DNA of 64,000 nt, taken from positions 186,001-250,000 of the forward strand of contig JABLXJ010000004.1 in the NCBI GenBank assembly GCA_013178125.1, read 5' to 3'. Of the stretch, positions 1 through 64,000 are shown piece by piece (within the stretch, counting starts at the first letter, position 1; every line of letters starts with the position of its first letter). This DNA is from Bacillota bacterium (GTDB taxonomy: Bacteria; Bacillota; SHA-98; Ch115; JABLXJ01). The notes below the pieces were generated by a model that was given only the letters and a program-made list of their open reading frames with translations, ran no database searches and was not told the DNA's origin. The position numbers and the translations under genes are program-made.

Positions 1-71
1 CTTGTAATTAGGCCGGATTTTGGGCTGGACAAGAAGGATTTTGGCCACAAATATAGAAGAGAAAAGTTACC

Positions 72-100
72 ATGGTGGTGTAAAGTGGGGGAAAGTGGTG
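72..100 (+). promoter_or_regulatory. Putative MraZ operator (10-bp direct repeats)
   Basis: Three direct repeats with a 10-bp period lie just before mraZ: ATGGTG at 72, AAAGTG at 82 and AAAGTG at 92, each continuing into G-rich sequence. MraZ proteins are known to bind tandem repeats with about one helical turn spacing upstream of their own gene and to control the dcw cluster. The array overlaps the mraZ ribosome binding region, so binding could block both transcription and initiation. The operator role is inferred from position and spacing. Confidence 0.6.
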
Positions 101-107
101 GATGCCC

Positions 108-554
108 ATGTTCATCGGCACTTACTGGCATACAATAGATGCCAAGGGCCGGTTAATCATGCCGGCAAAGTTCAGAGAGGAGCTGGGCGAGCGTTTCATC
201 GCTACCAAGGGCCTTGATACGTGCCTTTTTGTATTCCCCCTATCGGAGTGGGAGAACCAGGAGCGCGAGCTTCGCAACCTGCCCCTGGCCAGATCGGATG
301 CGCGCGCCTACAGCCGGCTCTTCTTCTCGAGCGCTGCCGAGTGTGAGTTTGACAGGCAGGGCAGGATCATGATCCCAGCTCACTTGCGTGAGTATGCGAA
401 GCTGGAAAAAGATGTGGTCATAATCGGCGTATCCGCGAGGATAGAAATCTGGAACGAGCCTATATGGCGCGAGTATTCAAAGAAGGCCGAGGAATCCTAT
501 GAAGAGATAGCGGAGAAGCTCCTTGCTGATGGAGGTCCTGGAAGTCAAACCTGA
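108..554 (+). CDS. mraZ: Transcriptional regulator MraZ
   Basis: This is the first gene of the dcw cluster, encoding a DNA-binding protein of two swapped-hairpin AbrB-like domains that autoregulates the cluster. Both halves carry the family signature: TIDAKGRLIMPAKFR near residue 10 and EFDRQGRIMIPAHLR near residue 80. The ATG at 108 gives the family-typical N-terminus MFIGTYWHTIDAKGR; an in-frame ATG at 102 is possible. Length (148 aa) is normal. It is followed by rsmH, as in most bacteria. Likely autoregulated through the repeats directly upstream. Confidence 0.95.
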   Translation: MFIGTYWHTIDAKGRLIMPAKFREELGERFIATKGLDTCLFVFPLSEWENQERELRNLPLARSDARAYSRLFFSSAAECEFDRQGRIMIPAHLREYAKLEKDVVIIGVSARIEIWNEPIWREYSKKAEESYEEIAEKLLADGGPGSQT

Positions 555-633
555 GACTCCTCTTGAGGATTTCCCTTCGAGCGAGAATCAGGTCAAGAAT
601 CAAGAAAGAGGAAAGGTTACGGAGTGGGTTATA

Positions 634-1596
634 GTGGGGGTTTACCCGGAGAGTTACCATAGCCCGGTTCTACTCGATGAGGTTATCCAGATGCTCGCCT
701 GCCGGCCTGGAGGCACGTATGTGGATTGCACCGTCGGCGGCGGCGGGCACGCAAAACGCATTCTCGCGGAAACAGCGCCTGACGGCTTCCTCATCGGTAT
801 TGACCGCGACCCCGACGCAATCGCCAGGGCACGGGTTGTGCTCGCGCCCTTTGCTGGAAGGGTTGAGCTTATATGTGATAACTTTAAAAATATAGCAAAA
901 ATAGTCAACTCTATAGGACGGGCTGGCATCCATGGCGTGCTCTTTGATCTCGGGGTTTCATCCCACCAGCTCGACGCGGCGGAGCGTGGGTTTTCTTATA
1001 TGGTAAATGCCCCGCTTGATATGAGAATGGGCGCGGGTGGTCCGGATTCCACGGGCCCACCCACGGCCGCCGACCTTGTGAATGAGCTTCCCGTGGAGGA
1101 GCTCGCGCGTATAATCAGGGAATACGCCGAGGAGAGGTGGGCATCCCGAATTGCCAGGTTCATTGGGGAGGAACGGGCCCGCCGTCCCATCCGCACCACG
1201 GGCGAGCTTGTGGATGTAATAAAGAGGGCCATACCTGCGAGCGCCCGGCGGGCGGGACCGCATCCCGCAAAGCGGACATTTCAGGCGCTGCGGATCGCAG
1301 TAAATGATGAACTCTCCGCATTCGAGCGGGCGCTCGAGGATGCCATTGATTTGCTCGAGCCCTGCGGGCGGGTATGCGTCATTTCATTTCACTCGCTTGA
1401 GGATCGCATTGCGAAACGCGTCTTCCATCGTCATGCACGGGGGTGCACATGCCCGCCTGGCTCGCCGGTGTGCTCTTGTGGGGGGAGGGCTACACTCAGA
1501 ATCATCACCAGGAAGCCCGTCACCCCATTGGAACGGGAAATCCACGAGAACCCCAGGTCACGCAGCGCGAAGCTACGAGCTGCCGAGAAGTTCTAA
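634..1596 (+). CDS. rsmH: 16S rRNA (cytosine(1402)-N(4))-methyltransferase RsmH
   Basis: SAM-dependent methyltransferase modifying C1402 in the ribosomal P site. The SAM-binding motif YVDCTVGGGGHA and the signature FDLGVSSHQLD are present, and the C-terminal part has ISFHSLEDRIAKRVF and a Cys-rich stretch (CTCPPGSPVCSC), all typical of the family. I chose the GTG at 634, preceded by GGAG at 621-624, because it gives 320 aa starting just before HSPVLLDEV, the usual family N-terminus. The frame is open further upstream, so a TTG at 523 or ATG at 529 overlapping mraZ are alternatives giving an atypical N-terminal extension. Confidence 0.93.
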   Translation: MGVYPESYHSPVLLDEVIQMLACRPGGTYVDCTVGGGGHAKRILAETAPDGFLIGIDRDPDAIARARVVLAPFAGRVELICDNFKNIAKIVNSIGRAGIHGVLFDLGVSSHQLDAAERGFSYMVNAPLDMRMGAGGPDSTGPPTAADLVNELPVEELARIIREYAEERWASRIARFIGEERARRPIRTTGELVDVIKRAIPASARRAGPHPAKRTFQALRIAVNDELSAFERALEDAIDLLEPCGRVCVISFHSLEDRIAKRVFHRHARGCTCPPGSPVCSCGGRATLRIITRKPVTPLEREIHENPRSRSAKLRAAEKF

Positions 1597-1618
1597 ACCT
1601 ATTGGGGGGCGAATAGAG

Positions 1619-2239
1619 ATGGTATTAGCTAAGGCCAGGCCGCTTGAGGATAGGGATAGCCGAATCAATACCCAAAATGCTAATGCTCCCAGGACCCGCG
1701 CAAAGCCAGGGGCCCTGAGGTCCGGGTGCCCCACCATGCTGCAGTTGGGTGCTACCGCGATAATATCTGTTGCGCTGCTCCTTTCCTACTTATCCCTTCA
1801 TATGCAGGCTGTCAAGGTCTGCTATGACCTGACAATAGCCAGCAGGCAGCTGGATAGGCTGAAGTCCGAGCATGAGCGCTTGAGCCTCGCAGCCGCCCAG
1901 CTTAGGTCGCTTGCCCGCATTGAGGAGGATGCCAGGACCCGGCTCGGTATGAGAGAACCCGGGGATATACGGATGATCGCAGTTGACATTGCGCCGGCTC
2001 AAGCGGGCCAGCAGGGCGGACAGGGCAGGCTATGGGACGGCGGAAAACCCGGGGAGGAAGCTTCACCCGCGGGCGGGGTGTCCGCAGCCGGGGCGCCACA
2101 CGGTGGCCCTCTTGCGACGGCCGGGTATCTTGGTGAACGCATATCAGGCAGCATAATGGGCCTGGCTTCGCAGTTCATTGCAAAGTGGTTTTTCGACCTC
2201 CCTAGCTCCCAGCTCTCAGGTTCGGGGGCCAGGGGGTAG
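1619..2239 (+). CDS. ftsL: FtsL-like division protein (septum formation initiator type)
   Basis: A 206-aa bitopic membrane protein in the ftsL position between rsmH and the division PBP. It has a basic cytoplasmic tail (1-40), one membrane segment (about 41-60), a heptad-like coiled coil (about 68-105) and a LGMREPGDIRMI stretch matching the conserved LGM...P motif of FtsL/DivIC proteins. The C-terminal 80 residues are Gly/Ala-rich and longer than usual. The start ATG follows TTGGGGGGCGA. Identity is inferred from topology and position because FtsL sequences are poorly conserved. Confidence 0.75.
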   Translation: MVLAKARPLEDRDSRINTQNANAPRTRAKPGALRSGCPTMLQLGATAIISVALLLSYLSLHMQAVKVCYDLTIASRQLDRLKSEHERLSLAAAQLRSLARIEEDARTRLGMREPGDIRMIAVDIAPAQAGQQGGQGRLWDGGKPGEEASPAGGVSAAGAPHGGPLATAGYLGERISGSIMGLASQFIAKWFFDLPSSQLSGSGARG

Positions 2240-2322
2240 CTGCATACAGGCTTGGAGGGTGACTATAGATATAGGTTGACGGGGACGCAAGAGCTACAGG
2301 AGAGGAGATACCTACAGGCGAT

Positions 2323-4434
2323 ATGTATTCGGGCATAGCTATCAAAAAGAGGATAGCTTCTCTTTTTGTTATGTGGGTTTTGCTGCTTGGCTCCCTGGGA
2401 GCCAGGCTCGCTTACGTCCAGGTGCTTCAGCATGACCGCTTCCGCAAGCTTGCGCTCGACCAGCGTTTCTACCCCGTCCCTGTTGATGCCCGGAGGGGGG
2501 CGATAAGGGATAGAAATGGCCATGAGCTTGCTATAAGCGTGAGCGCCGATTCGATTTACGCTGTCCCGGCTGAGATAAAGGACCCGGCCGGGGTGGCTGT
2601 GAAGCTCTCGAGAATCCTGGGGGAGGATGAGCGTGAACTCCAGAGGAGGCTTACCCAGCGCCAGGCCACTGTCTGGATAAGGCGCAAGGTTGATGAAAGG
2701 GTCGCCAGGGAGGTCAAGAAGCTTAGCCTCCCGGGCATAGGGTTCACCGAAAAGGGACAGAGGTTTTACCCCAAGGATTCCCTGGCTGCTCATATCCTGG
2801 GTATAGCAGGCATAGACAACCAGGGACTGGAGGGCCTCGAGTTCGAATATGACAGGTACCTGGCTGGCGTGCAAGGCCAGATCGAGGCTGAACGCGACGC
2901 GACCGGCCGTGAGATACCGGGAGGCGCCCGGAGGTTCGTCCCGCCCAAGGATGGGAACGACCTCTACCTGACGATCGACGAGGTTATCCAGTATGTGGCT
3001 GAGCGAGAGCTTGATAAGGCCATGGCGGATACCAAATCAAAGCGCGGGATGGTGGTCGCCATGGCTCCGAAGACAGGGGAGGTGCTGGCCATGGCCAGCC
3101 GCCCCACATACAATCCAAACCATTTCCTCGACTACCCTGCCATAAACCGCAGGAATATCGCCCTCACCGACATGTATGAGCCCGGGTCAACCTTCAAGGT
3201 CGTTACGGCCGCGGCCGCGCTCGAGGAGGGGATCGTGCGCCCAGACTCCCAGTTCTATGACCCGGGGTTCATAAGGGTTGAGGACAGGGTTATACGTTGC
3301 TGGTTGCCGGGCGGCCACGGCAGCGAGAATTTCGTAGAGGCCACCGAGAACTCATGCAACCCGGTCTTCGCAAGCCTGGGCATTAACCTGGGGGTCGACA
3401 AGTTCTACAAGTATATCAAGGCTTTTGGGTTCGGCCAGCCTACGGGCATCGACTACCCGGGGGAGGCATCGGGCTCGCTCCAGTCTCCCAAGCGTGTGGG
3501 CAAGGTTGAGCTTGCGAACATCGCATTCGGGCAGGGCATATCCGTAACCCCGCTTCAACTCCTCTCGGCGACCTGTGCGATCGCAAACGGCGGCAAGTTG
3601 ATGAAGCCAATGCTGGTCAAGAAGATAATCGCACCTGACGGGAAGGTGGTTAAGGAATTTGAGCCAACCCTGGTGCGCCGGGTTATAAGCCCCGAGACCT
3701 CCCGCGAGCTCTCAAGCATCCTCGAGTCCGTGGTGCTCAATGGATCAGGTGTGAGGGCTCAGATCCCGGGTTATCGCGTCGCCGGCAAGACGGGGACCGC
3801 TGAGAAGCCTGAGGGCGGGAGGTATAGTGACAAGAGGGTCTCCTCCTTCCTGGGCTTCGCCCCGGTGGACGATCCAGCTATCGCTGTCCTCGTCGTCCTA
3901 GATGAGCCCTCGAGCGGCATAACCTATGGAGGCGTCATAGCCGCCCCCGTATTCAAGGCCATAGTCGAGGACAGCTTGCGCTACATGGATATCCCGCCCT
4001 CCAAGGATGTCAAGGTTAAGGAGAACAAGGATGGCGCCACTGCCGACCTCACGGTGGTCCCCGACATCAGGGGGTTTGGCCTCGAGGATGCAAAGGTCGT
4101 CCTGGATTCGAGCGGCCTTGCGGCGCGCGTTGAAGGATCACCTGGTTCTGATAAGGTCAGGGACCAGGTCCCGAAACCGGGAGCCAGGGTGCCTTACGGG
4201 ACGACAGTGATTCTTTACTTTGGACCGGGTGAACGTTATAATGAATTGGACTTGAAGGTTACCGTTCCGGATCTTAGAGGCCTCTCCATGAAGGAGGCGG
4301 CGCTCTCCCTGGGAGAGATGGGGCTCCGAATGAACGCCACGGGGAGCGGGTGGGCGGTCAACCAGGATCCCGGGCCGGGAACGGAGGTCGTGCGGGGCAC
4401 CGTCGTGATGGTTGACTTTGCTGAAAAACGGTAG
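2323..4434 (+). CDS. Class B penicillin-binding protein, FtsI/SpoVD type, two PASTA domains
   Basis: A septal or cortex peptidoglycan transpeptidase (703 aa). An N-terminal membrane anchor (about 10-30) is followed by the PBP dimerisation domain, then the transpeptidase domain with SxxK at S289-K292 (STFK), SxN at 344-346 (SCN) and KTGT at 489-492. Two PASTA domains follow (about 578-637 and 640-700). In spore formers the PBP here is either PbpB (vegetative septum) or SpoVD (cortex); both can carry PASTA domains. With a single PBP at this place, FtsI/PbpB and SpoVD cannot be told apart by sequence reading alone. Confidence 0.93.
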   Translation: MYSGIAIKKRIASLFVMWVLLLGSLGARLAYVQVLQHDRFRKLALDQRFYPVPVDARRGAIRDRNGHELAISVSADSIYAVPAEIKDPAGVAVKLSRILGEDERELQRRLTQRQATVWIRRKVDERVAREVKKLSLPGIGFTEKGQRFYPKDSLAAHILGIAGIDNQGLEGLEFEYDRYLAGVQGQIEAERDATGREIPGGARRFVPPKDGNDLYLTIDEVIQYVAERELDKAMADTKSKRGMVVAMAPKTGEVLAMASRPTYNPNHFLDYPAINRRNIALTDMYEPGSTFKVVTAAAALEEGIVRPDSQFYDPGFIRVEDRVIRCWLPGGHGSENFVEATENSCNPVFASLGINLGVDKFYKYIKAFGFGQPTGIDYPGEASGSLQSPKRVGKVELANIAFGQGISVTPLQLLSATCAIANGGKLMKPMLVKKIIAPDGKVVKEFEPTLVRRVISPETSRELSSILESVVLNGSGVRAQIPGYRVAGKTGTAEKPEGGRYSDKRVSSFLGFAPVDDPAIAVLVVLDEPSSGITYGGVIAAPVFKAIVEDSLRYMDIPPSKDVKVKENKDGATADLTVVPDIRGFGLEDAKVVLDSSGLAARVEGSPGSDKVRDQVPKPGARVPYGTTVILYFGPGERYNELDLKVTVPDLRGLSMKEAALSLGEMGLRMNATGSGWAVNQDPGPGTEVVRGTVVMVDFAEKR

Positions 4435-4513
4435 GTGCCGGTCAGTATAAACCCTGGTCCCCAAGACATAATATCTTTGAAGGGATCGGCATTTTTTCTG
4501 GAAGGTGGATAAA

Positions 4514-6091
4514 ATGGCAACTCTTGGTTATCTTGTAGAATCGCTGCCTGAGAAGTCAATAACCGGCAACGGCCAAGTGGAGATTGCCGGCATTACCTAT
4601 GATTCGCGCACCGCCGGGCCGGGATACCTTTTTGTATGCATAAAGGGGGATAAATACGACGGGCATGATTTCATCGCAGATGCGATGAGGCGCGGTGCGA
4701 GGGCCATCGTGGTCGAGAGGAACGTGGACGTGGAAGGATTGGATTCTGGTTCGGATTCAGATGCAGGAACGGGAGCAGGAGCTGGTGTTGCCATTGTAGA
4801 GGTTCCCGATGCGCGGCGCGCCCTGGGGGCGCTCGCCAGGGCCTTTTATGATAATCCGTCGGGCAAGCTAACCCTCGTGGGCGTAACCGGTACCAATGGG
4901 AAGACCACCACCACGTATCTTGTCAAGGCCGTGTTTGAGGAGGCGGGCTACCCGGCGGGCGTTATTGGGACGATCCAGAACGTCATCGGGAGGGAGATAG
5001 TGCCGGCGAAGCATACAACCCCTGAATCCTCGGATCTCGAAGAGCTCCTCGATCGAATGGTCAGGGCCGGCGTGAAGGCAGTGGCTATGGAGGTCTCATC
5101 CCATGCGATAGCCCTGGATAGGATATTCGGGCTTGAATTCGATATAGGGGTTTTCACCAATATAACCCAGGACCACCTTGATTTCCACAAGACATTCGAC
5201 AACTATGTGGCCGCCAAGGCGAAGTTTTTTAAGGGGCTCGGGGCGGACGGCCCGTACGAGGTTGTGAAGAAGCGCCCAAAGGCTGCCGTGGTGAATATGG
5301 ACGATCCCAATTTCCATCGCATCATCGAGGGAACCCCGGCTGAGGTTATCACATACGGGATCGAGAACGAGGCAGATATCAGGGCTTTCAATATAACCCT
5401 CGGCCTCTCCGGCATCTCCTTCGATGCTGCGACGCCTGCCGGGACGGTCGCTCTCAATATGAAGTTGAGGGGCATGTTCAATATTTATAATGCCCTTGCC
5501 GCGATCGGGGCCGGGCTCGAGGCGGGCCTTGACATCGAGCATATCAAGAGGGGCCTCGAGAGGGTCGGGGGCGTTCCAGGCCGATTTGAGTCCGTGGATG
5601 TGGGCCAGGACTTCGCAGTGATAGTTGATTACGCCCACACGCCCGACGGGCTCGAGAATATCCTGAAGGCGGCAAGGCAGTTCGTATCAGGGAGGAAGAT
5701 CGTTGTCTTCGGTTGTGGCGGGGATAGAGACAGGACCAAGCGTCCCATAATGGGCAGGATAGCCGCAAGTCTGGCGGATCACGTGATCTTAACCTCTGAT
5801 AACCCGCGCAGCGAGGACCCGGCGAGCATCTGCGCCGAGATCGAGGCGGGGGTGCGTGGGGTGAGGGGGCGGGGAGAGGGGTATGAGGTGATCGTTGACC
5901 GCAGGAGCGCCATAGAGAGAGCGGTAAATCTGGCCGGCCGCGGCGACATCGTGATAATAGCGGGCAAGGGACATGAGACCTATCAGATATTCCGCGACAG
6001 GACTATACACTTCGACGATAGGGAAGTAGCCCGGGATGTCCTTGAGGAGAGGGTGGGCCATGACAGTGCTGTCAGCGAGGGAAGTAATTGA
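4514..6091 (+). CDS. murE: UDP-N-acetylmuramoyl-L-alanyl-D-glutamate--2,6-diaminopimelate ligase MurE
   Basis: Cytoplasmic ATP-dependent ligase adding the third residue of the peptidoglycan stem peptide. The P-loop is GVTGTNGKTTT (Lys130), with EVSSHAI and NITQDHLDFH typical of MurE. DNPR at 429-432 followed by SE marks the meso-diaminopimelate-adding subtype rather than lysine-adding. ATG 4514 has GGAAGGTGG just upstream. A Ser/Gly/Asp-rich insert of about 18 residues (near residues 76-92) is encoded by purine-rich simple repeats. The end overlaps the murF start by 32 nt, implying translational coupling. Confidence 0.96.
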   Translation: MATLGYLVESLPEKSITGNGQVEIAGITYDSRTAGPGYLFVCIKGDKYDGHDFIADAMRRGARAIVVERNVDVEGLDSGSDSDAGTGAGAGVAIVEVPDARRALGALARAFYDNPSGKLTLVGVTGTNGKTTTTYLVKAVFEEAGYPAGVIGTIQNVIGREIVPAKHTTPESSDLEELLDRMVRAGVKAVAMEVSSHAIALDRIFGLEFDIGVFTNITQDHLDFHKTFDNYVAAKAKFFKGLGADGPYEVVKKRPKAAVVNMDDPNFHRIIEGTPAEVITYGIENEADIRAFNITLGLSGISFDAATPAGTVALNMKLRGMFNIYNALAAIGAGLEAGLDIEHIKRGLERVGGVPGRFESVDVGQDFAVIVDYAHTPDGLENILKAARQFVSGRKIVVFGCGGDRDRTKRPIMGRIAASLADHVILTSDNPRSEDPASICAEIEAGVRGVRGRGEGYEVIVDRRSAIERAVNLAGRGDIVIIAGKGHETYQIFRDRTIHFDDREVARDVLEERVGHDSAVSEGSN

Positions 6092-7559
6092 AGCCACGGG
6101 GGGAACGCTTGCGGCGGGCGCGGTCGCAGCCCAGTTCTCCGGCATCTCTACGGATTCGCGAGGGGAAGTGGCGGGTAGGCTATTTATAGCTTTACAAGGG
6201 CCGCACTTTGACGGGCATGATTTTGTAAGTGCGGCCTTCGCAGGAGGGGCCGCCGGGGCGGTGGTTTCGAAGGATGTCGGCGTCGGGGATGTGGGCGCCG
6301 CCGGAGGCCAGGTCAGGGCCGTTATCAAGGTCCGCGATACGCTCCAGGCGCTCTGGGATATAGCAAGGCACATTAGGGCCAGGTTTGCTATACCCATAGT
6401 CGCCGTTACGGGCAGCACAGGCAAGACTACAACGAAGGACATGATCTACTGCCTCCTGAGGAGGCGTTTCAAGACCCTGAAGACCGAGGCCAATTATAAT
6501 AATGAGATCGGGCTCCCCCTCACGCTTGCCAGGCTCGACGGGACATTTGAGGCCGGGGTCGTAGAGCTCGGTATGAGGGCTCTGGGCGAGATAAGAGCCC
6601 TGGTCTCGATCGCGAGGCCCGACATAGGCGTTGTTACAAATGTCGGGGTTGCTCATATGGAGCTCCTCGGCTCCCGCGAAAACATCGCCAGGGCCAAGGC
6701 CGAGCTGGTGGAGGCGCTACCCCTGCACGGGGCCGCCGTGTTAAACGCCGACGACCCGTTCGTCATAGGGATGCGGGACAAGACCAGGGCGAGGGTTATA
6801 ACTTATGGCGTCGATCGCGATGCGGATCTCCAGGCGAGCGATATCCGGAGCCTGGGCGTGGATGGGGTAAGCGCTCGTTTCCACTACCGCGGCAGGCATC
6901 ATGAGGTCGTCATACCCATACCCGGGCGCCATAACGTCTACAATGCCCTGGCGGCGGCGGGGGCGGCCATCGCCCTCGACTTCGACTTGTCGACTATAGC
7001 GGATGGGCTTCGCGATTTTGTGCCGGCTCCCATGCGGATGCAGATTAGCAGGACGGACCAGGATGTGCTGGTAATCAACGATGCTTACAATGCGAACCCG
7101 GTTTCCGTTAAGTCCGCCCTCGAGACCCTCAGGGAGCTGGGAGGTGGGCGGCGTAAGATAGCGGTGCTCGGCGATATGCTGGAGCTTGGTGATCTCCGGG
7201 ATGAAGCTCACATGGAGGTGGGAAGGTGCGTCGTGGGCTTCGATGTTGATATCCTCATGACTGTTGGGGATTCCGCGAGGCTTATAGCTATCGAAGCCGG
7301 GCGGGCCGGGATGCAGGCCTCGAGGATCAGGCATTTTGATGAGGCTCTCGATGCGCTTCCAGCCCTCCTGGCCGGGGTCCGCCCGGGCGATGCTGTCCTA
7401 GTAAAGGGCTCGAGGGCTATGGGGATGGAGCGGCTGGCAGAAGCGCTGGTCAGTGGATCGGAATCGGAATCGGGACCGGGATTGGAATCGGGACTGGAAT
7501 CGGGGCCGGGGCCCGGGTCTGGGCCGGCGGCGTGGCCGGGCGCCAGGCGTTCGGACTAG
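6060..7559 (+). CDS. murF: UDP-N-acetylmuramoyl-tripeptide--D-alanyl-D-alanine ligase MurF
   Basis: Ligates D-Ala-D-Ala to the UDP-MurNAc tripeptide. The P-loop VTGSTGKTTTK has Lys122, and the Mur-ligase C-terminal domain contains VINDAYNANP and VLGDMLELG. ATG 6060 is preceded by GAGGAGAGGG and lies inside the end of murE. The last 35 residues are a Ser-Glu-Gly-Pro tail encoded by near-hexameric GGAATC/GGACCG repeats (7457-7527), which is not part of the enzyme fold. Confidence 0.96.
   Translation: MTVLSAREVIEATGGTLAAGAVAAQFSGISTDSRGEVAGRLFIALQGPHFDGHDFVSAAFAGGAAGAVVSKDVGVGDVGAAGGQVRAVIKVRDTLQALWDIARHIRARFAIPIVAVTGSTGKTTTKDMIYCLLRRRFKTLKTEANYNNEIGLPLTLARLDGTFEAGVVELGMRALGEIRALVSIARPDIGVVTNVGVAHMELLGSRENIARAKAELVEALPLHGAAVLNADDPFVIGMRDKTRARVITYGVDRDADLQASDIRSLGVDGVSARFHYRGRHHEVVIPIPGRHNVYNALAAAGAAIALDFDLSTIADGLRDFVPAPMRMQISRTDQDVLVINDAYNANPVSVKSALETLRELGGGRRKIAVLGDMLELGDLRDEAHMEVGRCVVGFDVDILMTVGDSARLIAIEAGRAGMQASRIRHFDEALDALPALLAGVRPGDAVLVKGSRAMGMERLAEALVSGSESESGPGLESGLESGPGPGSGPAAWPGARRSD
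7457..7527 (+). repeat. Purine-rich hexamer-like repeat at the murF 3' end
   Basis: Variants of GGATCG, GGAATC, GGACCG and GGATTG are tandemly arranged inside the murF reading frame and keep it open, giving an SESESGPGLESG-like tail. A shorter stretch of the same kind occurs in murE near 4736-4788. Confidence 0.7.
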
Positions 7560-7572
7560 AGGTGGGATTTAA

Positions 7573-8535
7573 ATGATTCAGGCTGTCTACTCGGCTATCC
7601 TGGCATTTGCAATAGCGCTTCTCATCGGTCCGGGCTCCATCAGGGAATTGAGGCGGCTGAAGTTCGGCCAGGCGATCCGGCAGGACGGTCCAAGGCGTCA
7701 CATGGCCAAGGCGGGCATCCCAACGATGGGGGGAGTGATAATCCTTGTAGCCGTTGCTGCTGCGACGTTTGCCTTTGCTCGGAACGTCTTCCTCGTTCCC
7801 TGGGCGCTCTTCGTCACCCTCGGCTATGGTCTCATCGGGCTCATCGATGATTTCCTGATCGTCGTAACCCGGAGATCCTTGGGACTGCGCGCGCGCCAAA
7901 AGCTCATAGGCCAGATCGTCATAGCAGGCCTCCTGGGCCTGTTCGTCGCAAGCAGATCCGAGCTGGGCACGGCGGTCCTTGTGCCGTTTTGGGGCAGGCA
8001 GCTCCAGCTGGGCCTCTTTTACGTGCCATTTGCGATATTCCTGGTGGTTGGCGCCTCAAATGCCGTTAACCTGACGGATGGGCTCGATGGCCTCGCGGCG
8101 GGGGCCACGGCCATCGCCGCTCTGGCGTATACCGTCATCGCCTGCAGGGTTGGCTCGCCGGATCTTGGAATTTTTGCCGCGGCCATCGCTGGTGCGTGTA
8201 TAGGATTTTCGTGGTTTAACGCCCATCCCGCCCAGATATTCATGGGCGATACGGGCTCCCTGGCGCTCGGTGCCGCCTTGGGCTCTCTTGCTATCCTGAC
8301 CAAGACGGAGCTCCTGCTGGCGGTGATAGGTGGGGTTTTTGTTATTGAAACCATCTCCGTTATCATCCAGGTGGTCTATTTTAAACTTACTCACGGCAGG
8401 AGGATATTCAAGATGAGCCCCCTGCACCATCATTTTGAGCTGTCAGGCTGGGCGGAGCCTCAGGTTGTCGTGCGATTCTGGATAGTAGCTTCCATTTTCG
8501 CTGTCCTTGGACTTGTGATTTCAGGGGTATGGTAA
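7573..8535 (+). CDS. mraY: Phospho-N-acetylmuramoyl-pentapeptide-transferase MraY
   Basis: Polytopic membrane enzyme that transfers phospho-MurNAc-pentapeptide to undecaprenyl phosphate, making lipid I. Family motifs are present: the DD pair in LIGLIDDFLIV, NLTDGLDGLA, FMGDTGSLALG and the cytoplasmic MSPLHHHFE. The length of 320 aa and about ten hydrophobic segments are normal. GAGGTGGG precedes the ATG. The next gene is ftsW rather than murD, which is unusual for a Gram-positive-type dcw cluster. Confidence 0.96.
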   Translation: MIQAVYSAILAFAIALLIGPGSIRELRRLKFGQAIRQDGPRRHMAKAGIPTMGGVIILVAVAAATFAFARNVFLVPWALFVTLGYGLIGLIDDFLIVVTRRSLGLRARQKLIGQIVIAGLLGLFVASRSELGTAVLVPFWGRQLQLGLFYVPFAIFLVVGASNAVNLTDGLDGLAAGATAIAALAYTVIACRVGSPDLGIFAAAIAGACIGFSWFNAHPAQIFMGDTGSLALGAALGSLAILTKTELLLAVIGGVFVIETISVIIQVVYFKLTHGRRIFKMSPLHHHFELSGWAEPQVVVRFWIVASIFAVLGLVISGVW

Positions 8536-8626
8536 GCTCGGAGAGCTTTCATTACATGGATCACACAAGCCTACGTGGATTGCATGAGACTGTGTGACTA
8601 TATGATCGAGGGAGGGGTGCGTTGCT

Positions 8627-9838
8627 ATGGCGAGGCGGACTGTGGCTGACCGGAGACCGCGGCCGAGCTCGAGCTCGAGATCGCGTTCGACATCAGGGCC
8701 GACGTACCGGCCGGTATATCCGGGCCTCGATCAGGACTCGCCCGGTGATGGCTCGCCCGATATTCTTATATTCGCTGTTACTCTGGCCCTCCTCGGCATC
8801 GGAGTGGTTATGGTCTTCAGCGCAAGCTCTGTAAGGGCGCTCACCGTCTACAAGGATGCATACTACTTCCTCAAACTGCAGCTTGCCTGGACGCTTATAG
8901 GCATCTGCGCGATGCTGGTTACGATGCGCATCAATTACAGGGTGTGGTATCGTTTCGCAGGCCTGATTCTCATAGCGGTTCTGGCCCTTCTCCTGCTGGT
9001 GCTGGTTCCGGGGATAGGCAAGGAGATGGGGGGCTCGAGGCGGTGGATCGACCTTGGCCCTGCCCATGTGCAGCCATCAGAGTTGAGCAAGATAGCAATG
9101 ATCTTTTTTCTCTCGAGATTCTTTGCAGAACGGCGGGATAGCCTCAAGAGTTTTTTCCGTGGTCTCGTGCCACCCCTTATGCTTGTGGCCATGATTTTCG
9201 GGCTGATAATGCTCGAACCTGATCTTGGGACAGCTACGACGGCCGTCGGCACGGGCCTGGTTTTGATTTTCGTCGCGGGCGCCAGGCTCTGGCACCTTAT
9301 CGGGCTTGCGATCCTGGGCCTGCCTGCCTTCGTGGCGGTTATGATGCTCGAGCCCTACAGGCGCCGGCGGTTCTTCGCCTTTCTCCATCCCTGGGACGAC
9401 CCCCTCGGGTCCGGGTTTCACATCATCCAGTCCCTCCTGGCTCTTGGCTCAGGGGGGTTATTCGGCCTGGGGCTCGGCAGGAGCCGCCAGAAATTCCTCT
9501 ACCTGCCGGCCCAGCATACGGACTTTATCTTTGCGATTATAGGGGAGGAGCTCGGCCTCATTGGGGCGCTCACGGTGGTGTTCCTGTTTTTCCTGCTGGC
9601 ATGGAGGGGTTTCAGGATTGCCCTGGCTGCGCCGGATGCGTTCGGGTCTTATCTTGCCGTGGGGATAACTACCATGATAATCCTGCAGGCGGTAATAAAC
9701 ATCGGGGTCGTAACGGGGATGTTCCCGATTACAGGCATCACCCTGCCGCTCATAAGCTTTGGAGGTTCATCATTGGTTATGACCCTGGGGGCGTTGGGCA
9801 TCCTGCTAAACGTCTCGAAGTTCGCCAATATCGACTGA
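8627..9838 (+). CDS. ftsW: Septal or sporulation peptidoglycan polymerase FtsW/SpoVE
   Basis: SEDS-family glycosyltransferase (403 aa) that polymerises lipid II with a class B PBP. Visible motifs include VMVFSASS in the first membrane segment, GGSRRWIDLGP, QPSELSKIA, HTDFIFAIIGEELG and the C-terminal PLISFGGSSL. The N-terminal 45 residues are an Arg/Ser-rich cytoplasmic tail (SSSSRSRS) encoded by GAGCTC-type repeats. ATG 8627 is preceded by GGGAGGGG. Whether it acts as vegetative FtsW or sporulation SpoVE is unclear. Confidence 0.93.
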   Translation: MARRTVADRRPRPSSSSRSRSTSGPTYRPVYPGLDQDSPGDGSPDILIFAVTLALLGIGVVMVFSASSVRALTVYKDAYYFLKLQLAWTLIGICAMLVTMRINYRVWYRFAGLILIAVLALLLLVLVPGIGKEMGGSRRWIDLGPAHVQPSELSKIAMIFFLSRFFAERRDSLKSFFRGLVPPLMLVAMIFGLIMLEPDLGTATTAVGTGLVLIFVAGARLWHLIGLAILGLPAFVAVMMLEPYRRRRFFAFLHPWDDPLGSGFHIIQSLLALGSGGLFGLGLGRSRQKFLYLPAQHTDFIFAIIGEELGLIGALTVVFLFFLLAWRGFRIALAAPDAFGSYLAVGITTMIILQAVINIGVVTGMFPITGITLPLISFGGSSLVMTLGALGILLNVSKFANID

Positions 9839-9870
9839 GGGTTGGCCTGGCGCAATAGAGGAGGGCAGCC

Positions 9871-9896
9871 TGATGTAGCCCGATGTAGCCCGATGT
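9871..9896 (+). repeat. 10-bp tandem repeat between ftsW and murG
   Basis: GATGTAGCCC occurs twice in tandem with a third partial copy in the short intergenic space before murG. No function is apparent. Confidence 0.6.
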
Positions 9897-9954
9897 GCAC
9901 ATATTACAGAAGACAGACAGGCCGGCTTGAGTCGAAATAGGGAGGCGAAGGTCG

Positions 9955-11115
9955 ATGAGGGTCTTATTCGCCGGCGGCGGGACGGGCGGCCATATATATC
10001 CGGGCATAACGATCGCGGATGCGCTCAAGGCCTCCGGGGAGGACGTTGAGGCGCTCTTCGTTGGCTCGCGCAGGGGCCTCGAGAATGAAATCGTGCCGCG
10101 GAAGGGGTATAGGCTCGTCACCATTGATATCGCTGGTTTCGAGAGGAGAATATCCTTGAAAACCGCGAAGACGCTTGTTAAGGCATTTAAAGGATGCTGG
10201 CAGGCTCTCGGGGTTATCAGGAGCTTCCGGCCGGATGTCGTGGTCGGAACCGGAGGCTACGTGTGCGGCCCTGTCGTCATGGTGGCCAAGCTCCTCAGAA
10301 TCCCCGCGCTCATTCACGAGCAGAACGCGATACCAGGCGTGACGAATCGGATACTATCGGCCTTTGTCGATATTGTGGCGGCCACCTACAGCGAGTCGGT
10401 GAGCTGCTTCCGCAGGCCTGATAGGGTGGTGGTTACGGGCAACCCGGTCCGTCCATCCGTCCTGGCAGCGACTCGCGAGGGTGGCAGCGCGCGCCTTGGA
10501 CTCGATCCCCAGAAGCCAACGCTTCTCGTATTTGGTGGGAGCCAGGGCGCCCGGGCCATCAACCAGGCCATGATCGAGGGTATCCCGCTGCTCCTGCAGG
10601 GGATGCCGGATATCCAGATCATACACCAGACGGGGAAGCTTGACTACGATAAGGTTCGCGAGGAACTGCGCGCCCGCAATCTCTACGATGGCAGTCGCGG
10701 TCGCGGAGGAATTATCGTTACGCCCTACATCTACGAGATGGAGAACGCGCTGGCAGCCGCCGACTTGGTCGTCAGCCGGGCCGGGGCGATCTCGATTGCA
10801 GAAATCACGGCCCGCGGCCTGCCGGCGATCCTCATACCCCTGCCCACGGCTGCGGAACATCACCAGGAACGAAATGCCAGGGCCCTTGAGGCAGGCGGGG
10901 CTGCTCGCGTGATCCTGGAGCCGGACCTTGACGGCCGGAGGCTTGCGATGAACATTCTCGAGTTGCTCCGGGACAAGGATGCGCTTCGCGAGATGGCTGC
11001 CGGGAGCAAGAAACTCGGGCGGCCGGAGGCAACCCGCGAGCTCGTCAGGCTTGTTAAGGCGCTTGCGAGCCGGGGTGGCAGCCAGGCCGGGGCGGCAGCT
11101 AAATCAGGGAGGTAG
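9955..11115 (+). CDS. murG: UDP-GlcNAc transferase MurG (lipid II synthase)
   Basis: Membrane-associated GT28 glycosyltransferase that adds GlcNAc to lipid I. The N-terminal glycine loop FAGGGTGGHIYPG, the acceptor-side HEQNAIPG, FGGSQGARAIN and the donor-binding SRAGAISIAEI are all present. The length of 386 aa includes a slightly long Gly/Ala/Ser C-terminus. GGGAGGCGAAGG precedes the ATG. Confidence 0.96.
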   Translation: MRVLFAGGGTGGHIYPGITIADALKASGEDVEALFVGSRRGLENEIVPRKGYRLVTIDIAGFERRISLKTAKTLVKAFKGCWQALGVIRSFRPDVVVGTGGYVCGPVVMVAKLLRIPALIHEQNAIPGVTNRILSAFVDIVAATYSESVSCFRRPDRVVVTGNPVRPSVLAATREGGSARLGLDPQKPTLLVFGGSQGARAINQAMIEGIPLLLQGMPDIQIIHQTGKLDYDKVREELRARNLYDGSRGRGGIIVTPYIYEMENALAAADLVVSRAGAISIAEITARGLPAILIPLPTAAEHHQERNARALEAGGAARVILEPDLDGRRLAMNILELLRDKDALREMAAGSKKLGRPEATRELVRLVKALASRGGSQAGAAAKSGR

Positions 11116-11214
11116 GGCCCGGCAGGGATGAGTAACGATGCGTAACAAGGATGAAACCATGAACATAACATAATATGTGACTGTATTTAATAAGGGAAGT
11201 GACATATCAGGTTT

Positions 11215-12609
11215 ATGGATATGGAAAAATTCAAGCGCATCCACTTCGTAGGAATTGGCGGGTATGGCATGAGTTCTCTGGCCAGGGTGCTCATGGACAT
11301 GGGGCACACGGTGTCGGGGTCTGACATAAAGGCTTCCGGCAGGACAGAGGACCTTGTCGCGGCTGGAGCACACGTCTATATTGGCCACGATCCCTCGCAT
11401 GTCTTGGGAGCCGATCTTGTCGTAGTAAGTGCGGCTGTGCCCGGGGATAATGTCGAGGTGAGGGCCGCGAAGGCCAGAGGAGTGCCCGTGATAACCAGGG
11501 CGCAGATGCTGGGCCGGCTCATGGACGAGCATTACAGCGTGGCGGTTACGGGGAGCCATGGCAAGACAACCACGACCTCAATGATAGCATTTATGCTGCA
11601 ACAGGGCGGCCTTGATCCGACGGTCCTGGTGGGGGGCGAGCTGAGCTACCTTGGGGGCGGGGGCAGGCTTGGCAGGGGCAGGTATCTTGTTGCGGAGGCT
11701 GATGAGGCCTACGGCTCGTTTCTTGAGCTTCGCCCAACCATCGCCGTTGTCACAAACATAGACAACGATCACCTTGATTATTACGGGAGCGTGCAGAATC
11801 TTGTAAACGCCTTCCGGAGGTTTCTGTCCAACGTCAACCCGGAAGGGACCGCCGTGCTGTGCACTGATGACGAAAGGGTTAGGCGCATATCGGGCGAGGC
11901 GGCGTCCAGGATCAGGGTCGTAACCTACGGCATCCACAGAGAGGCCATGCTCATGGCGCGTGACATATCCATAACCGGTCTGGGCTCCAGATTCCAGGTT
12001 ATCAGGAACGGCGAAGTGCTCGGCAGGGTGGAACTCAAAGTGCCGGGCCGGCATAATATATACAATGCCCTGGCGTGTTGCTCGGTCGGCATGGAGATGA
12101 AGCTGGATTTCGATGTCATCTCGGGCGCGCTGGCCCTTTTCAGGGGGGCGAAAAGGCGTTGCCAGTTTATAGCCGAAAAGAAGGGAATCCTTGTGCTGGA
12201 TGATTACGCACACCACCCGACGGAAATCAGGACCACGCTCGAGGCCCTGAAGGAGGGAAGCGGCGGGATGCGCCTGGTTGCAGTCTTCCAGCCGCAGAGA
12301 TTTACGAGGACTCAGCTCCTTATGGACGAGTTTGCAAGGGCATTCTCGGCCGCCGATGTCATTGTGATCAGTGACATATACTATGAGGGGACGGGTGAGA
12401 GGCCCATACCCGGCGTGACAGGGGAGGCGCTCGCCAGGGCCATAAGCGAGTTTGAGGGCCGTGAAGTCATATTCATACCCCAGAGGAGAGATATAGCCCC
12501 TCAGCTGCTCAAGATTGCAGAACCTGGCGATCTCGTCGTGACCATGGGCGCCGGCGATATATGGTTGGCGGCAAGGGAGCTTGCGGACCTGCTGGAGGAG
12601 TGCAGATGA
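11215..12609 (+). CDS. murC: UDP-N-acetylmuramate--L-alanine ligase MurC
   Basis: ATP-dependent ligase attaching the first stem residue, L-Ala. The N-terminal Rossmann motif HFVGIGGYGMSSLA, P-loop VTGSHGKTTTTS (Lys117), NIDNDHLDYYG and LDDYAHHPTEI fit the MurC subfamily; length is normal at 464 aa. The stop codon overlaps the murB start in an ATGA arrangement, which indicates coupled translation. Confidence 0.96.
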   Translation: MDMEKFKRIHFVGIGGYGMSSLARVLMDMGHTVSGSDIKASGRTEDLVAAGAHVYIGHDPSHVLGADLVVVSAAVPGDNVEVRAAKARGVPVITRAQMLGRLMDEHYSVAVTGSHGKTTTTSMIAFMLQQGGLDPTVLVGGELSYLGGGGRLGRGRYLVAEADEAYGSFLELRPTIAVVTNIDNDHLDYYGSVQNLVNAFRRFLSNVNPEGTAVLCTDDERVRRISGEAASRIRVVTYGIHREAMLMARDISITGLGSRFQVIRNGEVLGRVELKVPGRHNIYNALACCSVGMEMKLDFDVISGALALFRGAKRRCQFIAEKKGILVLDDYAHHPTEIRTTLEALKEGSGGMRLVAVFQPQRFTRTQLLMDEFARAFSAADVIVISDIYYEGTGERPIPGVTGEALARAISEFEGREVIFIPQRRDIAPQLLKIAEPGDLVVTMGAGDIWLAARELADLLEECR

Positions 12610-13550
12610 ACGTGGAACAGATCGACCGGATTTCCGCGGACCTCAGGACCATCGTGAGAGGGGAGGTAAAGGCCCGTGAGCCGATGCGCAATCATACCTC
12701 CTTCCGGATCGGGGGCCCGGCAGATGTCTTGATTGTGCCACGCGACCTCGATGACCTGAAGATGACCATTTCATGGCTTCGTGGGCGCCACATCGATCTC
12801 CTTGTTATAGGCAACGGGACCAATCTTCTGGTATCCGATGATGGGATTCGGGGCGCGGTCATAAAGCTGGGCGGGACGCTCAACGAGCTGAGAATGGAGG
12901 AAGAAGGTCAGGGCGGGCGCGCCGCCGTCACCGTCACGGCGGGAGCAGGAGCGCTCTTGCCTTACGTGGCCAGGTGGGCTGCGGAGCGCGGCCTTGCCGG
13001 CCTGGAATTCGCCGGGGGGATCCCGGGGAGCGTGGGCGGCGCGACTGTGATGAACGCGGGCGCTTATGGGCGCTCGATGCAGGATGTCGTTGATGGCGCC
13101 CTGATCCTCCGGGAGGATGGCGCCCTGGTGGACTTGGGCGCGAGCGACCTTGGCTTCAGGAATCGCGGGACGAGGATCCTGGATGATGGCACTTCAATTG
13201 TTGTAAGCGTCAGGTTCCACCTTGTCGGGGGGGATCGCGATCAGATAATGGAGAAAACAGAGCGGCTGCTCGTAGAGCGGGCTTCCAAGCAGCCCCTTTC
13301 CTTCCCGAGCGCGGGGTGCGTCTTCAAGAACCCATCGGGTGGCGGGGCGGGTCGGTACATCGACGCGGCGGGCCTCAAGGGTCTGCGTATCGGGGATGCG
13401 CAGGTATCGCCGGAGCACGCCAACTTCATTATAAACCTTGGAGAGGCGAAGGCGAGCGATGTGATGGCGCTTATGGAGGAAGTAAGGTTGCGCGTGCTCG
13501 ACAGGTTTGGAGTTGTGCTGGAGCCGGAGATACGAGTTGTTGGTGGGTAG
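12606..13550 (+). CDS. murB: UDP-N-acetylenolpyruvoylglucosamine reductase MurB
   Basis: FAD- and NADPH-dependent enzyme completing UDP-MurNAc synthesis. FAD-binding segments SFRIGGPAD, GNGTNLLV and FAGGIPGSVGGATVMNAGAYG are visible, as is the catalytic serine region SAGCVFKNP and the C-terminal Glu in LEPEIRVVG. The start overlaps the murC stop by four bases; GGAGGAG lies upstream. It is 314 aa. Confidence 0.96.
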   Translation: MNVEQIDRISADLRTIVRGEVKAREPMRNHTSFRIGGPADVLIVPRDLDDLKMTISWLRGRHIDLLVIGNGTNLLVSDDGIRGAVIKLGGTLNELRMEEEGQGGRAAVTVTAGAGALLPYVARWAAERGLAGLEFAGGIPGSVGGATVMNAGAYGRSMQDVVDGALILREDGALVDLGASDLGFRNRGTRILDDGTSIVVSVRFHLVGGDRDQIMEKTERLLVERASKQPLSFPSAGCVFKNPSGGGAGRYIDAAGLKGLRIGDAQVSPEHANFIINLGEAKASDVMALMEEVRLRVLDRFGVVLEPEIRVVGG

Positions 13551-13579
13551 GATGGATGGAGACCCGGGGGGGACCGTTG

Positions 13580-14827
13580 ATGAAATTGAAGATCACAGGG
13601 GGGCGGAGGCTTGGCGGCAGCGTCAAGGTGAGCGGTGCCAAGAACTCTATCCTCAAGGTTATGGCTGCGTCGTTGCTCGCGGACGGGTGCTGCGTCTTCT
13701 CCAACGCCCCGCTTATTACAGATGTTTCCACGATGATCGGCGTTCTCCGGGGCCTCGGGGCCGAGGCCCGCATTGAGTCGGGCCGGATAATTGTGAACCC
13801 TTCCGGCCTTTCAGGATGCGAGCCTCCAGAGGAACTGGTCAGGGAGATGCGCGCATCCATTCAGGTCATGGGCCCTCTCCTTGCGCGCCTGGGGAGGGTC
13901 AGGGTCCGGCAGCCTGGTGGGTGCGATATTGGCCCGAGGCCGATAGATCTTCATTTGAAGGGTTTTTCAGCCCTGGGGGCGAAGATAAGGGAAGAGCGCG
14001 GGTTCATAATCGCCGAGGCTGATAAACTGGTGGGCGCGGAGATCCATCTTGACCTCCCGAGCGTGGGCGCCACGGAGAATATAATGATGGCTGCGTGCCT
14101 GGCTGAGGGGACTACTATCATCCATAATGCAGCGCGCGAGCCGGAGATCGTCGACCAGCAGAATTTCCTGAACCGCATGGGTGCCAGGATAATCGGGGCC
14201 GGGACTGACACGGTCAAAATACGCGGCGTGAAGCGGCTCGAGGGCGCGGATTACACCATAATACCTGACCGGATCGAGGCCGGCACTTATATGTGTGCCA
14301 TAGCAATCACGGGAGGGACTGCTTCCGTGGAGAATGTTATCCCGGAGCACCTTCAGGCGGTCATATCCAAGCTCCGCGAAGCGGGGATCGTTGTGGAGCC
14401 CAGGGAATCTAGTATATGGATAAGCGCAAATCGCCGGCCAGGCGCTATAAGCGTGAGGTCCATGCCTTACCCGGGATTTCCCACTGATATGCAGCCGCAG
14501 GTGACGGCCCTGATGAGCATCGCAAAGGGCACGAGCATCGTATCCGAGACCATCTTCCCCAACCGTTTCAGGTATGTCGACGAATTGCACCGCATGGGCG
14601 CCAATATCAAGCTGGAAGGTCGCGTGGCCGTGGTTGAGGGGGTAGAGTCCTTAATGGGAGCGGATGTCGAGGCCCCTGATCTCCGCGGAGGTGCCGCGCT
14701 CATTCTTGGTGCTCTTGCCGCCGAGGGCGAGACGGAGATTTCAGGTATCCAGCATATAGACAGGGGCTACGAGGATATAGCTGGCAAGCTTCGCGGTCTC
14801 GGCGCGGACATCCTCGGGGTAGAATAA
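13580..14827 (+). CDS. murA: UDP-N-acetylglucosamine 1-carboxyvinyltransferase MurA
   Basis: Enolpyruvyl transferase for the first committed step of peptidoglycan synthesis and the target of fosfomycin. The catalytic cysteine is present in the loop RQPGGCDIGPRP, so the enzyme should be fosfomycin-sensitive in principle. The N-terminal GGSVKVSGAKNSILK is canonical and fixes the start at ATG 13580, although the frame is open further upstream inside murB. It is 415 aa. It sits between murB and divIB, as in many Bacillota. Confidence 0.95.
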   Translation: MKLKITGGRRLGGSVKVSGAKNSILKVMAASLLADGCCVFSNAPLITDVSTMIGVLRGLGAEARIESGRIIVNPSGLSGCEPPEELVREMRASIQVMGPLLARLGRVRVRQPGGCDIGPRPIDLHLKGFSALGAKIREERGFIIAEADKLVGAEIHLDLPSVGATENIMMAACLAEGTTIIHNAAREPEIVDQQNFLNRMGARIIGAGTDTVKIRGVKRLEGADYTIIPDRIEAGTYMCAIAITGGTASVENVIPEHLQAVISKLREAGIVVEPRESSIWISANRRPGAISVRSMPYPGFPTDMQPQVTALMSIAKGTSIVSETIFPNRFRYVDELHRMGANIKLEGRVAVVEGVESLMGADVEAPDLRGGAALILGALAAEGETEISGIQHIDRGYEDIAGKLRGLGADILGVE

Positions 14828-14879
14828 GCTTGAATATCAGGGTGAAACCGGGTAAGAAGGGAAGCACGGCAAAAGGTGG

Positions 14880-15665
14880 ATGGAGATGGGAATGGTGATG
14901 GGAACGGGGAGGGGCAGGAGCATAGGAAGGGCGGGACGAGGGCCGAGAGGTAGAGGTTTTGTTCCATTTCTGCTGGTGATGACCGCCCTGCTGGCCTGCC
15001 TGGCGGTCATCAAGTCTCCTTATTTCACCGTGACGCGCATAGCCGTCGAGGGGACAAGCTCCCTGAAACCTAGTGAGATCATCCTGATGTCGGGGTTGGA
15101 ATGCGGCCATAACACCTTTGATCTGAACCTGGACAGGGTCGCGATGAGGTTGTTGAATAACCCCAAGATCGAGAGTGTAAGGGTAGCGCGCAGGCTCCCA
15201 TCCACTATAATCATAAGCGTGAGAGAACGGAGCGTTGTGGGAGTGGTGCCGTATTCCGGATACTTCGTTGAAGTAGACAACCAGGGGCGGGCGATCTGCA
15301 TTCGCGAGACGTATGATGACGGCAAAGTGCCGATCATTACGGGGATAGGCGCGCGTGGCGTACGCGTGGGAGAGCCTGTCGATGCGGTGAGGCTCCGGCC
15401 GGCCCTTTCTCTTGCGGCAGTGCTTGGTGAGAAGCTCAGGGCGAGGGTATCGGAAATACACGTGGACACCGATGGAAGCCTTGTCTTATTTACAGATGAT
15501 GGAATAAGAGTCGTTATGGGTAGGGATGGCGCCCAGGAGAAACTCGGTGAGAGAGCGCGAGTCCTCGAGGCTGTGCTCGACCGGGTTGCCATGGACGGGA
15601 GGCCGGTCCAATACATTGACCTCCGCTCGGAAAAACGGCCCGTAGTCAAGATGAAAATACAGTAG
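14880..15665 (+). CDS. ftsQ: Division protein DivIB/FtsQ with POTRA domain
   Basis: A 261-aa bitopic membrane protein of the divisome. A basic Gly/Arg-rich cytoplasmic tail (1-27) is followed by one membrane segment (about 28-46), the POTRA domain beginning TVTRIAVEGTSSLKPSEI and a beta-rich extracytoplasmic domain. AAAAGGTGG abuts the first ATG, so one of the in-frame ATGs at 14886 or 14892 may be the true start. It works with FtsL and the septal PBP encoded upstream. Confidence 0.88.
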   Translation: MEMGMVMGTGRGRSIGRAGRGPRGRGFVPFLLVMTALLACLAVIKSPYFTVTRIAVEGTSSLKPSEIILMSGLECGHNTFDLNLDRVAMRLLNNPKIESVRVARRLPSTIIISVRERSVVGVVPYSGYFVEVDNQGRAICIRETYDDGKVPIITGIGARGVRVGEPVDAVRLRPALSLAAVLGEKLRARVSEIHVDTDGSLVLFTDDGIRVVMGRDGAQEKLGERARVLEAVLDRVAMDGRPVQYIDLRSEKRPVVKMKIQ

Positions 15666-15759
15666 ACATCTCGCCCTTCTGTATTGTAGTATTAAGCGAG
15701 ATAGGTTTGAGATTATATTTATATTGTTCTCATTGATCTTGGGCGGGGAGGTAGGCTTC

Positions 15760-16494
15760 GTGCCATCCAGAAACTGGCAAGCTTATATTGCATTCGTTTG
15801 TATAATACTCGGGTTTCTGCTCGTAGTGCAGTTCAGGACCCAGGAATACATAGGCAAGATAACCCTTCCAACGCGCCGGCTCGAGGACCTGACAGACATG
15901 CTGCGTAAGACCGAGAGCGAGCGGGACCTCCTGGAAAAGGAGGTTGTGGCCCTGCGACAGCAGCTCGCCAGGGTTGTCGAGGGCGAGCATATGGTCGAGG
16001 CTGTCCGCCAGGAGCTCGAAAAGGTTAAAATGGCGGCGGGGCTCACCGAGTTGAAGGGTCCGGGGGTCGTGGTCGTTCTCAACGATAGCAGGAAGCAGGC
16101 CCAGCCGGGCGAGAGCGCGGAGCTATTCCTGGTCCATGATGAGGACCTCCTCAAGACGGCAAACGAGCTCTTTGCCGCCGGGGCCGATGCGGTGGCCATA
16201 AATGGCCAGCGTCTCGTGGCGACGAGCGAGGTGCGCTGCGCCGGCCCAACTATCTCTGTGAATAACACGCGGATAGGCCCTCCCTACACTATCGTCGCCA
16301 TCGGCGATCCTGTGACGCTCGAGAATGCCCTGCGAATGCGGGAGGGGATCATCGATACCTTGCGCGCCTGGGGGATTGAAGTTAAAATCACCCGGATGCC
16401 CGAGGTCGTCGTCCCCGCGTATAAAGGCAGCATTTATTTCCAATATGCAAAGCCTCTCAACTATATAAGGCCCGTTAACAAAGGAGGAGATTAG
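15760..16494 (+). CDS. DUF881 family membrane-anchored protein
   Basis: A 244-aa protein with one N-terminal membrane segment, a coiled coil (about 45-95) and the DUF881 domain containing LKGPGVVVVLNDS, EDLLKTANELFAAGADA and GPPYTIVAIGDP. This family (YlxW/YlxX) is commonly found between divIB and ftsZ in Bacillota, but its biochemical role is unknown. GGGGAGGT lies eight bases before the GTG at 15760; an upstream in-frame TTG at 15724 lacks comparable support. Confidence 0.85.
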   Translation: MPSRNWQAYIAFVCIILGFLLVVQFRTQEYIGKITLPTRRLEDLTDMLRKTESERDLLEKEVVALRQQLARVVEGEHMVEAVRQELEKVKMAAGLTELKGPGVVVVLNDSRKQAQPGESAELFLVHDEDLLKTANELFAAGADAVAINGQRLVATSEVRCAGPTISVNNTRIGPPYTIVAIGDPVTLENALRMREGIIDTLRAWGIEVKITRMPEVVVPAYKGSIYFQYAKPLNYIRPVNKGGD

Positions 16495-16496
16495 AT

Positions 16497-16859
16497 TTGC
16501 TTCCGCTTTACGGTCTCCTGTTTGGGGTCTTGATCGGGCTCCTCACATCGCTCAGGCTCCCGGTGGGTTATGCTGATTACATGGCTATAGGCATCCTGGC
16601 AGCGCTCGATTCCGTTTTCGGGGGCTTGCGAGCGGGGCTCGAGGGCAAATTTGACGGCCCCATATTCCTCTCGGGTTTCTTTGTAAACACACTCCTGGCG
16701 GCCCTCTTGACCTATGTCGGCTATAAGCTCGGCGTGGACCTCCTGATGGGGGCCACTGTTGCATTCAGCATAAGGCTGTTTACCAATGTAGGTATAATAA
16801 GGAGATACCTCATCAAAAGGTCGGGCACGTCGGGCACGGGCATTCAGCAGCAATCGTGA
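16497..16859 (+). CDS. sbp: Small basic protein Sbp (DUF1290 family)
   Basis: A 120-aa membrane protein with three or four hydrophobic segments and the family stretch YADYMAIGILAALDSVFGGLRA. Sbp-family genes are found directly upstream of ftsA/ftsZ in many Gram-positives; function is unknown. AAAGGAGGAG sits at the right distance before the TTG start at 16497, two bases after the DUF881 stop. The next gene is ftsZ, with ftsA missing. Confidence 0.85.
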   Translation: MLPLYGLLFGVLIGLLTSLRLPVGYADYMAIGILAALDSVFGGLRAGLEGKFDGPIFLSGFFVNTLLAALLTYVGYKLGVDLLMGATVAFSIRLFTNVGIIRRYLIKRSGTSGTGIQQQS

Positions 16860-17130
16860 TTTAGTAATTTGGTTTAGACAAGTCAAATTTTGACGAGAAA
16901 AGAAGAGGAAAAGAGCTACAGCCGTTGAATTTAGTTATATGTTATGCTGCGTTGCACCGCATCACGGCGTATAAGTGTTATATATCTTGTTTATGTCTCG
17001 CACGGCATCTGGCTGCTCTGTTGGTGCCATATGACGCGGGTGCGATGGTGCTGGCGTTGATAGGACGATAGACGGTGTGACGGATTGAGGGATAAGGGAT
17101 GAATGTTGCGGATCACAGGGGGTAGAGGGC
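16860..17130 (+). other. ftsZ upstream region
   Basis: This 271-bp gap precedes ftsZ. It contains a 13-bp palindrome, GTCAAATTTTGAC at 16882-16894, and several AT-rich stretches, but I could not fit a convincing sigma-A promoter or any reading frame. No ftsA remnant is visible. Confidence 0.5.
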
Positions 17131-18186
17131 ATGTTTGAGATGGATCTCGAGATAGAGCAATTCACCAATATCAAGGTTATAGGCGTCGGGGGCGGCGGGA
17201 GCAATGCTGTGAATCGGATGATAGACGCGGGTCTCAAAGGGGTTGAATTCATAGCCATAAATACTGATGCTCAGGCCCTTGCACAGTCCAACGCCGCCGT
17301 AAAGATCCAGATAGGCGAGAAGCGGACAAAGGGTCTCGGGGCGGGCTCGAACCCTGATATCGGGAGGGAGGCTGCCGAAGAGAGCCACGACGCCCTCAAG
17401 CGCACCGTGGAGGGGGCTGATATGGTTTTCATAACAGCTGGTATGGGCGGTGGCACGGGTACGGGTGCCGCTCCTCTCATTGCACAGATATCCAAGGAGT
17501 CAGGGGCCCTCACGGTCGGGGTGGTCACGAAGCCGTTTTCTTTCGAGGGCCGGAGGAGAATGGCCCAGGGACTTGCCGGGATCGAGAACCTCAAGACGAA
17601 GTTGGATGCCCTCATAATCATCCCCAACGACAGGCTTCTCCAGGTGGCAGAGAAGAAGACATCAATGCTTGATGCGTTTAAAATGGCTGACGACGTGCTG
17701 CGCCAGGGGGTCCAGGGCATTTCCGACCTTATAACCGTCCCCGGCCTGATAAATGTCGATTTCGCCGACGTGAGGACCATCATGACCGATGCGGGTTCGG
17801 CCATCATGGGCATCGGCATGAGCAACGGCGAGGAGCGCGCGGTGCAAGCGGCAAAGGCCGCAATCTCGAGCCCGCTCCTCGAGGCCTCGATCGAGGGAGC
17901 CAAGGGTGTATTGCTTAACATCACGGGCAGCTCGAATCTCGGGCTGTTTGAGGTGAACGAGGCCGCACAGATAATCGCGGAGGCGGTAGACCCTGATGCC
18001 AACATAATCTTCGGCGCAATGATCGACGATACCATGCGCGATGAGATCAGGGTCACGGTAATAGCCACTGGATTTGAGCAAAAGGGCATGGCCCGGAAAG
18101 CCGGACTTGAGGAGGTCGACATCAAGCCCTTCGCTGTGGATGATCTCGAGATCCCGGCTTTTCTGAGGAGGGGCCGGAGGGAATAA
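17131..18186 (+). CDS. ftsZ: Cell division GTPase FtsZ
   Basis: Tubulin homologue that forms the division ring. [13 protein letters not shown] (about 18-30), the tubulin signature GGGTGTG (106-112), NTDAQAL and the T7 loop region [11 protein letters not shown] are intact. The C-terminal peptide [15 protein letters not shown] is the conserved tail that binds membrane tethers such as FtsA, SepF or ZipA-like proteins. The linker before it is very short, so the whole protein is only 351 aa. With no adjacent ftsA, SepF is a candidate tether, but no sepF is in the window. Confidence 0.97.
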
Positions 18187-18500
18187 TTACCTTGTTCTGT
18201 TGAGTTTGCCTTTGAAGGAATTTGGCCTCCAGGTAAAGAATAATACATATTGCATATTTTGCATATTGCCCTGGACTTGACATATCTCCAGCGCAGGACG
18301 CCCTTGGGAGCCAGTGATGCGGGTTCCCGGGGCGTTTCGGGTTATTTATGGCTTAAAAGGATGAGTATGCCATTATCGCGCCGGGGGTTGGAGATTTTGC
18401 CAGGGCGTCTGGGGATCGTGCCGGATCGAGAAGATGGCGGGAGAGGGTTGCGGGGTTGGAAGACGATTGGTTGGGATGCTGGCTGAGTGGGGGTTAAGCG
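18187..18500 (+). other. Intergenic region after ftsZ
   Basis: This 314-bp stretch holds a direct repeat of GCATATT (around 18250-18268) and a TTGACA without a matching -10. A 78-codon frame at 18250-18486 has no ribosome binding site or recognisable domain and I do not call it. The sporulation genes spoIIGA and sigE, often found here in Bacillota, are absent. Confidence 0.5.
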
Positions 18501-19775
18501 ATGGCTGATATAAGGGTCAGGAGGGGAATTTCATCTATTCTTACCCTTGGGTTTTTTACTCTTGGGGCTATTCTTTGCGTTTTCGGGGTGGCCCTGACTT
18601 TTGTGGCTTCACCGCGGGTCTCACCCGTTTTCGCGGCCGGGACCCAATCTCAATATGCCATCAGGATCGGGGGTTATATCAAGCTTCATGCCGATTATTA
18701 CCTCGGTGATGTACCCTCTTTGGAGAAGGCCGGTGTGGAGGGCGAAGGCAGCAACTACCTAGCCTCGGGGAGGAGTGCGGGCATCCGCCAGGACCTCGAG
18801 CTCTTCCTCGATTCCAGGGTGAGGGACCGGTATCAGCTCTATGTGAGCCTGAATTCCCATGGTTACTGGGGAGTCCAGTATGCGAGCGATGGCAGCTACG
18901 GGGTTCCCCCGACTACTGGGCCATTGCTGATAGACCAGGCCTACCTCGGTTATTATGGAGATAGGCTGAAGGTGAATGCCGGCAGGCTCTACTTCTCGCT
19001 CGGGCCCGTCGGCCTCATAGCCCGCAACGATTACTCAGCCATTGAAGGCCTGGCCGTCGATACCATGCTCGGGGGGTTTTATCTCGCCGGGATCTATTCC
19101 CGCCTAAGCTCGCAATATGACCCCAGTGGGGTAGTTGTAAGAGGGGCAGACGATTTCGTTGCCTTGCGGGTCGCAAGGCGCATGGGCGACTTCCTGGTTG
19201 GATATAACCACGTCCTGTCCGGCCTCGGGGATGAGAGCGCCCAGAGCATCGACTTCGAAGGCGCCATCTACAATAGGCGAGTAAGGGGCGAGATCGCGCG
19301 AATGCGGCCGAGCACGACCTCCTTCGACGGAAATGGTGATGGTGACAAATATGATACAGGGTGGAGGCCAGCCTTTTTCGTGGAGGGAGATATATTGAAC
19401 AGGCCATCCGGGCGCCTCACCCTATCGTACGGCTACTTCGCCAGGGGCTTTACGCCAACCTTTACTTCTCTCTACGATGAGGGGGATGAGAAGGGGATCG
19501 GGTTTGCCCATAACACCGAGGGTTTGAGGCTCAAATACGACCGGGTTCTGTCGGGGGCGGTTCACCTCGAAGCCGGGCTCTCGAGGCTCAAATTCATCGA
19601 TGAACAGTATGCACATGAGACGGGCACCGACAGGACAACACCACTAACGATGGCCTGGGTCGGCCTGGCGAAGGGGATCGGCGAGAATATGGAGGCTGGG
19701 ATCAGGTATACGCAGCGCTCAAATGACTATATGGATTACGGTTGCGTGAGCGCCAGCTTGAGCGCGGGGTTCTGA
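18501..19775 (+). CDS. Porin-like outer-membrane beta-barrel protein
   Basis: A 424-aa protein with a signal peptide (hydrophobic core about 14-45, cleavage near VFAAG) followed by a domain of alternating amphipathic strands rich in Tyr, Gly and Asp (IRIGGYIKLHADYYLG, QLYVSLNSHGYWGVQYA, RLTLSYGYFARGF). It ends in SLSAGF, whose terminal Phe fits the BAM-recognised signal of outer-membrane barrels. The layout (GYIKLHADYY start, NAGRLYFSLGPVG) resembles phosphate-selective or DcaP-like porins, but the substrate is unknown. Its presence implies an outer membrane. Confidence 0.75.
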   Translation: MADIRVRRGISSILTLGFFTLGAILCVFGVALTFVASPRVSPVFAAGTQSQYAIRIGGYIKLHADYYLGDVPSLEKAGVEGEGSNYLASGRSAGIRQDLELFLDSRVRDRYQLYVSLNSHGYWGVQYASDGSYGVPPTTGPLLIDQAYLGYYGDRLKVNAGRLYFSLGPVGLIARNDYSAIEGLAVDTMLGGFYLAGIYSRLSSQYDPSGVVVRGADDFVALRVARRMGDFLVGYNHVLSGLGDESAQSIDFEGAIYNRRVRGEIARMRPSTTSFDGNGDGDKYDTGWRPAFFVEGDILNRPSGRLTLSYGYFARGFTPTFTSLYDEGDEKGIGFAHNTEGLRLKYDRVLSGAVHLEAGLSRLKFIDEQYAHETGTDRTTPLTMAWVGLAKGIGENMEAGIRYTQRSNDYMDYGCVSASLSAGF

Positions 19776-19842
19776 AGTTAATGAGAGGTAAATAGGTAAT
19801 ACACCAGGGAATAAGATGCAGCGGAATGGGAGGAGGAAACAT

Positions 19843-20532
19843 ATGGGCTTTGGGTACAAGAGTTCAGTGGGCCTGGTTTCAACGCGTGCAGGCAGGGCAG
19901 TAATAAGGATTGCAGCCTGGCTATTTGCGTTCCTGTGCATTCTAGGTTTCCCCGGCGCCGCCTACGCAAGGGGCGGTTTGAGCGGGGTGAGGATCGTCGT
20001 GGACCCGGGTCACGGAGGCTGGGATCCCGGGGCGGTCGGTCCCACAGGCCTGACGGAGAAGGAGGTCAATCTGAGGGTCGGTATTGCGCTGAGGAATTGC
20101 CTTGCGGAATATGGCGGGGCAACTGTGCTGATGACGCGGTGGGACGATCAAGATGTGGGCCTCGAGGAGCGGGTGCAGATGGCTAATTGGTGGGGCGCGG
20201 ACAGGTTTGTGAGCGTTCACCACAACGCCTCCTATGACAGGTCGCTGAACGGGACCCAGACCTATGCGTATACATATGGGAGCCAGGCCAGCTTTGACAT
20301 GCGAAACAAGGTTCAAAACAGGCTGGTCTGGGGCCAGGGCCTGCCGGATAAAGGGGCAATGACTGCCAACTATTATGTTTTAAAATACACCAGGATGCCG
20401 GCCATCCTGACGGAAGCCTCCTTCATTACAAACCCCTACCAAGAGGCGCGGTTGAGAGATAGAGGCTATACCTGGAGAGAGGGTTACTACATATACCAGG
20501 GGATTGCGGACCATTTCGGCGTGGCACCGTGA
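19843..20532 (+). CDS. N-acetylmuramoyl-L-alanine amidase (Amidase_3, CwlD/AmiC type)
   Basis: Secreted zinc amidase cleaving the MurNAc-L-Ala bond. After a signal peptide (about 1-43) comes a single Amidase_3 domain with zinc ligands His in VVDPGHGGWDPG, Glu in LTEKEVNLRV and His in FVSVHHNAS, and catalytic Glu in ILTEASFITN. It is 229 aa from ATG 19843, which has GGGAGGAGG upstream; an ATG at 19816 is in frame but less well placed. CwlD, a spore-cortex amidase, has this size and layout, so a role in spore cortex or daughter-cell separation is plausible. Confidence 0.88.
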   Translation: MGFGYKSSVGLVSTRAGRAVIRIAAWLFAFLCILGFPGAAYARGGLSGVRIVVDPGHGGWDPGAVGPTGLTEKEVNLRVGIALRNCLAEYGGATVLMTRWDDQDVGLEERVQMANWWGADRFVSVHHNASYDRSLNGTQTYAYTYGSQASFDMRNKVQNRLVWGQGLPDKGAMTANYYVLKYTRMPAILTEASFITNPYQEARLRDRGYTWREGYYIYQGIADHFGVAP

Positions 20533-20679
20533 GCCCGGCGCAGGCCTTGGACCGAACCGTTATCGCCCCGGAGAGCGCCTGCGAGCGCGGCCGCCAATAT
20601 TGCGGCCACCAATAACAATAATATTGATACAGGCACTATGTGCATCTTTGCGGGATGCCTGGCAGGAAGAAAGTAGTTG

Positions 20680-20709
20680 TTGAACGGCCCCTCCCCCAGC
20701 GGTTATAAT
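20680..20709 (+). promoter_or_regulatory. Sigma-A-type promoter upstream of the GH13 gene
   Basis: TTGAAC at 20680-20685 and a perfect TATAAT at 20704-20709 are separated by 18 bp. It points to the GH13 gene starting 59 bp downstream. Confidence 0.7.
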
Positions 20710-20768
20710 GAAATTAGCCGGAGGGAAGGCTCAAAAGCATATAACTGCCTTTTGGGGGAGGCGGCAAG

Positions 20769-22451
20769 GTGAAAATATCCGAGTATGAATCCGGCCCCAT
20801 TCGCGTACGCGATGGGGTCCTATTTAGCTATTGGAATCCGGAGGCTAACTCTGTGCATATAGCAGGGGACTTCAACGGGTGGGACTCCGTATCCCACCCA
20901 ATGCACAGGGATGTGCATGGCTGGTGGAGTGCAACACTTCCGCTCGAGGCGGGTCTCCATCAGTACAAGTTCATAGTGGATAACTCCTGGGTGCTCGACC
21001 CTGCAAACCCATGTTGCATAGATAACACCCTCGGCGGGTGGAACTCCTTCCTCGAGATCGCAGCGGATGGTGAGGTGCATCTCGAGGCGCCCGCAGAGGG
21101 AATGAGCGCGTACAGCAGGTTCGAGGCTGTAGATTCTCCTGCATGGGTCAATGATGCAGTGATCTATGAGATATTCCCGAGGGTTTTCAGCCAGGATGGG
21201 ACGCTTGAGGCTATCAGGGCTCGTCTCCCGGAGCTCGCGAGCCTCGGGGTAAATTGCATCTGGCTCATGCCTATTCATAGAATTGGCACCGTAGGGAGGA
21301 AGGGGATTCTCGGCTCTCCTTATGCCATATATGACTACTACAGTATAGACCCTGGCTATGGGACGGCGGCCGACCTGAGAGCCCTCGTCCAGACAGCGCA
21401 TGCAAACGGCATGCGGGTCATAATGGACATGGTCGCAAATCATACGGCAAATGACTGCCCCCTCACGAAGGAGCACCCTGATTGGTACAGCAGGGATGGC
21501 TATGGCGTGATAAGAAGCCCCGGCTTCGGGTGGGACGACGTGGCTCAGCTGGACTACGGCTCATCCGAGCTTCGCGACTATATGGTTGAGGTTATGCGTT
21601 ACTGGGTGAGGGAGTTCAACATCGACGGCTACCGGTGCGATGTGGCCGCGCTCGTGCCGCTCGATTTCTGGAAGCGCGTGAGGGCGGAGTTGAGAGAGAT
21701 CAAGCAGGATATAATGCTGCTGGCCGAATCCCATGAGCCGGCGCATAACCTCCACGCCTTTGATCTTACCTACGAGGAGTCGCTGCCGGCGCTCCTCAGC
21801 GACGTGATCAGGGGGGTATCGCCTGCGAGGAGTATAAGGGAGATGCTTGAGCGCCAGCGCCTCGAGTTTCCAAGAAACTCGCTACGGCTGCGCTACCTGG
21901 AAAACCACGATCAAATGAGAATCCAGGCAAGGTTGGGTGATGAATCGGGTGATGAGCACGCGGGGCGCGGCGGGCGCCTGGCGGCTGTGCTCCTGCTTAC
22001 CCTCGATGGCGTGCCGCTCATCTATAACGGGCAGGAGATAGGCGAGCGGGAAAGGCCCGACCTTTTCGATCCATTCAAGATCCGATGGGATCGCGGTGAC
22101 CACGAGCTCCGCGGGTTTTATAGGGACCTCTTGTCCATCAGGAGGGCAAGCCCCGCCCTGAGGAGGGGCGATCTAAAGTTCATCGATATAGAGTATGATG
22201 ATAAATGCCTTGCCTATGTCCGGCAATATACGGGGAATAAGGGGAATGAAGTTGGGAATGAAGCAGGTAGCGCCGTCCTTGTAGCCTTGAATTTCTCCGG
22301 AGACAGGATCAGTTTCACTGTCGATCTGAGTGGCGCGGTTTCTGAAGTCTTTTTGAATACAGGGGCGTACAAGCTCGGGACCGTATTAGAGCCTTTTTCC
22401 TCGCAGATAATTGACCTTGGGGCAGCCTTTACCTTAAACAAGGTTTCGTGA
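20769..22451 (+). CDS. GH13 family alpha-glucan hydrolase with N-terminal carbohydrate-binding domain
   Basis: Cytoplasmic by lack of a signal peptide. Residues 10-95 form an early-set/glycogen-binding-like domain (VHIAGDFNGWDSVSHPM, HQYKFIVD). The TIM barrel begins at AVIYEIFPRVFS and carries the catalytic triad: nucleophile Asp291 (GYRCDVA), acid Glu320 (LLAESHEP) and Asp381 (LENHDQMR). The beta-sandwich C-domain follows. It resembles neopullulanase/maltogenic amylases and glycogen-debranching-like glycosidases; exact substrate cannot be assigned. The start is GTG 20769 after GGGGGAGG. It has its own promoter and is followed 56 bp later by the SCIFF gene. Confidence 0.85.
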   Translation: MKISEYESGPIRVRDGVLFSYWNPEANSVHIAGDFNGWDSVSHPMHRDVHGWWSATLPLEAGLHQYKFIVDNSWVLDPANPCCIDNTLGGWNSFLEIAADGEVHLEAPAEGMSAYSRFEAVDSPAWVNDAVIYEIFPRVFSQDGTLEAIRARLPELASLGVNCIWLMPIHRIGTVGRKGILGSPYAIYDYYSIDPGYGTAADLRALVQTAHANGMRVIMDMVANHTANDCPLTKEHPDWYSRDGYGVIRSPGFGWDDVAQLDYGSSELRDYMVEVMRYWVREFNIDGYRCDVAALVPLDFWKRVRAELREIKQDIMLLAESHEPAHNLHAFDLTYEESLPALLSDVIRGVSPARSIREMLERQRLEFPRNSLRLRYLENHDQMRIQARLGDESGDEHAGRGGRLAAVLLLTLDGVPLIYNGQEIGERERPDLFDPFKIRWDRGDHELRGFYRDLLSIRRASPALRRGDLKFIDIEYDDKCLAYVRQYTGNKGNEVGNEAGSAVLVALNFSGDRISFTVDLSGAVSEVFLNTGAYKLGTVLEPFSSQIIDLGAAFTLNKVS

Positions 22452-22507
22452 TATAATTGGCCCAGGAGTCAAGAAGTTCTAAATCTGGTTTTTTGGAGGT
22501 GGCGCAA

Positions 22508-22669
22508 GTGAGGGAAAAGGTAGCTGGCGGCAGGCATATCAAGACAATTTACGCGGGCGTTGCAAAGGCCGACCTCGAGTCCCGGGGGTGCGGCGAATGC
22601 CAGACTTCGTGCCAGTCGGCCTGCAAGACATCCTGTACAGTCGGGAATCAAGTTTGCCTCAAGAAGTAG
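22508..22669 (+). CDS. scfA: SCIFF ribosomal peptide precursor (six cysteines in forty-five)
   Basis: A 53-aa peptide whose C-terminal half, CGECQTSCQSACKTSCTVG followed by NQVC, matches the near-invariant SCIFF core of Clostridia, with six cysteines. The leader contains HIKTI, also typical of the family. SCIFF peptides are substrates of a radical SAM maturase (ScfB/CteB) that installs a Cys-Thr thioether. GGAGGT lies seven bases before the GTG at 22508, which sets the start. Unusually, no maturase gene is next to it; the neighbours are a GH13 enzyme and a TPR protein. Confidence 0.9.
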   Translation: MREKVAGGRHIKTIYAGVAKADLESRGCGECQTSCQSACKTSCTVGNQVCLKK

Positions 22670-22754
22670 CATAGCGAAGTAGCATGGCTGGGTAGAGTGG
22701 ATCTTGGACTCCGGGGACGCACTGGAACACTAAGACTAGTTGGAGGTGGAGGGA

Positions 22755-23993
22755 ATGACCGCTGGTTTCCATGCTCTGGCCCCGGTTAAATCGGTCCTGG
22801 ATAGAAGGTCGAGACTGTGTGCAACTTTATTCATTAGCATCTGTCTGGTATATGTGGCATGCAGCACCGGTTTGTCCGGTTTGTGCCTTGCGGCCACGGC
22901 TCCGGCTGATGAGGGTAAGGCATTGGCCGGGCTCGGGATAGAACAATATGAAAAAGGAGACTTCACAGAGGCGGTCAAGACTTTAAATAAGGCGATCAAG
23001 CTCGGCACCGCCGGTGACGAGGTGCGTTTTTATCTTGCCATGGCCTACCTGGAAAAGGGAATGCTCAAGGAGGGCCTGTCCGAGACAAAGCTCATCTCCG
23101 GGGGGTTTAGCAGGAGGTCCGAGCTCTACCTGAAACTTGGCGATGCCTACATGAATAGGGGTGGCCTCCATGACGAGGCCATACTGTCGGATGCCATCCA
23201 CTGGTACAAGGAGGCGCTGGCCGCCAACGGGAAGGATGCCAGGCCGCATTTCTCACTCGGACTGGCCTACTATGAGGCCGGAAGGTTTGCGGATGCGCAA
23301 AGGGAGTTTGAGGCGGTCCTTGAGCTAGATCCCGGTTATATAGGAGCCAGGGAGAATCTCGCCCTGACATACCTGGCGCAGGGCGACAGGGATCGCGCGT
23401 TTGAGGAGTACGGCAGGGCCCTGCAGGGCGCCCCCGGTGATATGGGGCTCCGTGTTGCCTTCGGTGACCTTTGTCTTGAGCGCGGGCAATATGAGGAGGC
23501 TATCGACCAGTACAGCCAGGTGGTGAACGCGCTCCCGACTTATGCTGTCGGCCATTATAAGCTTGCGACGGCCTATTATAGAGCGGGCAGGGTGGACGAG
23601 GCAATAGCTGAGCACAAGGAGACTACACGCCTGGATCCCTATTTCTTCTACGCTTACTACGGCCTTGGCATCCTCTATTTTGAGCGCTCGATGTTTAATG
23701 AGGCTGTAGAGGAATTCAAGCGGGCAATTCACTATAACCCAAGTTACGTGTCGGCATACATAGGGCTCGGAAGGGCATACATGGCTATGGACCGGATGGT
23801 TGAGGCCATAGCGGCGCTGAAAGTTGCAACCCACCTGAGCGTTCTCGATCGCGACAGCCACTACTGGCTTGGGGTGGCCTATGCCCGGTCGAATAACGAG
23901 GAGCTTGCCATACGTGAGCTCCGCAAGACCCTCCATATCGACAGCACATATACGCCTGCCCGGGAATTGCTTGATCAGTTGAGGAATCCTTGA
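22755..23993 (+). CDS. Secreted or membrane-anchored TPR repeat protein
   Basis: A 412-aa protein with a hydrophobic N-terminal signal (about 22-47, including VACSTGLSG, so possibly a lipoprotein or anchor) and roughly ten tetratricopeptide repeats covering residues 55-410. Examples are ARPHFSLGLAYYEAGRFADA and YYGLGILYFERSMFNEAVEEF. TPR arrays mediate protein-protein contacts; no enzymatic domain is seen. GGAGGTGGAGGGA directly precedes ATG 22755. Partner unknown. Confidence 0.85.
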   Translation: MTAGFHALAPVKSVLDRRSRLCATLFISICLVYVACSTGLSGLCLAATAPADEGKALAGLGIEQYEKGDFTEAVKTLNKAIKLGTAGDEVRFYLAMAYLEKGMLKEGLSETKLISGGFSRRSELYLKLGDAYMNRGGLHDEAILSDAIHWYKEALAANGKDARPHFSLGLAYYEAGRFADAQREFEAVLELDPGYIGARENLALTYLAQGDRDRAFEEYGRALQGAPGDMGLRVAFGDLCLERGQYEEAIDQYSQVVNALPTYAVGHYKLATAYYRAGRVDEAIAEHKETTRLDPYFFYAYYGLGILYFERSMFNEAVEEFKRAIHYNPSYVSAYIGLGRAYMAMDRMVEAIAALKVATHLSVLDRDSHYWLGVAYARSNNEELAIRELRKTLHIDSTYTPARELLDQLRNP

Positions 23994-24217
23994 AGCGCGG
24001 TGCCTGGTGGGGGCATTATCATATATGCCAGGGAGTATAGTATGCGAATTAAGCCCGGGCTGAGGTGGAATCCTAGCAATGTGAGTCCCAGTATAGGTGT
24101 GAGTCCCAGCATATGAGAAGGTCACATGTAATGATCATATAAAATGTTATGGCATATAACCTGAGATCTACTTGGGGACACTTGGGGTAGCCAGTTTAGA
24201 CAAGGAGGGCTTGCAGG
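23994..24217 (+). other. Intergenic region with short direct repeats
   Basis: GTGAGTCCCAG(T/C)ATA occurs twice near 24081-24114, and TTATGGCATATAA forms a small palindrome near 24148-24160. No gene or clear promoter is seen. Confidence 0.4.
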
Positions 24218-24448
24218 GTGAGCGGGTGTTGTGGGGCCAGGGATTCAGTTGCCAATCTGAAGATCACGGGGATGAAATGCCAGGGCTGTGCTGAAAGGAT
24301 CGAGAAAACCCTCTCCGGCCTCGAGGGCATCACTGGTGTTGAAGTTAACTTGGATAGGCATGAGGCCAGGATTTCATACGATGCTTCGCGCATCGGCGAG
24401 GAAGATATCAAAGTTGCCGTCGAAAACCTGGGATACGGGGTTCTATAA
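24218..24448 (+). CDS. Heavy-metal-associated (HMA) domain protein, CopZ-like
   Basis: A 76-aa ferredoxin-fold metallochaperone-like protein with the metal-binding loop GMKCQGCAERI (CxxC) and the typical ENLGYGV ending. An extra Cys-Cys pair sits at residues 4-5 (MSGCCGARD). CopZ-type proteins bind Cu(I) and hand it to P-type ATPases, but no copper ATPase or CsoR is nearby. The GTG start follows AGGAGGGCTTGCAGG. A rho-independent terminator lies about 95 bp downstream. Confidence 0.85.
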   Translation: MSGCCGARDSVANLKITGMKCQGCAERIEKTLSGLEGITGVEVNLDRHEARISYDASRIGEEDIKVAVENLGYGVL

Positions 24449-24542
24449 TTCAACTGCTGTCTGAAACTGAAAAAACTCGGTGAGCTTTTGCACACCGACT
24501 TAAAGTTAAGAATGCGCTGAAGCCCTGGGATTCGATTTGATG

Positions 24543-24590
24543 AGAGGTTCTTCTTTTTGCAGAGGGGCCTCTTATTTTTTTGTTTTTTAA
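24543..24590 (+). terminator. Rho-independent terminator after the HMA gene
   Basis: AGAGG at 24543-24547 pairs with CCTCT at 24568-24572, followed by a long T-rich run (TATTTTTTTGTTTTTT). It separates the HMA gene from the regulator unit. Confidence 0.65.
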
Positions 24591-24612
24591 TTACATTTTT
24601 TCCATAAAAAGG

Positions 24613-24641
24613 TTGACAAGTGTCTTCTTTGGGGGTATCAT
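24613..24641 (+). promoter_or_regulatory. Sigma-A promoter of the response-regulator gene
   Basis: A perfect TTGACA at 24613-24618 and TATCAT at 24636-24641 with a 17-bp spacer. Transcription should begin near 24648, leaving a leader of about 35 nt before the preferred start codon at 24684. Confidence 0.75.
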
Positions 24642-24683
24642 CGAAGTATCATGGAAACGTTAACCAGGGGGGACGGCAGGGCC

Positions 24684-25364
24684 ATGCGGGTTTTAATACT
24701 CGATGATCATCCTGTTTTGAGGAAGGGGATCGCGGCCTTACTGGCTGAGCGAGATGATTTAGAGGTTGTAGGGGAGGCCGACAACATCTTCGACGCTGTG
24801 AGCAGGGCAAAGGATCTTAAAGCTGATACCATCTTAATTGACCTGCACCTCCGGGGGATTGATGGGGCAAGAGCCGCCCAGCTTTTACGCGATTTTCTTC
24901 CAGGAGTGAAGATCACCTTATTCGGTGACGCCACTTACAGTATTATGCCCGGCGATGGCGGGGCAGCCGGGGAACGCGGGTATGATGGCAAGCCGGGCCC
25001 ATCCGGAGAGGAAAGACTTGCAGGAGCTATTGATGCACCAACGGCGTCTGATGTAACATTTGGATCCCGGCATTACCATGATGAGCATGTCAGCTATGGT
25101 GGATATATCAGGGATATCAGCCTCACGCGCACTGAGGAGAAGGTAATGGAGCTTTTGGCCCGGGGATATCGCAATCAGGCCATAGCTGATGCCTTGTTTA
25201 TTAGCGTCAACACCGTGAAGACCCATGTCCATAGCATATTTCGCAAACTCAAGGTGAAGAGCAGGGCTGAAGCCATAAGCGTTGTGTTGAATTCGGGCGC
25301 AAGAAAGGGGATGGTTGACGGACGGTTTAACACTAACGTTTATTTAAATCACACCTTCAGGTAA
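24684..25364 (+). CDS. NarL/LuxR-family response regulator with truncated receiver domain
   Basis: A 226-aa regulator. The N-terminus is a receiver: acidic pair in LILDDHP, phosphoacceptor Asp in TILIDLHLRG. The receiver stops after ITLFGDATY: the usual alpha4-beta5-alpha5 portion, including the conserved GYLLK lysine, is replaced by a Gly-rich linker (PGDGGAAGERGYDGKPGP). The C-terminal LuxR HTH is intact (LTRTEEKVMELLARGYRNQA and SVNTVKTHVHSIFRKL). I prefer ATG 24684, preceded by AGGGGGGACGG, over ATG 24651. No histidine kinase is adjacent. It precedes and probably controls the peptide/radical SAM locus. Confidence 0.85.
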   Translation: MRVLILDDHPVLRKGIAALLAERDDLEVVGEADNIFDAVSRAKDLKADTILIDLHLRGIDGARAAQLLRDFLPGVKITLFGDATYSIMPGDGGAAGERGYDGKPGPSGEERLAGAIDAPTASDVTFGSRHYHDEHVSYGGYIRDISLTRTEEKVMELLARGYRNQAIADALFISVNTVKTHVHSIFRKLKVKSRAEAISVVLNSGARKGMVDGRFNTNVYLNHTFR

Positions 25365-25393
25365 TAGCAGGGTTATCCATAAATTGGTATAAT
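25365..25393 (+). promoter_or_regulatory. Extended -10 promoter of the small peptide gene
   Basis: TGG followed directly by a perfect TATAAT (25388-25393) forms an extended -10 element; no good -35 is seen. It gives the peptide gene a start independent of the upstream regulator gene. Confidence 0.55.
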
Positions 25394-25446
25394 CGAGTCG
25401 CAAGTGATGCTTCAAGCCTGTAATGATATCACAGGAGGTGAAGACG

Positions 25447-25548
25447 ATGTTTGGGAAGCTTGGAGGGCGGAAAGTGACAGTTAACATGGCTATTGACGGG
25501 TTCTGCGTATCCTTCCGTTGCTGGGGCCACCGCATAACGATCGGGTAG
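25447..25548 (+). CDS. Putative 33-residue RiPP precursor or signalling peptide
   Basis: A short gene preceded by one of the strongest ribosome binding sites in the window (ACAGGAGGTGAAGACG before ATG). The product begins MFGKLGGRKVTVNMAID and ends GFCVSFRCWGHRITIG. It is cationic, has alternating hydrophobic residues and two cysteines four residues apart (FCVSFRCW). I recognise no family. Its dedicated promoter, the downstream hairpin and the position before a radical SAM/SPASM enzyme, a CPBP protease and an ABC exporter make a modified secreted peptide the best inference. Confidence 0.6.
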   Translation: MFGKLGGRKVTVNMAIDGFCVSFRCWGHRITIG

Positions 25549-25576
25549 AGGGTAGGCTACCCATCAGGTGTGGGCA

Positions 25577-25606
25577 GTGGCGGGTGTTTTGAGCAGCGCC
25601 CGCCAT
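25577..25606 (+). promoter_or_regulatory. Stable intercistronic hairpin between peptide and radical SAM genes
   Basis: TGGCGGGTG at 25578-25586 pairs with CGCCCGCCA at 25597-25605 around a 10-nt loop. There is no T-run, so it is more likely an mRNA-stabilising or attenuating structure than a full terminator. It would favour high precursor-to-enzyme ratios. Confidence 0.5.
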
Positions 25607-25766
25607 CCGCCGATCCCCGGGCACAGGGTTGCCGGCGAAACAGCGTGCTGGTAAACTGGCATAAATCAAGAAACCTGCACTTGGCAGGGGTCTCAGTGCC
25701 TTCTCGCCGTATATTTTGGTTTATATCGTACCTATGAGGGATTGAAACGCTCAGGAGGGGAGCAAG

Positions 25767-27104
25767 TTGGATTGCGACATTCGCCTGGATGGGCGCTATC
25801 GCCTCGCCCCTGAGGCAAGAGTTCTTGAAAACGAGGCCGAACGGGTCCTGGTGAATCTCAATAACAGGGAATGGATCAAGGTGAGCCCTGAAGCCTTTTC
25901 ATTGATAGAAAACAGGGCCAACAATCCATTCAGGGAAATCGTGGACAGGGGAGCTCGCGAGCACCATGCCAGGCCTGCGGAGATATTCTCGCTATTTGAA
26001 TACCTGGTCGCGAGCGAGCTTATCAAGGACGTGAGGAGGAAGTCCCCCAGAAAGATATACCTCAATGTGACAGACAGGTGCAACCTGGCATGCCGGACGT
26101 GCTACTTTGGAGCCGCCTCCTGCACCCTTTCCGGCGATGATCCCATGTCCACTGCTGATATCCTAGGTGCCCTGGCTTCCATCGCGCCGCTCAAGCCCGA
26201 TAGCCTTGTCCTAAGCGGGGGGGAGCCTTTTATTCGCAAGGACGCGATCGAGATCATCGAAGCCGCGGCGCGCGCGGCGCGGTGTGTGACGGCGCTCACC
26301 AACGCCACGCTCATCAATCGTGAGATCGCGGGCGCCCTGGCGGCCACGCACGCGAAGGTCCAGGTCAGCATCGAAGGCCCCGTTGCGGATATCCACGACG
26401 CTATAAGAGGGAAGGGGAGCTTCGATCTAGCGATGAAGGGGGTCCGGCTTCTCCTTGAAAGCGGGGTATCGGATATAGAGCTGGTACCAACCCTTACCCG
26501 GCGAAATATAAGGCATGCCTGGGATGTTATCAAGCTTGCGGGGGACCTTGGCGTCGGGTATCACTTCAGCCTCTTCATGCCAGTCGGGAGGGGCCAGTGC
26601 AATCGGCGCGAGTTTGATCTATCTCCTGAAGAGCTGTGTCTCTGGTTTTGTGAAATGTTGAAGTACGAACGTCCCGATCCGGTTTCCTTCATGTCCGATC
26701 CGCGAGAATCCTGCGGCGCCGGGGACAGGGAGATAAGCGTAGGACCCGATGGGGAGGTTTACCCGTGTCCTCTGCTGCATTATCCCGAACTCTCCATGGG
26801 CAACGTCCTGCGCGAGGGGTTTGACGATATATGCTTGAGGACAGGGGGCATCGTCGCGAACGTTGATGAAAAGGAACAGTGTTCCACCTGCAATGTGCGC
26901 TATTTCTGCGGAGGGGGCTGTGCAGCCTATTCCTACTCCAAGAGGCGCGATTTCATCCTTCCCGATCCTTATTGTCTCTTTTACAAGAGGGTATTTTCAA
27001 CATTCGTCTGGGATTGGGTTGACGGGAGAAGCCATGTGGAGAACTGGGGCAGGGTGCTCGAGCGCATGGCCGGTGTGCGGGAGCGGCAGTGCGAGACTAT
27101 ATAA
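25767..27104 (+). CDS. Radical SAM/SPASM peptide-modifying enzyme with PqqD-like N-terminus
   Basis: A 445-aa enzyme. Residues 1-90 look like a PqqD/RRE peptide-recognition domain (VLVNLNNREWIKVSPEAFSLI). The radical SAM core has CxxxCxxC at Cys105, Cys109 and Cys112 (TDRCNLACRTCYFG) and SGGEPF. A C-terminal SPASM region has multiple cysteines for auxiliary clusters (ESCGAGDREISV, EVYPCPLL, EQCSTCNVRYFCGGGCAAY, DPYCLF). Such enzymes install thioethers, C-C bonds or epimerised residues on ribosomal peptides. Start is TTG 25767 after AGGAGGGGAG. The likely substrate is the peptide encoded at 25447; the SCIFF peptide is a less likely alternative. Confidence 0.87.
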   Translation: MDCDIRLDGRYRLAPEARVLENEAERVLVNLNNREWIKVSPEAFSLIENRANNPFREIVDRGAREHHARPAEIFSLFEYLVASELIKDVRRKSPRKIYLNVTDRCNLACRTCYFGAASCTLSGDDPMSTADILGALASIAPLKPDSLVLSGGEPFIRKDAIEIIEAAARAARCVTALTNATLINREIAGALAATHAKVQVSIEGPVADIHDAIRGKGSFDLAMKGVRLLLESGVSDIELVPTLTRRNIRHAWDVIKLAGDLGVGYHFSLFMPVGRGQCNRREFDLSPEELCLWFCEMLKYERPDPVSFMSDPRESCGAGDREISVGPDGEVYPCPLLHYPELSMGNVLREGFDDICLRTGGIVANVDEKEQCSTCNVRYFCGGGCAAYSYSKRRDFILPDPYCLFYKRVFSTFVWDWVDGRSHVENWGRVLERMAGVRERQCETI

Positions 27105-27215
27105 TCTATAATACGGGACCATACAATATATGAGCGTTACATAACATAATATGAGCATTACATGTGAGCATTACCGGTAGTATTAGTGGTACTACCAGTG
27201 AGTCGGGGGAGAAGT

Positions 27216-28046
27216 ATGCCTTTCTATGTTTTTGTCCTTGCCAGCATGATTTTCAAGGTTGGATTTCAGGAGTGGCGCCAGCATAACGATGAAATGGGTT
27301 ACATTGACCTGGGGGACGTGATTATAATTGGGATACTGGCCACCACGAGGCTGGTCGCCGGGGTGGATCCTGTTGAGTTTTACGGATTCCGCCTTGCGGA
27401 CCTGCGGAGCTGCCCGTGGGGTGCAATGGCCGGTATATGGGCGGCAGCCTTCGCACTGAATCGCGTTGTCCGCGCACGCGTGCCACGCGAACTGTTGCCG
27501 GACGGCATATTCCAGCTCCTCGGGCGATATGGCCTGTCTATGGTAGCAACCGCTGGGATACCCTTCGTCGCCACTCAGACGCTGTGGGAGGAGCTTCTTT
27601 TCCGCGGGGTGATCTTCAACAGTTGTATTTCACTACTGGGTGTAACGGGCGAGACTATGGCCTCGTGCATAACCATAGGTTTTAGGGATGCGAGGTTCGC
27701 CGCTGCCGCCTTTGCATCGAGCGCGATGTTTGGCCTGGCTCATTTCCTGCCGCTATATATAATCACTTCCGGCAGGATCACTCCCGGCAAAGGGCGACCT
27801 GGGTATGCGGCGGTGCCGGGCGGTCCGGGAAAGTCCTGCAGGGACCTCAGCCTCGCCAGGGCGTACGCCTTTGTAATGCCGTGTGTTTACGGGCTCATAT
27901 TCATAGAGTTGAATGCCAGGTCAGGGTCGCTCATGCCGGGCTGGGTGATGCATTTCGGGCTTAATTACGCGAGCCTGATCTGGAATAGAGTGTGGTTGGG
28001 GGGGCATGATTTATGGATGAAGGCGACGTTGAATTCCAGAGCGTGA
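27216..28046 (+). CDS. CPBP family intramembrane metalloprotease
   Basis: A 276-aa polytopic protein with the three CPBP/Abi motifs: EExxxR at E125-E126-R130 (EELLFRG), FxxxH in FGLAHF and the C-terminal HFGLNY. This family contains type II CAAX-prenyl-endopeptidase homologues and proteases involved in bacteriocin maturation or self-immunity. ATG 27216 follows GGGGGAGAAG. It overlaps the ABC ATPase gene by 34 nt, so the two are coupled. In this locus it is a candidate for leader removal or immunity. Confidence 0.85.
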   Translation: MPFYVFVLASMIFKVGFQEWRQHNDEMGYIDLGDVIIIGILATTRLVAGVDPVEFYGFRLADLRSCPWGAMAGIWAAAFALNRVVRARVPRELLPDGIFQLLGRYGLSMVATAGIPFVATQTLWEELLFRGVIFNSCISLLGVTGETMASCITIGFRDARFAAAAFASSAMFGLAHFLPLYIITSGRITPGKGRPGYAAVPGGPGKSCRDLSLARAYAFVMPCVYGLIFIELNARSGSLMPGWVMHFGLNYASLIWNRVWLGGHDLWMKATLNSRA

Positions 28047-28975
28047 CAAAGATATATTCCAGCCTCATGGGGCGCCCGGTTGCAACGGGGATCGAAAACA
28101 TCTCCTTCGTTGCGAGGCGTGGCGAGGTCTTGGCGATCCTGGGGCCAAATGGAGCAGGCAAGACCACGATCATCAAGATCATTACGGGTCTCCTGACGCC
28201 TACGTCGGGAGTTGTAAGGGTGGGGAGGCGTAGCGAGCCGAACGGGAGATATGTGAAGCCGCGAGGGCTCGGTGTTGTGCTGGGTGGATCGCGAAATCTT
28301 TACTGGAGGCTTACCGCCAGGGAGAATCTAGAGTATTTCGGCGCGCTGCGGAGGGCCGGCATCATGATGGAGATAGCGAGGCAGTCGGATGAGCTGCTCA
28401 GGCTCTTTGGCTTGTATGAGGCTCGCAACATGACGGTTGCGGACCTTTCTACAGGGTTGCGGCAGAGACTCTTTATCGCTGTTGCCCTTATGGGCCAGTC
28501 GGATATAGTGGTGTTCGATGAACCCACGATCGGGCTCGATGTTCGCTCCAGCACCGGCGTCGAGTGGTTGATCAAGGAGATATCGAGGGTGCGTGGGGCC
28601 ACGGTGATCCTCGCGACGCACCAGATGAAGCTGGCCCAGAACGTGTCGGACAGGGTCCTCATAATCAATAGAGGCAGGGCACTGCTCTGCGATACGGTGG
28701 GTAACTTGCGTCGCATCTTCAAGCGCGATGCCTTTGAGATCGTCGTGGATGGCGTGCTACCGGTTGAGGCTACAAGTCGCATCCAAGAGATCAAGGGGGT
28801 CAAAATTGCGGCAGAATGCGACGACCGGGGACGTTCGAAGATCCTTGCGAGCCTGGCGGACTCGAGGCTTCTATACCCGGTCCTCGATCTGTTGAGAGAG
28901 AACGGCTTGGGTGTGAGCTCAATCCAGCAGCGTGAGCCGGACCTGGAAGAGGTTTTCCTCCAGGTGACGGCCTGA
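28013..28975 (+). CDS. ABC transporter ATP-binding protein
   Basis: A 320-aa ATPase of the multidrug/antibiotic (ABC-2 partner) type. Walker A is GPNGAGKTT (Lys50), the signature is LSTGLRQRL, a variant of LSGGQ, and Walker B is IVVFDEPTIGLD, followed by the H-loop ATHQM. About 80 C-terminal residues form a DrrA-like accessory domain. The ATG lies inside the CPBP gene end, and the permease gene follows after 75 bp. Together they form an exporter for the locus product. Confidence 0.92.
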   Translation: MDEGDVEFQSVTKIYSSLMGRPVATGIENISFVARRGEVLAILGPNGAGKTTIIKIITGLLTPTSGVVRVGRRSEPNGRYVKPRGLGVVLGGSRNLYWRLTARENLEYFGALRRAGIMMEIARQSDELLRLFGLYEARNMTVADLSTGLRQRLFIAVALMGQSDIVVFDEPTIGLDVRSSTGVEWLIKEISRVRGATVILATHQMKLAQNVSDRVLIINRGRALLCDTVGNLRRIFKRDAFEIVVDGVLPVEATSRIQEIKGVKIAAECDDRGRSKILASLADSRLLYPVLDLLRENGLGVSSIQQREPDLEEVFLQVTA

Positions 28976-29050
28976 TGTGGATGTCAGCCCATCGCGCTCC
29001 AGTCCATCGCGTGCCAGTCCATACGATACACTGCTCCACTGGAGGTAGCG

Positions 29051-29842
29051 GTGTGGCGGAAAGGGTGGGAGTCTATGTTTCTCCTCATTGAATTCTGGGC
29101 GGAATTGAGGCGTGGGTTCAAGAGCTATATCCGCTATCCGCTTCAGGCCATCGGGGAAATCATCGCGCTTATACTGGCGTTTGCCTTCGTAGACAACTCT
29201 CAGGGCGGGGGATCGGCGGGGCGGGCAGTTGGCTTTGCAGCCCTCTTCATTGCGTTCATCGGGTTGCAGGCTGCAAATAAGGTGGTGAAGGATGAATCCG
29301 ACGCGGGGACCCTCGAGCAGCTCTACTTGGCTTGTTCCAGCCTCCCGAGGGTTATATTCCTGCGGACTCTGGCCGACACCTTGCGGCTGATGCCCGTCTT
29401 GCTCGGGGTCCTTGCAATCACCGAGCCTTCCATAGGGTCCAGGCTCCCATCCCGGATCGGCCCGGTCGTCCTCCTCTCTCTGCTCATGAATGTCGGGATG
29501 CTTGGGATAGGGTTTATCCTTGGGGCGATAGCCCTCGTCTTCAAGCGAATAGGTTTCCTCGCCAATCTGGCCAGCATCGCGCTCTTGCCGCTCGCGCTCG
29601 CCCCCGGCGATATGCCGGCAAGTGGACTGGCCGGGGATATGTTGGAGGCGATCCCATTCACCCAGGCCCTGAGCACCTTTAGAGCTCTTTTGGGGAATTC
29701 CAGCGGGGCCTGGAGTCGCCTGGTATCTTCCAGTGGGGCCCTGCTCCTGGTGGATTCCGCAATTTGCTTCATTATTGGTTTGATGGTATTTCGAGCGGCT
29801 GAGCGTATGGCGCGGGATAGAGGGCTCATCGGTAAATATTAG
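29051..29842 (+). CDS. ABC-2 type transporter permease
   Basis: A 263-aa membrane protein with about six hydrophobic segments (for example IGEIIALILAFAFV and GMLGIGFILGAIALVF) in the ABC-2 arrangement, lying directly after its ATPase. GGAGGT precedes the GTG at 29051. It is the last gene of the presumed peptide locus; the next gene, UPF0182, follows a 149-bp gap. Confidence 0.87.
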   Translation: MWRKGWESMFLLIEFWAELRRGFKSYIRYPLQAIGEIIALILAFAFVDNSQGGGSAGRAVGFAALFIAFIGLQAANKVVKDESDAGTLEQLYLACSSLPRVIFLRTLADTLRLMPVLLGVLAITEPSIGSRLPSRIGPVVLLSLLMNVGMLGIGFILGAIALVFKRIGFLANLASIALLPLALAPGDMPASGLAGDMLEAIPFTQALSTFRALLGNSSGAWSRLVSSSGALLLVDSAICFIIGLMVFRAAERMARDRGLIGKY

Positions 29843-29991
29843 AGTATCAGGTATATGAGTGCACATCGCTCAGAACTATGGTAGAATAGTGGTGATGGGT
29901 TTGAGAAACATCCAGGGATGATTCTTAAACGGAGGGTTCACACGGCCGGGGTGCGGGTGCACCGTTAATCGAATTAAGGAGTTGGTTCCCA

Positions 29992-32742
29992 TTGCCGGCA
30001 GGACGCAGGCTCGCGCTTAGCATCATCGTTTTTATACTTGTGCTGCTCATACTATCGACTAGCGGTATAGTAAGATTCTATACGGATTTGCTCTGGTTCC
30101 AGGAGGTTGGCTACCCCTCAGCCTTCTGGGTGAGCATCATATCCCGGGGTTTGCTCGGCCTTGGCTTTGGGTTGGCGTCGTTTCTCTTCCTTTATCTGAA
30201 TCTCAGGCTGGCCAGGGGGGCTCTGCGCCATATCGATATCGGGCCAAAGGCGTTTGAGTTGCCGGATTTCCTGACAGCCAGGAGGGTCTCATTGGCATTC
30301 CTCATCTTCAGCCTGTTGATAGGGTTTCTCCAGGGGCTGGGCGCCTCGCAGTACTGGCTCCCGGCTCAGGAATTCCTCAAAGGAGCCAGCTTCGGTGTCA
30401 GGGATCCCATATTCGGCCTGGATATCGGATTCTATATGTTCCGTTTATCGTTTCTTCGTTACCTCTATGAGGTAGCCTCGTTCCTTATTGTGCTGGCGGC
30501 GATAGTGTGTGGTGCCATCTATCTTGTCACCGGGGGGGTCTCGATCAGGGGCCTGCGGGTGAACCTCACGGGACAAGCGAGGTATCACCTGCTCGGCCTT
30601 GTTGGACTGGGATTCCTGGTGAAGGCGTGGGGTTACCGGTTGAGCATGTACAACTTATTATACTCGCCCAGGGGTGCGGTCTTTGGAGCGGGCTACACGG
30701 ATATCCACGCCCTCCTCCCGGGGCTCAAGATACTCATGGGCGTCGCTCTGGCCTGCGGCGTGGCAATTCTGGCCGGGGCCTTTCTGCCTCGCCTAGTGAA
30801 ACTCGCCTTTACAGGGATCGCGGCGCTTATCATCGCATCATTCGTCTTCGGGAGCGTTTACCCCTCGCTGGTCCAGAGGTTCTCGGTCGAGCCAAATGAG
30901 CTCGTGAGGGAGCGTCCCTATATCCAGAGGAATGTGAAATTCACTCGCATCGCCTACGGGCTTGATAAGATAGAAGAGAGGAGCTTTCACCCCAGGGACA
31001 ACCTGGCTTATGAGGACCTGGCACGCCACAGGGACACCCTGAACAACATACGGCTCTGGGACTGGCGTCCCTTGAAGCAGACATATGGCCAGCTTCAGGA
31101 GATTCGCCTTTACTACGAGTTCGGCGAGGTCGATCTCGACCGCTATATGACCGGTGAAGGCTACCGCCAGGTTGCGCTCTCCCCACGCGAGCTGAGCCTG
31201 AACCAGATGCCTCAGATGGCGAGGACCTGGATCAATGAGCACCTCAAATATACCCATGGTTATGGCCTCGTTATGAGCCCTGTTAACAAGATTACAGAGG
31301 AAGGACTGCCGGAGTTCCTCATAAAGGATATACCGCCGAGATCAACCGGCATGCCTTCGATAACCCGGCCCGAAATATACTTCGGCGAGCGAACCAATCA
31401 GTATGTAATAGTCGGGACGAAGAGCGGCGAGTTTGATTATCCCGTCGCTGATCAGAATGCGTATGCCAAATACTCGGGCAGGGCGGGCATTGGGCTCTCA
31501 TCCCTCCCAAGAAGGATACTATTTGCGCTGCGGTTCGGGACGTCGAAGATACTCTTCTCGTCGGAGATAACCAGCGAAACCAAGATTCTCTTTTACAGGA
31601 ATATAAGGGATAGGGTGCAGCGGATCGCCCCGTTCCTGCGCTATGACGCCGATCCTTATATGGTCGTTGCTGATGGTCGCCTGTTTTGGATATGGGACGC
31701 CTATACCACAAGCAGCATGTTCCCGTACTCCCAGCCTCTCACCGATGGGATCAATTACATCCGCAATTCTGTCAAGGTCGTGGTTGACGCATATAACGGC
31801 GATGTATCATTTTATCTCGTGGATGAAGCTGAGGCTGTTGCCGCAACCTATAAACGGATATATCCCGGGCTTTTCAAGCCTTTTGGGGCCATGCCGGATA
31901 GTCTGAAAAGCCATATCCGCTATCCCGAGGACCTCTTTCGCATCCAGGCTAATGTGTTGAATGCGTATCACATGGAGGATCCCGATGTCTTCTACAATAA
32001 GGAGGATGCCTGGTCAATAGCGCGCGAGGTTTACGCCGGGCAGGAACAGGAGGTCGCACCCTACTATGTGATCATGCGGCCGCCCGGCGAAAAGAAGCTC
32101 CAATTCATCCTGATGCTCCCGTTCACCCCTGTAGGGAAGAATAACATGATAAGCTGGCTCTTTGCGAAGTGTGATCCCCCGGATTACGGGAGGTTGGTGC
32201 TTTATAAGTTCCCCAAGGAGCACCTTGTTTACGGGCCTGCGCAGATTGAAGCCAGGATTGACCAGGACCCCAATATATCGCAGTTGTTGACGCTGTGGAG
32301 CCAGAAAGGGTCAAGGGTCATAAGGGGAAACCTCCTGGTTATCCCCATTGAGAATTCTATAATCTACGTTGAGCCCCTCTATCTGCTGGCCGAACAAAGC
32401 GAGCTCCCCGAGCTGAAACGGGTGACGGTTGCATACGGGTCGAGGCTCGCCATGGATACTACCTTCGAGCGCGCCCTTGCGAGGGCTTTCGGGAGGCCAA
32501 TCGGGGTTCCGGGTTCGCTTGAAGCGGGGGCCGGGCGGGTGGTAGAGGTCCCGTCTCGCCCTGGTGCTCCGGGCGAGAATGGTGCGGTTGCGGGGCAATC
32601 CGTGCGCGACCTGGTGATGTCGGCTCTTCGTCAGTACGGGGAGATGCAGGATAGGGTCAGGAGGGGGGACTGGGCCGGGTATGGGGCCGCCCTCAAGAAC
32701 CTCGAGGAGACACTGAAGACCCTGGAGCGCGCGACGAAGTAG
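29992..32742 (+). CDS. UPF0182 family large membrane protein
   Basis: A 916-aa protein with about seven N-terminal membrane segments (residues 8-300) and a large extracytoplasmic domain, ending in a short acidic coil. Recognisable family stretches are TDLLWFQEVGY near residue 27, RERPYIQRNVKFTRIAYGLD, GMPSITRPEIYFGERTNQYVIVGT and PFTPVGKNNMISWL. UPF0182 (COG1615) proteins are widespread in Actinobacteria, Cyanobacteria and some Bacillota; function is unknown. AAGGAG precedes the TTG start. A Gly/Ala linker precedes the C-terminal coil. Confidence 0.88.
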   Translation: MPAGRRLALSIIVFILVLLILSTSGIVRFYTDLLWFQEVGYPSAFWVSIISRGLLGLGFGLASFLFLYLNLRLARGALRHIDIGPKAFELPDFLTARRVSLAFLIFSLLIGFLQGLGASQYWLPAQEFLKGASFGVRDPIFGLDIGFYMFRLSFLRYLYEVASFLIVLAAIVCGAIYLVTGGVSIRGLRVNLTGQARYHLLGLVGLGFLVKAWGYRLSMYNLLYSPRGAVFGAGYTDIHALLPGLKILMGVALACGVAILAGAFLPRLVKLAFTGIAALIIASFVFGSVYPSLVQRFSVEPNELVRERPYIQRNVKFTRIAYGLDKIEERSFHPRDNLAYEDLARHRDTLNNIRLWDWRPLKQTYGQLQEIRLYYEFGEVDLDRYMTGEGYRQVALSPRELSLNQMPQMARTWINEHLKYTHGYGLVMSPVNKITEEGLPEFLIKDIPPRSTGMPSITRPEIYFGERTNQYVIVGTKSGEFDYPVADQNAYAKYSGRAGIGLSSLPRRILFALRFGTSKILFSSEITSETKILFYRNIRDRVQRIAPFLRYDADPYMVVADGRLFWIWDAYTTSSMFPYSQPLTDGINYIRNSVKVVVDAYNGDVSFYLVDEAEAVAATYKRIYPGLFKPFGAMPDSLKSHIRYPEDLFRIQANVLNAYHMEDPDVFYNKEDAWSIAREVYAGQEQEVAPYYVIMRPPGEKKLQFILMLPFTPVGKNNMISWLFAKCDPPDYGRLVLYKFPKEHLVYGPAQIEARIDQDPNISQLLTLWSQKGSRVIRGNLLVIPIENSIIYVEPLYLLAEQSELPELKRVTVAYGSRLAMDTTFERALARAFGRPIGVPGSLEAGAGRVVEVPSRPGAPGENGAVAGQSVRDLVMSALRQYGEMQDRVRRGDWAGYGAALKNLEETLKTLERATK

Positions 32743-32890
32743 TTTGGAGAAAACTGCCATCACGTGGCGAAATGGCTCGGACTCCCAGGGCCGTATGCCA
32801 TATAGCGGTGCAGGGCGTCCGGGAGACCTTTTAAGACAAGGGGACGTCCTGGGGCAGGAGGAGCAGGAGGAAGGGAAAACGACTATCAGG

Positions 32891-33880
32891 GTGAGGGTAG
32901 AAGGGAATGGCATAAAGCTGGCAATGGGGGAAAAAGGGTCGGAGCTGGAGATAAATGGCGTCGCGCCATTCAGCCTTTATCACACGGTGGAGTGTGGGCA
33001 GGCTTTTCGGTGGAGGCGGGAAGGGAATTGGTATGAAGGGGTTGTCAGGGGCACAACCCTGAGGTTGAGACAAATCGGCGAGGATGCCGTCTCGGTCTGG
33101 ATCCCGGAGCACGCCTCGGATGATGAGGTGCATGATATCCTATCCCTTATGAGGGATTACTTCTGTCTCGATTCGGATCATGCTGGGATTGAGCTAAGCC
33201 TGCGAGAGAGGGATCCACTCCTCGGTCCAGCTATCGATTACGCGTCAGGCCTCAGGCTCGTTAGACAGGATCCATGGGAGTGCCTGATATCCTTTATAAT
33301 ATCGGCACGCAACAGGATACCTTTGATCGTGGCCGCGCTCGAGAGGCTATCGCGTAGATTCGGAAGGCCGATTGATGGGCCGGAGGGCAGGGCTTTCTGG
33401 GCTTTTCCCGAGCCCGACGAGCTTTCGCGCGCGAGCGAGGCTGATATCCATGATTGCGGCGTTGGCTTTCGCTCGGGGTATGTGCTTGGCGCCGCCAGGG
33501 CTGTTGCAAGCGGGGAATTTGATCTGGGTCGCCTCCGCCAGCTCCCCCTCGAAGAGGCACGACGAAGCCTGATGCAGCTCCGTGGGGTTGGGCGGAAGGT
33601 GGCCGACTGCGTTTTGCTCTTTGCCTTCCAGCGGTATGAGGCGTTTCCTATAGATATTTGGATGGAGCGCGTTATGAGATACCTCTATTTTCAGAATGAG
33701 CCTGCGACACTAGAGGGCATTCAAACGTTCGCACGCGGCCGATTTGGTGACCTTGCAGGGTTCGCTCAGGAATACCTTTATCATTACGCGAGGAATTGCC
33801 TTGCAGAGGAGTTAAGGGCTTGGGCATCCCAGGCGGCAGGACCGGCATATCACGAGGCCAGAGGGGATAGAATTAAATAG
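32891..33880 (+). CDS. ogg: 8-oxoguanine DNA glycosylase/AP lyase, OGG1 type
   Basis: Base-excision repair enzyme removing 8-oxoG. An OGG_N-like beta domain (VECGQAFRWRREGNWYEGVV) is followed by the HhH-GPD fold, with LRGVGRKVADCVLLF containing the catalytic Lys236 and the activating Asp255 in FPIDIWMERV (numbering from GTG 32891). This two-domain form is the eukaryote-like OGG1, found in Clostridia. Several in-frame starts exist (TTG 32744, GTG 32891, ATG 32924), and none has a well-spaced ribosome binding site, so the start is uncertain. Confidence 0.85.
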   Translation: MRVEGNGIKLAMGEKGSELEINGVAPFSLYHTVECGQAFRWRREGNWYEGVVRGTTLRLRQIGEDAVSVWIPEHASDDEVHDILSLMRDYFCLDSDHAGIELSLRERDPLLGPAIDYASGLRLVRQDPWECLISFIISARNRIPLIVAALERLSRRFGRPIDGPEGRAFWAFPEPDELSRASEADIHDCGVGFRSGYVLGAARAVASGEFDLGRLRQLPLEEARRSLMQLRGVGRKVADCVLLFAFQRYEAFPIDIWMERVMRYLYFQNEPATLEGIQTFARGRFGDLAGFAQEYLYHYARNCLAEELRAWASQAAGPAYHEARGDRIK

Positions 33881-33952
33881 CGGGAGAGGGGAGGGCCGGG
33901 CCGGTTCAAGAACGAGGGACTGAGCAAAAAAGGACTGAGTGAGAGAAGTAAA

Positions 33953-33994
33953 GGGCGCTGCTGGCTATACTATCTGGTTTTGCCGGTTGCGCCC
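33953..33994. terminator. Possible bidirectional terminator between ogg and spore protein genes
   Basis: GGGCGC at 33953-33958 pairs with GCGCCC at 33989-33994, with an inner CTGGC/GCCGG stem, followed by the T-rich stretch TGTGTGTATTTCTTGTTTC. It lies between convergent genes. The rest of 33881-34151 shows nothing recognisable. Confidence 0.45.
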
Positions 33995-34151
33995 TGTGTG
34001 TATTTCTTGTTTCGCAATGTTTCTATTTCACAATCTGTCTTGCGTCTGTCTTACCCTTTGTCCTTAACAACCTATCGTCAGTTTACCTAATAACCTTTCT
34101 ATAATCCTTTATCCTTTCTGCAGTTTCTGCTTGTAGCTTCCATCAGAAGCC

Positions 34152-34367
34152 TTACAAGTCTTTCATCAAGGCCTCCTCGGCTTTCCGGATCATGACCTTG
34201 ACCATATTCCCGCCGATGGGGCCGCCGACTTCTCCGCATTCGCGTGAAGTTACGCCACCCCATCCTGTGATCTCCACCTTGTCGATGATGCCGAGATCGC
34301 TCGCGATCTCGTACTTAAAGGCATCGAGAATATGCTCTGGCAGCAATTTGCGCCTGTTGCGGGGCAT
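34152..34367 (-). CDS. Alpha/beta-type small acid-soluble spore protein
   Basis: A 71-aa DNA-binding spore protein. FKYEIASDLGIIDKV matches the first conserved helix and the GPR protease region, and GEVGGPIGGNMVKVMIRKAEEAL matches the second (GGxIGGxMV motif). SASPs coat spore DNA and are degraded on germination. AAGGAGGGTG lies just before ATG 34367; a GTG at 34376 abuts it too closely. This is direct evidence that the organism makes endospores. Confidence 0.88.
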   Translation of the reverse strand: MPRNRRKLLPEHILDAFKYEIASDLGIIDKVEITGWGGVTSRECGEVGGPIGGNMVKVMIRKAEEALMKDL

Positions 34368-34398
34368 GGTGTTCACCCTCCTTCCGCTCGAGGGGAAC

Positions 34399-34722
34399 CT
34401 ATCTGGCCAGTTTGCTCTTGGCCTCCCGTATCATTCGTCTCACCATCTGACCTCCTATTCTTCCATATTCCTTAAAGGATAGAGGGTTTTCCTCCCGGTT
34501 TTCCATTCTCTTGAGGAGGCCGAGCTCGTCTGCCACTTCATACTTGACCCTGGCCAGGGCCTCTTCAGCCAGCGGCGACCGGTTGGGTTTACTTTTGCTC
34601 AGTGCGACCCACCTGGCCTTTATTGGATGGCGATTGAGCCCTGCTCGCCCTGGAAGATGGGGATGCCTGGCATTCCTTTCGCCTGTTTGTGAGGCCGAGC
34701 TCTTCAGCCACCTCCATTTCAA
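34399..34722 (-). CDS. Alpha/beta-type small acid-soluble spore protein, unclear start
   Basis: The last 60 residues are a full SASP domain: ARVKYEVADELGLLKRM and FKEYGRIGGQMVRRMIREA. The only ATG in frame (34722) lies inside the previous small gene and would add about 45 residues unlike any SASP. No ATG, GTG or TTG occurs near the expected start around SKSKPNRSPLAEE. Either it starts at a non-standard codon or it is the second half of a gene frameshifted at the AAAA run near 34602, with the frame at 34589-34774 as its first half. Confidence 0.7.
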   Translation of the reverse strand: MKWRWLKSSASQTGERNARHPHLPGRAGLNRHPIKARWVALSKSKPNRSPLAEEALARVKYEVADELGLLKRMENREENPLSFKEYGRIGGQMVRRMIREAKSKLAR

Positions 34723-34774
34723 ATTTATCGTTTGTCAGGTCTACCCTCGAGTTTTTCCGTTTCTTTTCGGACAT
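34589..34774 (-). CDS. SASP-like N-terminal fragment or small spore protein
   Basis: A 61-aa product beginning MSEKKRKNSRVDLTNDKF, then EMEVAEELGLTN, which matches the first SASP helix. The second helix and GGxIGG motif are missing; the rest is Ser/Arg-rich. GGGAGG precedes the ATG and a SigG-like promoter lies upstream, so it heads the spore protein unit. A one-base shift would join it to the intact SASP domain downstream. Confidence 0.6.
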   Translation of the reverse strand: MSEKKRKNSRVDLTNDKFEMEVAEELGLTNRRKECQASPSSRASRAQSPSNKGQVGRTEQK

Positions 34775-34808
34775 CCTGATGCCTCCCTATGAGTATTGGT
34801 TTCAAATC

Positions 34809-34838
34809 TAGTATTGAGATTTCGCTTGTTTTTATGCA
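34809..34838 (-). promoter_or_regulatory. SigG-like forespore promoter for the SASP genes
   Basis: On the minus strand, TGCATA (34838-34833) and AATACTA (34815-34809) are separated by 17 bp, close to the SigG pattern TGAATA and CATACTA. It lies 35 bp upstream of the first spore protein gene. SigG normally drives SASP genes in the forespore. Confidence 0.55.
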
Positions 34839-35089
34839 CGGATGATATGCTCCAGTATTCCAGCTCTCCTGGTGGCGAACCAGGTTTTGCGCATAGATTC
34901 TTACCGTTTGTGGAGCATGCCTTGGATTGCGGAACCTACCTCGGACTCAGCGGCTCAGTCCTTGGTGAGCCAGTTCTGGCTCGTGATTGGATAATGGGCT
35001 TAGAATGAGCAATGAAGAGAATTATAGCGATATCATGGATAGTATACGTAAAGTGTGATCGAAATCAAAGAATTTGGGTGCTTGTAGCT
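34839..35089. other. Gene-free region between spore protein and tRNA genes
   Basis: I see nothing recognisable here. A frame at 34796-35008 lacks a ribosome binding site and any known domain. Confidence 0.4.
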
Positions 35090-35118
35090 TTGACTAATGC
35101 CTGCGATTTCGATATACT
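35090..35118 (+). promoter_or_regulatory. Promoter of the tRNA-Val/Asp/Phe group
   Basis: TTGACT at 35090-35095 and TATACT at 35113-35118 with a 17-bp spacer, 46 bp before tRNA-Val. Confidence 0.75.
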
Positions 35119-35163
35119 AAATATTGCTTCGGGATCACGGCTTTGCAGGCAGCGAGCAAGACC

Positions 35164-35239
35164 GGGCGAATAGCTCAGCTGGGAGAGCACCTCCCTTACA
35201 AGGAGGGGGTCGGCAGTTCAACTCTGCCTTCGCCCACCA
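35164..35239 (+). tRNA. tRNA-Val (anticodon TAC)
   Basis: A 76-nt cloverleaf: acceptor GGGCGAA, D-arm AGCTCAGCTGGGAGAGC, anticodon loop CTTACAA, T-arm GTTCAACTC, with an encoded CCA end. Confidence 0.97.
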
Positions 35240-35352
35240 TCTTTGAGAATTCAAAGGGAATTGAAGATTAGGCTGGAAGGGAAACGGTGAAGCTTGCTGC
35301 CGATATCTGATATGGCGGCGCGAGGGCGATGTGATCCAGGCAAGAGAGTTGC

Positions 35353-35429
35353 GGAGGCGTGGTGCAGTGGTCTAACATGCCTGCCTGTCACGCAGGAGAT
35401 CGCGGGTTCGACTCCCGTCGCCTCCGCCA
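35353..35429 (+). tRNA. tRNA-Asp (anticodon GTC)
   Basis: A 77-nt cloverleaf: acceptor GGAGGCG pairs with CGCCTCC, the anticodon loop is CTGTCAC, the T-loop is GGTTCGACTCC, and CCA is encoded. Confidence 0.97.
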
Positions 35430-35505
35430 TTTAATTTAGGTCGCCTGAGGCTTAAGGTTTCATATCTCAGGCTCCATAAAAATATAAATTTCATCTTTGA
35501 AGTGT

Positions 35506-35581
<76 letters not shown>

Positions 35582-35682
35582 TATTTTTTAGCAATGACGG
35601 GGGTTTGCGGGTTAAAAATAGAGAGTAGCCGGGAAGGAAGAGGAGGAAACCACCGACGGTGATTATATCTGCGCACTGAGGC

Positions 35683-36981
35683 TTATTCTTTTATCTTGTA
35701 GACTGCGTATCTTTCCTGAGTAACAGAATCTACGATACCACCTTCTATAAGCATAAGGTTTTCAGTGTTATAGTATTTGAGCTTTCCAACAAGTTTAATC
35801 TCACCCATTTTTCTGCTCACAAGCTCCTTTGCCCTTCCTTTTTCAACCGGAATAAACAGCTTGTTACCCTTAAACCCGATCTCAAAGCCACCCCGGTCAG
35901 CATTATATTGCTCTTTTCGTAAGGTAATGGGTATTGAATAGGGAACCTCAACCTGGCTTACTCTTGCCTCATACTCCATTGTAGTTTCGAATTCATCTTT
36001 CCTGAACTTTCTTTTAATTTCCCAAGAACTCACATCCCAGAGAAAGATGGCCTTTTCGGGATGGAAAAGATAGCCCTGTGGTGTCTTCTCGTAAGCTTCA
36101 CTCCCAGTGGCGAGGATTCTGCTATCTGGACTGAAGGCAACTGAGACACAATATGCCTCATATGATTTTCCAGAGCCTTCACCTGTTTCTAAATCCAGAA
36201 GTATGAAAGTAGAACCGACTGCTGCTGCCAGCATTTTTCCGTCAGGACTGAAGGCCAAGTCATAAACAGTTCTGGGTAACCCTTCAATTGTTTTGATTCG
36301 ATTTCCGGTGGTCACATCCCAAAGAATGATGCTTTTATCCACGCCTGCTGAAGCAAGGGTCTTTCCATCGGGACTGAAAGCGATGGAGTAGAGACCAGCT
36401 GAATGACCCTTAAAGGTCTTTACCTTGTTTCCTGTTTTTACGTCCCAAAAGACGATGCTTCTATCTTCGCTTGCCGCTGCCAGTGTGTTCCCATTAGGAC
36501 TGAATCTGACAGAATAGAGAGCGCCAAGATGACCCTTGAGGGTCTTTATCTTTTTCCCTGTCTGGACATCCCAGAGAGAAATGCCTTTATCATTGCTCCC
36601 ATTGGCAATAGCCTTTCCATCAGGGCTGAAAGCAACATCGAAGGTGGCGGTGGATTCATATAAAGTATTTTTATTGCCCGTGGCTATATCCCAGAGTATA
36701 AGGGCCTCTCTGCCCATTACCGAAGCCAGAATTTTCCCATCGGGACTGAAGGCGGACTGCGGAGCGAAACTACTAAATCTCGTCTTGGCGCTAAGGGTCC
36801 TTATTTTATTTCCTGTTGCCACGTCCCAGAGAATAATTGTGCTATCTGTGCTTCCCGAGGCCAGGATCTTTCCATCAGGACTGAAGGCAAGTTCCTCTAC
36901 AGCTCCGGAGTGACCTACAAGGGTTTTGTCTTTAATGATATCAACATTCTTTAATGGTATAAGTATTGGAGGGGGGTTCAT
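35683..36981 (-). CDS. WD40 repeat protein (mature part; signal peptide frameshifted)
   Basis: A 432-aa frame with seven WD40 repeats (about 20-310), such as AFSPDGKILASGSTDSTIIL and RSIVFWDVKTG, consistent with one seven-bladed propeller, and a C-terminal beta-rich domain of about 110 residues that I do not recognise. This frame begins at ATG 36981 without a ribosome binding site. A signal peptide with a proper GGAGG site is encoded just upstream in another frame (from 37078), and removing one C from the C6 run at 36971-36976 would join them. The gene is therefore probably disrupted, or the sequence has an indel. Last gene of the island operon. Confidence 0.8.
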   Translation of the reverse strand: MNPPPILIPLKNVDIIKDKTLVGHSGAVEELAFSPDGKILASGSTDSTIILWDVATGNKIRTLSAKTRFSSFAPQSAFSPDGKILASVMGREALILWDIATGNKNTLYESTATFDVAFSPDGKAIANGSNDKGISLWDVQTGKKIKTLKGHLGALYSVRFSPNGNTLAAASEDRSIVFWDVKTGNKVKTFKGHSAGLYSIAFSPDGKTLASAGVDKSIILWDVTTGNRIKTIEGLPRTVYDLAFSPDGKMLAAAVGSTFILLDLETGEGSGKSYEAYCVSVAFSPDSRILATGSEAYEKTPQGYLFHPEKAIFLWDVSSWEIKRKFRKDEFETTMEYEARVSQVEVPYSIPITLRKEQYNADRGGFEIGFKGNKLFIPVEKGRAKELVSRKMGEIKLVGKLKYYNTENLMLIEGGIVDSVTQERYAVYKIKE

Positions 36982-37078
36982 TAGAAAATCCTCTTTCAGT
37001 GAAACTTAAAGATAAGACCGATAGACCGAATAGAATCAGAATAGCTATTTTTGTCGGATATCCTTTGCTTTTATTCAT
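36971..37078 (-). pseudogene. Signal-peptide segment detached from the WD40 gene by a frameshift
   Basis: From ATG 37078, preceded by TTTTGGAGGCATAGCT, the frame encodes a classic signal peptide: MNKSKGYPTKIAILILFGL then SVLSLSFTERGFSNEPP. It goes out of frame at six consecutive C residues (36971-36976, minus strand). With five C residues the product would read SNEPPPILIPLK and continue into the WD40 repeats. Confidence 0.75.
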
Positions 37079-37107
37079 AGCTATGCCTCCAAAATTAAAA
37101 AATGCTC

Positions 37108-38184
37108 TTATCTGAGTTCTCTTAGTAGGTCTTCAAGAGAACTATCTTCGTCCTCAACGCTCGACACTTGAAAGGCCCGTTGCGGCGCCCGAGAGATGTC
37201 AATTCGGATGTCGTCATCAAATTCGTATGGCCCGTAGTAGCGAATAAGCTGGATGAATATCGCCCTATTCCCCCTAAAGAACTCCTGAGCAGCGCTATAG
37301 ATCCCTTCTACCTCGCTCTTTGAGATTTCTTCCGATGTGCTCGCCCGCGGCACGTGCCACATCTTCCCCAGAGCGCTTATGCAAGAACATGACGCGCTCT
37401 GTTCCTTTCCCTGAACGTAAAGAGGTTCACCAAAGTACGGGTCACATAAGGTCCCGGGTCCGATAATGACCAGATCGATCTCACCTTCTCCACCAAATGT
37501 ATTGGATGTCTTGAGTGGATAGAAAAGGTCTTTGCTCTTGAACCTGTAGACAATAGGCTCCACAAAACGTGTCTCTGGCGTGACTTCCACGACATCAAAG
37601 ACGAAATATCTTATATCCCTTCCTACATAGTCTGACGCGATATCTTCCACATTAGCGTAATCTTGCGCTTGAGACAAGCCCATATTCGCAAGATATGCTT
37701 GAACCCATTGCCGGAATGCCTGAATCGCATTAATCTTTATAACAGTAATATTGTGGGCTCCAAGCCGTGCGTTCAATCGAATTTCAACTGGTTCGGCCGA
37801 TGGTGTTCCGCTCTTTGACGTAGTGATAAAAACCAGTTTGTGTTTCTTGATCAATGCAGCGACCTCTCTAAATGGATCTCCTTCATGGAGACTTACCTGG
37901 GGCTCTGATGGAAACGGTATGAACCTGAGGATTGTTGTCTTCTTGTCCGCCTTAAGGTCTGTTCCCAGAATCAGAACCTCTTCATCCAGGTTGTGCAGAA
38001 TAATGGCTTTCTGGGCACTTTCTTCAACCTTCGCCTCTATTGTGAGTATCCTTCCCATATCCGCACGAGAGCCCTCTGAGAACAACAAGGCGCCCAAAAG
38101 AGCGATGGCGATAATGCCTGCCATTCTTATCGTCTTAGACAAAACGTCCGTGCCGTGCGTTTTTTCACCACCCGGCATATTCAT
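37108..38184 (-). CDS. Secreted protein of unknown function
   Basis: A 358-aa protein with a signal peptide (hydrophobic core about 21-37, IRMAGIIAIALLGALLF). The N-terminal half (VEESAQKAIILHNLDEEVLI, LRFIPFPSEPQVSL) is somewhat reminiscent of DUF2330-type secreted proteins, but I cannot assign it. It contains clustered cysteines (SASCSCISALG). It lies between the serpin and the WD40 gene in a minus-strand operon of exported proteins. Confidence 0.7.
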   Translation of the reverse strand: MNMPGGEKTHGTDVLSKTIRMAGIIAIALLGALLFSEGSRADMGRILTIEAKVEESAQKAIILHNLDEEVLILGTDLKADKKTTILRFIPFPSEPQVSLHEGDPFREVAALIKKHKLVFITTSKSGTPSAEPVEIRLNARLGAHNITVIKINAIQAFRQWVQAYLANMGLSQAQDYANVEDIASDYVGRDIRYFVFDVVEVTPETRFVEPIVYRFKSKDLFYPLKTSNTFGGEGEIDLVIIGPGTLCDPYFGEPLYVQGKEQSASCSCISALGKMWHVPRASTSEEISKSEVEGIYSAAQEFFRGNRAIFIQLIRYYGPYEFDDDIRIDISRAPQRAFQVSSVEDEDSSLEDLLRELR

Positions 38185-38211
38185 TATATCGTCACCCTCC
38201 CATCAATACAC

Positions 38212-39444
38212 CTACTTCCCGGGATCAGCCAGCCTGCCCATGAACAAGATGCTTCCTGAACGGAGATCGCGAATCAGGAAAACGAATGGGCGATCTGCGC
38301 GGAAAACAGGCGGTACATCTAGGATCATTGCTTTGGTGTCCATTATAACTGCTGTGGCGGCAGCTGCCTCGGTGCCTTCTTCATTGACTTCGACGAATGC
38401 CTTATGAATTACCTTGCTTATGTGTAAATCGCGACCAGGAGTCATGCCGGAAAAGTCGGCCGCATTTTCGTCGAATGCATCTATCATCCCTAGACCCTGT
38501 AGCTGCTCATTTAACAGAAATCTCTCTTCCAACTTGAACCGCGGTAGAAAAACCTCAACTTTCTCACTGGAAAGCTGGGAGAGCCAGGACCGGATAACCT
38601 CGGGACGCAGCATGCCTTCGAGCTTTGCCAGCTCGTACCCAGGCTTGGGAAGCAAAACGACCATCGACAGGTCGCCGCCCGTGTAAGGCATCTCCAAAAT
38701 CTGAGCCTGGTCGTTCTCCGCATAATTGAATTTCGCCACCTGATGCATCATGGGAACGTCCGCTTTCTCTTTCGCTGAGATATAGAACGGCATGGGCCTT
38801 GTGGCCTCGGGCTTAAACTGAAGCTCCCATTTCCCCTTGAAATAGATGGCATTGGTCAGGACAAGGCGGGTAAGGGGGGTGAGATCCCTGATGCCGATCA
38901 GGTCCTTTATCTTGTTATTTGTCTTTGTTTCCACCCACTTATTGATCGTCTGCCTCGCCTGCTCACGTGCCCTCACGTAATCAACTTCCTTGAAGCCCGC
39001 ACCATAATACTTGTTGGTAATATCCAAAAACCCCGGGAGAAACTTATAGCCGACCTGCCCCCATAAGGCGTTGGCCACGGAGAGTTGGTAACTCTTTCCG
39101 GCAGCATTGAACATCCCCGTAAGATCCGAAAGAGCGGGATGGAGTTTCTCCGGTGCCAGGCTAAAATGCATCACATCAGCCATCTGCTTGGCGGTCTCCC
39201 CGCGCGCACCCGCATAGGTCATGGCCAGCGCGGAGGAGATGCTGTATGGTGAGAAGAAGAGGTTGCCCTTATCTTTTGCGAGTTGCCTGTAGAGATCAAA
39301 GGCAAAGGAATTATTCTCTGCGACAATGGAATCGATATCTGCTTTGTCTATGGCGGACACTCTGATGCCAAAACCAGAGAATACCGCTGCTAGGGCGCAT
39401 ACCAACAAGAGGGTGACTCCAAAAGCTACGGATCGTCTTTTCAT
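38212..39444 (-). CDS. Secreted serpin (serine protease inhibitor)
   Basis: A 410-aa protein with signal peptide (about 1-31) and a complete serpin fold: NLFFSPYSISSALAMTYAGA, LTNAIYFKGKWELQF, VNEEGTEAAAATA hinge and PFVFLIRD followed by GSILFMGRLADP. The reactive-loop hinge has small residues at P15-P9 (GTEAAAA), as in inhibitory serpins. Counting 15 from the hinge glycine places P1 at the Lys of MDTKA, but the loop is about four residues longer than in alpha-1-antitrypsin, so P1 is uncertain. It begins three bases after the upstream gene ends. Serpins are rare in bacteria and are usually acquired horizontally. Confidence 0.9.
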   Translation of the reverse strand: MKRRSVAFGVTLLLVCALAAVFSGFGIRVSAIDKADIDSIVAENNSFAFDLYRQLAKDKGNLFFSPYSISSALAMTYAGARGETAKQMADVMHFSLAPEKLHPALSDLTGMFNAAGKSYQLSVANALWGQVGYKFLPGFLDITNKYYGAGFKEVDYVRAREQARQTINKWVETKTNNKIKDLIGIRDLTPLTRLVLTNAIYFKGKWELQFKPEATRPMPFYISAKEKADVPMMHQVAKFNYAENDQAQILEMPYTGGDLSMVVLLPKPGYELAKLEGMLRPEVIRSWLSQLSSEKVEVFLPRFKLEERFLLNEQLQGLGMIDAFDENAADFSGMTPGRDLHISKVIHKAFVEVNEEGTEAAAATAVIMDTKAMILDVPPVFRADRPFVFLIRDLRSGSILFMGRLADPGK

Positions 39445-39447
39445 AAC

Positions 39448-40284
39448 TTATAACCTCGCTTTCTGTTCTTGAGGTACAGGTTCGGTGATATACTTGGCGC
39501 TCTTCAGATCAAAGATAGCGAACTCCTTGCCGTTATCCATAAATCGCAGATAATCCTGCACATCCCATGAGAAGTTCTTTGCTATCCTCTTTTCCCACAG
39601 GGTTACACCCTCCCTGTCCAGCAGGAAAAAGAACATATCCCGTGTACTGTAATCGTTCGTTGCAACCAGAAGGTATCTTCCCGCTTCTTGAATTTCAGCC
39701 TCGCTTGCCTCGGAAAACCCATAACCTCTTTCCCATTTCAGCTCACCGGTCCTACAATCGTAAAGCGAGAAAACTGCCTTCTCTTCGGCATCCTCACCTA
39801 CCATGCAATAGGACCCGTCAGGTGAAATCGCCAGGACTTTGACCCATTTGAGCCCCCAATTATTCATTCCGGTAAAACCGAAAGAGAGTTCCTTTATAAG
39901 GTCTCCCCTTTTGTTGTAAATCGAGAGGCTGCGTGAGCCTCCTTCGTCATACCAGCCCCAGTTGGTCATGGCAATGGTTTCGCCATTATCAGAGATGACT
40001 ACTTTATTCGGAGTATCGGGGATTTCTTTGGTCCATGATATATCGCCGGATTCCTTGAATGTACATTCGCAGGGGCTGCTATCGGGATAGCCCAAGATTT
40101 TGATTTCCACGGCGTATTTGCCGTTTTGGGAGGTATATGTCTCCACAGTACCGGGAGCCGGAGGGATAGCGTCGGCAAAGGTATGGCGCGAAGCCGTAAG
40201 CACTAAACCAACGGCAATCATACAGGCAAATGCCGTCTTCACATATCTCTGAATGCTGGACTCTCCTGACCTTCTATCTTCCAA
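39448..40284 (-). CDS. Secreted beta-propeller-like protein
   Basis: A 278-aa protein with a signal peptide (about 14-38, AFACMIAVGLVLTASRHTFA) and repeated SPDG-like strands (VVISDNGETIAMTN, VLAISPDGSYCMVG, YDCRTGELKWERGYGF), suggesting a WD40/PQQ-like propeller. Two close cysteines (PCECTF) occur near residue 73. The apparent start is TTG 40284 after GGAGAAGG. It is the first gene of the four-gene exported-protein operon that continues with the serpin. Confidence 0.7.
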   Translation of the reverse strand: MEDRRSGESSIQRYVKTAFACMIAVGLVLTASRHTFADAIPPAPGTVETYTSQNGKYAVEIKILGYPDSSPCECTFKESGDISWTKEIPDTPNKVVISDNGETIAMTNWGWYDEGGSRSLSIYNKRGDLIKELSFGFTGMNNWGLKWVKVLAISPDGSYCMVGEDAEEKAVFSLYDCRTGELKWERGYGFSEASEAEIQEAGRYLLVATNDYSTRDMFFFLLDREGVTLWEKRIAKNFSWDVQDYLRFMDNGKEFAIFDLKSAKYITEPVPQEQKARL

Positions 40285-40299
40285 TGTATGGCACCTTCT

Positions 40300-41018
40300 C
40301 CATATTAAGGGTTCGGTAAATTATTCGCATACTCTTATATTTTTATTTTTTTCTGTCGGTTGACCTCCTCCCCGGAATAGATTCTGGGAATCACTGAAGC
40401 ATAGCTTCAGGCTGGTTAATGCTTACTAAACCTCATGCGTTTCTGCTTTTGCCTCATCATGGTATCATAAGAGCCAAGTCAGTGGGTTAGCCAGGGCTTT
40501 CGACGTCGGTTATCCCTGCAAACAAAAGGACGAATAGCGCTATTGAGAATGATAATGGGAACAATCTTCGAGGGAACCTCACTAAGGCTATCTCCTTCCC
40601 TTAGCTCTACTTACAGTGATTCGACCGACAGGGGCGAAGTGTGACTCCAAAGTCGAAGTTGCTATTCACCCTCCGTGCGACATTCATCTCACCGATTGTT
40701 TCAACGTCAGCACAATCCTGACCCGCGCGGACGGGTGAAACTTGAGGAGCGTCGTGTTGAGAATGGCCTGTGGGACACCCTTATCGTAAAGCTCTCCATC
40801 GGTTCCAACTGGCACGGGCTGGTTAGGAACTCATTAGGTCCATATATCAGGATGTAGTACCATCTCAGCCTCGTCAATCGACCACAGGGATGATATTGTA
40901 TGATGCAAGTTTTGAGGGAACCCTTGCAGGAAATGATATTCTCTATCATCCCTATGGGTGATACTGAGGGTGATGGTAATTAGGCGGAAGGCTGCGCGGG
41001 TAGGCCCAAAAGCTTGTC
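40300..41018. other. Gene-free part of the island
   Basis: About 720 bp with no supported gene. It contains a small perfect hairpin, CTGAAGC-ATA-GCTTCAG (40394-40410), and broken frames that I could not match to any family. It looks like decayed mobile DNA next to the integrase and LuxR remnants. Confidence 0.4.
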
Positions 41019-41150
41019 TCAGTTATTATGTTCCGGATCGGAGACAAGAAAATGCGTGAAACGCAGTAGGAGTTCTTTGCGGTTGGCTACGCCCGTTTTC
41101 TGGAAGGTATGCCGCAGATGTGTTTTAAGGGTTCCCGTTGAAATAGATTA
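41019..41150 (-). pseudogene. LuxR-type HTH regulator remnant
   Basis: The minus strand encodes SISTGTLKTHLRHTFQKTGV then ANRKELLLRFTHFLV, the C-terminal half of a LuxR-family helix-turn-helix, ending at a stop at 41019. An in-frame stop occurs just before SISTG and no start or receiver part is seen. A short frame with a good GGAGG site begins at about 41200 but runs in another phase. Confidence 0.65.
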
Positions 41151-41298
41151 TGTAGTTTGAAGGGAATACTCCTTAATATTATGATATCTGTGCTTTTGGA
41201 CATAAAAGTCCTCCGATCCTTGTGTTCATAAAATAGACCAGGTGAATACAAGGTTGCCGTCATCGTCTTTGCCTCTGGGGCTATAGATTTTTCTGTAT

Positions 41299-41572
41299 TT
41301 GCTTAAGGGGCCGGAGATGAACAACTTTGGGCAGGGGGAGTTCGCCCGGCTAATAGAGGTTTCCGGGGTCAAGAATATCCGTTTCCATGACCGGCGCCAT
41401 ACATGCTCCACGCTTTTACTTGCCCACGGGATGGAAAATCGTATAGGAAAGATTAGGCCATTCCAATATCAGCATGACGCTTGACCGGTGCTTGCATGTG
41501 ACGCCTACAATTGCGAAGAGAAGCCGTCCAAGTCATGGGCGATATCCTCAATATATGCTGATTGGCAAATGA
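41299..41572 (+). pseudogene. Tyrosine recombinase (integrase) C-terminal remnant
   Basis: The catalytic C-terminus of a phage-type integrase is recognisable: IRFHDRRHTCSTLLLAHGM (HxxR box) in one frame, then RLGHSNISMTLDRCLHVTP in the next, so there is a frameshift near 41448. The position of the active-site tyrosine (TLDxY) is a cysteine codon at 41489-41491. The N-terminal two thirds are missing. The remnant points at the 3' end of tRNA-Leu 60 bp away, the usual integration site arrangement. Confidence 0.8.
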
Positions 41573-41631
41573 TTAGCAAGTGCCCTCTTGGAATCCTGCA
41601 AATCCGAACCAGATAAGCATTTGTACATACT

Positions 41632-41721
41632 TGGTGCCGAAGGGGGGAATCGAACCCCCATGGAGGGTCACTCCGCGCGATTTTGAGTCGCGTGCGTCTG
41701 CCAGTTCCGCCACTTCGGCAC
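41632..41721 (-). tRNA. tRNA-Leu (anticodon CAA)
   Basis: A 90-nt class II tRNA: acceptor GTGCCGAAG, anticodon loop CTCAAAA (CAA), a long variable arm, T-loop GGTTCGATTCC and encoded CCA. Confidence 0.95.
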
Positions 41722-41759
41722 TCTAAATCCGGGTGTGCTGTGGACGTTAGCTGCATATT

Positions 41760-41788
41760 ATTATAGCATGCAGTATGCCCGGATGCAA
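41760..41788 (-). promoter_or_regulatory. Promoter of tRNA-Leu
   Basis: On the minus strand, TTGCAT (41788-41783) and a perfect TATAAT (41765-41760) are separated by 17 bp, about 40 bp before the tRNA. Confidence 0.75.
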
Positions 41789-41833
41789 TATATAGATTTG
41801 GACAACAGCTGGAGAAAACCGACGGTCTCAGCT

Positions 41834-42463
41834 CTAGTCTTCATCTTCTCCAGCCTCAGAGTATGGTGGTGGAGGGGCACCTAGGGCTTCTCGTTTGATT
41901 TCATTGAGAGCCCGGTCGAGCCCCTCACGGCTAGCCTGCTCGTGGAGGTAATTCCAGTCGATCCACGAGGCATGGACTCCGATCATCCGGCCCGCCCACT
42001 CCCCATCCGAGGAGGATTTCCAGAACACAAAGGCGCGCAGCCTATCAAGGATGAGATCCTCTATACCTATGATGTATACACTCAGATCATCGATCTGAAT
42101 CGTTGTAATCTTCTCCTTGGAGCCAGCGAGTTTACTATCAGGGGCCTCAATGGCTATATCCAGGGCCTCATTATACCAGTGCCTCTCTCCTTTTCCTTTG
42201 GAAAAGCCGAGGGTTCGCAAGATAGCATCGAACTCTTCCCGGCCAGATACAACCACATCTATGTCAAGGGTTGAATAGCCGCCAAGGGTATAAAACTCGA
42301 CCGCGCTCCCCCCAACTAGGATCGGGACGACCTTATACCGGGAGAGCGCTCGAGTTATCACCCCGAGGGTGTAGAGCCGACGTTTGAGCGGGTCATCGAT
42401 CTGGGCGGCCTTCTCAAGCCGCTCACGAAGAGATTGGGCATTTTGGATATTACTTGAAGACAT
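41834..42463 (-). CDS. Nucleotidyltransferase-fold protein (DUF6036/AbiEii-like)
   Basis: A 209-aa protein with the minimal nucleotidyltransferase core: VPILVGGSAVEFYTLGGY (GGxA/S) followed by STLDIDVVV (DxD). Such proteins are toxins or toxin partners in AbiE-like and MenT-like systems. The start ATG 42463 has CGGAGG upstream and overlaps the end of the preceding small gene by 14 nt. The frame is open further upstream to 42517. Its acidic C-terminus is EAGEDED. Confidence 0.7.
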   Translation of the reverse strand: MSSSNIQNAQSLRERLEKAAQIDDPLKRRLYTLGVITRALSRYKVVPILVGGSAVEFYTLGGYSTLDIDVVVSGREEFDAILRTLGFSKGKGERHWYNEALDIAIEAPDSKLAGSKEKITTIQIDDLSVYIIGIEDLILDRLRAFVFWKSSSDGEWAGRMIGVHASWIDWNYLHEQASREGLDRALNEIKREALGAPPPPYSEAGEDED

Positions 42464-42731
42464 CAATGCGATACCTCCGTGGGCCAACCCTAATAATCTC
42501 CCCGGACGAGAGCGCACGCTCCCAGCGCGCCTTGACCAAGTAGGTTAGGATGTCTGATTCCTCGGGGTCCCGTGGACGCCTCCGGAAGCTTCGGGGTTCC
42601 TCGTGGGCTATCCGCGTTTTGAGGCAAAACCGGCGGAATTCCGTTCTATTTTGCTTCACGAAATCGTCAAAGTCTATTCTTTTCATGGCTTCATGCTCGC
42701 TCGCCCACTCGGTCCCGGTACCGCATTCCAT
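42450..42731 (-). CDS. Small protein preceding the nucleotidyltransferase (putative antitoxin)
   Basis: A basic protein of up to 93 aa; the ATG at 42686 giving 78 aa (MKRIDFDDFVKQNRTEF) is an alternative and neither has a strong ribosome binding site. It ends SGEIIRVGPRRYRIDVFK, resembling the end of winged-helix-type antitoxin domains, though that is only suggestive. The overlap with the downstream nucleotidyltransferase suggests a toxin-antitoxin-like pair. Confidence 0.55.
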   Translation of the reverse strand: MECGTGTEWASEHEAMKRIDFDDFVKQNRTEFRRFCLKTRIAHEEPRSFRRRPRDPEESDILTYLVKARWERALSSGEIIRVGPRRYRIDVFK

Positions 42732-42846
42732 TCAGTGATATCAAAAGGTCAGGGAAAATGTCTCCAGCTAGATACTACCATGCCATGGCAGAAAAGGCAA
42801 CGCACAAAAGCACAAAAGGCACAAAAGATAATGCATAATCTATTAT

Positions 42847-44400
42847 CTAGAAACTTACCTTCACGCCGCTGAACACCGTCCCATTCCGCCTGAGCTCACC
42901 AAACTCTGTGCCGTCCCTGCCGGTGAATATAGCGAGGCCTGCTGAGAGTTCAACGGCCTGTGCGAGCTGGTGCGTATACCGGGGCACGAGGGCAATGCTC
43001 CCATCACGCAGGTTCCCAATGCCCACAAGCTCGAGTTTATTATCCCCATTATCGCCTGCATATCGTATGATGCCGGTCGCATAGTAGCCGGGCAGTTGCT
43101 CTTGCCCCGGCAGCAGGTAAGGGTTCAGGAGGGATCCCTCGCTATTGTAGATGAGCTGAACGGACGCGTAGATATCTTTGTCGAACGAGCGATCCCCGCC
43201 GAGGACCAGCTGGGCATACCCTCTGTTGGACGACAGGGCGATATTCTGCGGGTCATCCAGCTCGGGAATGGCGTCGGGCCACGTATATGCAGCCTCGGCC
43301 CACAAGGTATAGTGGTCAAGCACGCCGGCCGCCGCGATGCCTAGCTTTGTGGCCTTTCTGTACCGCGCCTCCGGAACCAGTTTGACTGTGAGCTTCCCAT
43401 CCGGACCTGGCGGGAGCGGATTCCCCGCGTTATCAGTCGCGATTCTAGATGTCATCCACAAGGCGGGCACAGGTTCCCAGCCGCGGAGCGCGTTGCCGTA
43501 TACGTCCCAGCTGCCGATCTGCGTGTGGACCCGGCCGGCTATCTCCAGCTTTTTCTCGAGGCCCGATGGCCCCTGCGGCTCAGGGAAGCCTGTGGCGGCC
43601 GGTATCACATTCATACTGGTGCCCGGTTGTTGGGCCAGACTCACGGCCACACCGTAGATGATTTGTCCCTGCGCATCCTGCGGCAGCGGGGTAGGGAGTA
43701 GCGCCGGCTCGAGAACGGCTACGCCTGTGATATCGCCCCACGCCGGGTAGACTGTAACCTGACATGCGAGCACGGGCTCGCCCTTTAGGTCGCTGAGGCT
43801 GCCGAGATTGCCAGGCTCGCCCGAGCCCGAGGCTAGCGAGAGAGCGCTGTTGGGACTTACAAAGCTCGTCGGGTTGAACCCGTCCGCCGTGCCCCAGCTT
43901 ACCGCCTGGCGGCCGATCCTGAGGTCGGCGCTTGCGAGGTAGACGTTCATATAGGCCTCATCGAGGTCGGCAAGGGCCAGGCTCCCGTCCAGCAGGTTGT
44001 GGCTGCCACTCCAGGAAAGGTAGGCGCGGGTATTTTCCGATGGCTGGGATTCGAAAGATAACCTGTACGATATCCGGTCGGCCATGGTCTCGCCATCATC
44101 GAGCTTCAATGCGAAGTTGTGAGATATTTCCCCGGAAATCCGCAGCTGGAGCGCCTCCGGGGTCTCCTTCAGGGGCGCTTCCATGGTGCTACTGGTGGTG
44201 GCGGCTCCCCCTGTTGGGGTAGCTTCCCCGGCGCTCGCGGGCGTCGCCTGCCAGAGGAGAAGTAACAAGCAAAGGATGACCGGCAGGCAAAGAAAGAGGC
44301 TGATGGGAAAGAGGCTGATGGATAAGTCCGCCGCCGGAAGCCGGGGTATGTATGGACGCAAGATCGCATGCCGCTTTGTCGCGCTTGCTGACATAGGCAA
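42847..44400 (-). CDS. Outer-membrane beta-barrel protein (DUF1302-like)
   Basis: A 517-aa protein with a long signal sequence (about 26-57, ending ATPASAGEA) and many amphipathic strands (GEISHNFALKLDD, RISYRLSFESQPSENTRAYL, ADLRIGRQAVSWGTADGFNP). It ends in GVKVSF with a terminal Phe. RIGRQAVSWG...NP is characteristic of DUF1302/alginate-export-like barrels. It is the last gene of the TetR-RND-LolA operon and is the likely outer-membrane component. AAGGAGG supports TTG 44400; ATG 44394 is close behind. Confidence 0.78.
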   Translation of the reverse strand: MPMSASATKRHAILRPYIPRLPAADLSISLFPISLFLCLPVILCLLLLLWQATPASAGEATPTGGAATTSSTMEAPLKETPEALQLRISGEISHNFALKLDDGETMADRISYRLSFESQPSENTRAYLSWSGSHNLLDGSLALADLDEAYMNVYLASADLRIGRQAVSWGTADGFNPTSFVSPNSALSLASGSGEPGNLGSLSDLKGEPVLACQVTVYPAWGDITGVAVLEPALLPTPLPQDAQGQIIYGVAVSLAQQPGTSMNVIPAATGFPEPQGPSGLEKKLEIAGRVHTQIGSWDVYGNALRGWEPVPALWMTSRIATDNAGNPLPPGPDGKLTVKLVPEARYRKATKLGIAAAGVLDHYTLWAEAAYTWPDAIPELDDPQNIALSSNRGYAQLVLGGDRSFDKDIYASVQLIYNSEGSLLNPYLLPGQEQLPGYYATGIIRYAGDNGDNKLELVGIGNLRDGSIALVPRYTHQLAQAVELSAGLAIFTGRDGTEFGELRRNGTVFSGVKVSF

Positions 44401-44447
44401 TGGTCACCCTCCTTGATATGGGATTCATGACGGGATTCGATGAAAGC

Positions 44448-45413
44448 TCAGCGGCGCAGATATCTCATTGCAAAATAATCATCGGAGATATTGCCTTCCT
44501 TTGTCTCGAGGAGCTTGATTATGGTCTTCGTCCCGCCGAGCACGTCCGACATGGTGATCGTATTGGGTTGCCACTCGCCCTTGGTGTTCTTGCTGAGGTC
44601 GGTGTTTGTTAAGAGTTTCTTAAGCTTGTTATCGAGGTTGTAGAATTCGATCCTCAGGGGTATGAATTCATCCTGCCATACCCATATCTTTACCAAGCTA
44701 TAGTCCGATTTTTGCTTGGGCGTAAGCTTGAGGACATAAGCCTTCCTGGAATCGAGGGTCTCATCCGGCAGACGCACCGCCTTATAATCATCCCGGTAGG
44801 AGGATGTATTGCCGATCTCTTCGTATGTGAAGTCCGTTCCCATGAATTTATCCTTGGATGCTGCACCGGCAATGCGCCTCTCGCGCCCAAGGGCCGGCAG
44901 GAAGAGCCACATCTGGCTATCCTGGGCCTCCTTCTTGATGCTCAGGAACTTGGTCCCCGCCACATCCGCTGGCGAGAGGTATTCGAGCAATTGCTTTTCG
45001 GTGCCGTCAGGGTCCTCCTTTCGGAAAACCCTCAGCTTATTGCTTCTTTGCTGGCCTCGTTTATTCTCCGTGATCAGCTCGATCGTGGCGGTTCCCGTGC
45101 CTGTGAGGCTTGCATTACCCTTCATCCTATCAAGTATTTGATCGGCCGTGAGCCCGCCCGTATCCGCGTTCGCGCTTGCGCTGGCGACGCTGGGCTCGAG
45201 GCTCAAGCCATGACCTTGCAGCACCGGGAGACCCGGGCTCGAGCTCGAGCTCAGGTTCAGATCAAGGCCCCGGTCCGGGATAAGAACTGCCAGGATGATC
45301 AACAGGGTGACCAGGCTTGCACGTGCTGTGTATCTGGTTGCATGCGTTGTGCGCCTCAAGAGCGTTAAGATTTTTGCCTTTAAAGCTCTCGATTGGATGT
45401 GTGCTGATGTCAT
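44448..45413 (-). CDS. Outer membrane lipoprotein-sorting protein family (LolA-like)
   Basis: A 321-aa exported protein: N-terminal membrane/signal segment (about 33-48), then a LolA-like half-barrel. LTADQILDRMKGNASLTGTG, LLEYLSPADVAGTKFLSI, QDSQMWLFLPALGRERRI and MGTDFTYEEIGN are typical of the COG2834 proteins that accompany RND exporters. These are thought to carry hydrophobic cargo between membranes. It lies between the RND and barrel genes. Confidence 0.85.
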   Translation of the reverse strand: MTSAHIQSRALKAKILTLLRRTTHATRYTARASLVTLLIILAVLIPDRGLDLNLSSSSSPGLPVLQGHGLSLEPSVASASANADTGGLTADQILDRMKGNASLTGTGTATIELITENKRGQQRSNKLRVFRKEDPDGTEKQLLEYLSPADVAGTKFLSIKKEAQDSQMWLFLPALGRERRIAGAASKDKFMGTDFTYEEIGNTSSYRDDYKAVRLPDETLDSRKAYVLKLTPKQKSDYSLVKIWVWQDEFIPLRIEFYNLDNKLKKLLTNTDLSKNTKGEWQPNTITMSDVLGGTKTIIKLLETKEGNISDDYFAMRYLRR

Positions 45414-45531
45414 AAAGATAATCCCCCCACATTCTCAATCCTATAGTATTCATCCTCTGATGATAATTCATCTATACCATTTGCCCTGCCATACCCATCA
45501 CCGCTACCACGCTGCCCCGTAGGCGGCCCGC

Positions 45532-48015
45532 TCACCTGCGCCCACTTAGGATCGGTGTTGCGCGCACGCGGGCAAAAAGCCCTTTCGCGAAGCTACTCCC
45601 TGGTTTCCTGCTCCTGACAAAGTAATCCTCGCTTATCAGCTGGAGCACTGCTGGCAGGACGATAAGGGCCCCCATCGAGCTTATCAGCATCGTGCCTGCG
45701 AGCAGGCTTCCGAATATGGCGGTCGCCCGGAACGACGAGAAGACGAGGATGCCAAAGCCAATCGCAAGCGTCACAGCATTGTAAAAGATGCCGCGCCCCG
45801 TTGAGGTAACCGCTGTGACCAGGGCCGCATGTTTCGCTCTACCGGCCATAAGTTCCTCCCAGTAGCGGCTGATGAGGTGGATGGCGTAGTCGATACCTAT
45901 CCCTATGCAGATGCCCGAGATCATCATTGTCGTTACATCAAGGGCGGCACCCACGTAACCCATAAACCCGAAGTTGATTATGACGGTCAAAACCAGTGGT
46001 ATGAGGCACAGGGCGCCCCGGATCGCCGAGGCCATTATGAGCGAGACGATAACCCACACGGCCAACATCGACCAGAAGAGGCTCTGGAGCTGGCTGGAGA
46101 TGAACCTTTGCATCAGCCGGACGGCTACCTTGGGTATGCCTACCACGACTGTCTTGATATTGCTCCCTTTGAATTCATCCCGTGTAAATTCACCCTGTGC
46201 AAGCGCTGTCAGCCGGTCGATTATCGTGGATAGGACAGATGTCGAAACGTTGGCTACCCGGGCGCTGACCAGGGCCTTCTGGAAATCATAGCTTACCATG
46301 GAATCCAGGCCCGATCCGCCCTGCATCGTGAAGAGGAGCAGCTCCTGGGCGATCGCCTCCCTGTTGTCGGGTATGGTATAGTACTCGCTCCTGTCACCAT
46401 GGAACGCCTGGTTGATCTGCATCACGAGATCAGCCACGGACGTTGCGTCGCTCAACTTGTCGATACCATTCATCTTCTTCTCGAACTCGACCAGCCCCCG
46501 TAGGGCCTGCGGGTCCTTAACGCCGTCGGGCTTGCCAGCATCCACGATCACCGATAGCCTCGAGGTCCCTCCGAAATCCTTTTCTACGATCTTGGTCCCT
46601 CGAACCACGGGGCTATCTTCGCGGAAGTACTGGAGGATGTTTGTCTCGATGGCGATGCGTGGTATCCCGGCCGCGAATACTGCAAGGCACGCTGCGGCAG
46701 CAATAACTATCACCCGGGGCCGCGTAGTCGCCAGGTGCGCTGACCAGCTCAGGAATGCCATCAGAGGTGAGTGCTTGCCATTGACATTGACGGAGTTACC
46801 GCCGGTGGAGATTCCTTCATGGATTTCTTCTTGGGTTTTCCCCTGAATTGCGGCATTTGACCGGGCCTGCCCCCAGGATACTTCTCCTGAGATGCCTGGC
46901 GCAGTGGAAGGCCGGGGCCTCCGGATCACCAAGTATGCGGGTATGCAGGTGATGGATATGACCATGCCGAACATTATACCAAGGGCCGAGAATACGCCGA
47001 ACTCACGCACGGGAACCACGAAGGACGTCACCAGGGAGGCGAACCCAGCCGCCGTGGTGAGCGCCGTCATCAAGATGGGGCTATTCAGCGACGTCATGAT
47101 CTGGTAAGCTGCCTGGGTGGGCGTGAGGGACGGATCAGCCCTCCGGCAATCCTCGAAGCGGCTGATTATGTGGATGCCTACGGCGCTGCACATTGCCACG
47201 AGTATGACGGGCATGATCACGGAGATGATGGTCAGGTGGTAGCCTGTGGCCGCCATGAGCCCGACGGTCCAGATGATGCTCATTATGACTGTGAGGAGGA
47301 TGATGCCAACGTGGGAAAGCCTCCAGAAACTCAAGTAGAGCGTAAGGAGCACCAGAAACACCGCCAGGGGGAAGAGGGTGTTGAGGTCGCGGCTCATGCT
47401 CTTGTTCGCATAATAGCCCATATAACCCTCGCCAACGGTGTATATCTCCTCAGGGCCCCTCTCTTTGTTGGCGAGGTTCTCGATCTCGCCGGCAAGTGAT
47501 TCAGCGCGGCGTGAGCCTATCACCCCGGGTTCAAGGGTGATCATGATCGCTGCGGCCTGTCCGTTTGGGGTGACCATCGATCTACCCTGTTTTGTGCTGA
47601 GCAAATTATCCCGGAAGTCGCTAATCTCCTTCTGGGTTTGCGGCAGGTCCGGGGCTGCGGGGGAGATCTCGATGCCGAGATCCGAGCCCCGTATCAAGCT
47701 GACATCCAGAGGGCTCGTAACCTCCTCGACCCCGTGGAGATCGCGTATTGCGTCGGACAAGCGCTGGATCTTGGCTAGGGTGCCGGGCGTGAAGATATCG
47801 CCGCGAAGCACCACCATCATCATATCCAGGGAGCCGAATTCATCTGTAGCCTCTTCCAGCTCGGTGATCACGGGGTCATCTTTAGGTATGAAAGATTTGG
47901 TATCTGTTTTCATGCTAAGGTGTGGTAGAAATGAAGCGAATGCTATTGTCAGGGCCGTCAGGATTATCAGAGTGGCCTGTGGGTATCTCAATACCAGCTT
48001 TGTGAGTCGTCGCAT
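45532..48015 (-). CDS. RND superfamily exporter (MMPL/HpnN type)
   Basis: An 827-aa transporter with twelve predicted membrane segments in two repeats, each with a large periplasmic loop after TM1. GIHIISRFEDCRR and GIDYAIHLISRYWEEL are the signature segments of the MMPL/COG1033 branch, which exports lipids and hopanoids, often with a LolA-like partner. It is 827 aa. A 133-bp gap separates it from tetR, with no clear separate promoter, so it is probably cotranscribed. Confidence 0.9.
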   Translation of the reverse strand: MRRLTKLVLRYPQATLIILTALTIAFASFLPHLSMKTDTKSFIPKDDPVITELEEATDEFGSLDMMMVVLRGDIFTPGTLAKIQRLSDAIRDLHGVEEVTSPLDVSLIRGSDLGIEISPAAPDLPQTQKEISDFRDNLLSTKQGRSMVTPNGQAAAIMITLEPGVIGSRRAESLAGEIENLANKERGPEEIYTVGEGYMGYYANKSMSRDLNTLFPLAVFLVLLTLYLSFWRLSHVGIILLTVIMSIIWTVGLMAATGYHLTIISVIMPVILVAMCSAVGIHIISRFEDCRRADPSLTPTQAAYQIMTSLNSPILMTALTTAAGFASLVTSFVVPVREFGVFSALGIMFGMVISITCIPAYLVIRRPRPSTAPGISGEVSWGQARSNAAIQGKTQEEIHEGISTGGNSVNVNGKHSPLMAFLSWSAHLATTRPRVIVIAAAACLAVFAAGIPRIAIETNILQYFREDSPVVRGTKIVEKDFGGTSRLSVIVDAGKPDGVKDPQALRGLVEFEKKMNGIDKLSDATSVADLVMQINQAFHGDRSEYYTIPDNREAIAQELLLFTMQGGSGLDSMVSYDFQKALVSARVANVSTSVLSTIIDRLTALAQGEFTRDEFKGSNIKTVVVGIPKVAVRLMQRFISSQLQSLFWSMLAVWVIVSLIMASAIRGALCLIPLVLTVIINFGFMGYVGAALDVTTMMISGICIGIGIDYAIHLISRYWEELMAGRAKHAALVTAVTSTGRGIFYNAVTLAIGFGILVFSSFRATAIFGSLLAGTMLISSMGALIVLPAVLQLISEDYFVRSRKPGSSFAKGLFARVRATPILSGRR

Positions 48016-48148
48016 CTGGCTGGCACCAGCCCTTCTTTAATAGGATTAGAATCATCAATGGGATTAGAGTCATCATCAGATCCGATTCGCCATGAGATCT
48101 GATTCGCTATGAGATTTGGTCCGCCGTAAGGATGAGTATATGATGGAG

Positions 48149-48841
48149 TTATCGCGTATCTAAACTCTCAAAGTTTGAGTCGCCGGCGATGCCATAGAGG
48201 CAAAAGTCGCAGAGCTGAGAGATGCACTCCTCGTCTGGGTCCCTATTCTCCTTAACAAGCCATTCAAATGCTACTACGTTGGTCGCCCCCATGAGCGCTC
48301 GGGCTATTATGCGGGGGGCAAGGGATCTCAGTTTCCCTTTTTCGATTTCTGCTTTCAATATGCCCTCTATAAGCTCCACGAGACCAGCGCGCGCCTCTGC
48401 CAGCCTCCCGCCGAGTTTTCCGCGGATTTCGCCGATCTCACTCAGGAAGACCCTGAGAAAATCCTTGTAATGACTATAGAAGTCGAACTGTATCGCTATG
48501 ATATTGCGAACCTTTTCGCGTAGCGTTGCAGATTTCAGGGATTCCTGTAAGATTAGCGCCTTGATTTCCTCGATGCGGCTCTCTATAAGGGAAACGAGTA
48601 TTTCCACCTTACTTTTGAAATACAGGTAAACAGTGCCTTTCCCAATGGAAGCTAGCTCAGCTATCTCCTCCACCGTGGCGTTATGGAACCCCTTCTCTGA
48701 GAAAACCCTTTGCGCGGCATCCAGAATCCGCTCGCGTTTATCATATCCATGTGCTGCTTGGAGATAGGGAGGCTGGGACGACTTATCCGGGTTGGCCGGG
48801 TTGCCTGTTAGTTGGAAGATGAGGCTGATGTCTTGCGGCAA
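48149..48841 (-). CDS. TetR family transcriptional repressor
   Basis: A 230-aa regulator. The HTH is at about residues 36-82 (RILDAAQRVFSEKGFHNATV, SIGKGTVYLYFKSK) with an all-helical ligand domain. It resembles the FadR/AcrR-like Bacillota TetR proteins that sense acyl-CoA or lipophilic molecules. It heads the RND-LolA-barrel operon and a perfect palindrome overlaps its transcription start, so autorepression and lipid-responsive control are likely. Confidence 0.9.
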   Translation of the reverse strand: MPQDISLIFQLTGNPANPDKSSQPPYLQAAHGYDKRERILDAAQRVFSEKGFHNATVEEIAELASIGKGTVYLYFKSKVEILVSLIESRIEEIKALILQESLKSATLREKVRNIIAIQFDFYSHYKDFLRVFLSEIGEIRGKLGGRLAEARAGLVELIEGILKAEIEKGKLRSLAPRIIARALMGATNVVAFEWLVKENRDPDEECISQLCDFCLYGIAGDSNFESLDTR

Positions 48842-48950
48842 GGGTTTCCCCTCCTAGATGATTGATCTCAGTGAACTCACTCTGATGATTGGGCTTAAAT
48901 GATTGGGCTTACTTCAATGACTGACTGTAGTGACCGCCCGTTGACCGACC

Positions 48951-48982
48951 ATCCCTGACTGACTGTCCAGTCAGTCAGGGAT
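48951..48982. promoter_or_regulatory. Perfect 32-bp palindromic operator for the TetR operon
   Basis: ATCCCTGACTGACTG (48951-48965), two spacer bases, then its exact reverse complement (48968-48982). It lies immediately downstream of the promoter -10 in the tetR direction, an ideal site for repression. TGACTGAC half-sites resemble those of TetR-family lipid regulators. Confidence 0.85.
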
Positions 48983-48990
48983 CATCCTAA

Positions 48991-49019
48991 AATTATTCCT
49001 GGATACCTATCCATGTCAA
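48991..49019 (-). promoter_or_regulatory. Promoter of the tetR-RND operon
   Basis: On the minus strand a perfect TTGACA (49019-49014) is followed after 17 bp by ATAATT (48996-48991). The operator begins nine bases further on. Confidence 0.65.
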
Positions 49020-49034
49020 CGATGCAAAAGACTT

Positions 49035-49517
49035 CTAAGGCCGCTCTACCATGAATCTGACTTGTTTCTGCTCGATTTTTTGAAGCTCCCGCATCTTATT
49101 GGCAAACCAGGCCGTATGAAGGTCCTCATCGATGAGATTGGCCCACAGGAGATCAAAAAGCTCCTGGTCCTTTCCAGCCTTTATGATCAGGTCCTTGTAG
49201 TCGCGCATCGCCTTTTCTTCCAGGGTTATGTCGGTTCTCAAGATTGCGAGCGGGCCAGCGAGCCCCGTAATCCCGCCCATGGCCACCCCTAGGAGGGGGG
49301 CGACGATGTCCCCGACTTTCGTTGGGGTGCCGCCAAGTTCGCGGATTTTATCGGCTATGTTATCTACATGTTGTTGTTCTATTAAGGCGACCCGCTCCAG
49401 GGTCTTGGAGAGATATATGTCATCAACTGCCTTGCTCTGGGCTGTGTAGAGGTCCACTTGCTCGAGCTCGAGCCCGTAGAACCAGTTTAGATGCTTGATA
49501 AGCGCGTTTCTGTCCAT
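49035..49517 (-). CDS. Ferritin-like domain protein
   Basis: A 160-aa all-helical protein with ferritin-like metal ligands: Glu residues in LELEQVDLY, E..QQH in ALIEQQHVDNIADKI, E in LEEKAMRDY and EDLHTAWF. The pattern E..ExxH..E..ExxH suggests a di-iron rubrerythrin or bacterioferritin-like fold without a rubredoxin domain. Role may be iron or peroxide handling. The start follows GGAGGCAGTTACC. It is convergent with nothing close and stands alone. Confidence 0.7.
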   Translation of the reverse strand: MDRNALIKHLNWFYGLELEQVDLYTAQSKAVDDIYLSKTLERVALIEQQHVDNIADKIRELGGTPTKVGDIVAPLLGVAMGGITGLAGPLAILRTDITLEEKAMRDYKDLIIKAGKDQELFDLLWANLIDEDLHTAWFANKMRELQKIEQKQVRFMVERP

Positions 49518-50000
49518 GGTAACTGCCTCCAGTTATGTTTCTAGTTATGTTTTTCGCACCCTCAGTTATGTTTTCGCACTTTTCTCCAAACCGCTCAATG
49601 TTGCATAAGGCTGCTCATTTCGGCGCATTTTGCGTTGCTCTCTTGCCCCGCGTTGACCTGGTCGCGCGTCCCTCTTCACCAGGTGTGATAGAGGTGTGCA
49701 AGCCCCATCCCGATGTCACTCATAGGTGCTACACATAGGTGCTATACATACATCAGTATGATTTTGTCACAAAGATGGTAAAAATAATCAGGAGCGGCAG
49801 GAGTTTAGAAACGGGTCGACGAATAGGAAAAGGTCATGTAGTGCATAGCCACCGGGGCTGGTTTGGATTTAACCCAATGCCCCGCCAGGAAAGGGGTGAG
49901 CGCCGCAACTTCCCTCGCCCGGATTAGGAATTGGCATGTGCTGGCATATGCCGGACAGGCTCGCACAGGTCGGCATGGGCGGGGATTTTGCGGCAGTATT
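49518..50000. other. Intergenic region with direct repeats
   Basis: Upstream of the ferritin-like gene AGTTATGTTT occurs three times (49532, 49544, 49564 area), twice followed by TCGCAC. Near 49719-49750 AYAGGTGCTAYACATA occurs twice. No gene is supported; frames here lack ribosome binding sites. Confidence 0.5.
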
Positions 50001-51095
50001 ATGCAGCTCGAGGAGTTTCTTAGTAACCTTCTCACTCAGAGTGGAGTCTCCGGGTATGAAAATAATGTGGCATCCGCAGCGGTTGAGGGATTTCGCGGGC
50101 TCTACGATGAGTTCCGCCTGGACCCGCTCGGAAACCTCATTCTTCTCAAGAAGGGCGAGGAGAAGGGCAAAAAGGATGAAGAGAAGGGTGCAGGTGGGGA
50201 GGATGAGCCACGCCCCAGGGTGATGTTGGCCGCCCATATGGATGAGATTGGATTCGTGATAACCAAGATAGAGGATGAGGGCGGGTTGAGGTTCTCCTAT
50301 ATCGGGGGAATAGACCCCCGAGTTCTCCCCGGACAGGAGGTAGTGGTCCACGGAAAGAGAGATCTCATGGGCGTGATCGGTGCAAAGCCCCCGCATATCC
50401 AGGACCTCGACGAGGCGAAGAAGGCCGTGAAGAAGGAGGATATGGTCATCGATGTCGGCCTCACCAGGGCCGAGCTCGAGGAGCTCGTCAGCGTCGGCGA
50501 TACGGCCACTATATATAGGGAGCCCGTGGTCCTGAGGGATGAGTTTCTAGCGGCAAAGGCTCTGGACGATAGGGCAGGGGTGGGCGTTCTTTTTACCTGT
50601 CTTCAAGAGCTTTCCAGGGTGAGACATATCGCCGATGTTTATTGTGTGGCGACTGTGCAGGAAGAGGTTGGAATCCGCGGGGCCATTGTCGGCAGCTACT
50701 CCATCGTCCCCGATGTAGGCATAGCGGTAGACGTCTGCCACGCGGAGATGCCCGGCGTTTCGGAATACGACACCGTTCCTATTGATAAGGGGCCTGCGCT
50801 TGGGTTTGGCCCGCATGTCCACCCGCGCATCTACGAGCGACTTGTCAAGATCGCAGAGGATACGGGCATTCCATATCAGGTCGACCCATCGCCCTACCCG
50901 GGCGGCACCGATGCATGGGGGATACAGATGGCCAGGGACGGTATACCGACAGCCCTTGTATCAATCCCCCTCAGGTATATGCACACATCGGTTGAGACGG
51001 TGTGTTTGCGGGATGTAAAGCGGAGCGGCAGGCTCCTGGCGAGGTTCATATCAGGTCTTGATAAGGATTTCCTGGAGGGATTGAAATGCTTCTAG
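50001..51095 (+). CDS. M42 family metallopeptidase (1 of 3)
   Basis: A 364-aa cytoplasmic di-zinc aminopeptidase of the FrvX/glutamyl-aminopeptidase/TET type. Zinc-ligand motifs are AAHMDEIGF, KALDDRAGV, VQEEVGIRGA and VDVCHAE, with the C-terminal MHTSVETV. It has a charged insert (KKGEEKGKKDEEKGAGGEDE) in the N-terminal part. ATG 50001 is the family-typical start, though its ribosome binding site is weak. It overlaps the next paralog by ten bases. Confidence 0.9.
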   Translation: MQLEEFLSNLLTQSGVSGYENNVASAAVEGFRGLYDEFRLDPLGNLILLKKGEEKGKKDEEKGAGGEDEPRPRVMLAAHMDEIGFVITKIEDEGGLRFSYIGGIDPRVLPGQEVVVHGKRDLMGVIGAKPPHIQDLDEAKKAVKKEDMVIDVGLTRAELEELVSVGDTATIYREPVVLRDEFLAAKALDDRAGVGVLFTCLQELSRVRHIADVYCVATVQEEVGIRGAIVGSYSIVPDVGIAVDVCHAEMPGVSEYDTVPIDKGPALGFGPHVHPRIYERLVKIAEDTGIPYQVDPSPYPGGTDAWGIQMARDGIPTALVSIPLRYMHTSVETVCLRDVKRSGRLLARFISGLDKDFLEGLKCF

Positions 51096-52111
51096 CGCGC
51101 CTTACTGAGGCCGCAGGCGTCTCAGGGCAGGAGGGCGAGATACGAAACGTTGTCAGGGATGAGATAAAGGGCAAGTGCGACGAGGTCCGCACGGATGCGT
51201 TCGGCAACCTCATAGCCTTTAAGAGGGGCTTAAGGGACGGCCCGCGCGTCATGCTGGCGGCTCATATGGACGAGGTCGGCCTGATGGTAACCTATATAGA
51301 GAAATCGGGTATGCTCAGGTTTCAAAAGATCGGCAGCATCGACGACCGCGTCCTCGTTTCCAAGGCTGTCTTGATTGGAAAGGATAGGGTCCCCGGGGTG
51401 ATCGGGTCCAAGCCTATTCACCTCCAGGAAAAGGATGAGCAGGAGAAGCCTTTTAAAACGGAGCAGCTTTTTATAGACATCGGGGCGACCAGTAAGGAGG
51501 ATGCCGAGAAGCTCGTAAAGCGCGGGGATGGGGCCGTCTTCGCTACGAAATACAGGGAGATCGGGAACACCTGCGCGAAAGCCAAGGCATTCGACGACAG
51601 GGTTGGCTGCGCGGTCCTGATCAAGGTGCTCGAAGAAGCTTACGAGTTTCCGCTTTATCTGGTCTTCACCACGCAGGAGGAGGTCGGGGCGCGGGGCGCG
51701 GGGGTTGCGGCATATAGCATCAAGCCCGATATCGCCCTGGTGTTTGAGGGCACAACCGCGTCGGATGTCCCTGGGACCAAGCCGCATGGCTATTGCACCA
51801 CCCTCGGGCGGGGGCCGGCCTTGACGCACATGGACCTTTCCGTGATCGCAAACAAGGCGATCGTCAGGCGGCTCGAGGAGGTTGCCGAACGGGAGGGCAT
51901 ACCCTTCCAGTACAGGCGCACGGGTGTGGGGGGAACCGACGCGGGGCGTATACATCTGCAGCGCGAGGGGATTCCAACGGCTGTTGTCTCGGTGCCGGCT
52001 CGATATATACATTCACCAGTCTCTATCATAAACAGGGATGACTTTGAGAATACGAGGAGGCTGGCTGTTAGCTTCCTCCGGAGCATTCAGGAAAGGGGGC
52101 TTCCTCGGTGA
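51086..52111 (+). CDS. M42 family metallopeptidase (2 of 3)
   Basis: A 341-aa paralog of its neighbours. LTEAAGVSGQEGEIRNVV is the canonical M42 N-terminus; AAHMDEVGLMV, KAFDDRVGC, TQEEVGARGA and YIHSPVS carry the metal ligands. The ATG sits within the end of the previous gene after CTGGAGGGATTGAA, and its stop overlaps the next GTG start, so the three genes form one translationally coupled unit. Confidence 0.9.
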   Translation: MLLARLTEAAGVSGQEGEIRNVVRDEIKGKCDEVRTDAFGNLIAFKRGLRDGPRVMLAAHMDEVGLMVTYIEKSGMLRFQKIGSIDDRVLVSKAVLIGKDRVPGVIGSKPIHLQEKDEQEKPFKTEQLFIDIGATSKEDAEKLVKRGDGAVFATKYREIGNTCAKAKAFDDRVGCAVLIKVLEEAYEFPLYLVFTTQEEVGARGAGVAAYSIKPDIALVFEGTTASDVPGTKPHGYCTTLGRGPALTHMDLSVIANKAIVRRLEEVAEREGIPFQYRRTGVGGTDAGRIHLQREGIPTAVVSVPARYIHSPVSIINRDDFENTRRLAVSFLRSIQERGLPR

Positions 52112-53229
52112 AGAACGCATCGAAGGGCGAACCTAAGGATGAGAGGGGCGCCAGTGCTGGTGCCATGAAGGGTGGCGCTATGGATACCATGCACATGGAT
52201 ACCCCAGGGGATGCCGTGAAGGATACAATCAAGAAGCTTGTGGAGGCCTACGGCCCCTCGGGGAACGAGGACCGGGTAAGGGATCTAATACGCGATGAGA
52301 TCCATGGTGCCGTTGATGAGATAAGGGTCGACCCGCTGGGCAATCTCATTGCGATGAGACGCGGCAGCGGGGGGAGCGGCGGGGCGAAGCTTCTGGTCGC
52401 CGCGCACATGGATGAGATTGGCGTGATAGTGACCTATATAGAAGACTCGGGCTTTCTCAGGTTCTCTAATGTCGGAGGGGTATCGCCTTTTACCCTGATA
52501 GGCCAGCGCGTTATGTTTGCCAACGGCACGGTCGGGACATTCGGGCGAGAGAAACTGGACGATTTGAAGGATCTGAAGCTTGATAAGATGTTTATCGATA
52601 TCGGGGCAAAAGACAAGGCTGAAGCAGAATCCCGTGTGAAGGTCGGGGATGTGGCTTGCTTCTACCGCGAGATGACAGACATCGGAGGGAAGCTCATAGC
52701 CAAGTCTATGGACGATAGGGCTGGGTGCGCCGTGGTTGTGGAAACCATAAAGCGCACAAAGGGGCTCGAGACGCCCAATGAAGTCTACTTTGTCTTCACT
52801 GTCCAGGAGGAGGTCGGGTTGCGGGGCGCAAAGACCGCGGCCTATGGGGTGAATCCTGATATAGGGATTGCCGTCGACCTCACTCTTACGGGGGATACGC
52901 CGGAGGCTCCGCGCATGGCCGTAAAGCTGGGGGCGGGGCCTGCCATCAAGGTAAAGGATATGTCTGTGGTGGCGCATCCTAAAGTCAAGAACCTGATGGT
53001 CGAGACGGCGTCGGCGGCGGGGATCCCATACCAGCTCGAGATATTGGATTTCGGCGGGACTGACGCGGGGTCCATACATACGACGAGGGAGGGCATCCCA
53101 TCGGGCGTGCTGTCGATCCCGGCCAGGTATGTACATACGCCGAGCGAGATGGTGGATATAGGCGATGTAGAGGGCGCTATTAAGCTCCTGGCGGCGATAG
53201 TAAAGCGGCCGCTTGCGGGCGCGGTGTAA
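52108..53229 (+). CDS. M42 family metallopeptidase (3 of 3)
   Basis: A 373-aa paralog with an N-terminal extension of about 35 residues before LVEAYGPSGNEDRVRDLI. Ligand motifs AAHMDEIGVIV, KSMDDRAGC, VQEEVGLRGA and YVHTPSEM are intact. The GTG at 52108 overlaps the previous stop (GTGA); ATG 52147 would remove part of the extension. The three paralogs may form homo- or mixed dodecameric peptide-trimming complexes. Confidence 0.9.
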   Translation: MKNASKGEPKDERGASAGAMKGGAMDTMHMDTPGDAVKDTIKKLVEAYGPSGNEDRVRDLIRDEIHGAVDEIRVDPLGNLIAMRRGSGGSGGAKLLVAAHMDEIGVIVTYIEDSGFLRFSNVGGVSPFTLIGQRVMFANGTVGTFGREKLDDLKDLKLDKMFIDIGAKDKAEAESRVKVGDVACFYREMTDIGGKLIAKSMDDRAGCAVVVETIKRTKGLETPNEVYFVFTVQEEVGLRGAKTAAYGVNPDIGIAVDLTLTGDTPEAPRMAVKLGAGPAIKVKDMSVVAHPKVKNLMVETASAAGIPYQLEILDFGGTDAGSIHTTREGIPSGVLSIPARYVHTPSEMVDIGDVEGAIKLLAAIVKRPLAGAV

Positions 53230-53610
53230 AGTCTTGATGGGGTGTAAAGTCCCCGATAGGGTGCGGACCTGCATTTTACACCTGCGTTGGGGCCTGGTCG
53301 CCTGGCTTGTCTGGCTGGTTGGTATGAGGCATAACTAGGCATGACTCGGGCCCCGGGGGGGTTGATTATGTTTCAATAGGGCCGTTTCAAGGCGATCGCT
53401 AGGCTCTCCAGGCTCTGTAGCGTAGATATTAATAATTAGTATCTATTTCGTAATATTTTTTCAATACAAAATAAACCTTCATGGGTAGGCCACGGTAGAG
53501 TGGTAACGAAGTTACCGTGACAGGGCGGGCAGGCGGCGAGGTTACCAGTGGATGGCCATTACCTGAAGCATTACTTCCTGAAGCATTACTTAAAGGAGGA
53601 TGGATATATA
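53230..53610 (+). other. Leader region with several hairpins before the L,D-transpeptidase
   Basis: GGTGTAAA (53241-53248) pairs with TTTACACC (53275-53282). TAGATA (53423-53428) pairs with TATCTA (53440-53445). CACGGTA (53491-53497) can pair with TACCGTG (53513-53519), which competes with GGTAAC (53502-53507) pairing with GTTACC (53511-53516 or 53541-53546). A short direct repeat of GAAGCATTACTT lies near 53567-53592. No known riboswitch class was recognised. Confidence 0.45.
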
Positions 53611-55185
53611 GTGTGGCTTTGCTTTACACTACGTAGGTTTCGTTTTGGTGCAGCGGTCATGGCTGCCACTATGGTTCTACTGGTTTTGTTTTTGAATGGC
53701 CTCGGCGCGTTAGGCGTGCCAGGCGCGAGCATGGCAGAGGCTCAGGACGATTTCAAGGTAAGCCAGGAAAGTCAGGAAGGCCAGAAAAGCGCGGCGCCTC
53801 AGAGGGATGCTATGTTGCCCCAGAAATTTGAGAATATGCCCGGCTTGAAGATTATAATAAATATCCCAGGTTACAGGCTTTATCTTTATAAAGATAACGT
53901 TCTTATAAGGGAATACCCGATTGCGGTGGGGAAAGCCGTCTCGCCCACCTTCCTGGGGGAGTGCACAGTAGTACGCAAGGTGAAGAACCCTGCGTGGTAC
54001 CCGCCAGACGGGCGGAAGCCCGTGCCGCCCGGACCTGATAACCCCATAGGTTCCAGGTGGCTCGGCCTGAGCTATGATGGCTACGGGATACACGGGAATA
54101 ATGATCCCTCCTCTATCGGGAAGGCGGTCTCCCTGGGTTGCATCAGGATGTATGAGGAGGATGTTCAGGAGCTTTACGATCTCGCGCCCGTCGGGACGCC
54201 GGTGAAGTTCATCTATAAGACGATCCTCGCCTCGGTTGATCCCATTCTCGCCAGGGTCACCATCACCGTTTACCCCGATATCTACAGGAAGGGGACAAAC
54301 ACCATCGAGGCTGCCTACGAGGAGCTAAGCCTCCTTCCCTTCATGAGCCGGCCCGTGAGCCAGGCGGGTGAGCAGGTTGTAATAGGGGAAGGCACAGGGA
54401 AACCCATGGGGGAGGGGACGAGGATCGAGGAAGAGGCGCAGATAGGGGGAGAGGTGCGGACAGAGAGAACAGAGAGAGGGGTAGGCATGCAGGCATTCCG
54501 GATGAAGATGAATGTGAATGAATTCATCCTTGATAAGGTCATAAAGGAGGCGGCGGGCAAACCGGTTGCTGTCCCGTGGGGTGTCTCCGTTATAGTAAAC
54601 GGGGAGGAGACCGGTGAGGTGGGATTTGTGGATGGGAACGGCGTGGATAGCGCCATGCTACCGCTGGAAGTGGCCAGGGTCCTCGGGGCCCAGGCGAGGT
54701 GGGACCGGGCGTCCCGGCAGGCTCAAATAGATGGCACCCCGGTATTTCAGGTCCGCGACGTATCCGGCAAACCGTTCGTGGCGGCAGCGGCGCTCGCCTC
54801 CGCGGTAGGGGCGAGGCTGAGGCTCAGCGTTGATAGGGTGGGAGGAGGGACGGCATCGTTTACGACCCCGGGCCTTGTGCTTGACGGCGAGGAACTGCGC
54901 GGGCGCGTATTTGCTGATGTAGATAAGGGTCGATTTCAGGTTCCGCTGAAGCCCATCACGGATAAGCTGGGTCTCACCCTCCAGTGGAACGCGTCAAAGG
55001 GGATCGCCTGGGTTGGGGCGCTTGGCATAACGGCGGAGGAACGAAGTGGGCGAATCTACGTGGATATTCGCGATATACCGTTCATCCTGCCCGACATCGA
55101 GGCAAAATGGAACCCGGACGCCTGGGTGGTTGAGCTTACAACCACGCGGGACGACCGGGCCAGTTCCCCTTCACACCCCGATTGA
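53611..55185 (+). CDS. L,D-transpeptidase (YkuD) with C-terminal copper amine oxidase-like domains
   Basis: Exported peptidoglycan cross-linking enzyme or relative. A signal peptide (about 12-46) precedes the YkuD domain with His161 (GYGIHGNN) and the catalytic Cys177 (SLGCIRM). The C-terminal 170 residues resemble the copper-amine-oxidase-N-like stalk repeats common in Bacillota surface proteins (MLPLEVARVLGAQARWD, VPLKPITDKLGLTLQW). A linker rich in Glu/Gly/Thr lies between. GTG 53611 with AAAGGAGG upstream is preferred; a GTG at 53548 is in frame. Confidence 0.87.
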   Translation: MWLCFTLRRFRFGAAVMAATMVLLVLFLNGLGALGVPGASMAEAQDDFKVSQESQEGQKSAAPQRDAMLPQKFENMPGLKIIINIPGYRLYLYKDNVLIREYPIAVGKAVSPTFLGECTVVRKVKNPAWYPPDGRKPVPPGPDNPIGSRWLGLSYDGYGIHGNNDPSSIGKAVSLGCIRMYEEDVQELYDLAPVGTPVKFIYKTILASVDPILARVTITVYPDIYRKGTNTIEAAYEELSLLPFMSRPVSQAGEQVVIGEGTGKPMGEGTRIEEEAQIGGEVRTERTERGVGMQAFRMKMNVNEFILDKVIKEAAGKPVAVPWGVSVIVNGEETGEVGFVDGNGVDSAMLPLEVARVLGAQARWDRASRQAQIDGTPVFQVRDVSGKPFVAAAALASAVGARLRLSVDRVGGGTASFTTPGLVLDGEELRGRVFADVDKGRFQVPLKPITDKLGLTLQWNASKGIAWVGALGITAEERSGRIYVDIRDIPFILPDIEAKWNPDAWVVELTTTRDDRASSPSHPD

Positions 55186-55215
55186 TTTATATCACGTGCC
55201 TAATTTGTATATTAT

Positions 55216-56472
55216 TTACATATTCATGAGCTTTGCAAGCAGGTACTGGGCCGCCTCGATCTGGCCATAGGTTTTGGCCTGCTGCCAGTCCTGGTTGAGC
55301 AGTGCGGTCGCCAGCTCGGCCGATATCCCAAGCTCGTCCGATATGGCCCTCGCCAGCCGCTGCTTTGCGAGATCTGTAAGTTTCGTCCAATCCTGGGTCA
55401 GGAGCCCGTCGGCCTCCTCTGGGGTCAGGCCATATCCCACTAACCTGTCGCGAAGCGCCGGGGTGAGATCCTTCCTGACCGATCCCCACTGGCCCTTTGC
55501 GAGGGCCTCGACCTGGGCCGGCGTCAGCGTTCCCTTGGTCAGGACGCTGACCTTGGTTGTGATGTCATCCTTGGTTACAACGCCCTTTGCCTTGACGAAC
55601 CTGGGCTCGCCATAGCTCGTGCAAACTATATAGACGTCATCGCCCCGGAGCAGCTTGCTGGCCTCGGTCGCCACGCTATTGCGGTACACCTCCGTGCCGG
55701 GGTCCAGGACGATAACCTCGTTTGTCTCGTTCAGCTTCTGGACGGTGATGGCATTTTGTTGCGCGTCCACCGACGCGACCTTGCCCTCAATGGTCTTGAG
55801 GTCAATCAGGGACTTCACCATCCAGGCTGTCTCCGCCCTCGTCGTATCGGTATTGGGCTCAAAGATGGCACCATAGTGAACCGGCAGTATACCGAGGCGG
55901 TTTGCGATTTCTATATACCTGAATGCCCAGTAGTTGGGCGAGATATCCGTGAAGCTCGGCTCCCACGGATTCGGCCGATCCATCTTGTCGGCGAGCTTTA
56001 CCACCCGCATGAGCATGGTGACCATCTCTGCCCGAGTTATGTTCTTCTTGGGCCTGAATGTCCCATCAGGGTAACCCGAGACTATCCCATGCTCTGCAAG
56101 GGCCGTGATGTATGCCTTTGCCCAGCCGTCCTTCACATCCTTGAAGGATTGCTGCCCGCCCGAGCGGATAGCAAAGGCCCTGGCCACGATCTTGGCAAAC
56201 TCCGCCCGGGTTATCGTGGCCTCGGGCTTGAATGTCCCATCAGGGTAACCGCTTATTATCCCTTCCTCGACGAGCGGCTCGATGGCATCCCGTGCCCAGC
56301 TGTATTCGATATCCTTGAGGCCGCTCTGAGCCGAAGCAGTGGAATTTATACAGGGGAGGCCCGGGTTCCCGGGCGGGGACGCGAGCATTGCTATAACCAG
56401 AACAAGAACCAGAATCAGGATTGGGGCAGCCGGGCTCATGAGGTTCAAAAACCGTCCAAATGCCTTGGCCAT
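55216..56472 (-). CDS. SLH-domain surface protein
   Basis: A 418-aa protein with signal peptide (about 12-48) and three N-terminal SLH domains: AIEPLVEEGIISGYPDGTF near residue 62, ALAEHGIVSGYPDGTFRP near 125 and IANRLGILPVHY near 190. Each ends in an ITRAE-type motif. The remainder (about 230-418) has a small beta domain and helical EEADGLLTQDW-type repeats. SLH domains bind pyruvylated cell-wall polymers and in diderm Bacillota can link the outer membrane to peptidoglycan. GGGAGGG precedes ATG 56472. Confidence 0.88.
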   Translation of the reverse strand: MAKAFGRFLNLMSPAAPILILVLVLVIAMLASPPGNPGLPCINSTASAQSGLKDIEYSWARDAIEPLVEEGIISGYPDGTFKPEATITRAEFAKIVARAFAIRSGGQQSFKDVKDGWAKAYITALAEHGIVSGYPDGTFRPKKNITRAEMVTMLMRVVKLADKMDRPNPWEPSFTDISPNYWAFRYIEIANRLGILPVHYGAIFEPNTDTTRAETAWMVKSLIDLKTIEGKVASVDAQQNAITVQKLNETNEVIVLDPGTEVYRNSVATEASKLLRGDDVYIVCTSYGEPRFVKAKGVVTKDDITTKVSVLTKGTLTPAQVEALAKGQWGSVRKDLTPALRDRLVGYGLTPEEADGLLTQDWTKLTDLAKQRLARAISDELGISAELATALLNQDWQQAKTYGQIEAAQYLLAKLMNM

Positions 56473-57024
56473 GGAGCATTCCCTCCCGTAATCACGTGAT
56501 ATAAGAGATCTTCGAGATATTCCGTCTACTCATTATCATTACTATCGCCGATTCGTTTCCTATTTCCCGGCTTGTGGATTGCCTCTTACGCAATAGTTGT
56601 ATTGGTCGTCACATCGTAATGGCTACACGATAGTTACATGTTTCTCCATCCTGCACCTGCATTCTACTCCATTCTACATTTGCCTCGAGAACCCTTTATG
56701 TAATATGTGGTCCGTATGGCTGGTGATAGGCCTTATTCCAGACCTTTCTTGAGGAAGATACAGGTTCCGGTGTAGAGGACGGGATATTGGGGATATTGGG
56801 GTGGGTATTGGGGCAGGAGGTGGGGCCAGCGGGGATGGGCCCCGCAATCAGGCAGCAGTCAGGGAGTCAGGGATAGGCCTTGCAATCTGGACCCTTTATG
56901 ATAAACTTAGAGTGTCACCCGAGGGAGGGAATGTCGCCAGGGGGAGGCCCTGAAGCGAAGGTGCCTGAGATGGAAATGCCTGAGGTGACGCCTGAGATGA
57001 TGCCCGTGATAGGAGATAGCCGGG
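56473..57024. other. Gene-free divergent region
   Basis: Between the SLH gene and the glycosyltransferase gene. It contains the 10-bp palindrome ATCACGTGAT (56491-56500), low-complexity GGGATATTGGGGATATTGGGG-like sequence near 56780-56815, and repeated CCTGAG elements running into the next gene (about 56960-57060). No gene is supported. Confidence 0.45.
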
Positions 57025-57987
57025 ATGGAGACGCCTGAGAGCAAAATAGAGATGCCTGAGAGATTGAAAGACGAGGCCAGCATTTCAATTGGCCTGCGGA
57101 AGCCATATGCTGAGCGCGAAGGTGCTGAGCGCGAAGATCGCATGCTGAGCATAGTCATCCCGGCATATAATGAAGAAACGCGCATAGGGGAGACCCTTGA
57201 TAAAATCGTCGACTACTTTAGCTCTTCCAGCCCCGACCTCAACGGGGCGAGTGTCCCCGGCAGAGTAGAGCCTATAGACAGGGTAGAGATCATAGTCGTG
57301 GATGACGGGAGCACGGACGGGACCTGCGGCGTCGTAGAAGCGAGGTCGAGGCAGTCGGGCGAGGCGGGCGTTGTTATCCAGCTCCTGCGCAATGGTGTGA
57401 ACCGTGGCAAGGGTTTTTCAGTGAAGCATGGTGTCCTCGCAGCCAGGGGCGATTATATCCTGTTTTCGGACGCGGACCTTTCAACGCCGATTGCCGAGGT
57501 GGACAAGCTCGTTTGCTGGCTCTCTGATGGTTACGATGTAGCCATAGGATCGCGGGCCCTGGCGGAGTCGAGGATAACAATTCCCCAGCCGTTGCACAGG
57601 AGAATCATGGGCAGGGTATTCAATCATCTTGTGCAACTGGTGGCCATCAAGGGCATTCAGGATACACAGTGCGGGTTCAAGGCCTTTACCCGGGAGGCAG
57701 CTCAGACCCTTTTCACTATGCAACGGGTTGATGGCTTCGCCTTCGACGTGGAAATCCTCTACCTGGCCAGGCAGCTGGGCTTCAAGATAAAGGAGGTTCC
57801 GGTCGAATGGCACGATTCGCCGGGGACCAGGGTCCGGGCTGGCATCGACTCAGCCCGGATGTTTCGCGACCTGCTCAAAATTCGGCGCCTGCACCTGAAT
57901 TTATCCTTGCGAATGAGGCAGGCCCGTCATGGATATGCAGCACAGCACCAGCGTGCGGGCGGCGCACCAGCGCCCGGCCGGTTCTGA
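57025..57987 (+). CDS. GT2 family dolichyl-phosphate-sugar-type glycosyltransferase
   Basis: A 320-aa cytoplasmic-side glycosyltransferase resembling Alg5/DPM-like enzymes that make polyprenyl-phosphate sugars. LSIVIPAYNEETRIGETL, IIVVDDGSTDGT, GVNRGKGFSVKHGVL, the DxD in LFSDADLSTPI and DTQCGFKAF are typical. No C-terminal membrane domain is seen. A 38-residue N-terminal extension (ESKIEMPERLKDEAS) is encoded by CCTGAG-rich sequence; ATG 57142 would give the canonical start. The polyprenyl-linked sugar could feed the PMT-like transferase encoded at 59.4 kb. Confidence 0.87.
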   Translation: METPESKIEMPERLKDEASISIGLRKPYAEREGAEREDRMLSIVIPAYNEETRIGETLDKIVDYFSSSSPDLNGASVPGRVEPIDRVEIIVVDDGSTDGTCGVVEARSRQSGEAGVVIQLLRNGVNRGKGFSVKHGVLAARGDYILFSDADLSTPIAEVDKLVCWLSDGYDVAIGSRALAESRITIPQPLHRRIMGRVFNHLVQLVAIKGIQDTQCGFKAFTREAAQTLFTMQRVDGFAFDVEILYLARQLGFKIKEVPVEWHDSPGTRVRAGIDSARMFRDLLKIRRLHLNLSLRMRQARHGYAAQHQRAGGAPAPGRF

Positions 57988-58090
57988 TGAATCGCCTATC
58001 CTGACAGGATCCTGGCAGATTGCCTGAATAAACCATTGCCTGAATAAACCCGAGTAAAGTGGGGGAGCCATCAGGGGAGAGCGGAGGAGG

Positions 58091-59305
58091 ATGCTTTTGA
58101 GACTACGTAGATACCTGCGTCCTGGCAAGCCTGGCAAGAAATATCCAAGAATACAGAGAATACAGAGACATACCGTTTATGGAGCTTACGGGGGGCGCCG
58201 CCGCCCGTCGGGCTTTCTTGTGGCGTTTTATGTATTGGCGGCCGTTGTCATCGTAGCTGCTCTAGCAAGCTACCTGAGGACGGGGCAATTCGCTTTCTGG
58301 GAGCCCGGCGCGTTTAGCGGGGTGGCCTCCACTGATGCCGCGCGGGAGGCCGCGTGGGCACCGGAGGCGCTCGGGCGGGATTTCGTCATCATGGATCCCT
58401 ATAATGTCCCTGGTGAATATTATAAGGCTCAGCTCCACGCCCACACGACCCGATCGGACGGGAAGATGGGGGTTGCAGATGTCATAAAGGCCTACGAGGA
58501 TAGGGGCTTCAAGTTCCTGGCCATAACAGATCATGATAAGGTGTTTGACCCGGCATCCCCGGACGTGAGCGGCGTCCCAGGGCTCAATAGCGCGAACTCG
58601 AAGATCATGATTATCCCGGGCGAGGAGCACACAATTCCCTATATTTTCTGGCCGCTTGGCCACCATATGCTGAGGCTTTTTGTGACCAGCAGGACGCGGG
58701 AGCGAACGGCTCAGGCCATTGTCGATTCCACTCAAGGGGAGGGTGGGCTCGCCATACCATGTCATCCCAGCTGGACAGGGAATCTCGGGACCGGCGAGTG
58801 GACCGGGGACGACCTGGTCGGCCTGTCAGGCTACAGGCTCATGGAGATATATAATTTTCATTCGGATACTGGTAAGAATATTCAACGCTGGCATGTGGTT
58901 TCAAGGAGCCGCGGCCCTGGCTCCCCTGTATGGGGCATCGCAGTCGACGACAGCCACGAGGAGGGCCACATCGGCCTGGGCTGGGTAATGATCAAAGCGA
59001 GGGCTTTTTCGCTGGATGCTGCCAGGGAGGCGCTCAGCGGGGGACATTTTTATGCAACTACTGGACCGACAGTTGAGTTCGGCGTGGAGGGGCGCCGGAT
59101 CTTCGCGAGAGCGGTGGGGGAGAAGGTTGATATCAGGTTCATAAATCTTGAAAACAAGCCCGTCGCGGTCTTCCGCTCCGTAAGCGAGGCATCCTATGAG
59201 CCTGACGGCGGGGAGGGGTTTGTAAGGGTCGAGGTCATGGGTTCGAACGGGCGGATGGCATGGTCTCAACCCTTCTGGCTTTTGGGAGCCCCTTTGGAAC
59301 ATTGA
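58091..59305 (+). CDS. Membrane-anchored PHP-domain phosphoesterase
   Basis: A 404-aa protein with one N-terminal membrane segment (about 42-62, FLVAFYVLAAVVIVAAL) and a PHP domain: QLHAHTTRSDG, AITDHDK, IPGEEHT and IPCHPSW provide the metal ligands. Topology places the domain outside the membrane. PHP proteins hydrolyse phosphoesters; substrate unknown. Its position between two glycosyltransferases suggests surface polymer or lipid-phosphate processing. Confidence 0.82.
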   Translation: MLLRLRRYLRPGKPGKKYPRIQRIQRHTVYGAYGGRRRPSGFLVAFYVLAAVVIVAALASYLRTGQFAFWEPGAFSGVASTDAAREAAWAPEALGRDFVIMDPYNVPGEYYKAQLHAHTTRSDGKMGVADVIKAYEDRGFKFLAITDHDKVFDPASPDVSGVPGLNSANSKIMIIPGEEHTIPYIFWPLGHHMLRLFVTSRTRERTAQAIVDSTQGEGGLAIPCHPSWTGNLGTGEWTGDDLVGLSGYRLMEIYNFHSDTGKNIQRWHVVSRSRGPGSPVWGIAVDDSHEEGHIGLGWVMIKARAFSLDAAREALSGGHFYATTGPTVEFGVEGRRIFARAVGEKVDIRFINLENKPVAVFRSVSEASYEPDGGEGFVRVEVMGSNGRMAWSQPFWLLGAPLEH

Positions 59306-59438
59306 GCCAGGGGATAGCCCGGGTCAGGGCATAGCCTGAGAGAGGATGCTTCCCGAGCATATTCCCGGGAGATAGCTCGAGATAGGGGATAGCACACAAG
59401 GGATAGCACGCCGTTGAAGTGGCTGAAAGGGGATAGCC

Positions 59439-61358
59439 GTGAAGAGGTACCTGCGGAAATGGAAATGTCCGTGCTTGAGGAGCCAGAATGACCTCGTGCC
59501 CATAGTGGTGATAGCCGTCCTGCTCTTGCCCGCGCTTCTTCTGGGGTTGGGGGCCCCTTCGTTGTGGGACCTGGACGAAGGCATGTACGCCGAGGTGGCG
59601 CGGGAGATGCTGCTGCGCGGGGACTATGTGGCTCCGTATTTCAATTACCAGCCGAGATTCGATAAGCCACCCCTTCATTATTGGGTGACTGCGGGCTTCT
59701 ATCGGATTTTTGGCGTGAATGAATTCTCCGCCCGGCTCGGCTCTGTCTCATTTGGCTTCCTGGGCGCGGTGCTCGTGTATTTCCTGGGGAAATCCCTCTT
59801 TTCGAAGAGGGTTGGGTTGCTCGCCGCAATTGTGCTCGGGAGCAACCTGCTTTACTTTGCCGAATCGAAAATCGGCCTGATGGACACGACCTTGACCTTT
59901 TTTATAGAACTGAGCCTCCTCGCGTTCTGGCTGGCGTGGTGCAGGCGAGACCGGCGCTACTATGCGCTCTTGGGGGTTGCCATGGCTCTCGGCACCCTGA
60001 CTAAGGGCCCCGTGGCGGTTCTCCTCCCCGGAGGCATTATAGTTGTCTTTCTGGGCCTTTCTGAGGGGTTTCGCGGGGTGTGGCGCGAGGTTGCAAATCG
60101 CTGGGCCCTTCTCGGGGCAGCGGCATTTGCCCTGATCGCTCTGCCCTGGCACCTTGCCGTTTGGGCGCGGTACGGCGGGAAGTTCCTAGCTGATTACTTT
60201 GGCTATCATATGTTTACTCGCTTTACATCCGCCATTGAAACCCACGGGGGACCATGGTACTACTATCTTTTGGTGCTGGCGTTGGGTTTCCTGCCGTGGA
60301 GCGGGTTTCTCCTGGCCGGCGCCGTGGGTTGGATAGAGAGGGTGATGGCCGGGCGTGCCAGGCGTGGTGAGAGGCGCAATCATGATAGATTGCGGGGAAG
60401 CAAATTGCAGGGAAACAGATTGCAGGAAAGCGGCCTACAAGGAAACGGCTGGGATGAGGATGGCCGTGACGGGCTTGTTGCCGGAGCCTGGCGATCTGAT
60501 GGGGGCCGGTTTGTCATAATATGGTTTGCAATTGTATTCCTGTTCTTCTCTATATCAAGAACCAAGCTGCCCGGGTATATCCTCCCCGGGCTCCCTGGCA
60601 TCGCCCTGGCTGTAGCCTTGTGGTGGGATCGTATCTTTGTTGACGAGACGTCCGCAAGGGCGAGGAAGGAGGTCATCGCAGGGCTTTCGCTAATTGGTGC
60701 CCTGGGATTGCTCCTGGGGCTGTCCCTTGTGGCGGCCAGACCGAGCATCCCCCCTGAATATGTGAGCGCGGTGAGGCTTCTTTTCTTCTTGCCGGTTGCG
60801 GTTGTCGCCGGGACGGTCGTAACCATAACATTATTTATGTTAACGCGCAGGGCAGGGGTTGCGTTTCTAGCCACGGTTATCGTGTTTCTCCTCGTTACGG
60901 TGGGCCTTAGCGTTGCCCTCCTGCCCAAACTTGAGCTGTATAAGCCGGTAAAGCCGCTCGCCCTGGAGGCCGGGCGCTTGCTTGAAGGTGGGGGGCCGGG
61001 CGGCGGCGAACTCGGCAGCATGTTATCAGGAGGAGGGGATGCGAGCAGCGTATTTTATGCAAGGCGTCCCGTCCGATACATCCTGTCGGAGGAAAAGGCG
61101 CTCGCATTCCTAAGGCAGGACCGGCTGGCCCTCCTGATGATCCCCGAGGGGGTCTATGAATCGCTTATCAGGAAGCTGGCGGCATTTGAGCAAACGCCTG
61201 GGTCTGGCGCGGGTGGAAATAGGCCAGGGGATGGGCCGGAGGATAGGCCGCGGGCTGGGTCGGCCGCCGGGTTGAAGCTATATGTCTTGAAGAGGGCCGC
61301 AGGCGCGCTGCTTATATCAAACATGAGGATTGATTGGGGATTGGTTTTTGAAGGTTGA
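59439..61358 (+). CDS. ArnT/PMT-like membrane glycosyltransferase
   Basis: A 639-aa GT-C/GT83 protein with about twelve membrane segments. The first periplasmic loop has LWDLDEGMYAEVAREML (the DE pair) and RFDKPPLHYW, signatures of ArnT/PMT_2 enzymes that move sugars from polyprenyl phosphate to an acceptor outside the membrane. A loop at about residues 316-336 consists of pentapeptide repeats RLRGS-KLQGN-RLQES-GLQGN. The stop lies two bases before the polA start. Acceptor (lipid or protein) unknown. Confidence 0.85.
   Translation: MKRYLRKWKCPCLRSQNDLVPIVVIAVLLLPALLLGLGAPSLWDLDEGMYAEVAREMLLRGDYVAPYFNYQPRFDKPPLHYWVTAGFYRIFGVNEFSARLGSVSFGFLGAVLVYFLGKSLFSKRVGLLAAIVLGSNLLYFAESKIGLMDTTLTFFIELSLLAFWLAWCRRDRRYYALLGVAMALGTLTKGPVAVLLPGGIIVVFLGLSEGFRGVWREVANRWALLGAAAFALIALPWHLAVWARYGGKFLADYFGYHMFTRFTSAIETHGGPWYYYLLVLALGFLPWSGFLLAGAVGWIERVMAGRARRGERRNHDRLRGSKLQGNRLQESGLQGNGWDEDGRDGLVAGAWRSDGGRFVIIWFAIVFLFFSISRTKLPGYILPGLPGIALAVALWWDRIFVDETSARARKEVIAGLSLIGALGLLLGLSLVAARPSIPPEYVSAVRLLFFLPVAVVAGTVVTITLFMLTRRAGVAFLATVIVFLLVTVGLSVALLPKLELYKPVKPLALEAGRLLEGGGPGGGELGSMLSGGGDASSVFYARRPVRYILSEEKALAFLRQDRLALLMIPEGVYESLIRKLAAFEQTPGSGAGGNRPGDGPEDRPRAGSAAGLKLYVLKRAAGALLISNMRIDWGLVFEG
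60384..60456 (+). repeat. 15-bp imperfect tandem repeat in the ArnT-like gene
   Basis: Four imperfect copies of a unit like GGAAGCAAATTGCAG keep the frame open and encode a degenerate pentapeptide repeat in an inter-helix loop. Confidence 0.6.
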
Positions 61359-61360
61359 TT

Positions 61361-64000
61361 ATGAGCGAGGGGAACCCAATGGGGGATAGTAACTCGATGA
61401 GGAATAATGTGGATAAACACGAGTTTACTGGCAAGTTCATAATCATAGATGGAAACAGCCTGGCGAACAGGGCCTTTTATGCATTGCCGCCCCTCGCCAC
61501 AACCGCGGGCGAGTATACAAACGCGGTCTACGGGTTTACGACCATGCTCTTGCGGCTTCTTGACGAAGAGAAGCCCGCGTTGCTAGCGGTGGCGTTCGAT
61601 AAGGCGGCCCCGACTTTCAGGCACATGGAATACGAGGGATATAAGGCTCAGCGCAAGGGGATGCCGGATGAGCTTGCCTATCAATTGCCATGGATCAAGG
61701 AAGTTGCCCGGGCCTTCGGGGCTTCTATATTCGAAATAGAGGGATTTGAGGCGGATGATATAATTGGGACGCTCACCCTCAGGGCCGAGGAGTCAGGCTA
61801 CACCAACCTCATTGTTACAGGAGATAGGGACGCCCTGCAGCTCGTATCGCCTGCGACGAAGGTGATGCTGACGCGCAAGGGCATCAGCGAGATGGAGGTA
61901 TATGACGAGGACGCCGTTCTGGCCAGGTATGGCCTCGCCCCGGCCCAGATGATAGATGTTAAAGGCTTGATGGGCGACGCCTCAGATAATATCCCGGGCG
62001 TTCCGGGCATAGGCGAGAAGACAGCCATCGAGCTTGTGAAGGTATTCGGCAGCCTCGAGAACCTCGTCGAAAACCTCGACAAGGTGTCCAGGAAGCGCCA
62101 GCAAGATCTTATACGGGCGAATGTTGAGCTGGCCAGGATGAGCAAACGCCTTGCTACCATCGAGCGCAATGTGCCCATCGAGATCGATCTCCAGCAGTGC
62201 AGGGTGGGAAAGCCGGACAGGGCGGCGCTGAGGGAGATATTTACGAGATTCCAGTTCAAGAGCTTGATGAGGAGGCTTGAAGATATCCCTGGCGCCATAG
62301 CCGGAGCCCGGGGCGAAGCCCATAGCGAGAGGCCGGCATCCCAGGTTTCCGGGAGCGATGCTTCATGTGCCGTTGCCGTTCCGGGTGCCGGAGCGGGGTC
62401 ATTTACCATCGTATCGTCGCCCGAGGGACTATATGATGTCGCGGCGAGGCTTGAGGGATGCAATGCGGTAGCATTTGAGCTTTTGCTTGAGGGCCCCCGG
62501 CCGATGCAGTCGTCGCTCGCCGGCATAGGCCTGCTTGGCATTTCTTCGCCGGCGCCGGGCGCCTCGCGCCCCGGGTGCGATGGCGAGGCTTTTTACATCC
62601 CGGTAGCGGTGGTTGATAGGGGGCCTGCGGGGCCCACCTGCGCGCTGGACGGCGCGCCGGGCGAGAGGATGCGCGAGAATGAGGCCCTGGCCGCGCTTCG
62701 CGGGATATTGGAAAACTTGGGAATTCAGAAAATCTGTCATGACGCCAAGCCCAAGCTGGAATACCTCAAGCGTCATAATATCGAGTTGCGCGGTCTTTCT
62801 TTCGATACAATGGTCGCCTCATACCTGGTCGATCCCGGCGCCGAAAATCACTCGCTCGGCGCTGTTGCCAGGGAGCAGCTGGGCGTGGACCTCCCGGATC
62901 CCGGATCCTTGATTTCGAAATCGAGGCGCGGGGGCGGCAATACGCCTATGAGGCTCTCGGATGTCGATGCAGCAGCCATTGGGGATATAGTATGCCGGGG
63001 GCTCCGGCTCCTGCCCGAGCTTGCAGGGCGCCTTGGCCACGGGATCAAGCACGACGGCATGGAGGATCTCTTTCGCCGGGTTGAAATGCCTTTGATTGAG
63101 GTCCTAGCGCGCATGGAGATGCAAGGCGTTTCAGTAGATGTGCCTCGCTTGAAGGAATTATCGGACGATATGAACAGGCGCATAAAAGCTATCGAGGAGG
63201 AGATCTACTGGCTTGCTGGCGAGGAATTCAATATCAATTCGCCAAAGCAGCTCGGATCGATCCTGTTCGAAAAGCTCAGGCTCCCGGCCGGCAAGAAGAC
63301 GAAGACGGGCAGGTCGACGGATGCCAAAGTCCTCGAAGGGCTCGCCGGGAGGCATGAGATCGCGCGCAAGATCCTGGAATACCGCGAGCTCGTAAAGCTG
63401 AAAAGCACTTACGCCGATGCCCTCGGGGGGCTGATAAACCCCGTTACCGGGCGGATTCATACGACGTTTAACCAGACCGTGACGGCCACGGGCCGGCTTT
63501 CATCGAGCGATCCCAATCTTCAGAACATCCCCATCCGCAAGGAGGAGGGCCGTAAAATCCGGCAGGTCTTCACGCCGGGCAAGGATGGCTGGCTTATAAT
63601 GAGCGCGGATTATTCCCAGATTGAACTGAGGATCCTCGCCCACTTCTCGGGCGACCCAAATCTTATTGAAGCTTTCCAGAAGGGCGAGGACATTCACGCG
63701 AGGACGGCCGCTCAGGTTTACGGGGTCCCCCTGGATATCGTGAGCGAGGAGATGAGGTCCCGGGCCAAGGCGGTGAATTTCGGCATCGTTTACGGCATCA
63801 GCGACTACGGGCTCGCGCAGGGCGTCGGCATGGGGAGGGCCGAGGCGAGGAAGTTCATTGACAGGTATTTCTGGCATTACAAGGGTGTCCGGCGTTACCT
63901 GGATGAGACGATAGAGGCGGCGAGGAGGCAAGGGTATGTTACGACCCTGCTAAACCGGCGGAGATACCTGCCTGACCTGCACAGCCCCAAGGTCCCGGTC
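61361..64000 (+). CDS. polA: DNA polymerase I (5' part; runs off the window)
   Basis: The frame is open from ATG 61361 to the last base (880 codons), so the stop lies outside. Residues about 25-320 are the 5'-3' exonuclease (FIIIDGNSLANRAFYALPP, GFEADDIIGTL, VPGIGEKTA). The middle 3'-5' exonuclease-like domain is degenerate: the usual DTET motif reads AFELLLEG, so proofreading is probably absent, as in Bacillus Pol I. The polymerase domain includes TGRLSSSDPNLQNIP, SADYSQIELR and RAKAVNFGIVYG. Only the C-terminal end with the HDE motif is missing. Confidence 0.95.
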   Translation, partial: MSEGNPMGDSNSMRNNVDKHEFTGKFIIIDGNSLANRAFYALPPLATTAGEYTNAVYGFTTMLLRLLDEEKPALLAVAFDKAAPTFRHMEYEGYKAQRKGMPDELAYQLPWIKEVARAFGASIFEIEGFEADDIIGTLTLRAEESGYTNLIVTGDRDALQLVSPATKVMLTRKGISEMEVYDEDAVLARYGLAPAQMIDVKGLMGDASDNIPGVPGIGEKTAIELVKVFGSLENLVENLDKVSRKRQQDLIRANVELARMSKRLATIERNVPIEIDLQQCRVGKPDRAALREIFTRFQFKSLMRRLEDIPGAIAGARGEAHSERPASQVSGSDASCAVAVPGAGAGSFTIVSSPEGLYDVAARLEGCNAVAFELLLEGPRPMQSSLAGIGLLGISSPAPGASRPGCDGEAFYIPVAVVDRGPAGPTCALDGAPGERMRENEALAALRGILENLGIQKICHDAKPKLEYLKRHNIELRGLSFDTMVASYLVDPGAENHSLGAVAREQLGVDLPDPGSLISKSRRGGGNTPMRLSDVDAAAIGDIVCRGLRLLPELAGRLGHGIKHDGMEDLFRRVEMPLIEVLARMEMQGVSVDVPRLKELSDDMNRRIKAIEEEIYWLAGEEFNINSPKQLGSILFEKLRLPAGKKTKTGRSTDAKVLEGLAGRHEIARKILEYRELVKLKSTYADALGGLINPVTGRIHTTFNQTVTATGRLSSSDPNLQNIPIRKEEGRKIRQVFTPGKDGWLIMSADYSQIELRILAHFSGDPNLIEAFQKGEDIHARTAAQVYGVPLDIVSEEMRSRAKAVNFGIVYGISDYGLAQGVGMGRAEARKFIDRYFWHYKGVRRYLDETIEAARRQGYVTTLLNRRRYLPDLHSPKVPV

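Follow-up and report, generated by a model that had tools for sequence, protein, structure and literature searches.

Most known RiPPs are patchy weapons. Among the closest described systems, SCIFF (ScfB/CteB; TIGR03973, TIGR03974) combines a small precursor with a radical SAM/SPASM enzyme carrying an RRE, and its gene is a class-wide core gene. The epipeptide locus yydFGHIJ (epeXEPAB) of Bacillus subtilis consists of a peptide gene, a radical SAM enzyme, a membrane protease and two ABC genes (PMC7026026), and in the NxxcA ranthipeptide Cys23 is bonded to Asn20, three residues ahead (PMC8326336). We analyzed a cassette that resembles each of these in part, located at positions 24613-29842 of a 64,000-nucleotide stretch of a Bacillota genome (the window). 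It runs entirely on the + strand and comprises a regulator, a 33-codon gene, a radical SAM/SPASM enzyme, a CPBP protease, an ABC ATPase and an ABC-2 permease, with the following features:

24539-24582, + strand: terminator-like hairpin with T-run (consensus scan, not proof)
24613-24641, + strand: promoter-like site TTGACA-17-TATCAT (11 of 12 consensus matches; scan, not proof)
24651-25364, + strand: LuxR-type regulator (GerE 2.3e-19, receiver 2.3e-12)
25447-25548, + strand: 33-codon peptide gene MFGKLGGRKVTVNMAIDGFCVSFRCWGHRITIG, presumed RiPP precursor (profile, conservation, pN/pS)
25549-25625, + strand: hairpin right behind the peptide stop (folding z -1.9 in the window)
25719-25748, + strand: solitary CRISPR direct repeat immediately before the radical SAM gene
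25767-27104, + strand: radical SAM/SPASM enzyme with PqqD-like N-terminal domain (Pfam, predicted structure)
27186-28046, + strand: CPBP (Rce1-like) intramembrane protease (domain match, catalytic residues)
28013-28975, + strand: ABC transporter ATPase, DrrA-like (domain match; accessory, absent from part of the relatives)
29051-29842, + strand: ABC-2 type permease (domain match; accessory, absent from part of the relatives)

The terminator-like hairpin sets the cassette apart from a copper-chaperone-like gene upstream, and the promoter-like site lies directly behind it. The CPBP gene, which could also start from the ATG at 27219, overlaps the ABC ATPase gene. Domain searches and coordinates recovered every gene that the earlier note, made from the letters alone, had placed and named here, and the ribosome binding site that it described is present as an AGGAGG preceding the ATG of the 33-codon gene. 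The CRISPR repeat occupies its spot only in the window's species and is therefore not part of the core system.

At 33 codons, the peptide gene would tend to escape annotation pipelines. A profile of the peptide was positive in 17/17 genomes of the class to which the window belongs and in 11/12 genomes of a second class, the missing genome being 72% complete; true members scored 57.6 bits or more, as opposed to 19.4 bits for the best remaining match among 379 phylum genomes, and conservation across these 28 genomes is far beyond chance. Outside the two classes there was no convincing match among 379-399 phylum genomes: weak matches in G255, G305, G374 and G029 were dropped as partial alignments, and no CxxxCxxC frame lay near such matches at the three loci tested. 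All 28 members are exactly 33 codons long and share G7, C20, F23, W26, T31 and G33; position 32, between the last two of these, is I, V or L, and position 17 is D in 20, N in seven and S in one, giving a [DN]xxC motif in 27/28. Conservation extends over residues 7-33. Between the window and its congener, pN is 0.06 and pS 0.72; over all pairs the values are 0.28 and 0.78 (pN/pS 0.36), with synonymous sites near saturation. The codon conservation in relatives on which the earlier note had staked its proposal is thus present, and the pN and pS values show, at the level of sequence, purifying selection on the gene. The peptide is absent from all libraries searched, SCIFF models including TIGR03973 give no match, plasmid, phage and viral collections hold no counterpart, and a DNA pattern finds nothing in viral contigs. 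Modeled alone, the peptide forms a beta-hairpin at low confidence (pLDDT 56.5).

The downstream enzyme matches PF04055 (2.4e-19) and PF13186 (6.5e-07), with CxxxCxxC at residues 105-112 and a full set of SPASM cysteines (C316, C334, C372, C375, C381, C385 and C403); these cysteines are invariant or nearly so in relatives, so that a radical SAM core and a SPASM domain are both present. The PqqD-like N-terminus that had been read from the sequence gave no Pfam match; however, the predicted structure (pLDDT 85.7) bears it out, with a beta3-alpha3 order over residues of about 17-82, and profile alignments with CteB and SkfB start inside this domain, so the model predicts a precursor-recognition domain. 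The best structural matches were CteB and SkfB (ranks 1-4), anSME, TigE (rank 8) and SuiB, all five of them peptide or protein modifiers. The best NCBIfam match, the streptosactin maturase StsB (NF045574; residues 21-396), reached 148.8 bits where the cut-off is 625, far too low for membership. A PADLOC match to prokaryotic viperin covered part of the radical SAM core only and was set aside as ordinary superfamily likeness.

Enzyme and peptide travel together. The order regulator-peptide-enzyme is identical in 28/28 loci, a short encoded precursor being kept beside its modifying enzyme in each, and the CPBP gene comes next in 26/26 loci whose contig extends that far. Enzyme orthologs, scoring at least 345 bits (at least 472 unless cut by a contig end) as opposed to 241 bits for the next family, occur in the same 26 genomes of the phylum sample as the peptide; we searched for orthologs lacking the mini-gene, which would have told against the earlier note, and found none. 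Its proposal of a new precursor family beside its own radical SAM maturase and membrane protease is therefore well supported by the 28 loci. The peptide gene is single-copy and near-universal in the two classes, and the enzyme tree groups by class and for the most part by family, a pattern of vertical descent; with no plasmid, phage or viral matches, we rejected a mobile-element origin. In the window's class the ABC pair is absent from 4/15 testable genomes, and in the second class it occurs in 0/8 testable loci; judged by gene content it is not core, and the core is without a dedicated exporter, which counts against the reading favored below.

The remaining parts of the cassette are conserved to different degrees. 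The CPBP EExxxR, FxxxH and HxxxN residues are invariant among relatives, and the protease looks intact and active. The window's regulator has a truncated receiver domain, a Gly-rich linker and a well conserved GerE-type HTH, and the receiver part is vestigial or lost in many relatives; adjacency is what links it to the product. Strong hairpins follow the peptide stop in most relatives tested (z -0.6 to -4.2, seven loci), possibly as a processing or attenuation site.

Compared with SCIFF, the cassette shares the small precursor, the RRE plus radical SAM/SPASM enzyme and the class-wide core gene, and CteB is the top structural and profile match of its enzyme. However, the peptide has one invariant Cys while the SCIFF precursor has six, the peptide gives no hit with TIGR03973, and the enzyme scores 72.6 bits with TIGR03974 (cut-off 425). 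We also rejected a role of the cassette enzyme as replacement SCIFF maturase, given that 12/17 own-class genomes have a full-score maturase elsewhere, including the window's genome, which holds a separate SCIFF gene as well. In several genomes the cassette and the SCIFF maturase are 10-46 kb apart or closer.

We consider it probable that the radical SAM/SPASM enzyme takes the 33-residue peptide encoded upstream of it as its substrate and that the pair makes up an uncharacterized, vertically inherited housekeeping RiPP system comparable to SCIFF, the chemistry and function of which we infer as follows. The basic, glycine-rich N-terminal third of the peptide would serve as a leader docking on the PqqD-like domain, and the enzyme would act on the remaining two thirds toward the C-terminus, most likely forming a thioether at the invariant Cys20 or close to it. 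The favored partner would be Asp/Asn17 of the [DN]xxC motif. The [DN]17-C20 spacing equals that of the NxxcA bond, although spacing is all that the two are seen to share; such a Cys20-Asp/Asn17 thioether may possibly form, but position 17 is S in one genome, and F23, W26 or T31 could equally be sites. The CPBP protease would then cut or release the peptide at the membrane, and the ABC pair, where present, may export it or confer protection from it. Given a system that nearly all members of two classes keep in one copy, the product would most likely benefit the producer itself, acting as a signal or an envelope/physiology factor and not as a weapon; the neighboring LuxR regulator may control it or provide its readout.

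A different modification of the same peptide by the same enzyme, be it cyclopropylglycine at Ile/Val32, a cross-link through Trp26 or Phe23, or epimerization, is a possibility to be taken seriously, though we would bet against it. TvgB forms cyclopropylglycine on a TVGG motif (PMC9062424), of which the invariant T31-x-G33 end (x = I/V/L) is reminiscent; TigE ranks among the structural matches listed above, and W26 and F23 are invariant. Nevertheless, both solved enzymes that come closest in the profile and structure comparisons form thioethers, and the peptide's single Cys never varies.

It is unlikely that the product resembles the epipeptide in being secreted as an antimicrobial or cannibalism-type RiPP, with the ABC pair for immunity or export. 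The earlier note had likened the locus to the yydFGHIJ plan, and this stands for the gene order, which, with CPBP and ABC genes present, is the same in the window. It does not extend to the family as a whole: the peptide is always 33 aa, a LuxR-type regulator belongs to the core while the ABC pair does not, and the enzyme is nearest to the thioether formers CteB and SkfB, EpeE/YydG first appearing at rank 31 of the structure search. The enzyme's nearest relatives outside the family (f86, 27% identity; loci L121 and L122) likewise have short, diverse ORFs with Cys ahead of them and a CPBP gene after them, an arrangement that speaks for the favored reading as well, and a fragment starting like a C39-type transporter, read by eye, adjoins one of these loci; however, the ORFs have 38-42 residues (three in L122), unlike the 33-residue peptide, and a LuxR gene was not seen in the stretch covered. 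A near-universal, single-copy, vertically inherited and strongly conserved peptide in two classes, without counterparts in plasmid, phage and viral collections, argues against the antibacterial role that the earlier note had entertained and makes signaling the more likely of the two; wide, vertical retention has been used in the same way for SCIFF (PMC8326336).

Less probable still is that the modified residues are excised from the precursor to give a redox cofactor of the PQQ or mycofactocin kind. Cofactor-pathway precursors are similar in size to the 33-residue peptide, and the mycofactocin maturase model (TIGR03962) is the enzyme's second best NCBIfam match; however, the score of 123.4 bits is far under the cut-off of 265, conservation covers most of the peptide and not one residue pair, and the conserved cassette is without an oxidoreductase, a PqqF/MftE-kind peptidase or a glycosyltransferase. 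Finally, it is highly improbable that the short frame does no more than regulate, as an upstream ORF or attenuator, while the enzyme has another substrate: a hairpin does separate the two genes in most loci tested, but amino acids and exact length are kept across two classes despite nearly saturated synonymous sites, and the downstream gene is of a peptide-modifying kind.

Returning to the housekeeping RiPP that we favor, we tentatively suggest a bolder version, which we hold to be possible rather than probable: a second SCIFF-like core RiPP, in which two whole classes would rely, for their own physiology, on a fixed-length, modified 33-residue peptide, a LuxR protein with a decayed receiver would sense or control it, and intramembrane-protease release would be the regulated step. 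The cassette provides an enzyme-substrate pair that is defined and can be tested, and its precursor sequence is new. Near-universal presence in one copy and strong conservation across two classes point to a basic role for such a RiPP, and the peptide would join SCIFF in posing the standing question of what a class-wide modified peptide is for.

We found every part that the earlier note had listed for a putative RiPP locus (regulator, mini-gene, radical SAM/SPASM enzyme, CPBP protease, ABC ATPase and ABC-2 permease) in the window, whose source genome comprises 3.48 Mb in 54 contigs.

Features of the cassette and its surroundings in the window
22457-22669: SCIFF ranthipeptide gene (75.8 bits, cut-off 50)
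24539-24582, +: terminator-like hairpin ahead of the cassette
24613-24641, +: promoter-like site 3' of that hairpin
24651-25364, +: LuxR-type regulator
25447-25548, +: 33-codon peptide gene, AGGAGG 5' of its ATG
25719-25748: solitary CRISPR repeat GTTTATATCGTACCTATGAGGGATTGAAAC, directly 5' of the radical SAM ribosome-binding site
25767-27104, +: radical SAM/SPASM enzyme
27186-28046, +: CPBP protease, overlapping the ABC ATPase gene
28013-28975, +: ABC ATPase
29051-29842, +: ABC-2 permease

The 33-codon mini-gene is a real gene. The 33-aa sequence found full-length or near-full-length matches in 17/17 genomes of its own class, and a profile search found the peptide in 11 of 12 genomes of a second class, the sole exception being 72% complete; across 379 sampled phylum genomes, true members scored at least 57.6 bits vs. 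19.4 for the best other match. Length is fixed at 33 codons in every member, the start codon is ATG or GTG in nearly all of them and follows a purine-rich, ribosome-binding-site-like stretch, and G7, C20, F23, W26, T31 and G33 are invariant (28 sequences). The codon conservation whose absence would, by the earlier note, have counted against the idea is present (Nei-Gojobori counts; pN 0.28 vs. pS 0.78 over all pairs; 0.06 vs. 0.72 between the window and a congener), which indicates purifying selection acting on a protein. The second cysteine of the window's peptide, C25, is confined to its genus and is mostly Leu elsewhere. One frame (L026; G007:C115, 6587-6685, - strand) opens with ATC, which could reflect an error in the sequence or an unusual start codon. 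A hairpin is predicted directly 3' of the stop in most of seven folded loci (z -0.6 to -4.2) and may set the peptide:enzyme ratio. The peptide had no significant match in NCBIfam, Pfam, PHROGs or PDB, and searches of the open-access literature turned up no account of it, although one may exist elsewhere.

All 28 loci carry a LuxR-type HTH gene upstream of the peptide and the radical SAM gene downstream, followed by the CPBP gene wherever the contig reaches far enough (26/26). Within the phylum sample, enzyme ortholog and peptide occupy an identical set of 26 genomes, so that no orthologous enzyme lacked the mini-gene (orthologs at least 345 bits, the lowest clipped by a contig end; next family 241 bits). 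Regulator, peptide, enzyme and CPBP protease stand as a conserved set, but the ABC pair, also included in the original proposal, is accessory: it occurs in 11/15 testable own-class genomes and 0/8 testable second-class loci, several of which have an Obg-like gene (read by eye) next instead. The four own-class genomes without it (L031-L034) belong to genus g5 and are missing the pair from the stretch that separates CPBP from the next conserved gene; L030, from the same genus, retains it, making this a clean loss suited to asking whether the exporter matters. The enzyme tree respects class and family borders, except that family f74 nests in f63, so descent has been mainly vertical; collections of plasmids, phages and viruses yielded no relative. 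One class member, G016, has a second radical SAM/SPASM frame (C8:17805-18995, 200 bits to the enzyme profile), a possible paralog.

The enzyme's CxxxCxxC (105-112) and seven SPASM cysteines (316, 334, 372, 375, 381, 385 and 403) are invariant or nearly so. Its AlphaFold model (mean pLDDT 85.7) places a beta3-alpha3 domain at ~17-82, unmatched in Pfam, which we ourselves read as a PqqD-like recognition arrangement, in line with the N-terminus first proposed. The closest structures are CteB (SCIFF maturase), SkfB, anSME, TigE and SuiB, with EpeE first at rank 31; the profile aligns to CteB over 27-428 and to SkfB over 21-370. No NCBIfam cut-off was reached (StsB, 148.8 bits vs. 625; mycofactocin, 123.4 vs. 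265; SCIFF maturase, 72.6 vs. 425). In the CPBP protein, E124, E125, R129, F171, H175, H245 and N249 (numbering starts at the ATG at 27219) do not vary across 21 aligned relatives, which suggests an active protease. Conservation of the regulator is strong in its HTH, but the window's copy has a truncated receiver part, and many relatives keep only a vestige of it or none, making control by phosphorylation doubtful.

The next nearest radical SAM/SPASM enzymes, in family f86 (L121 and L122, the latter 27% identical), have short Cys-containing ORFs upstream and a CPBP gene downstream (L122, 777-3337, ORFs of 38, 38 and 42 aa; L121, - strand), and the ORFs scanned had no NCBIfam match. They appear to form another uncharacterised RiPP-like locus and support a broader occurrence of the peptide-enzyme-CPBP plan. 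In L121, a nearby fragment resembles, by eye, the beginning of a C39 peptidase transporter.

The repeat GTTTATATCGTACCTATGAGGGATTGAAAC (Rfam CRISPR-DR2, - strand, 45 bits, cut-off 37) is single-copy in the window's genome, which has a weak Cas6 match; in congener G001 it occurs, with one mismatch, 22 times in an array. Cas6 cutting could affect the enzyme mRNA, or the repeat could be an array remnant. The nearby SCIFF gene has no adjoining maturase, which lies on another contig (G000:C3:85693-87042); in three f38 loci (L050-L052) the cassette is preceded by SCIFF, and a maturase-like frame separates the two. Several class genomes have the maturase ~10-46 kb from the cassette.

We envisage that the basic, glycine-rich N-terminal third of the peptide would serve as leader, that the enzyme would modify the conserved C-terminal part and that the CPBP protease would cut or free the product. 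We favour a thioether, since Cys20 is invariant and the enzyme's nearest relatives are thioether-forming; Asp/Asn precedes Cys by three residues in 27/28 members, matching the distance between the bonded Cys23 and Asn20 that are reported in NxxcA (PMC8326336). The same enzyme might act at other sites, such as the T31-[IVL]-G33 end, which resembles the TVGG motif that TvgB converts to cyclopropylglycine (PMC9062424). As to function, an antibacterial role, one of those first suggested, is disfavoured by wide, vertical conservation in two classes, an argument likewise made for SCIFF, for which quorum sensing is listed (PMC8326336). Given this conservation and the SCIFF parallel, we rate highest that the peptide would act as a signal or in another self-directed function.
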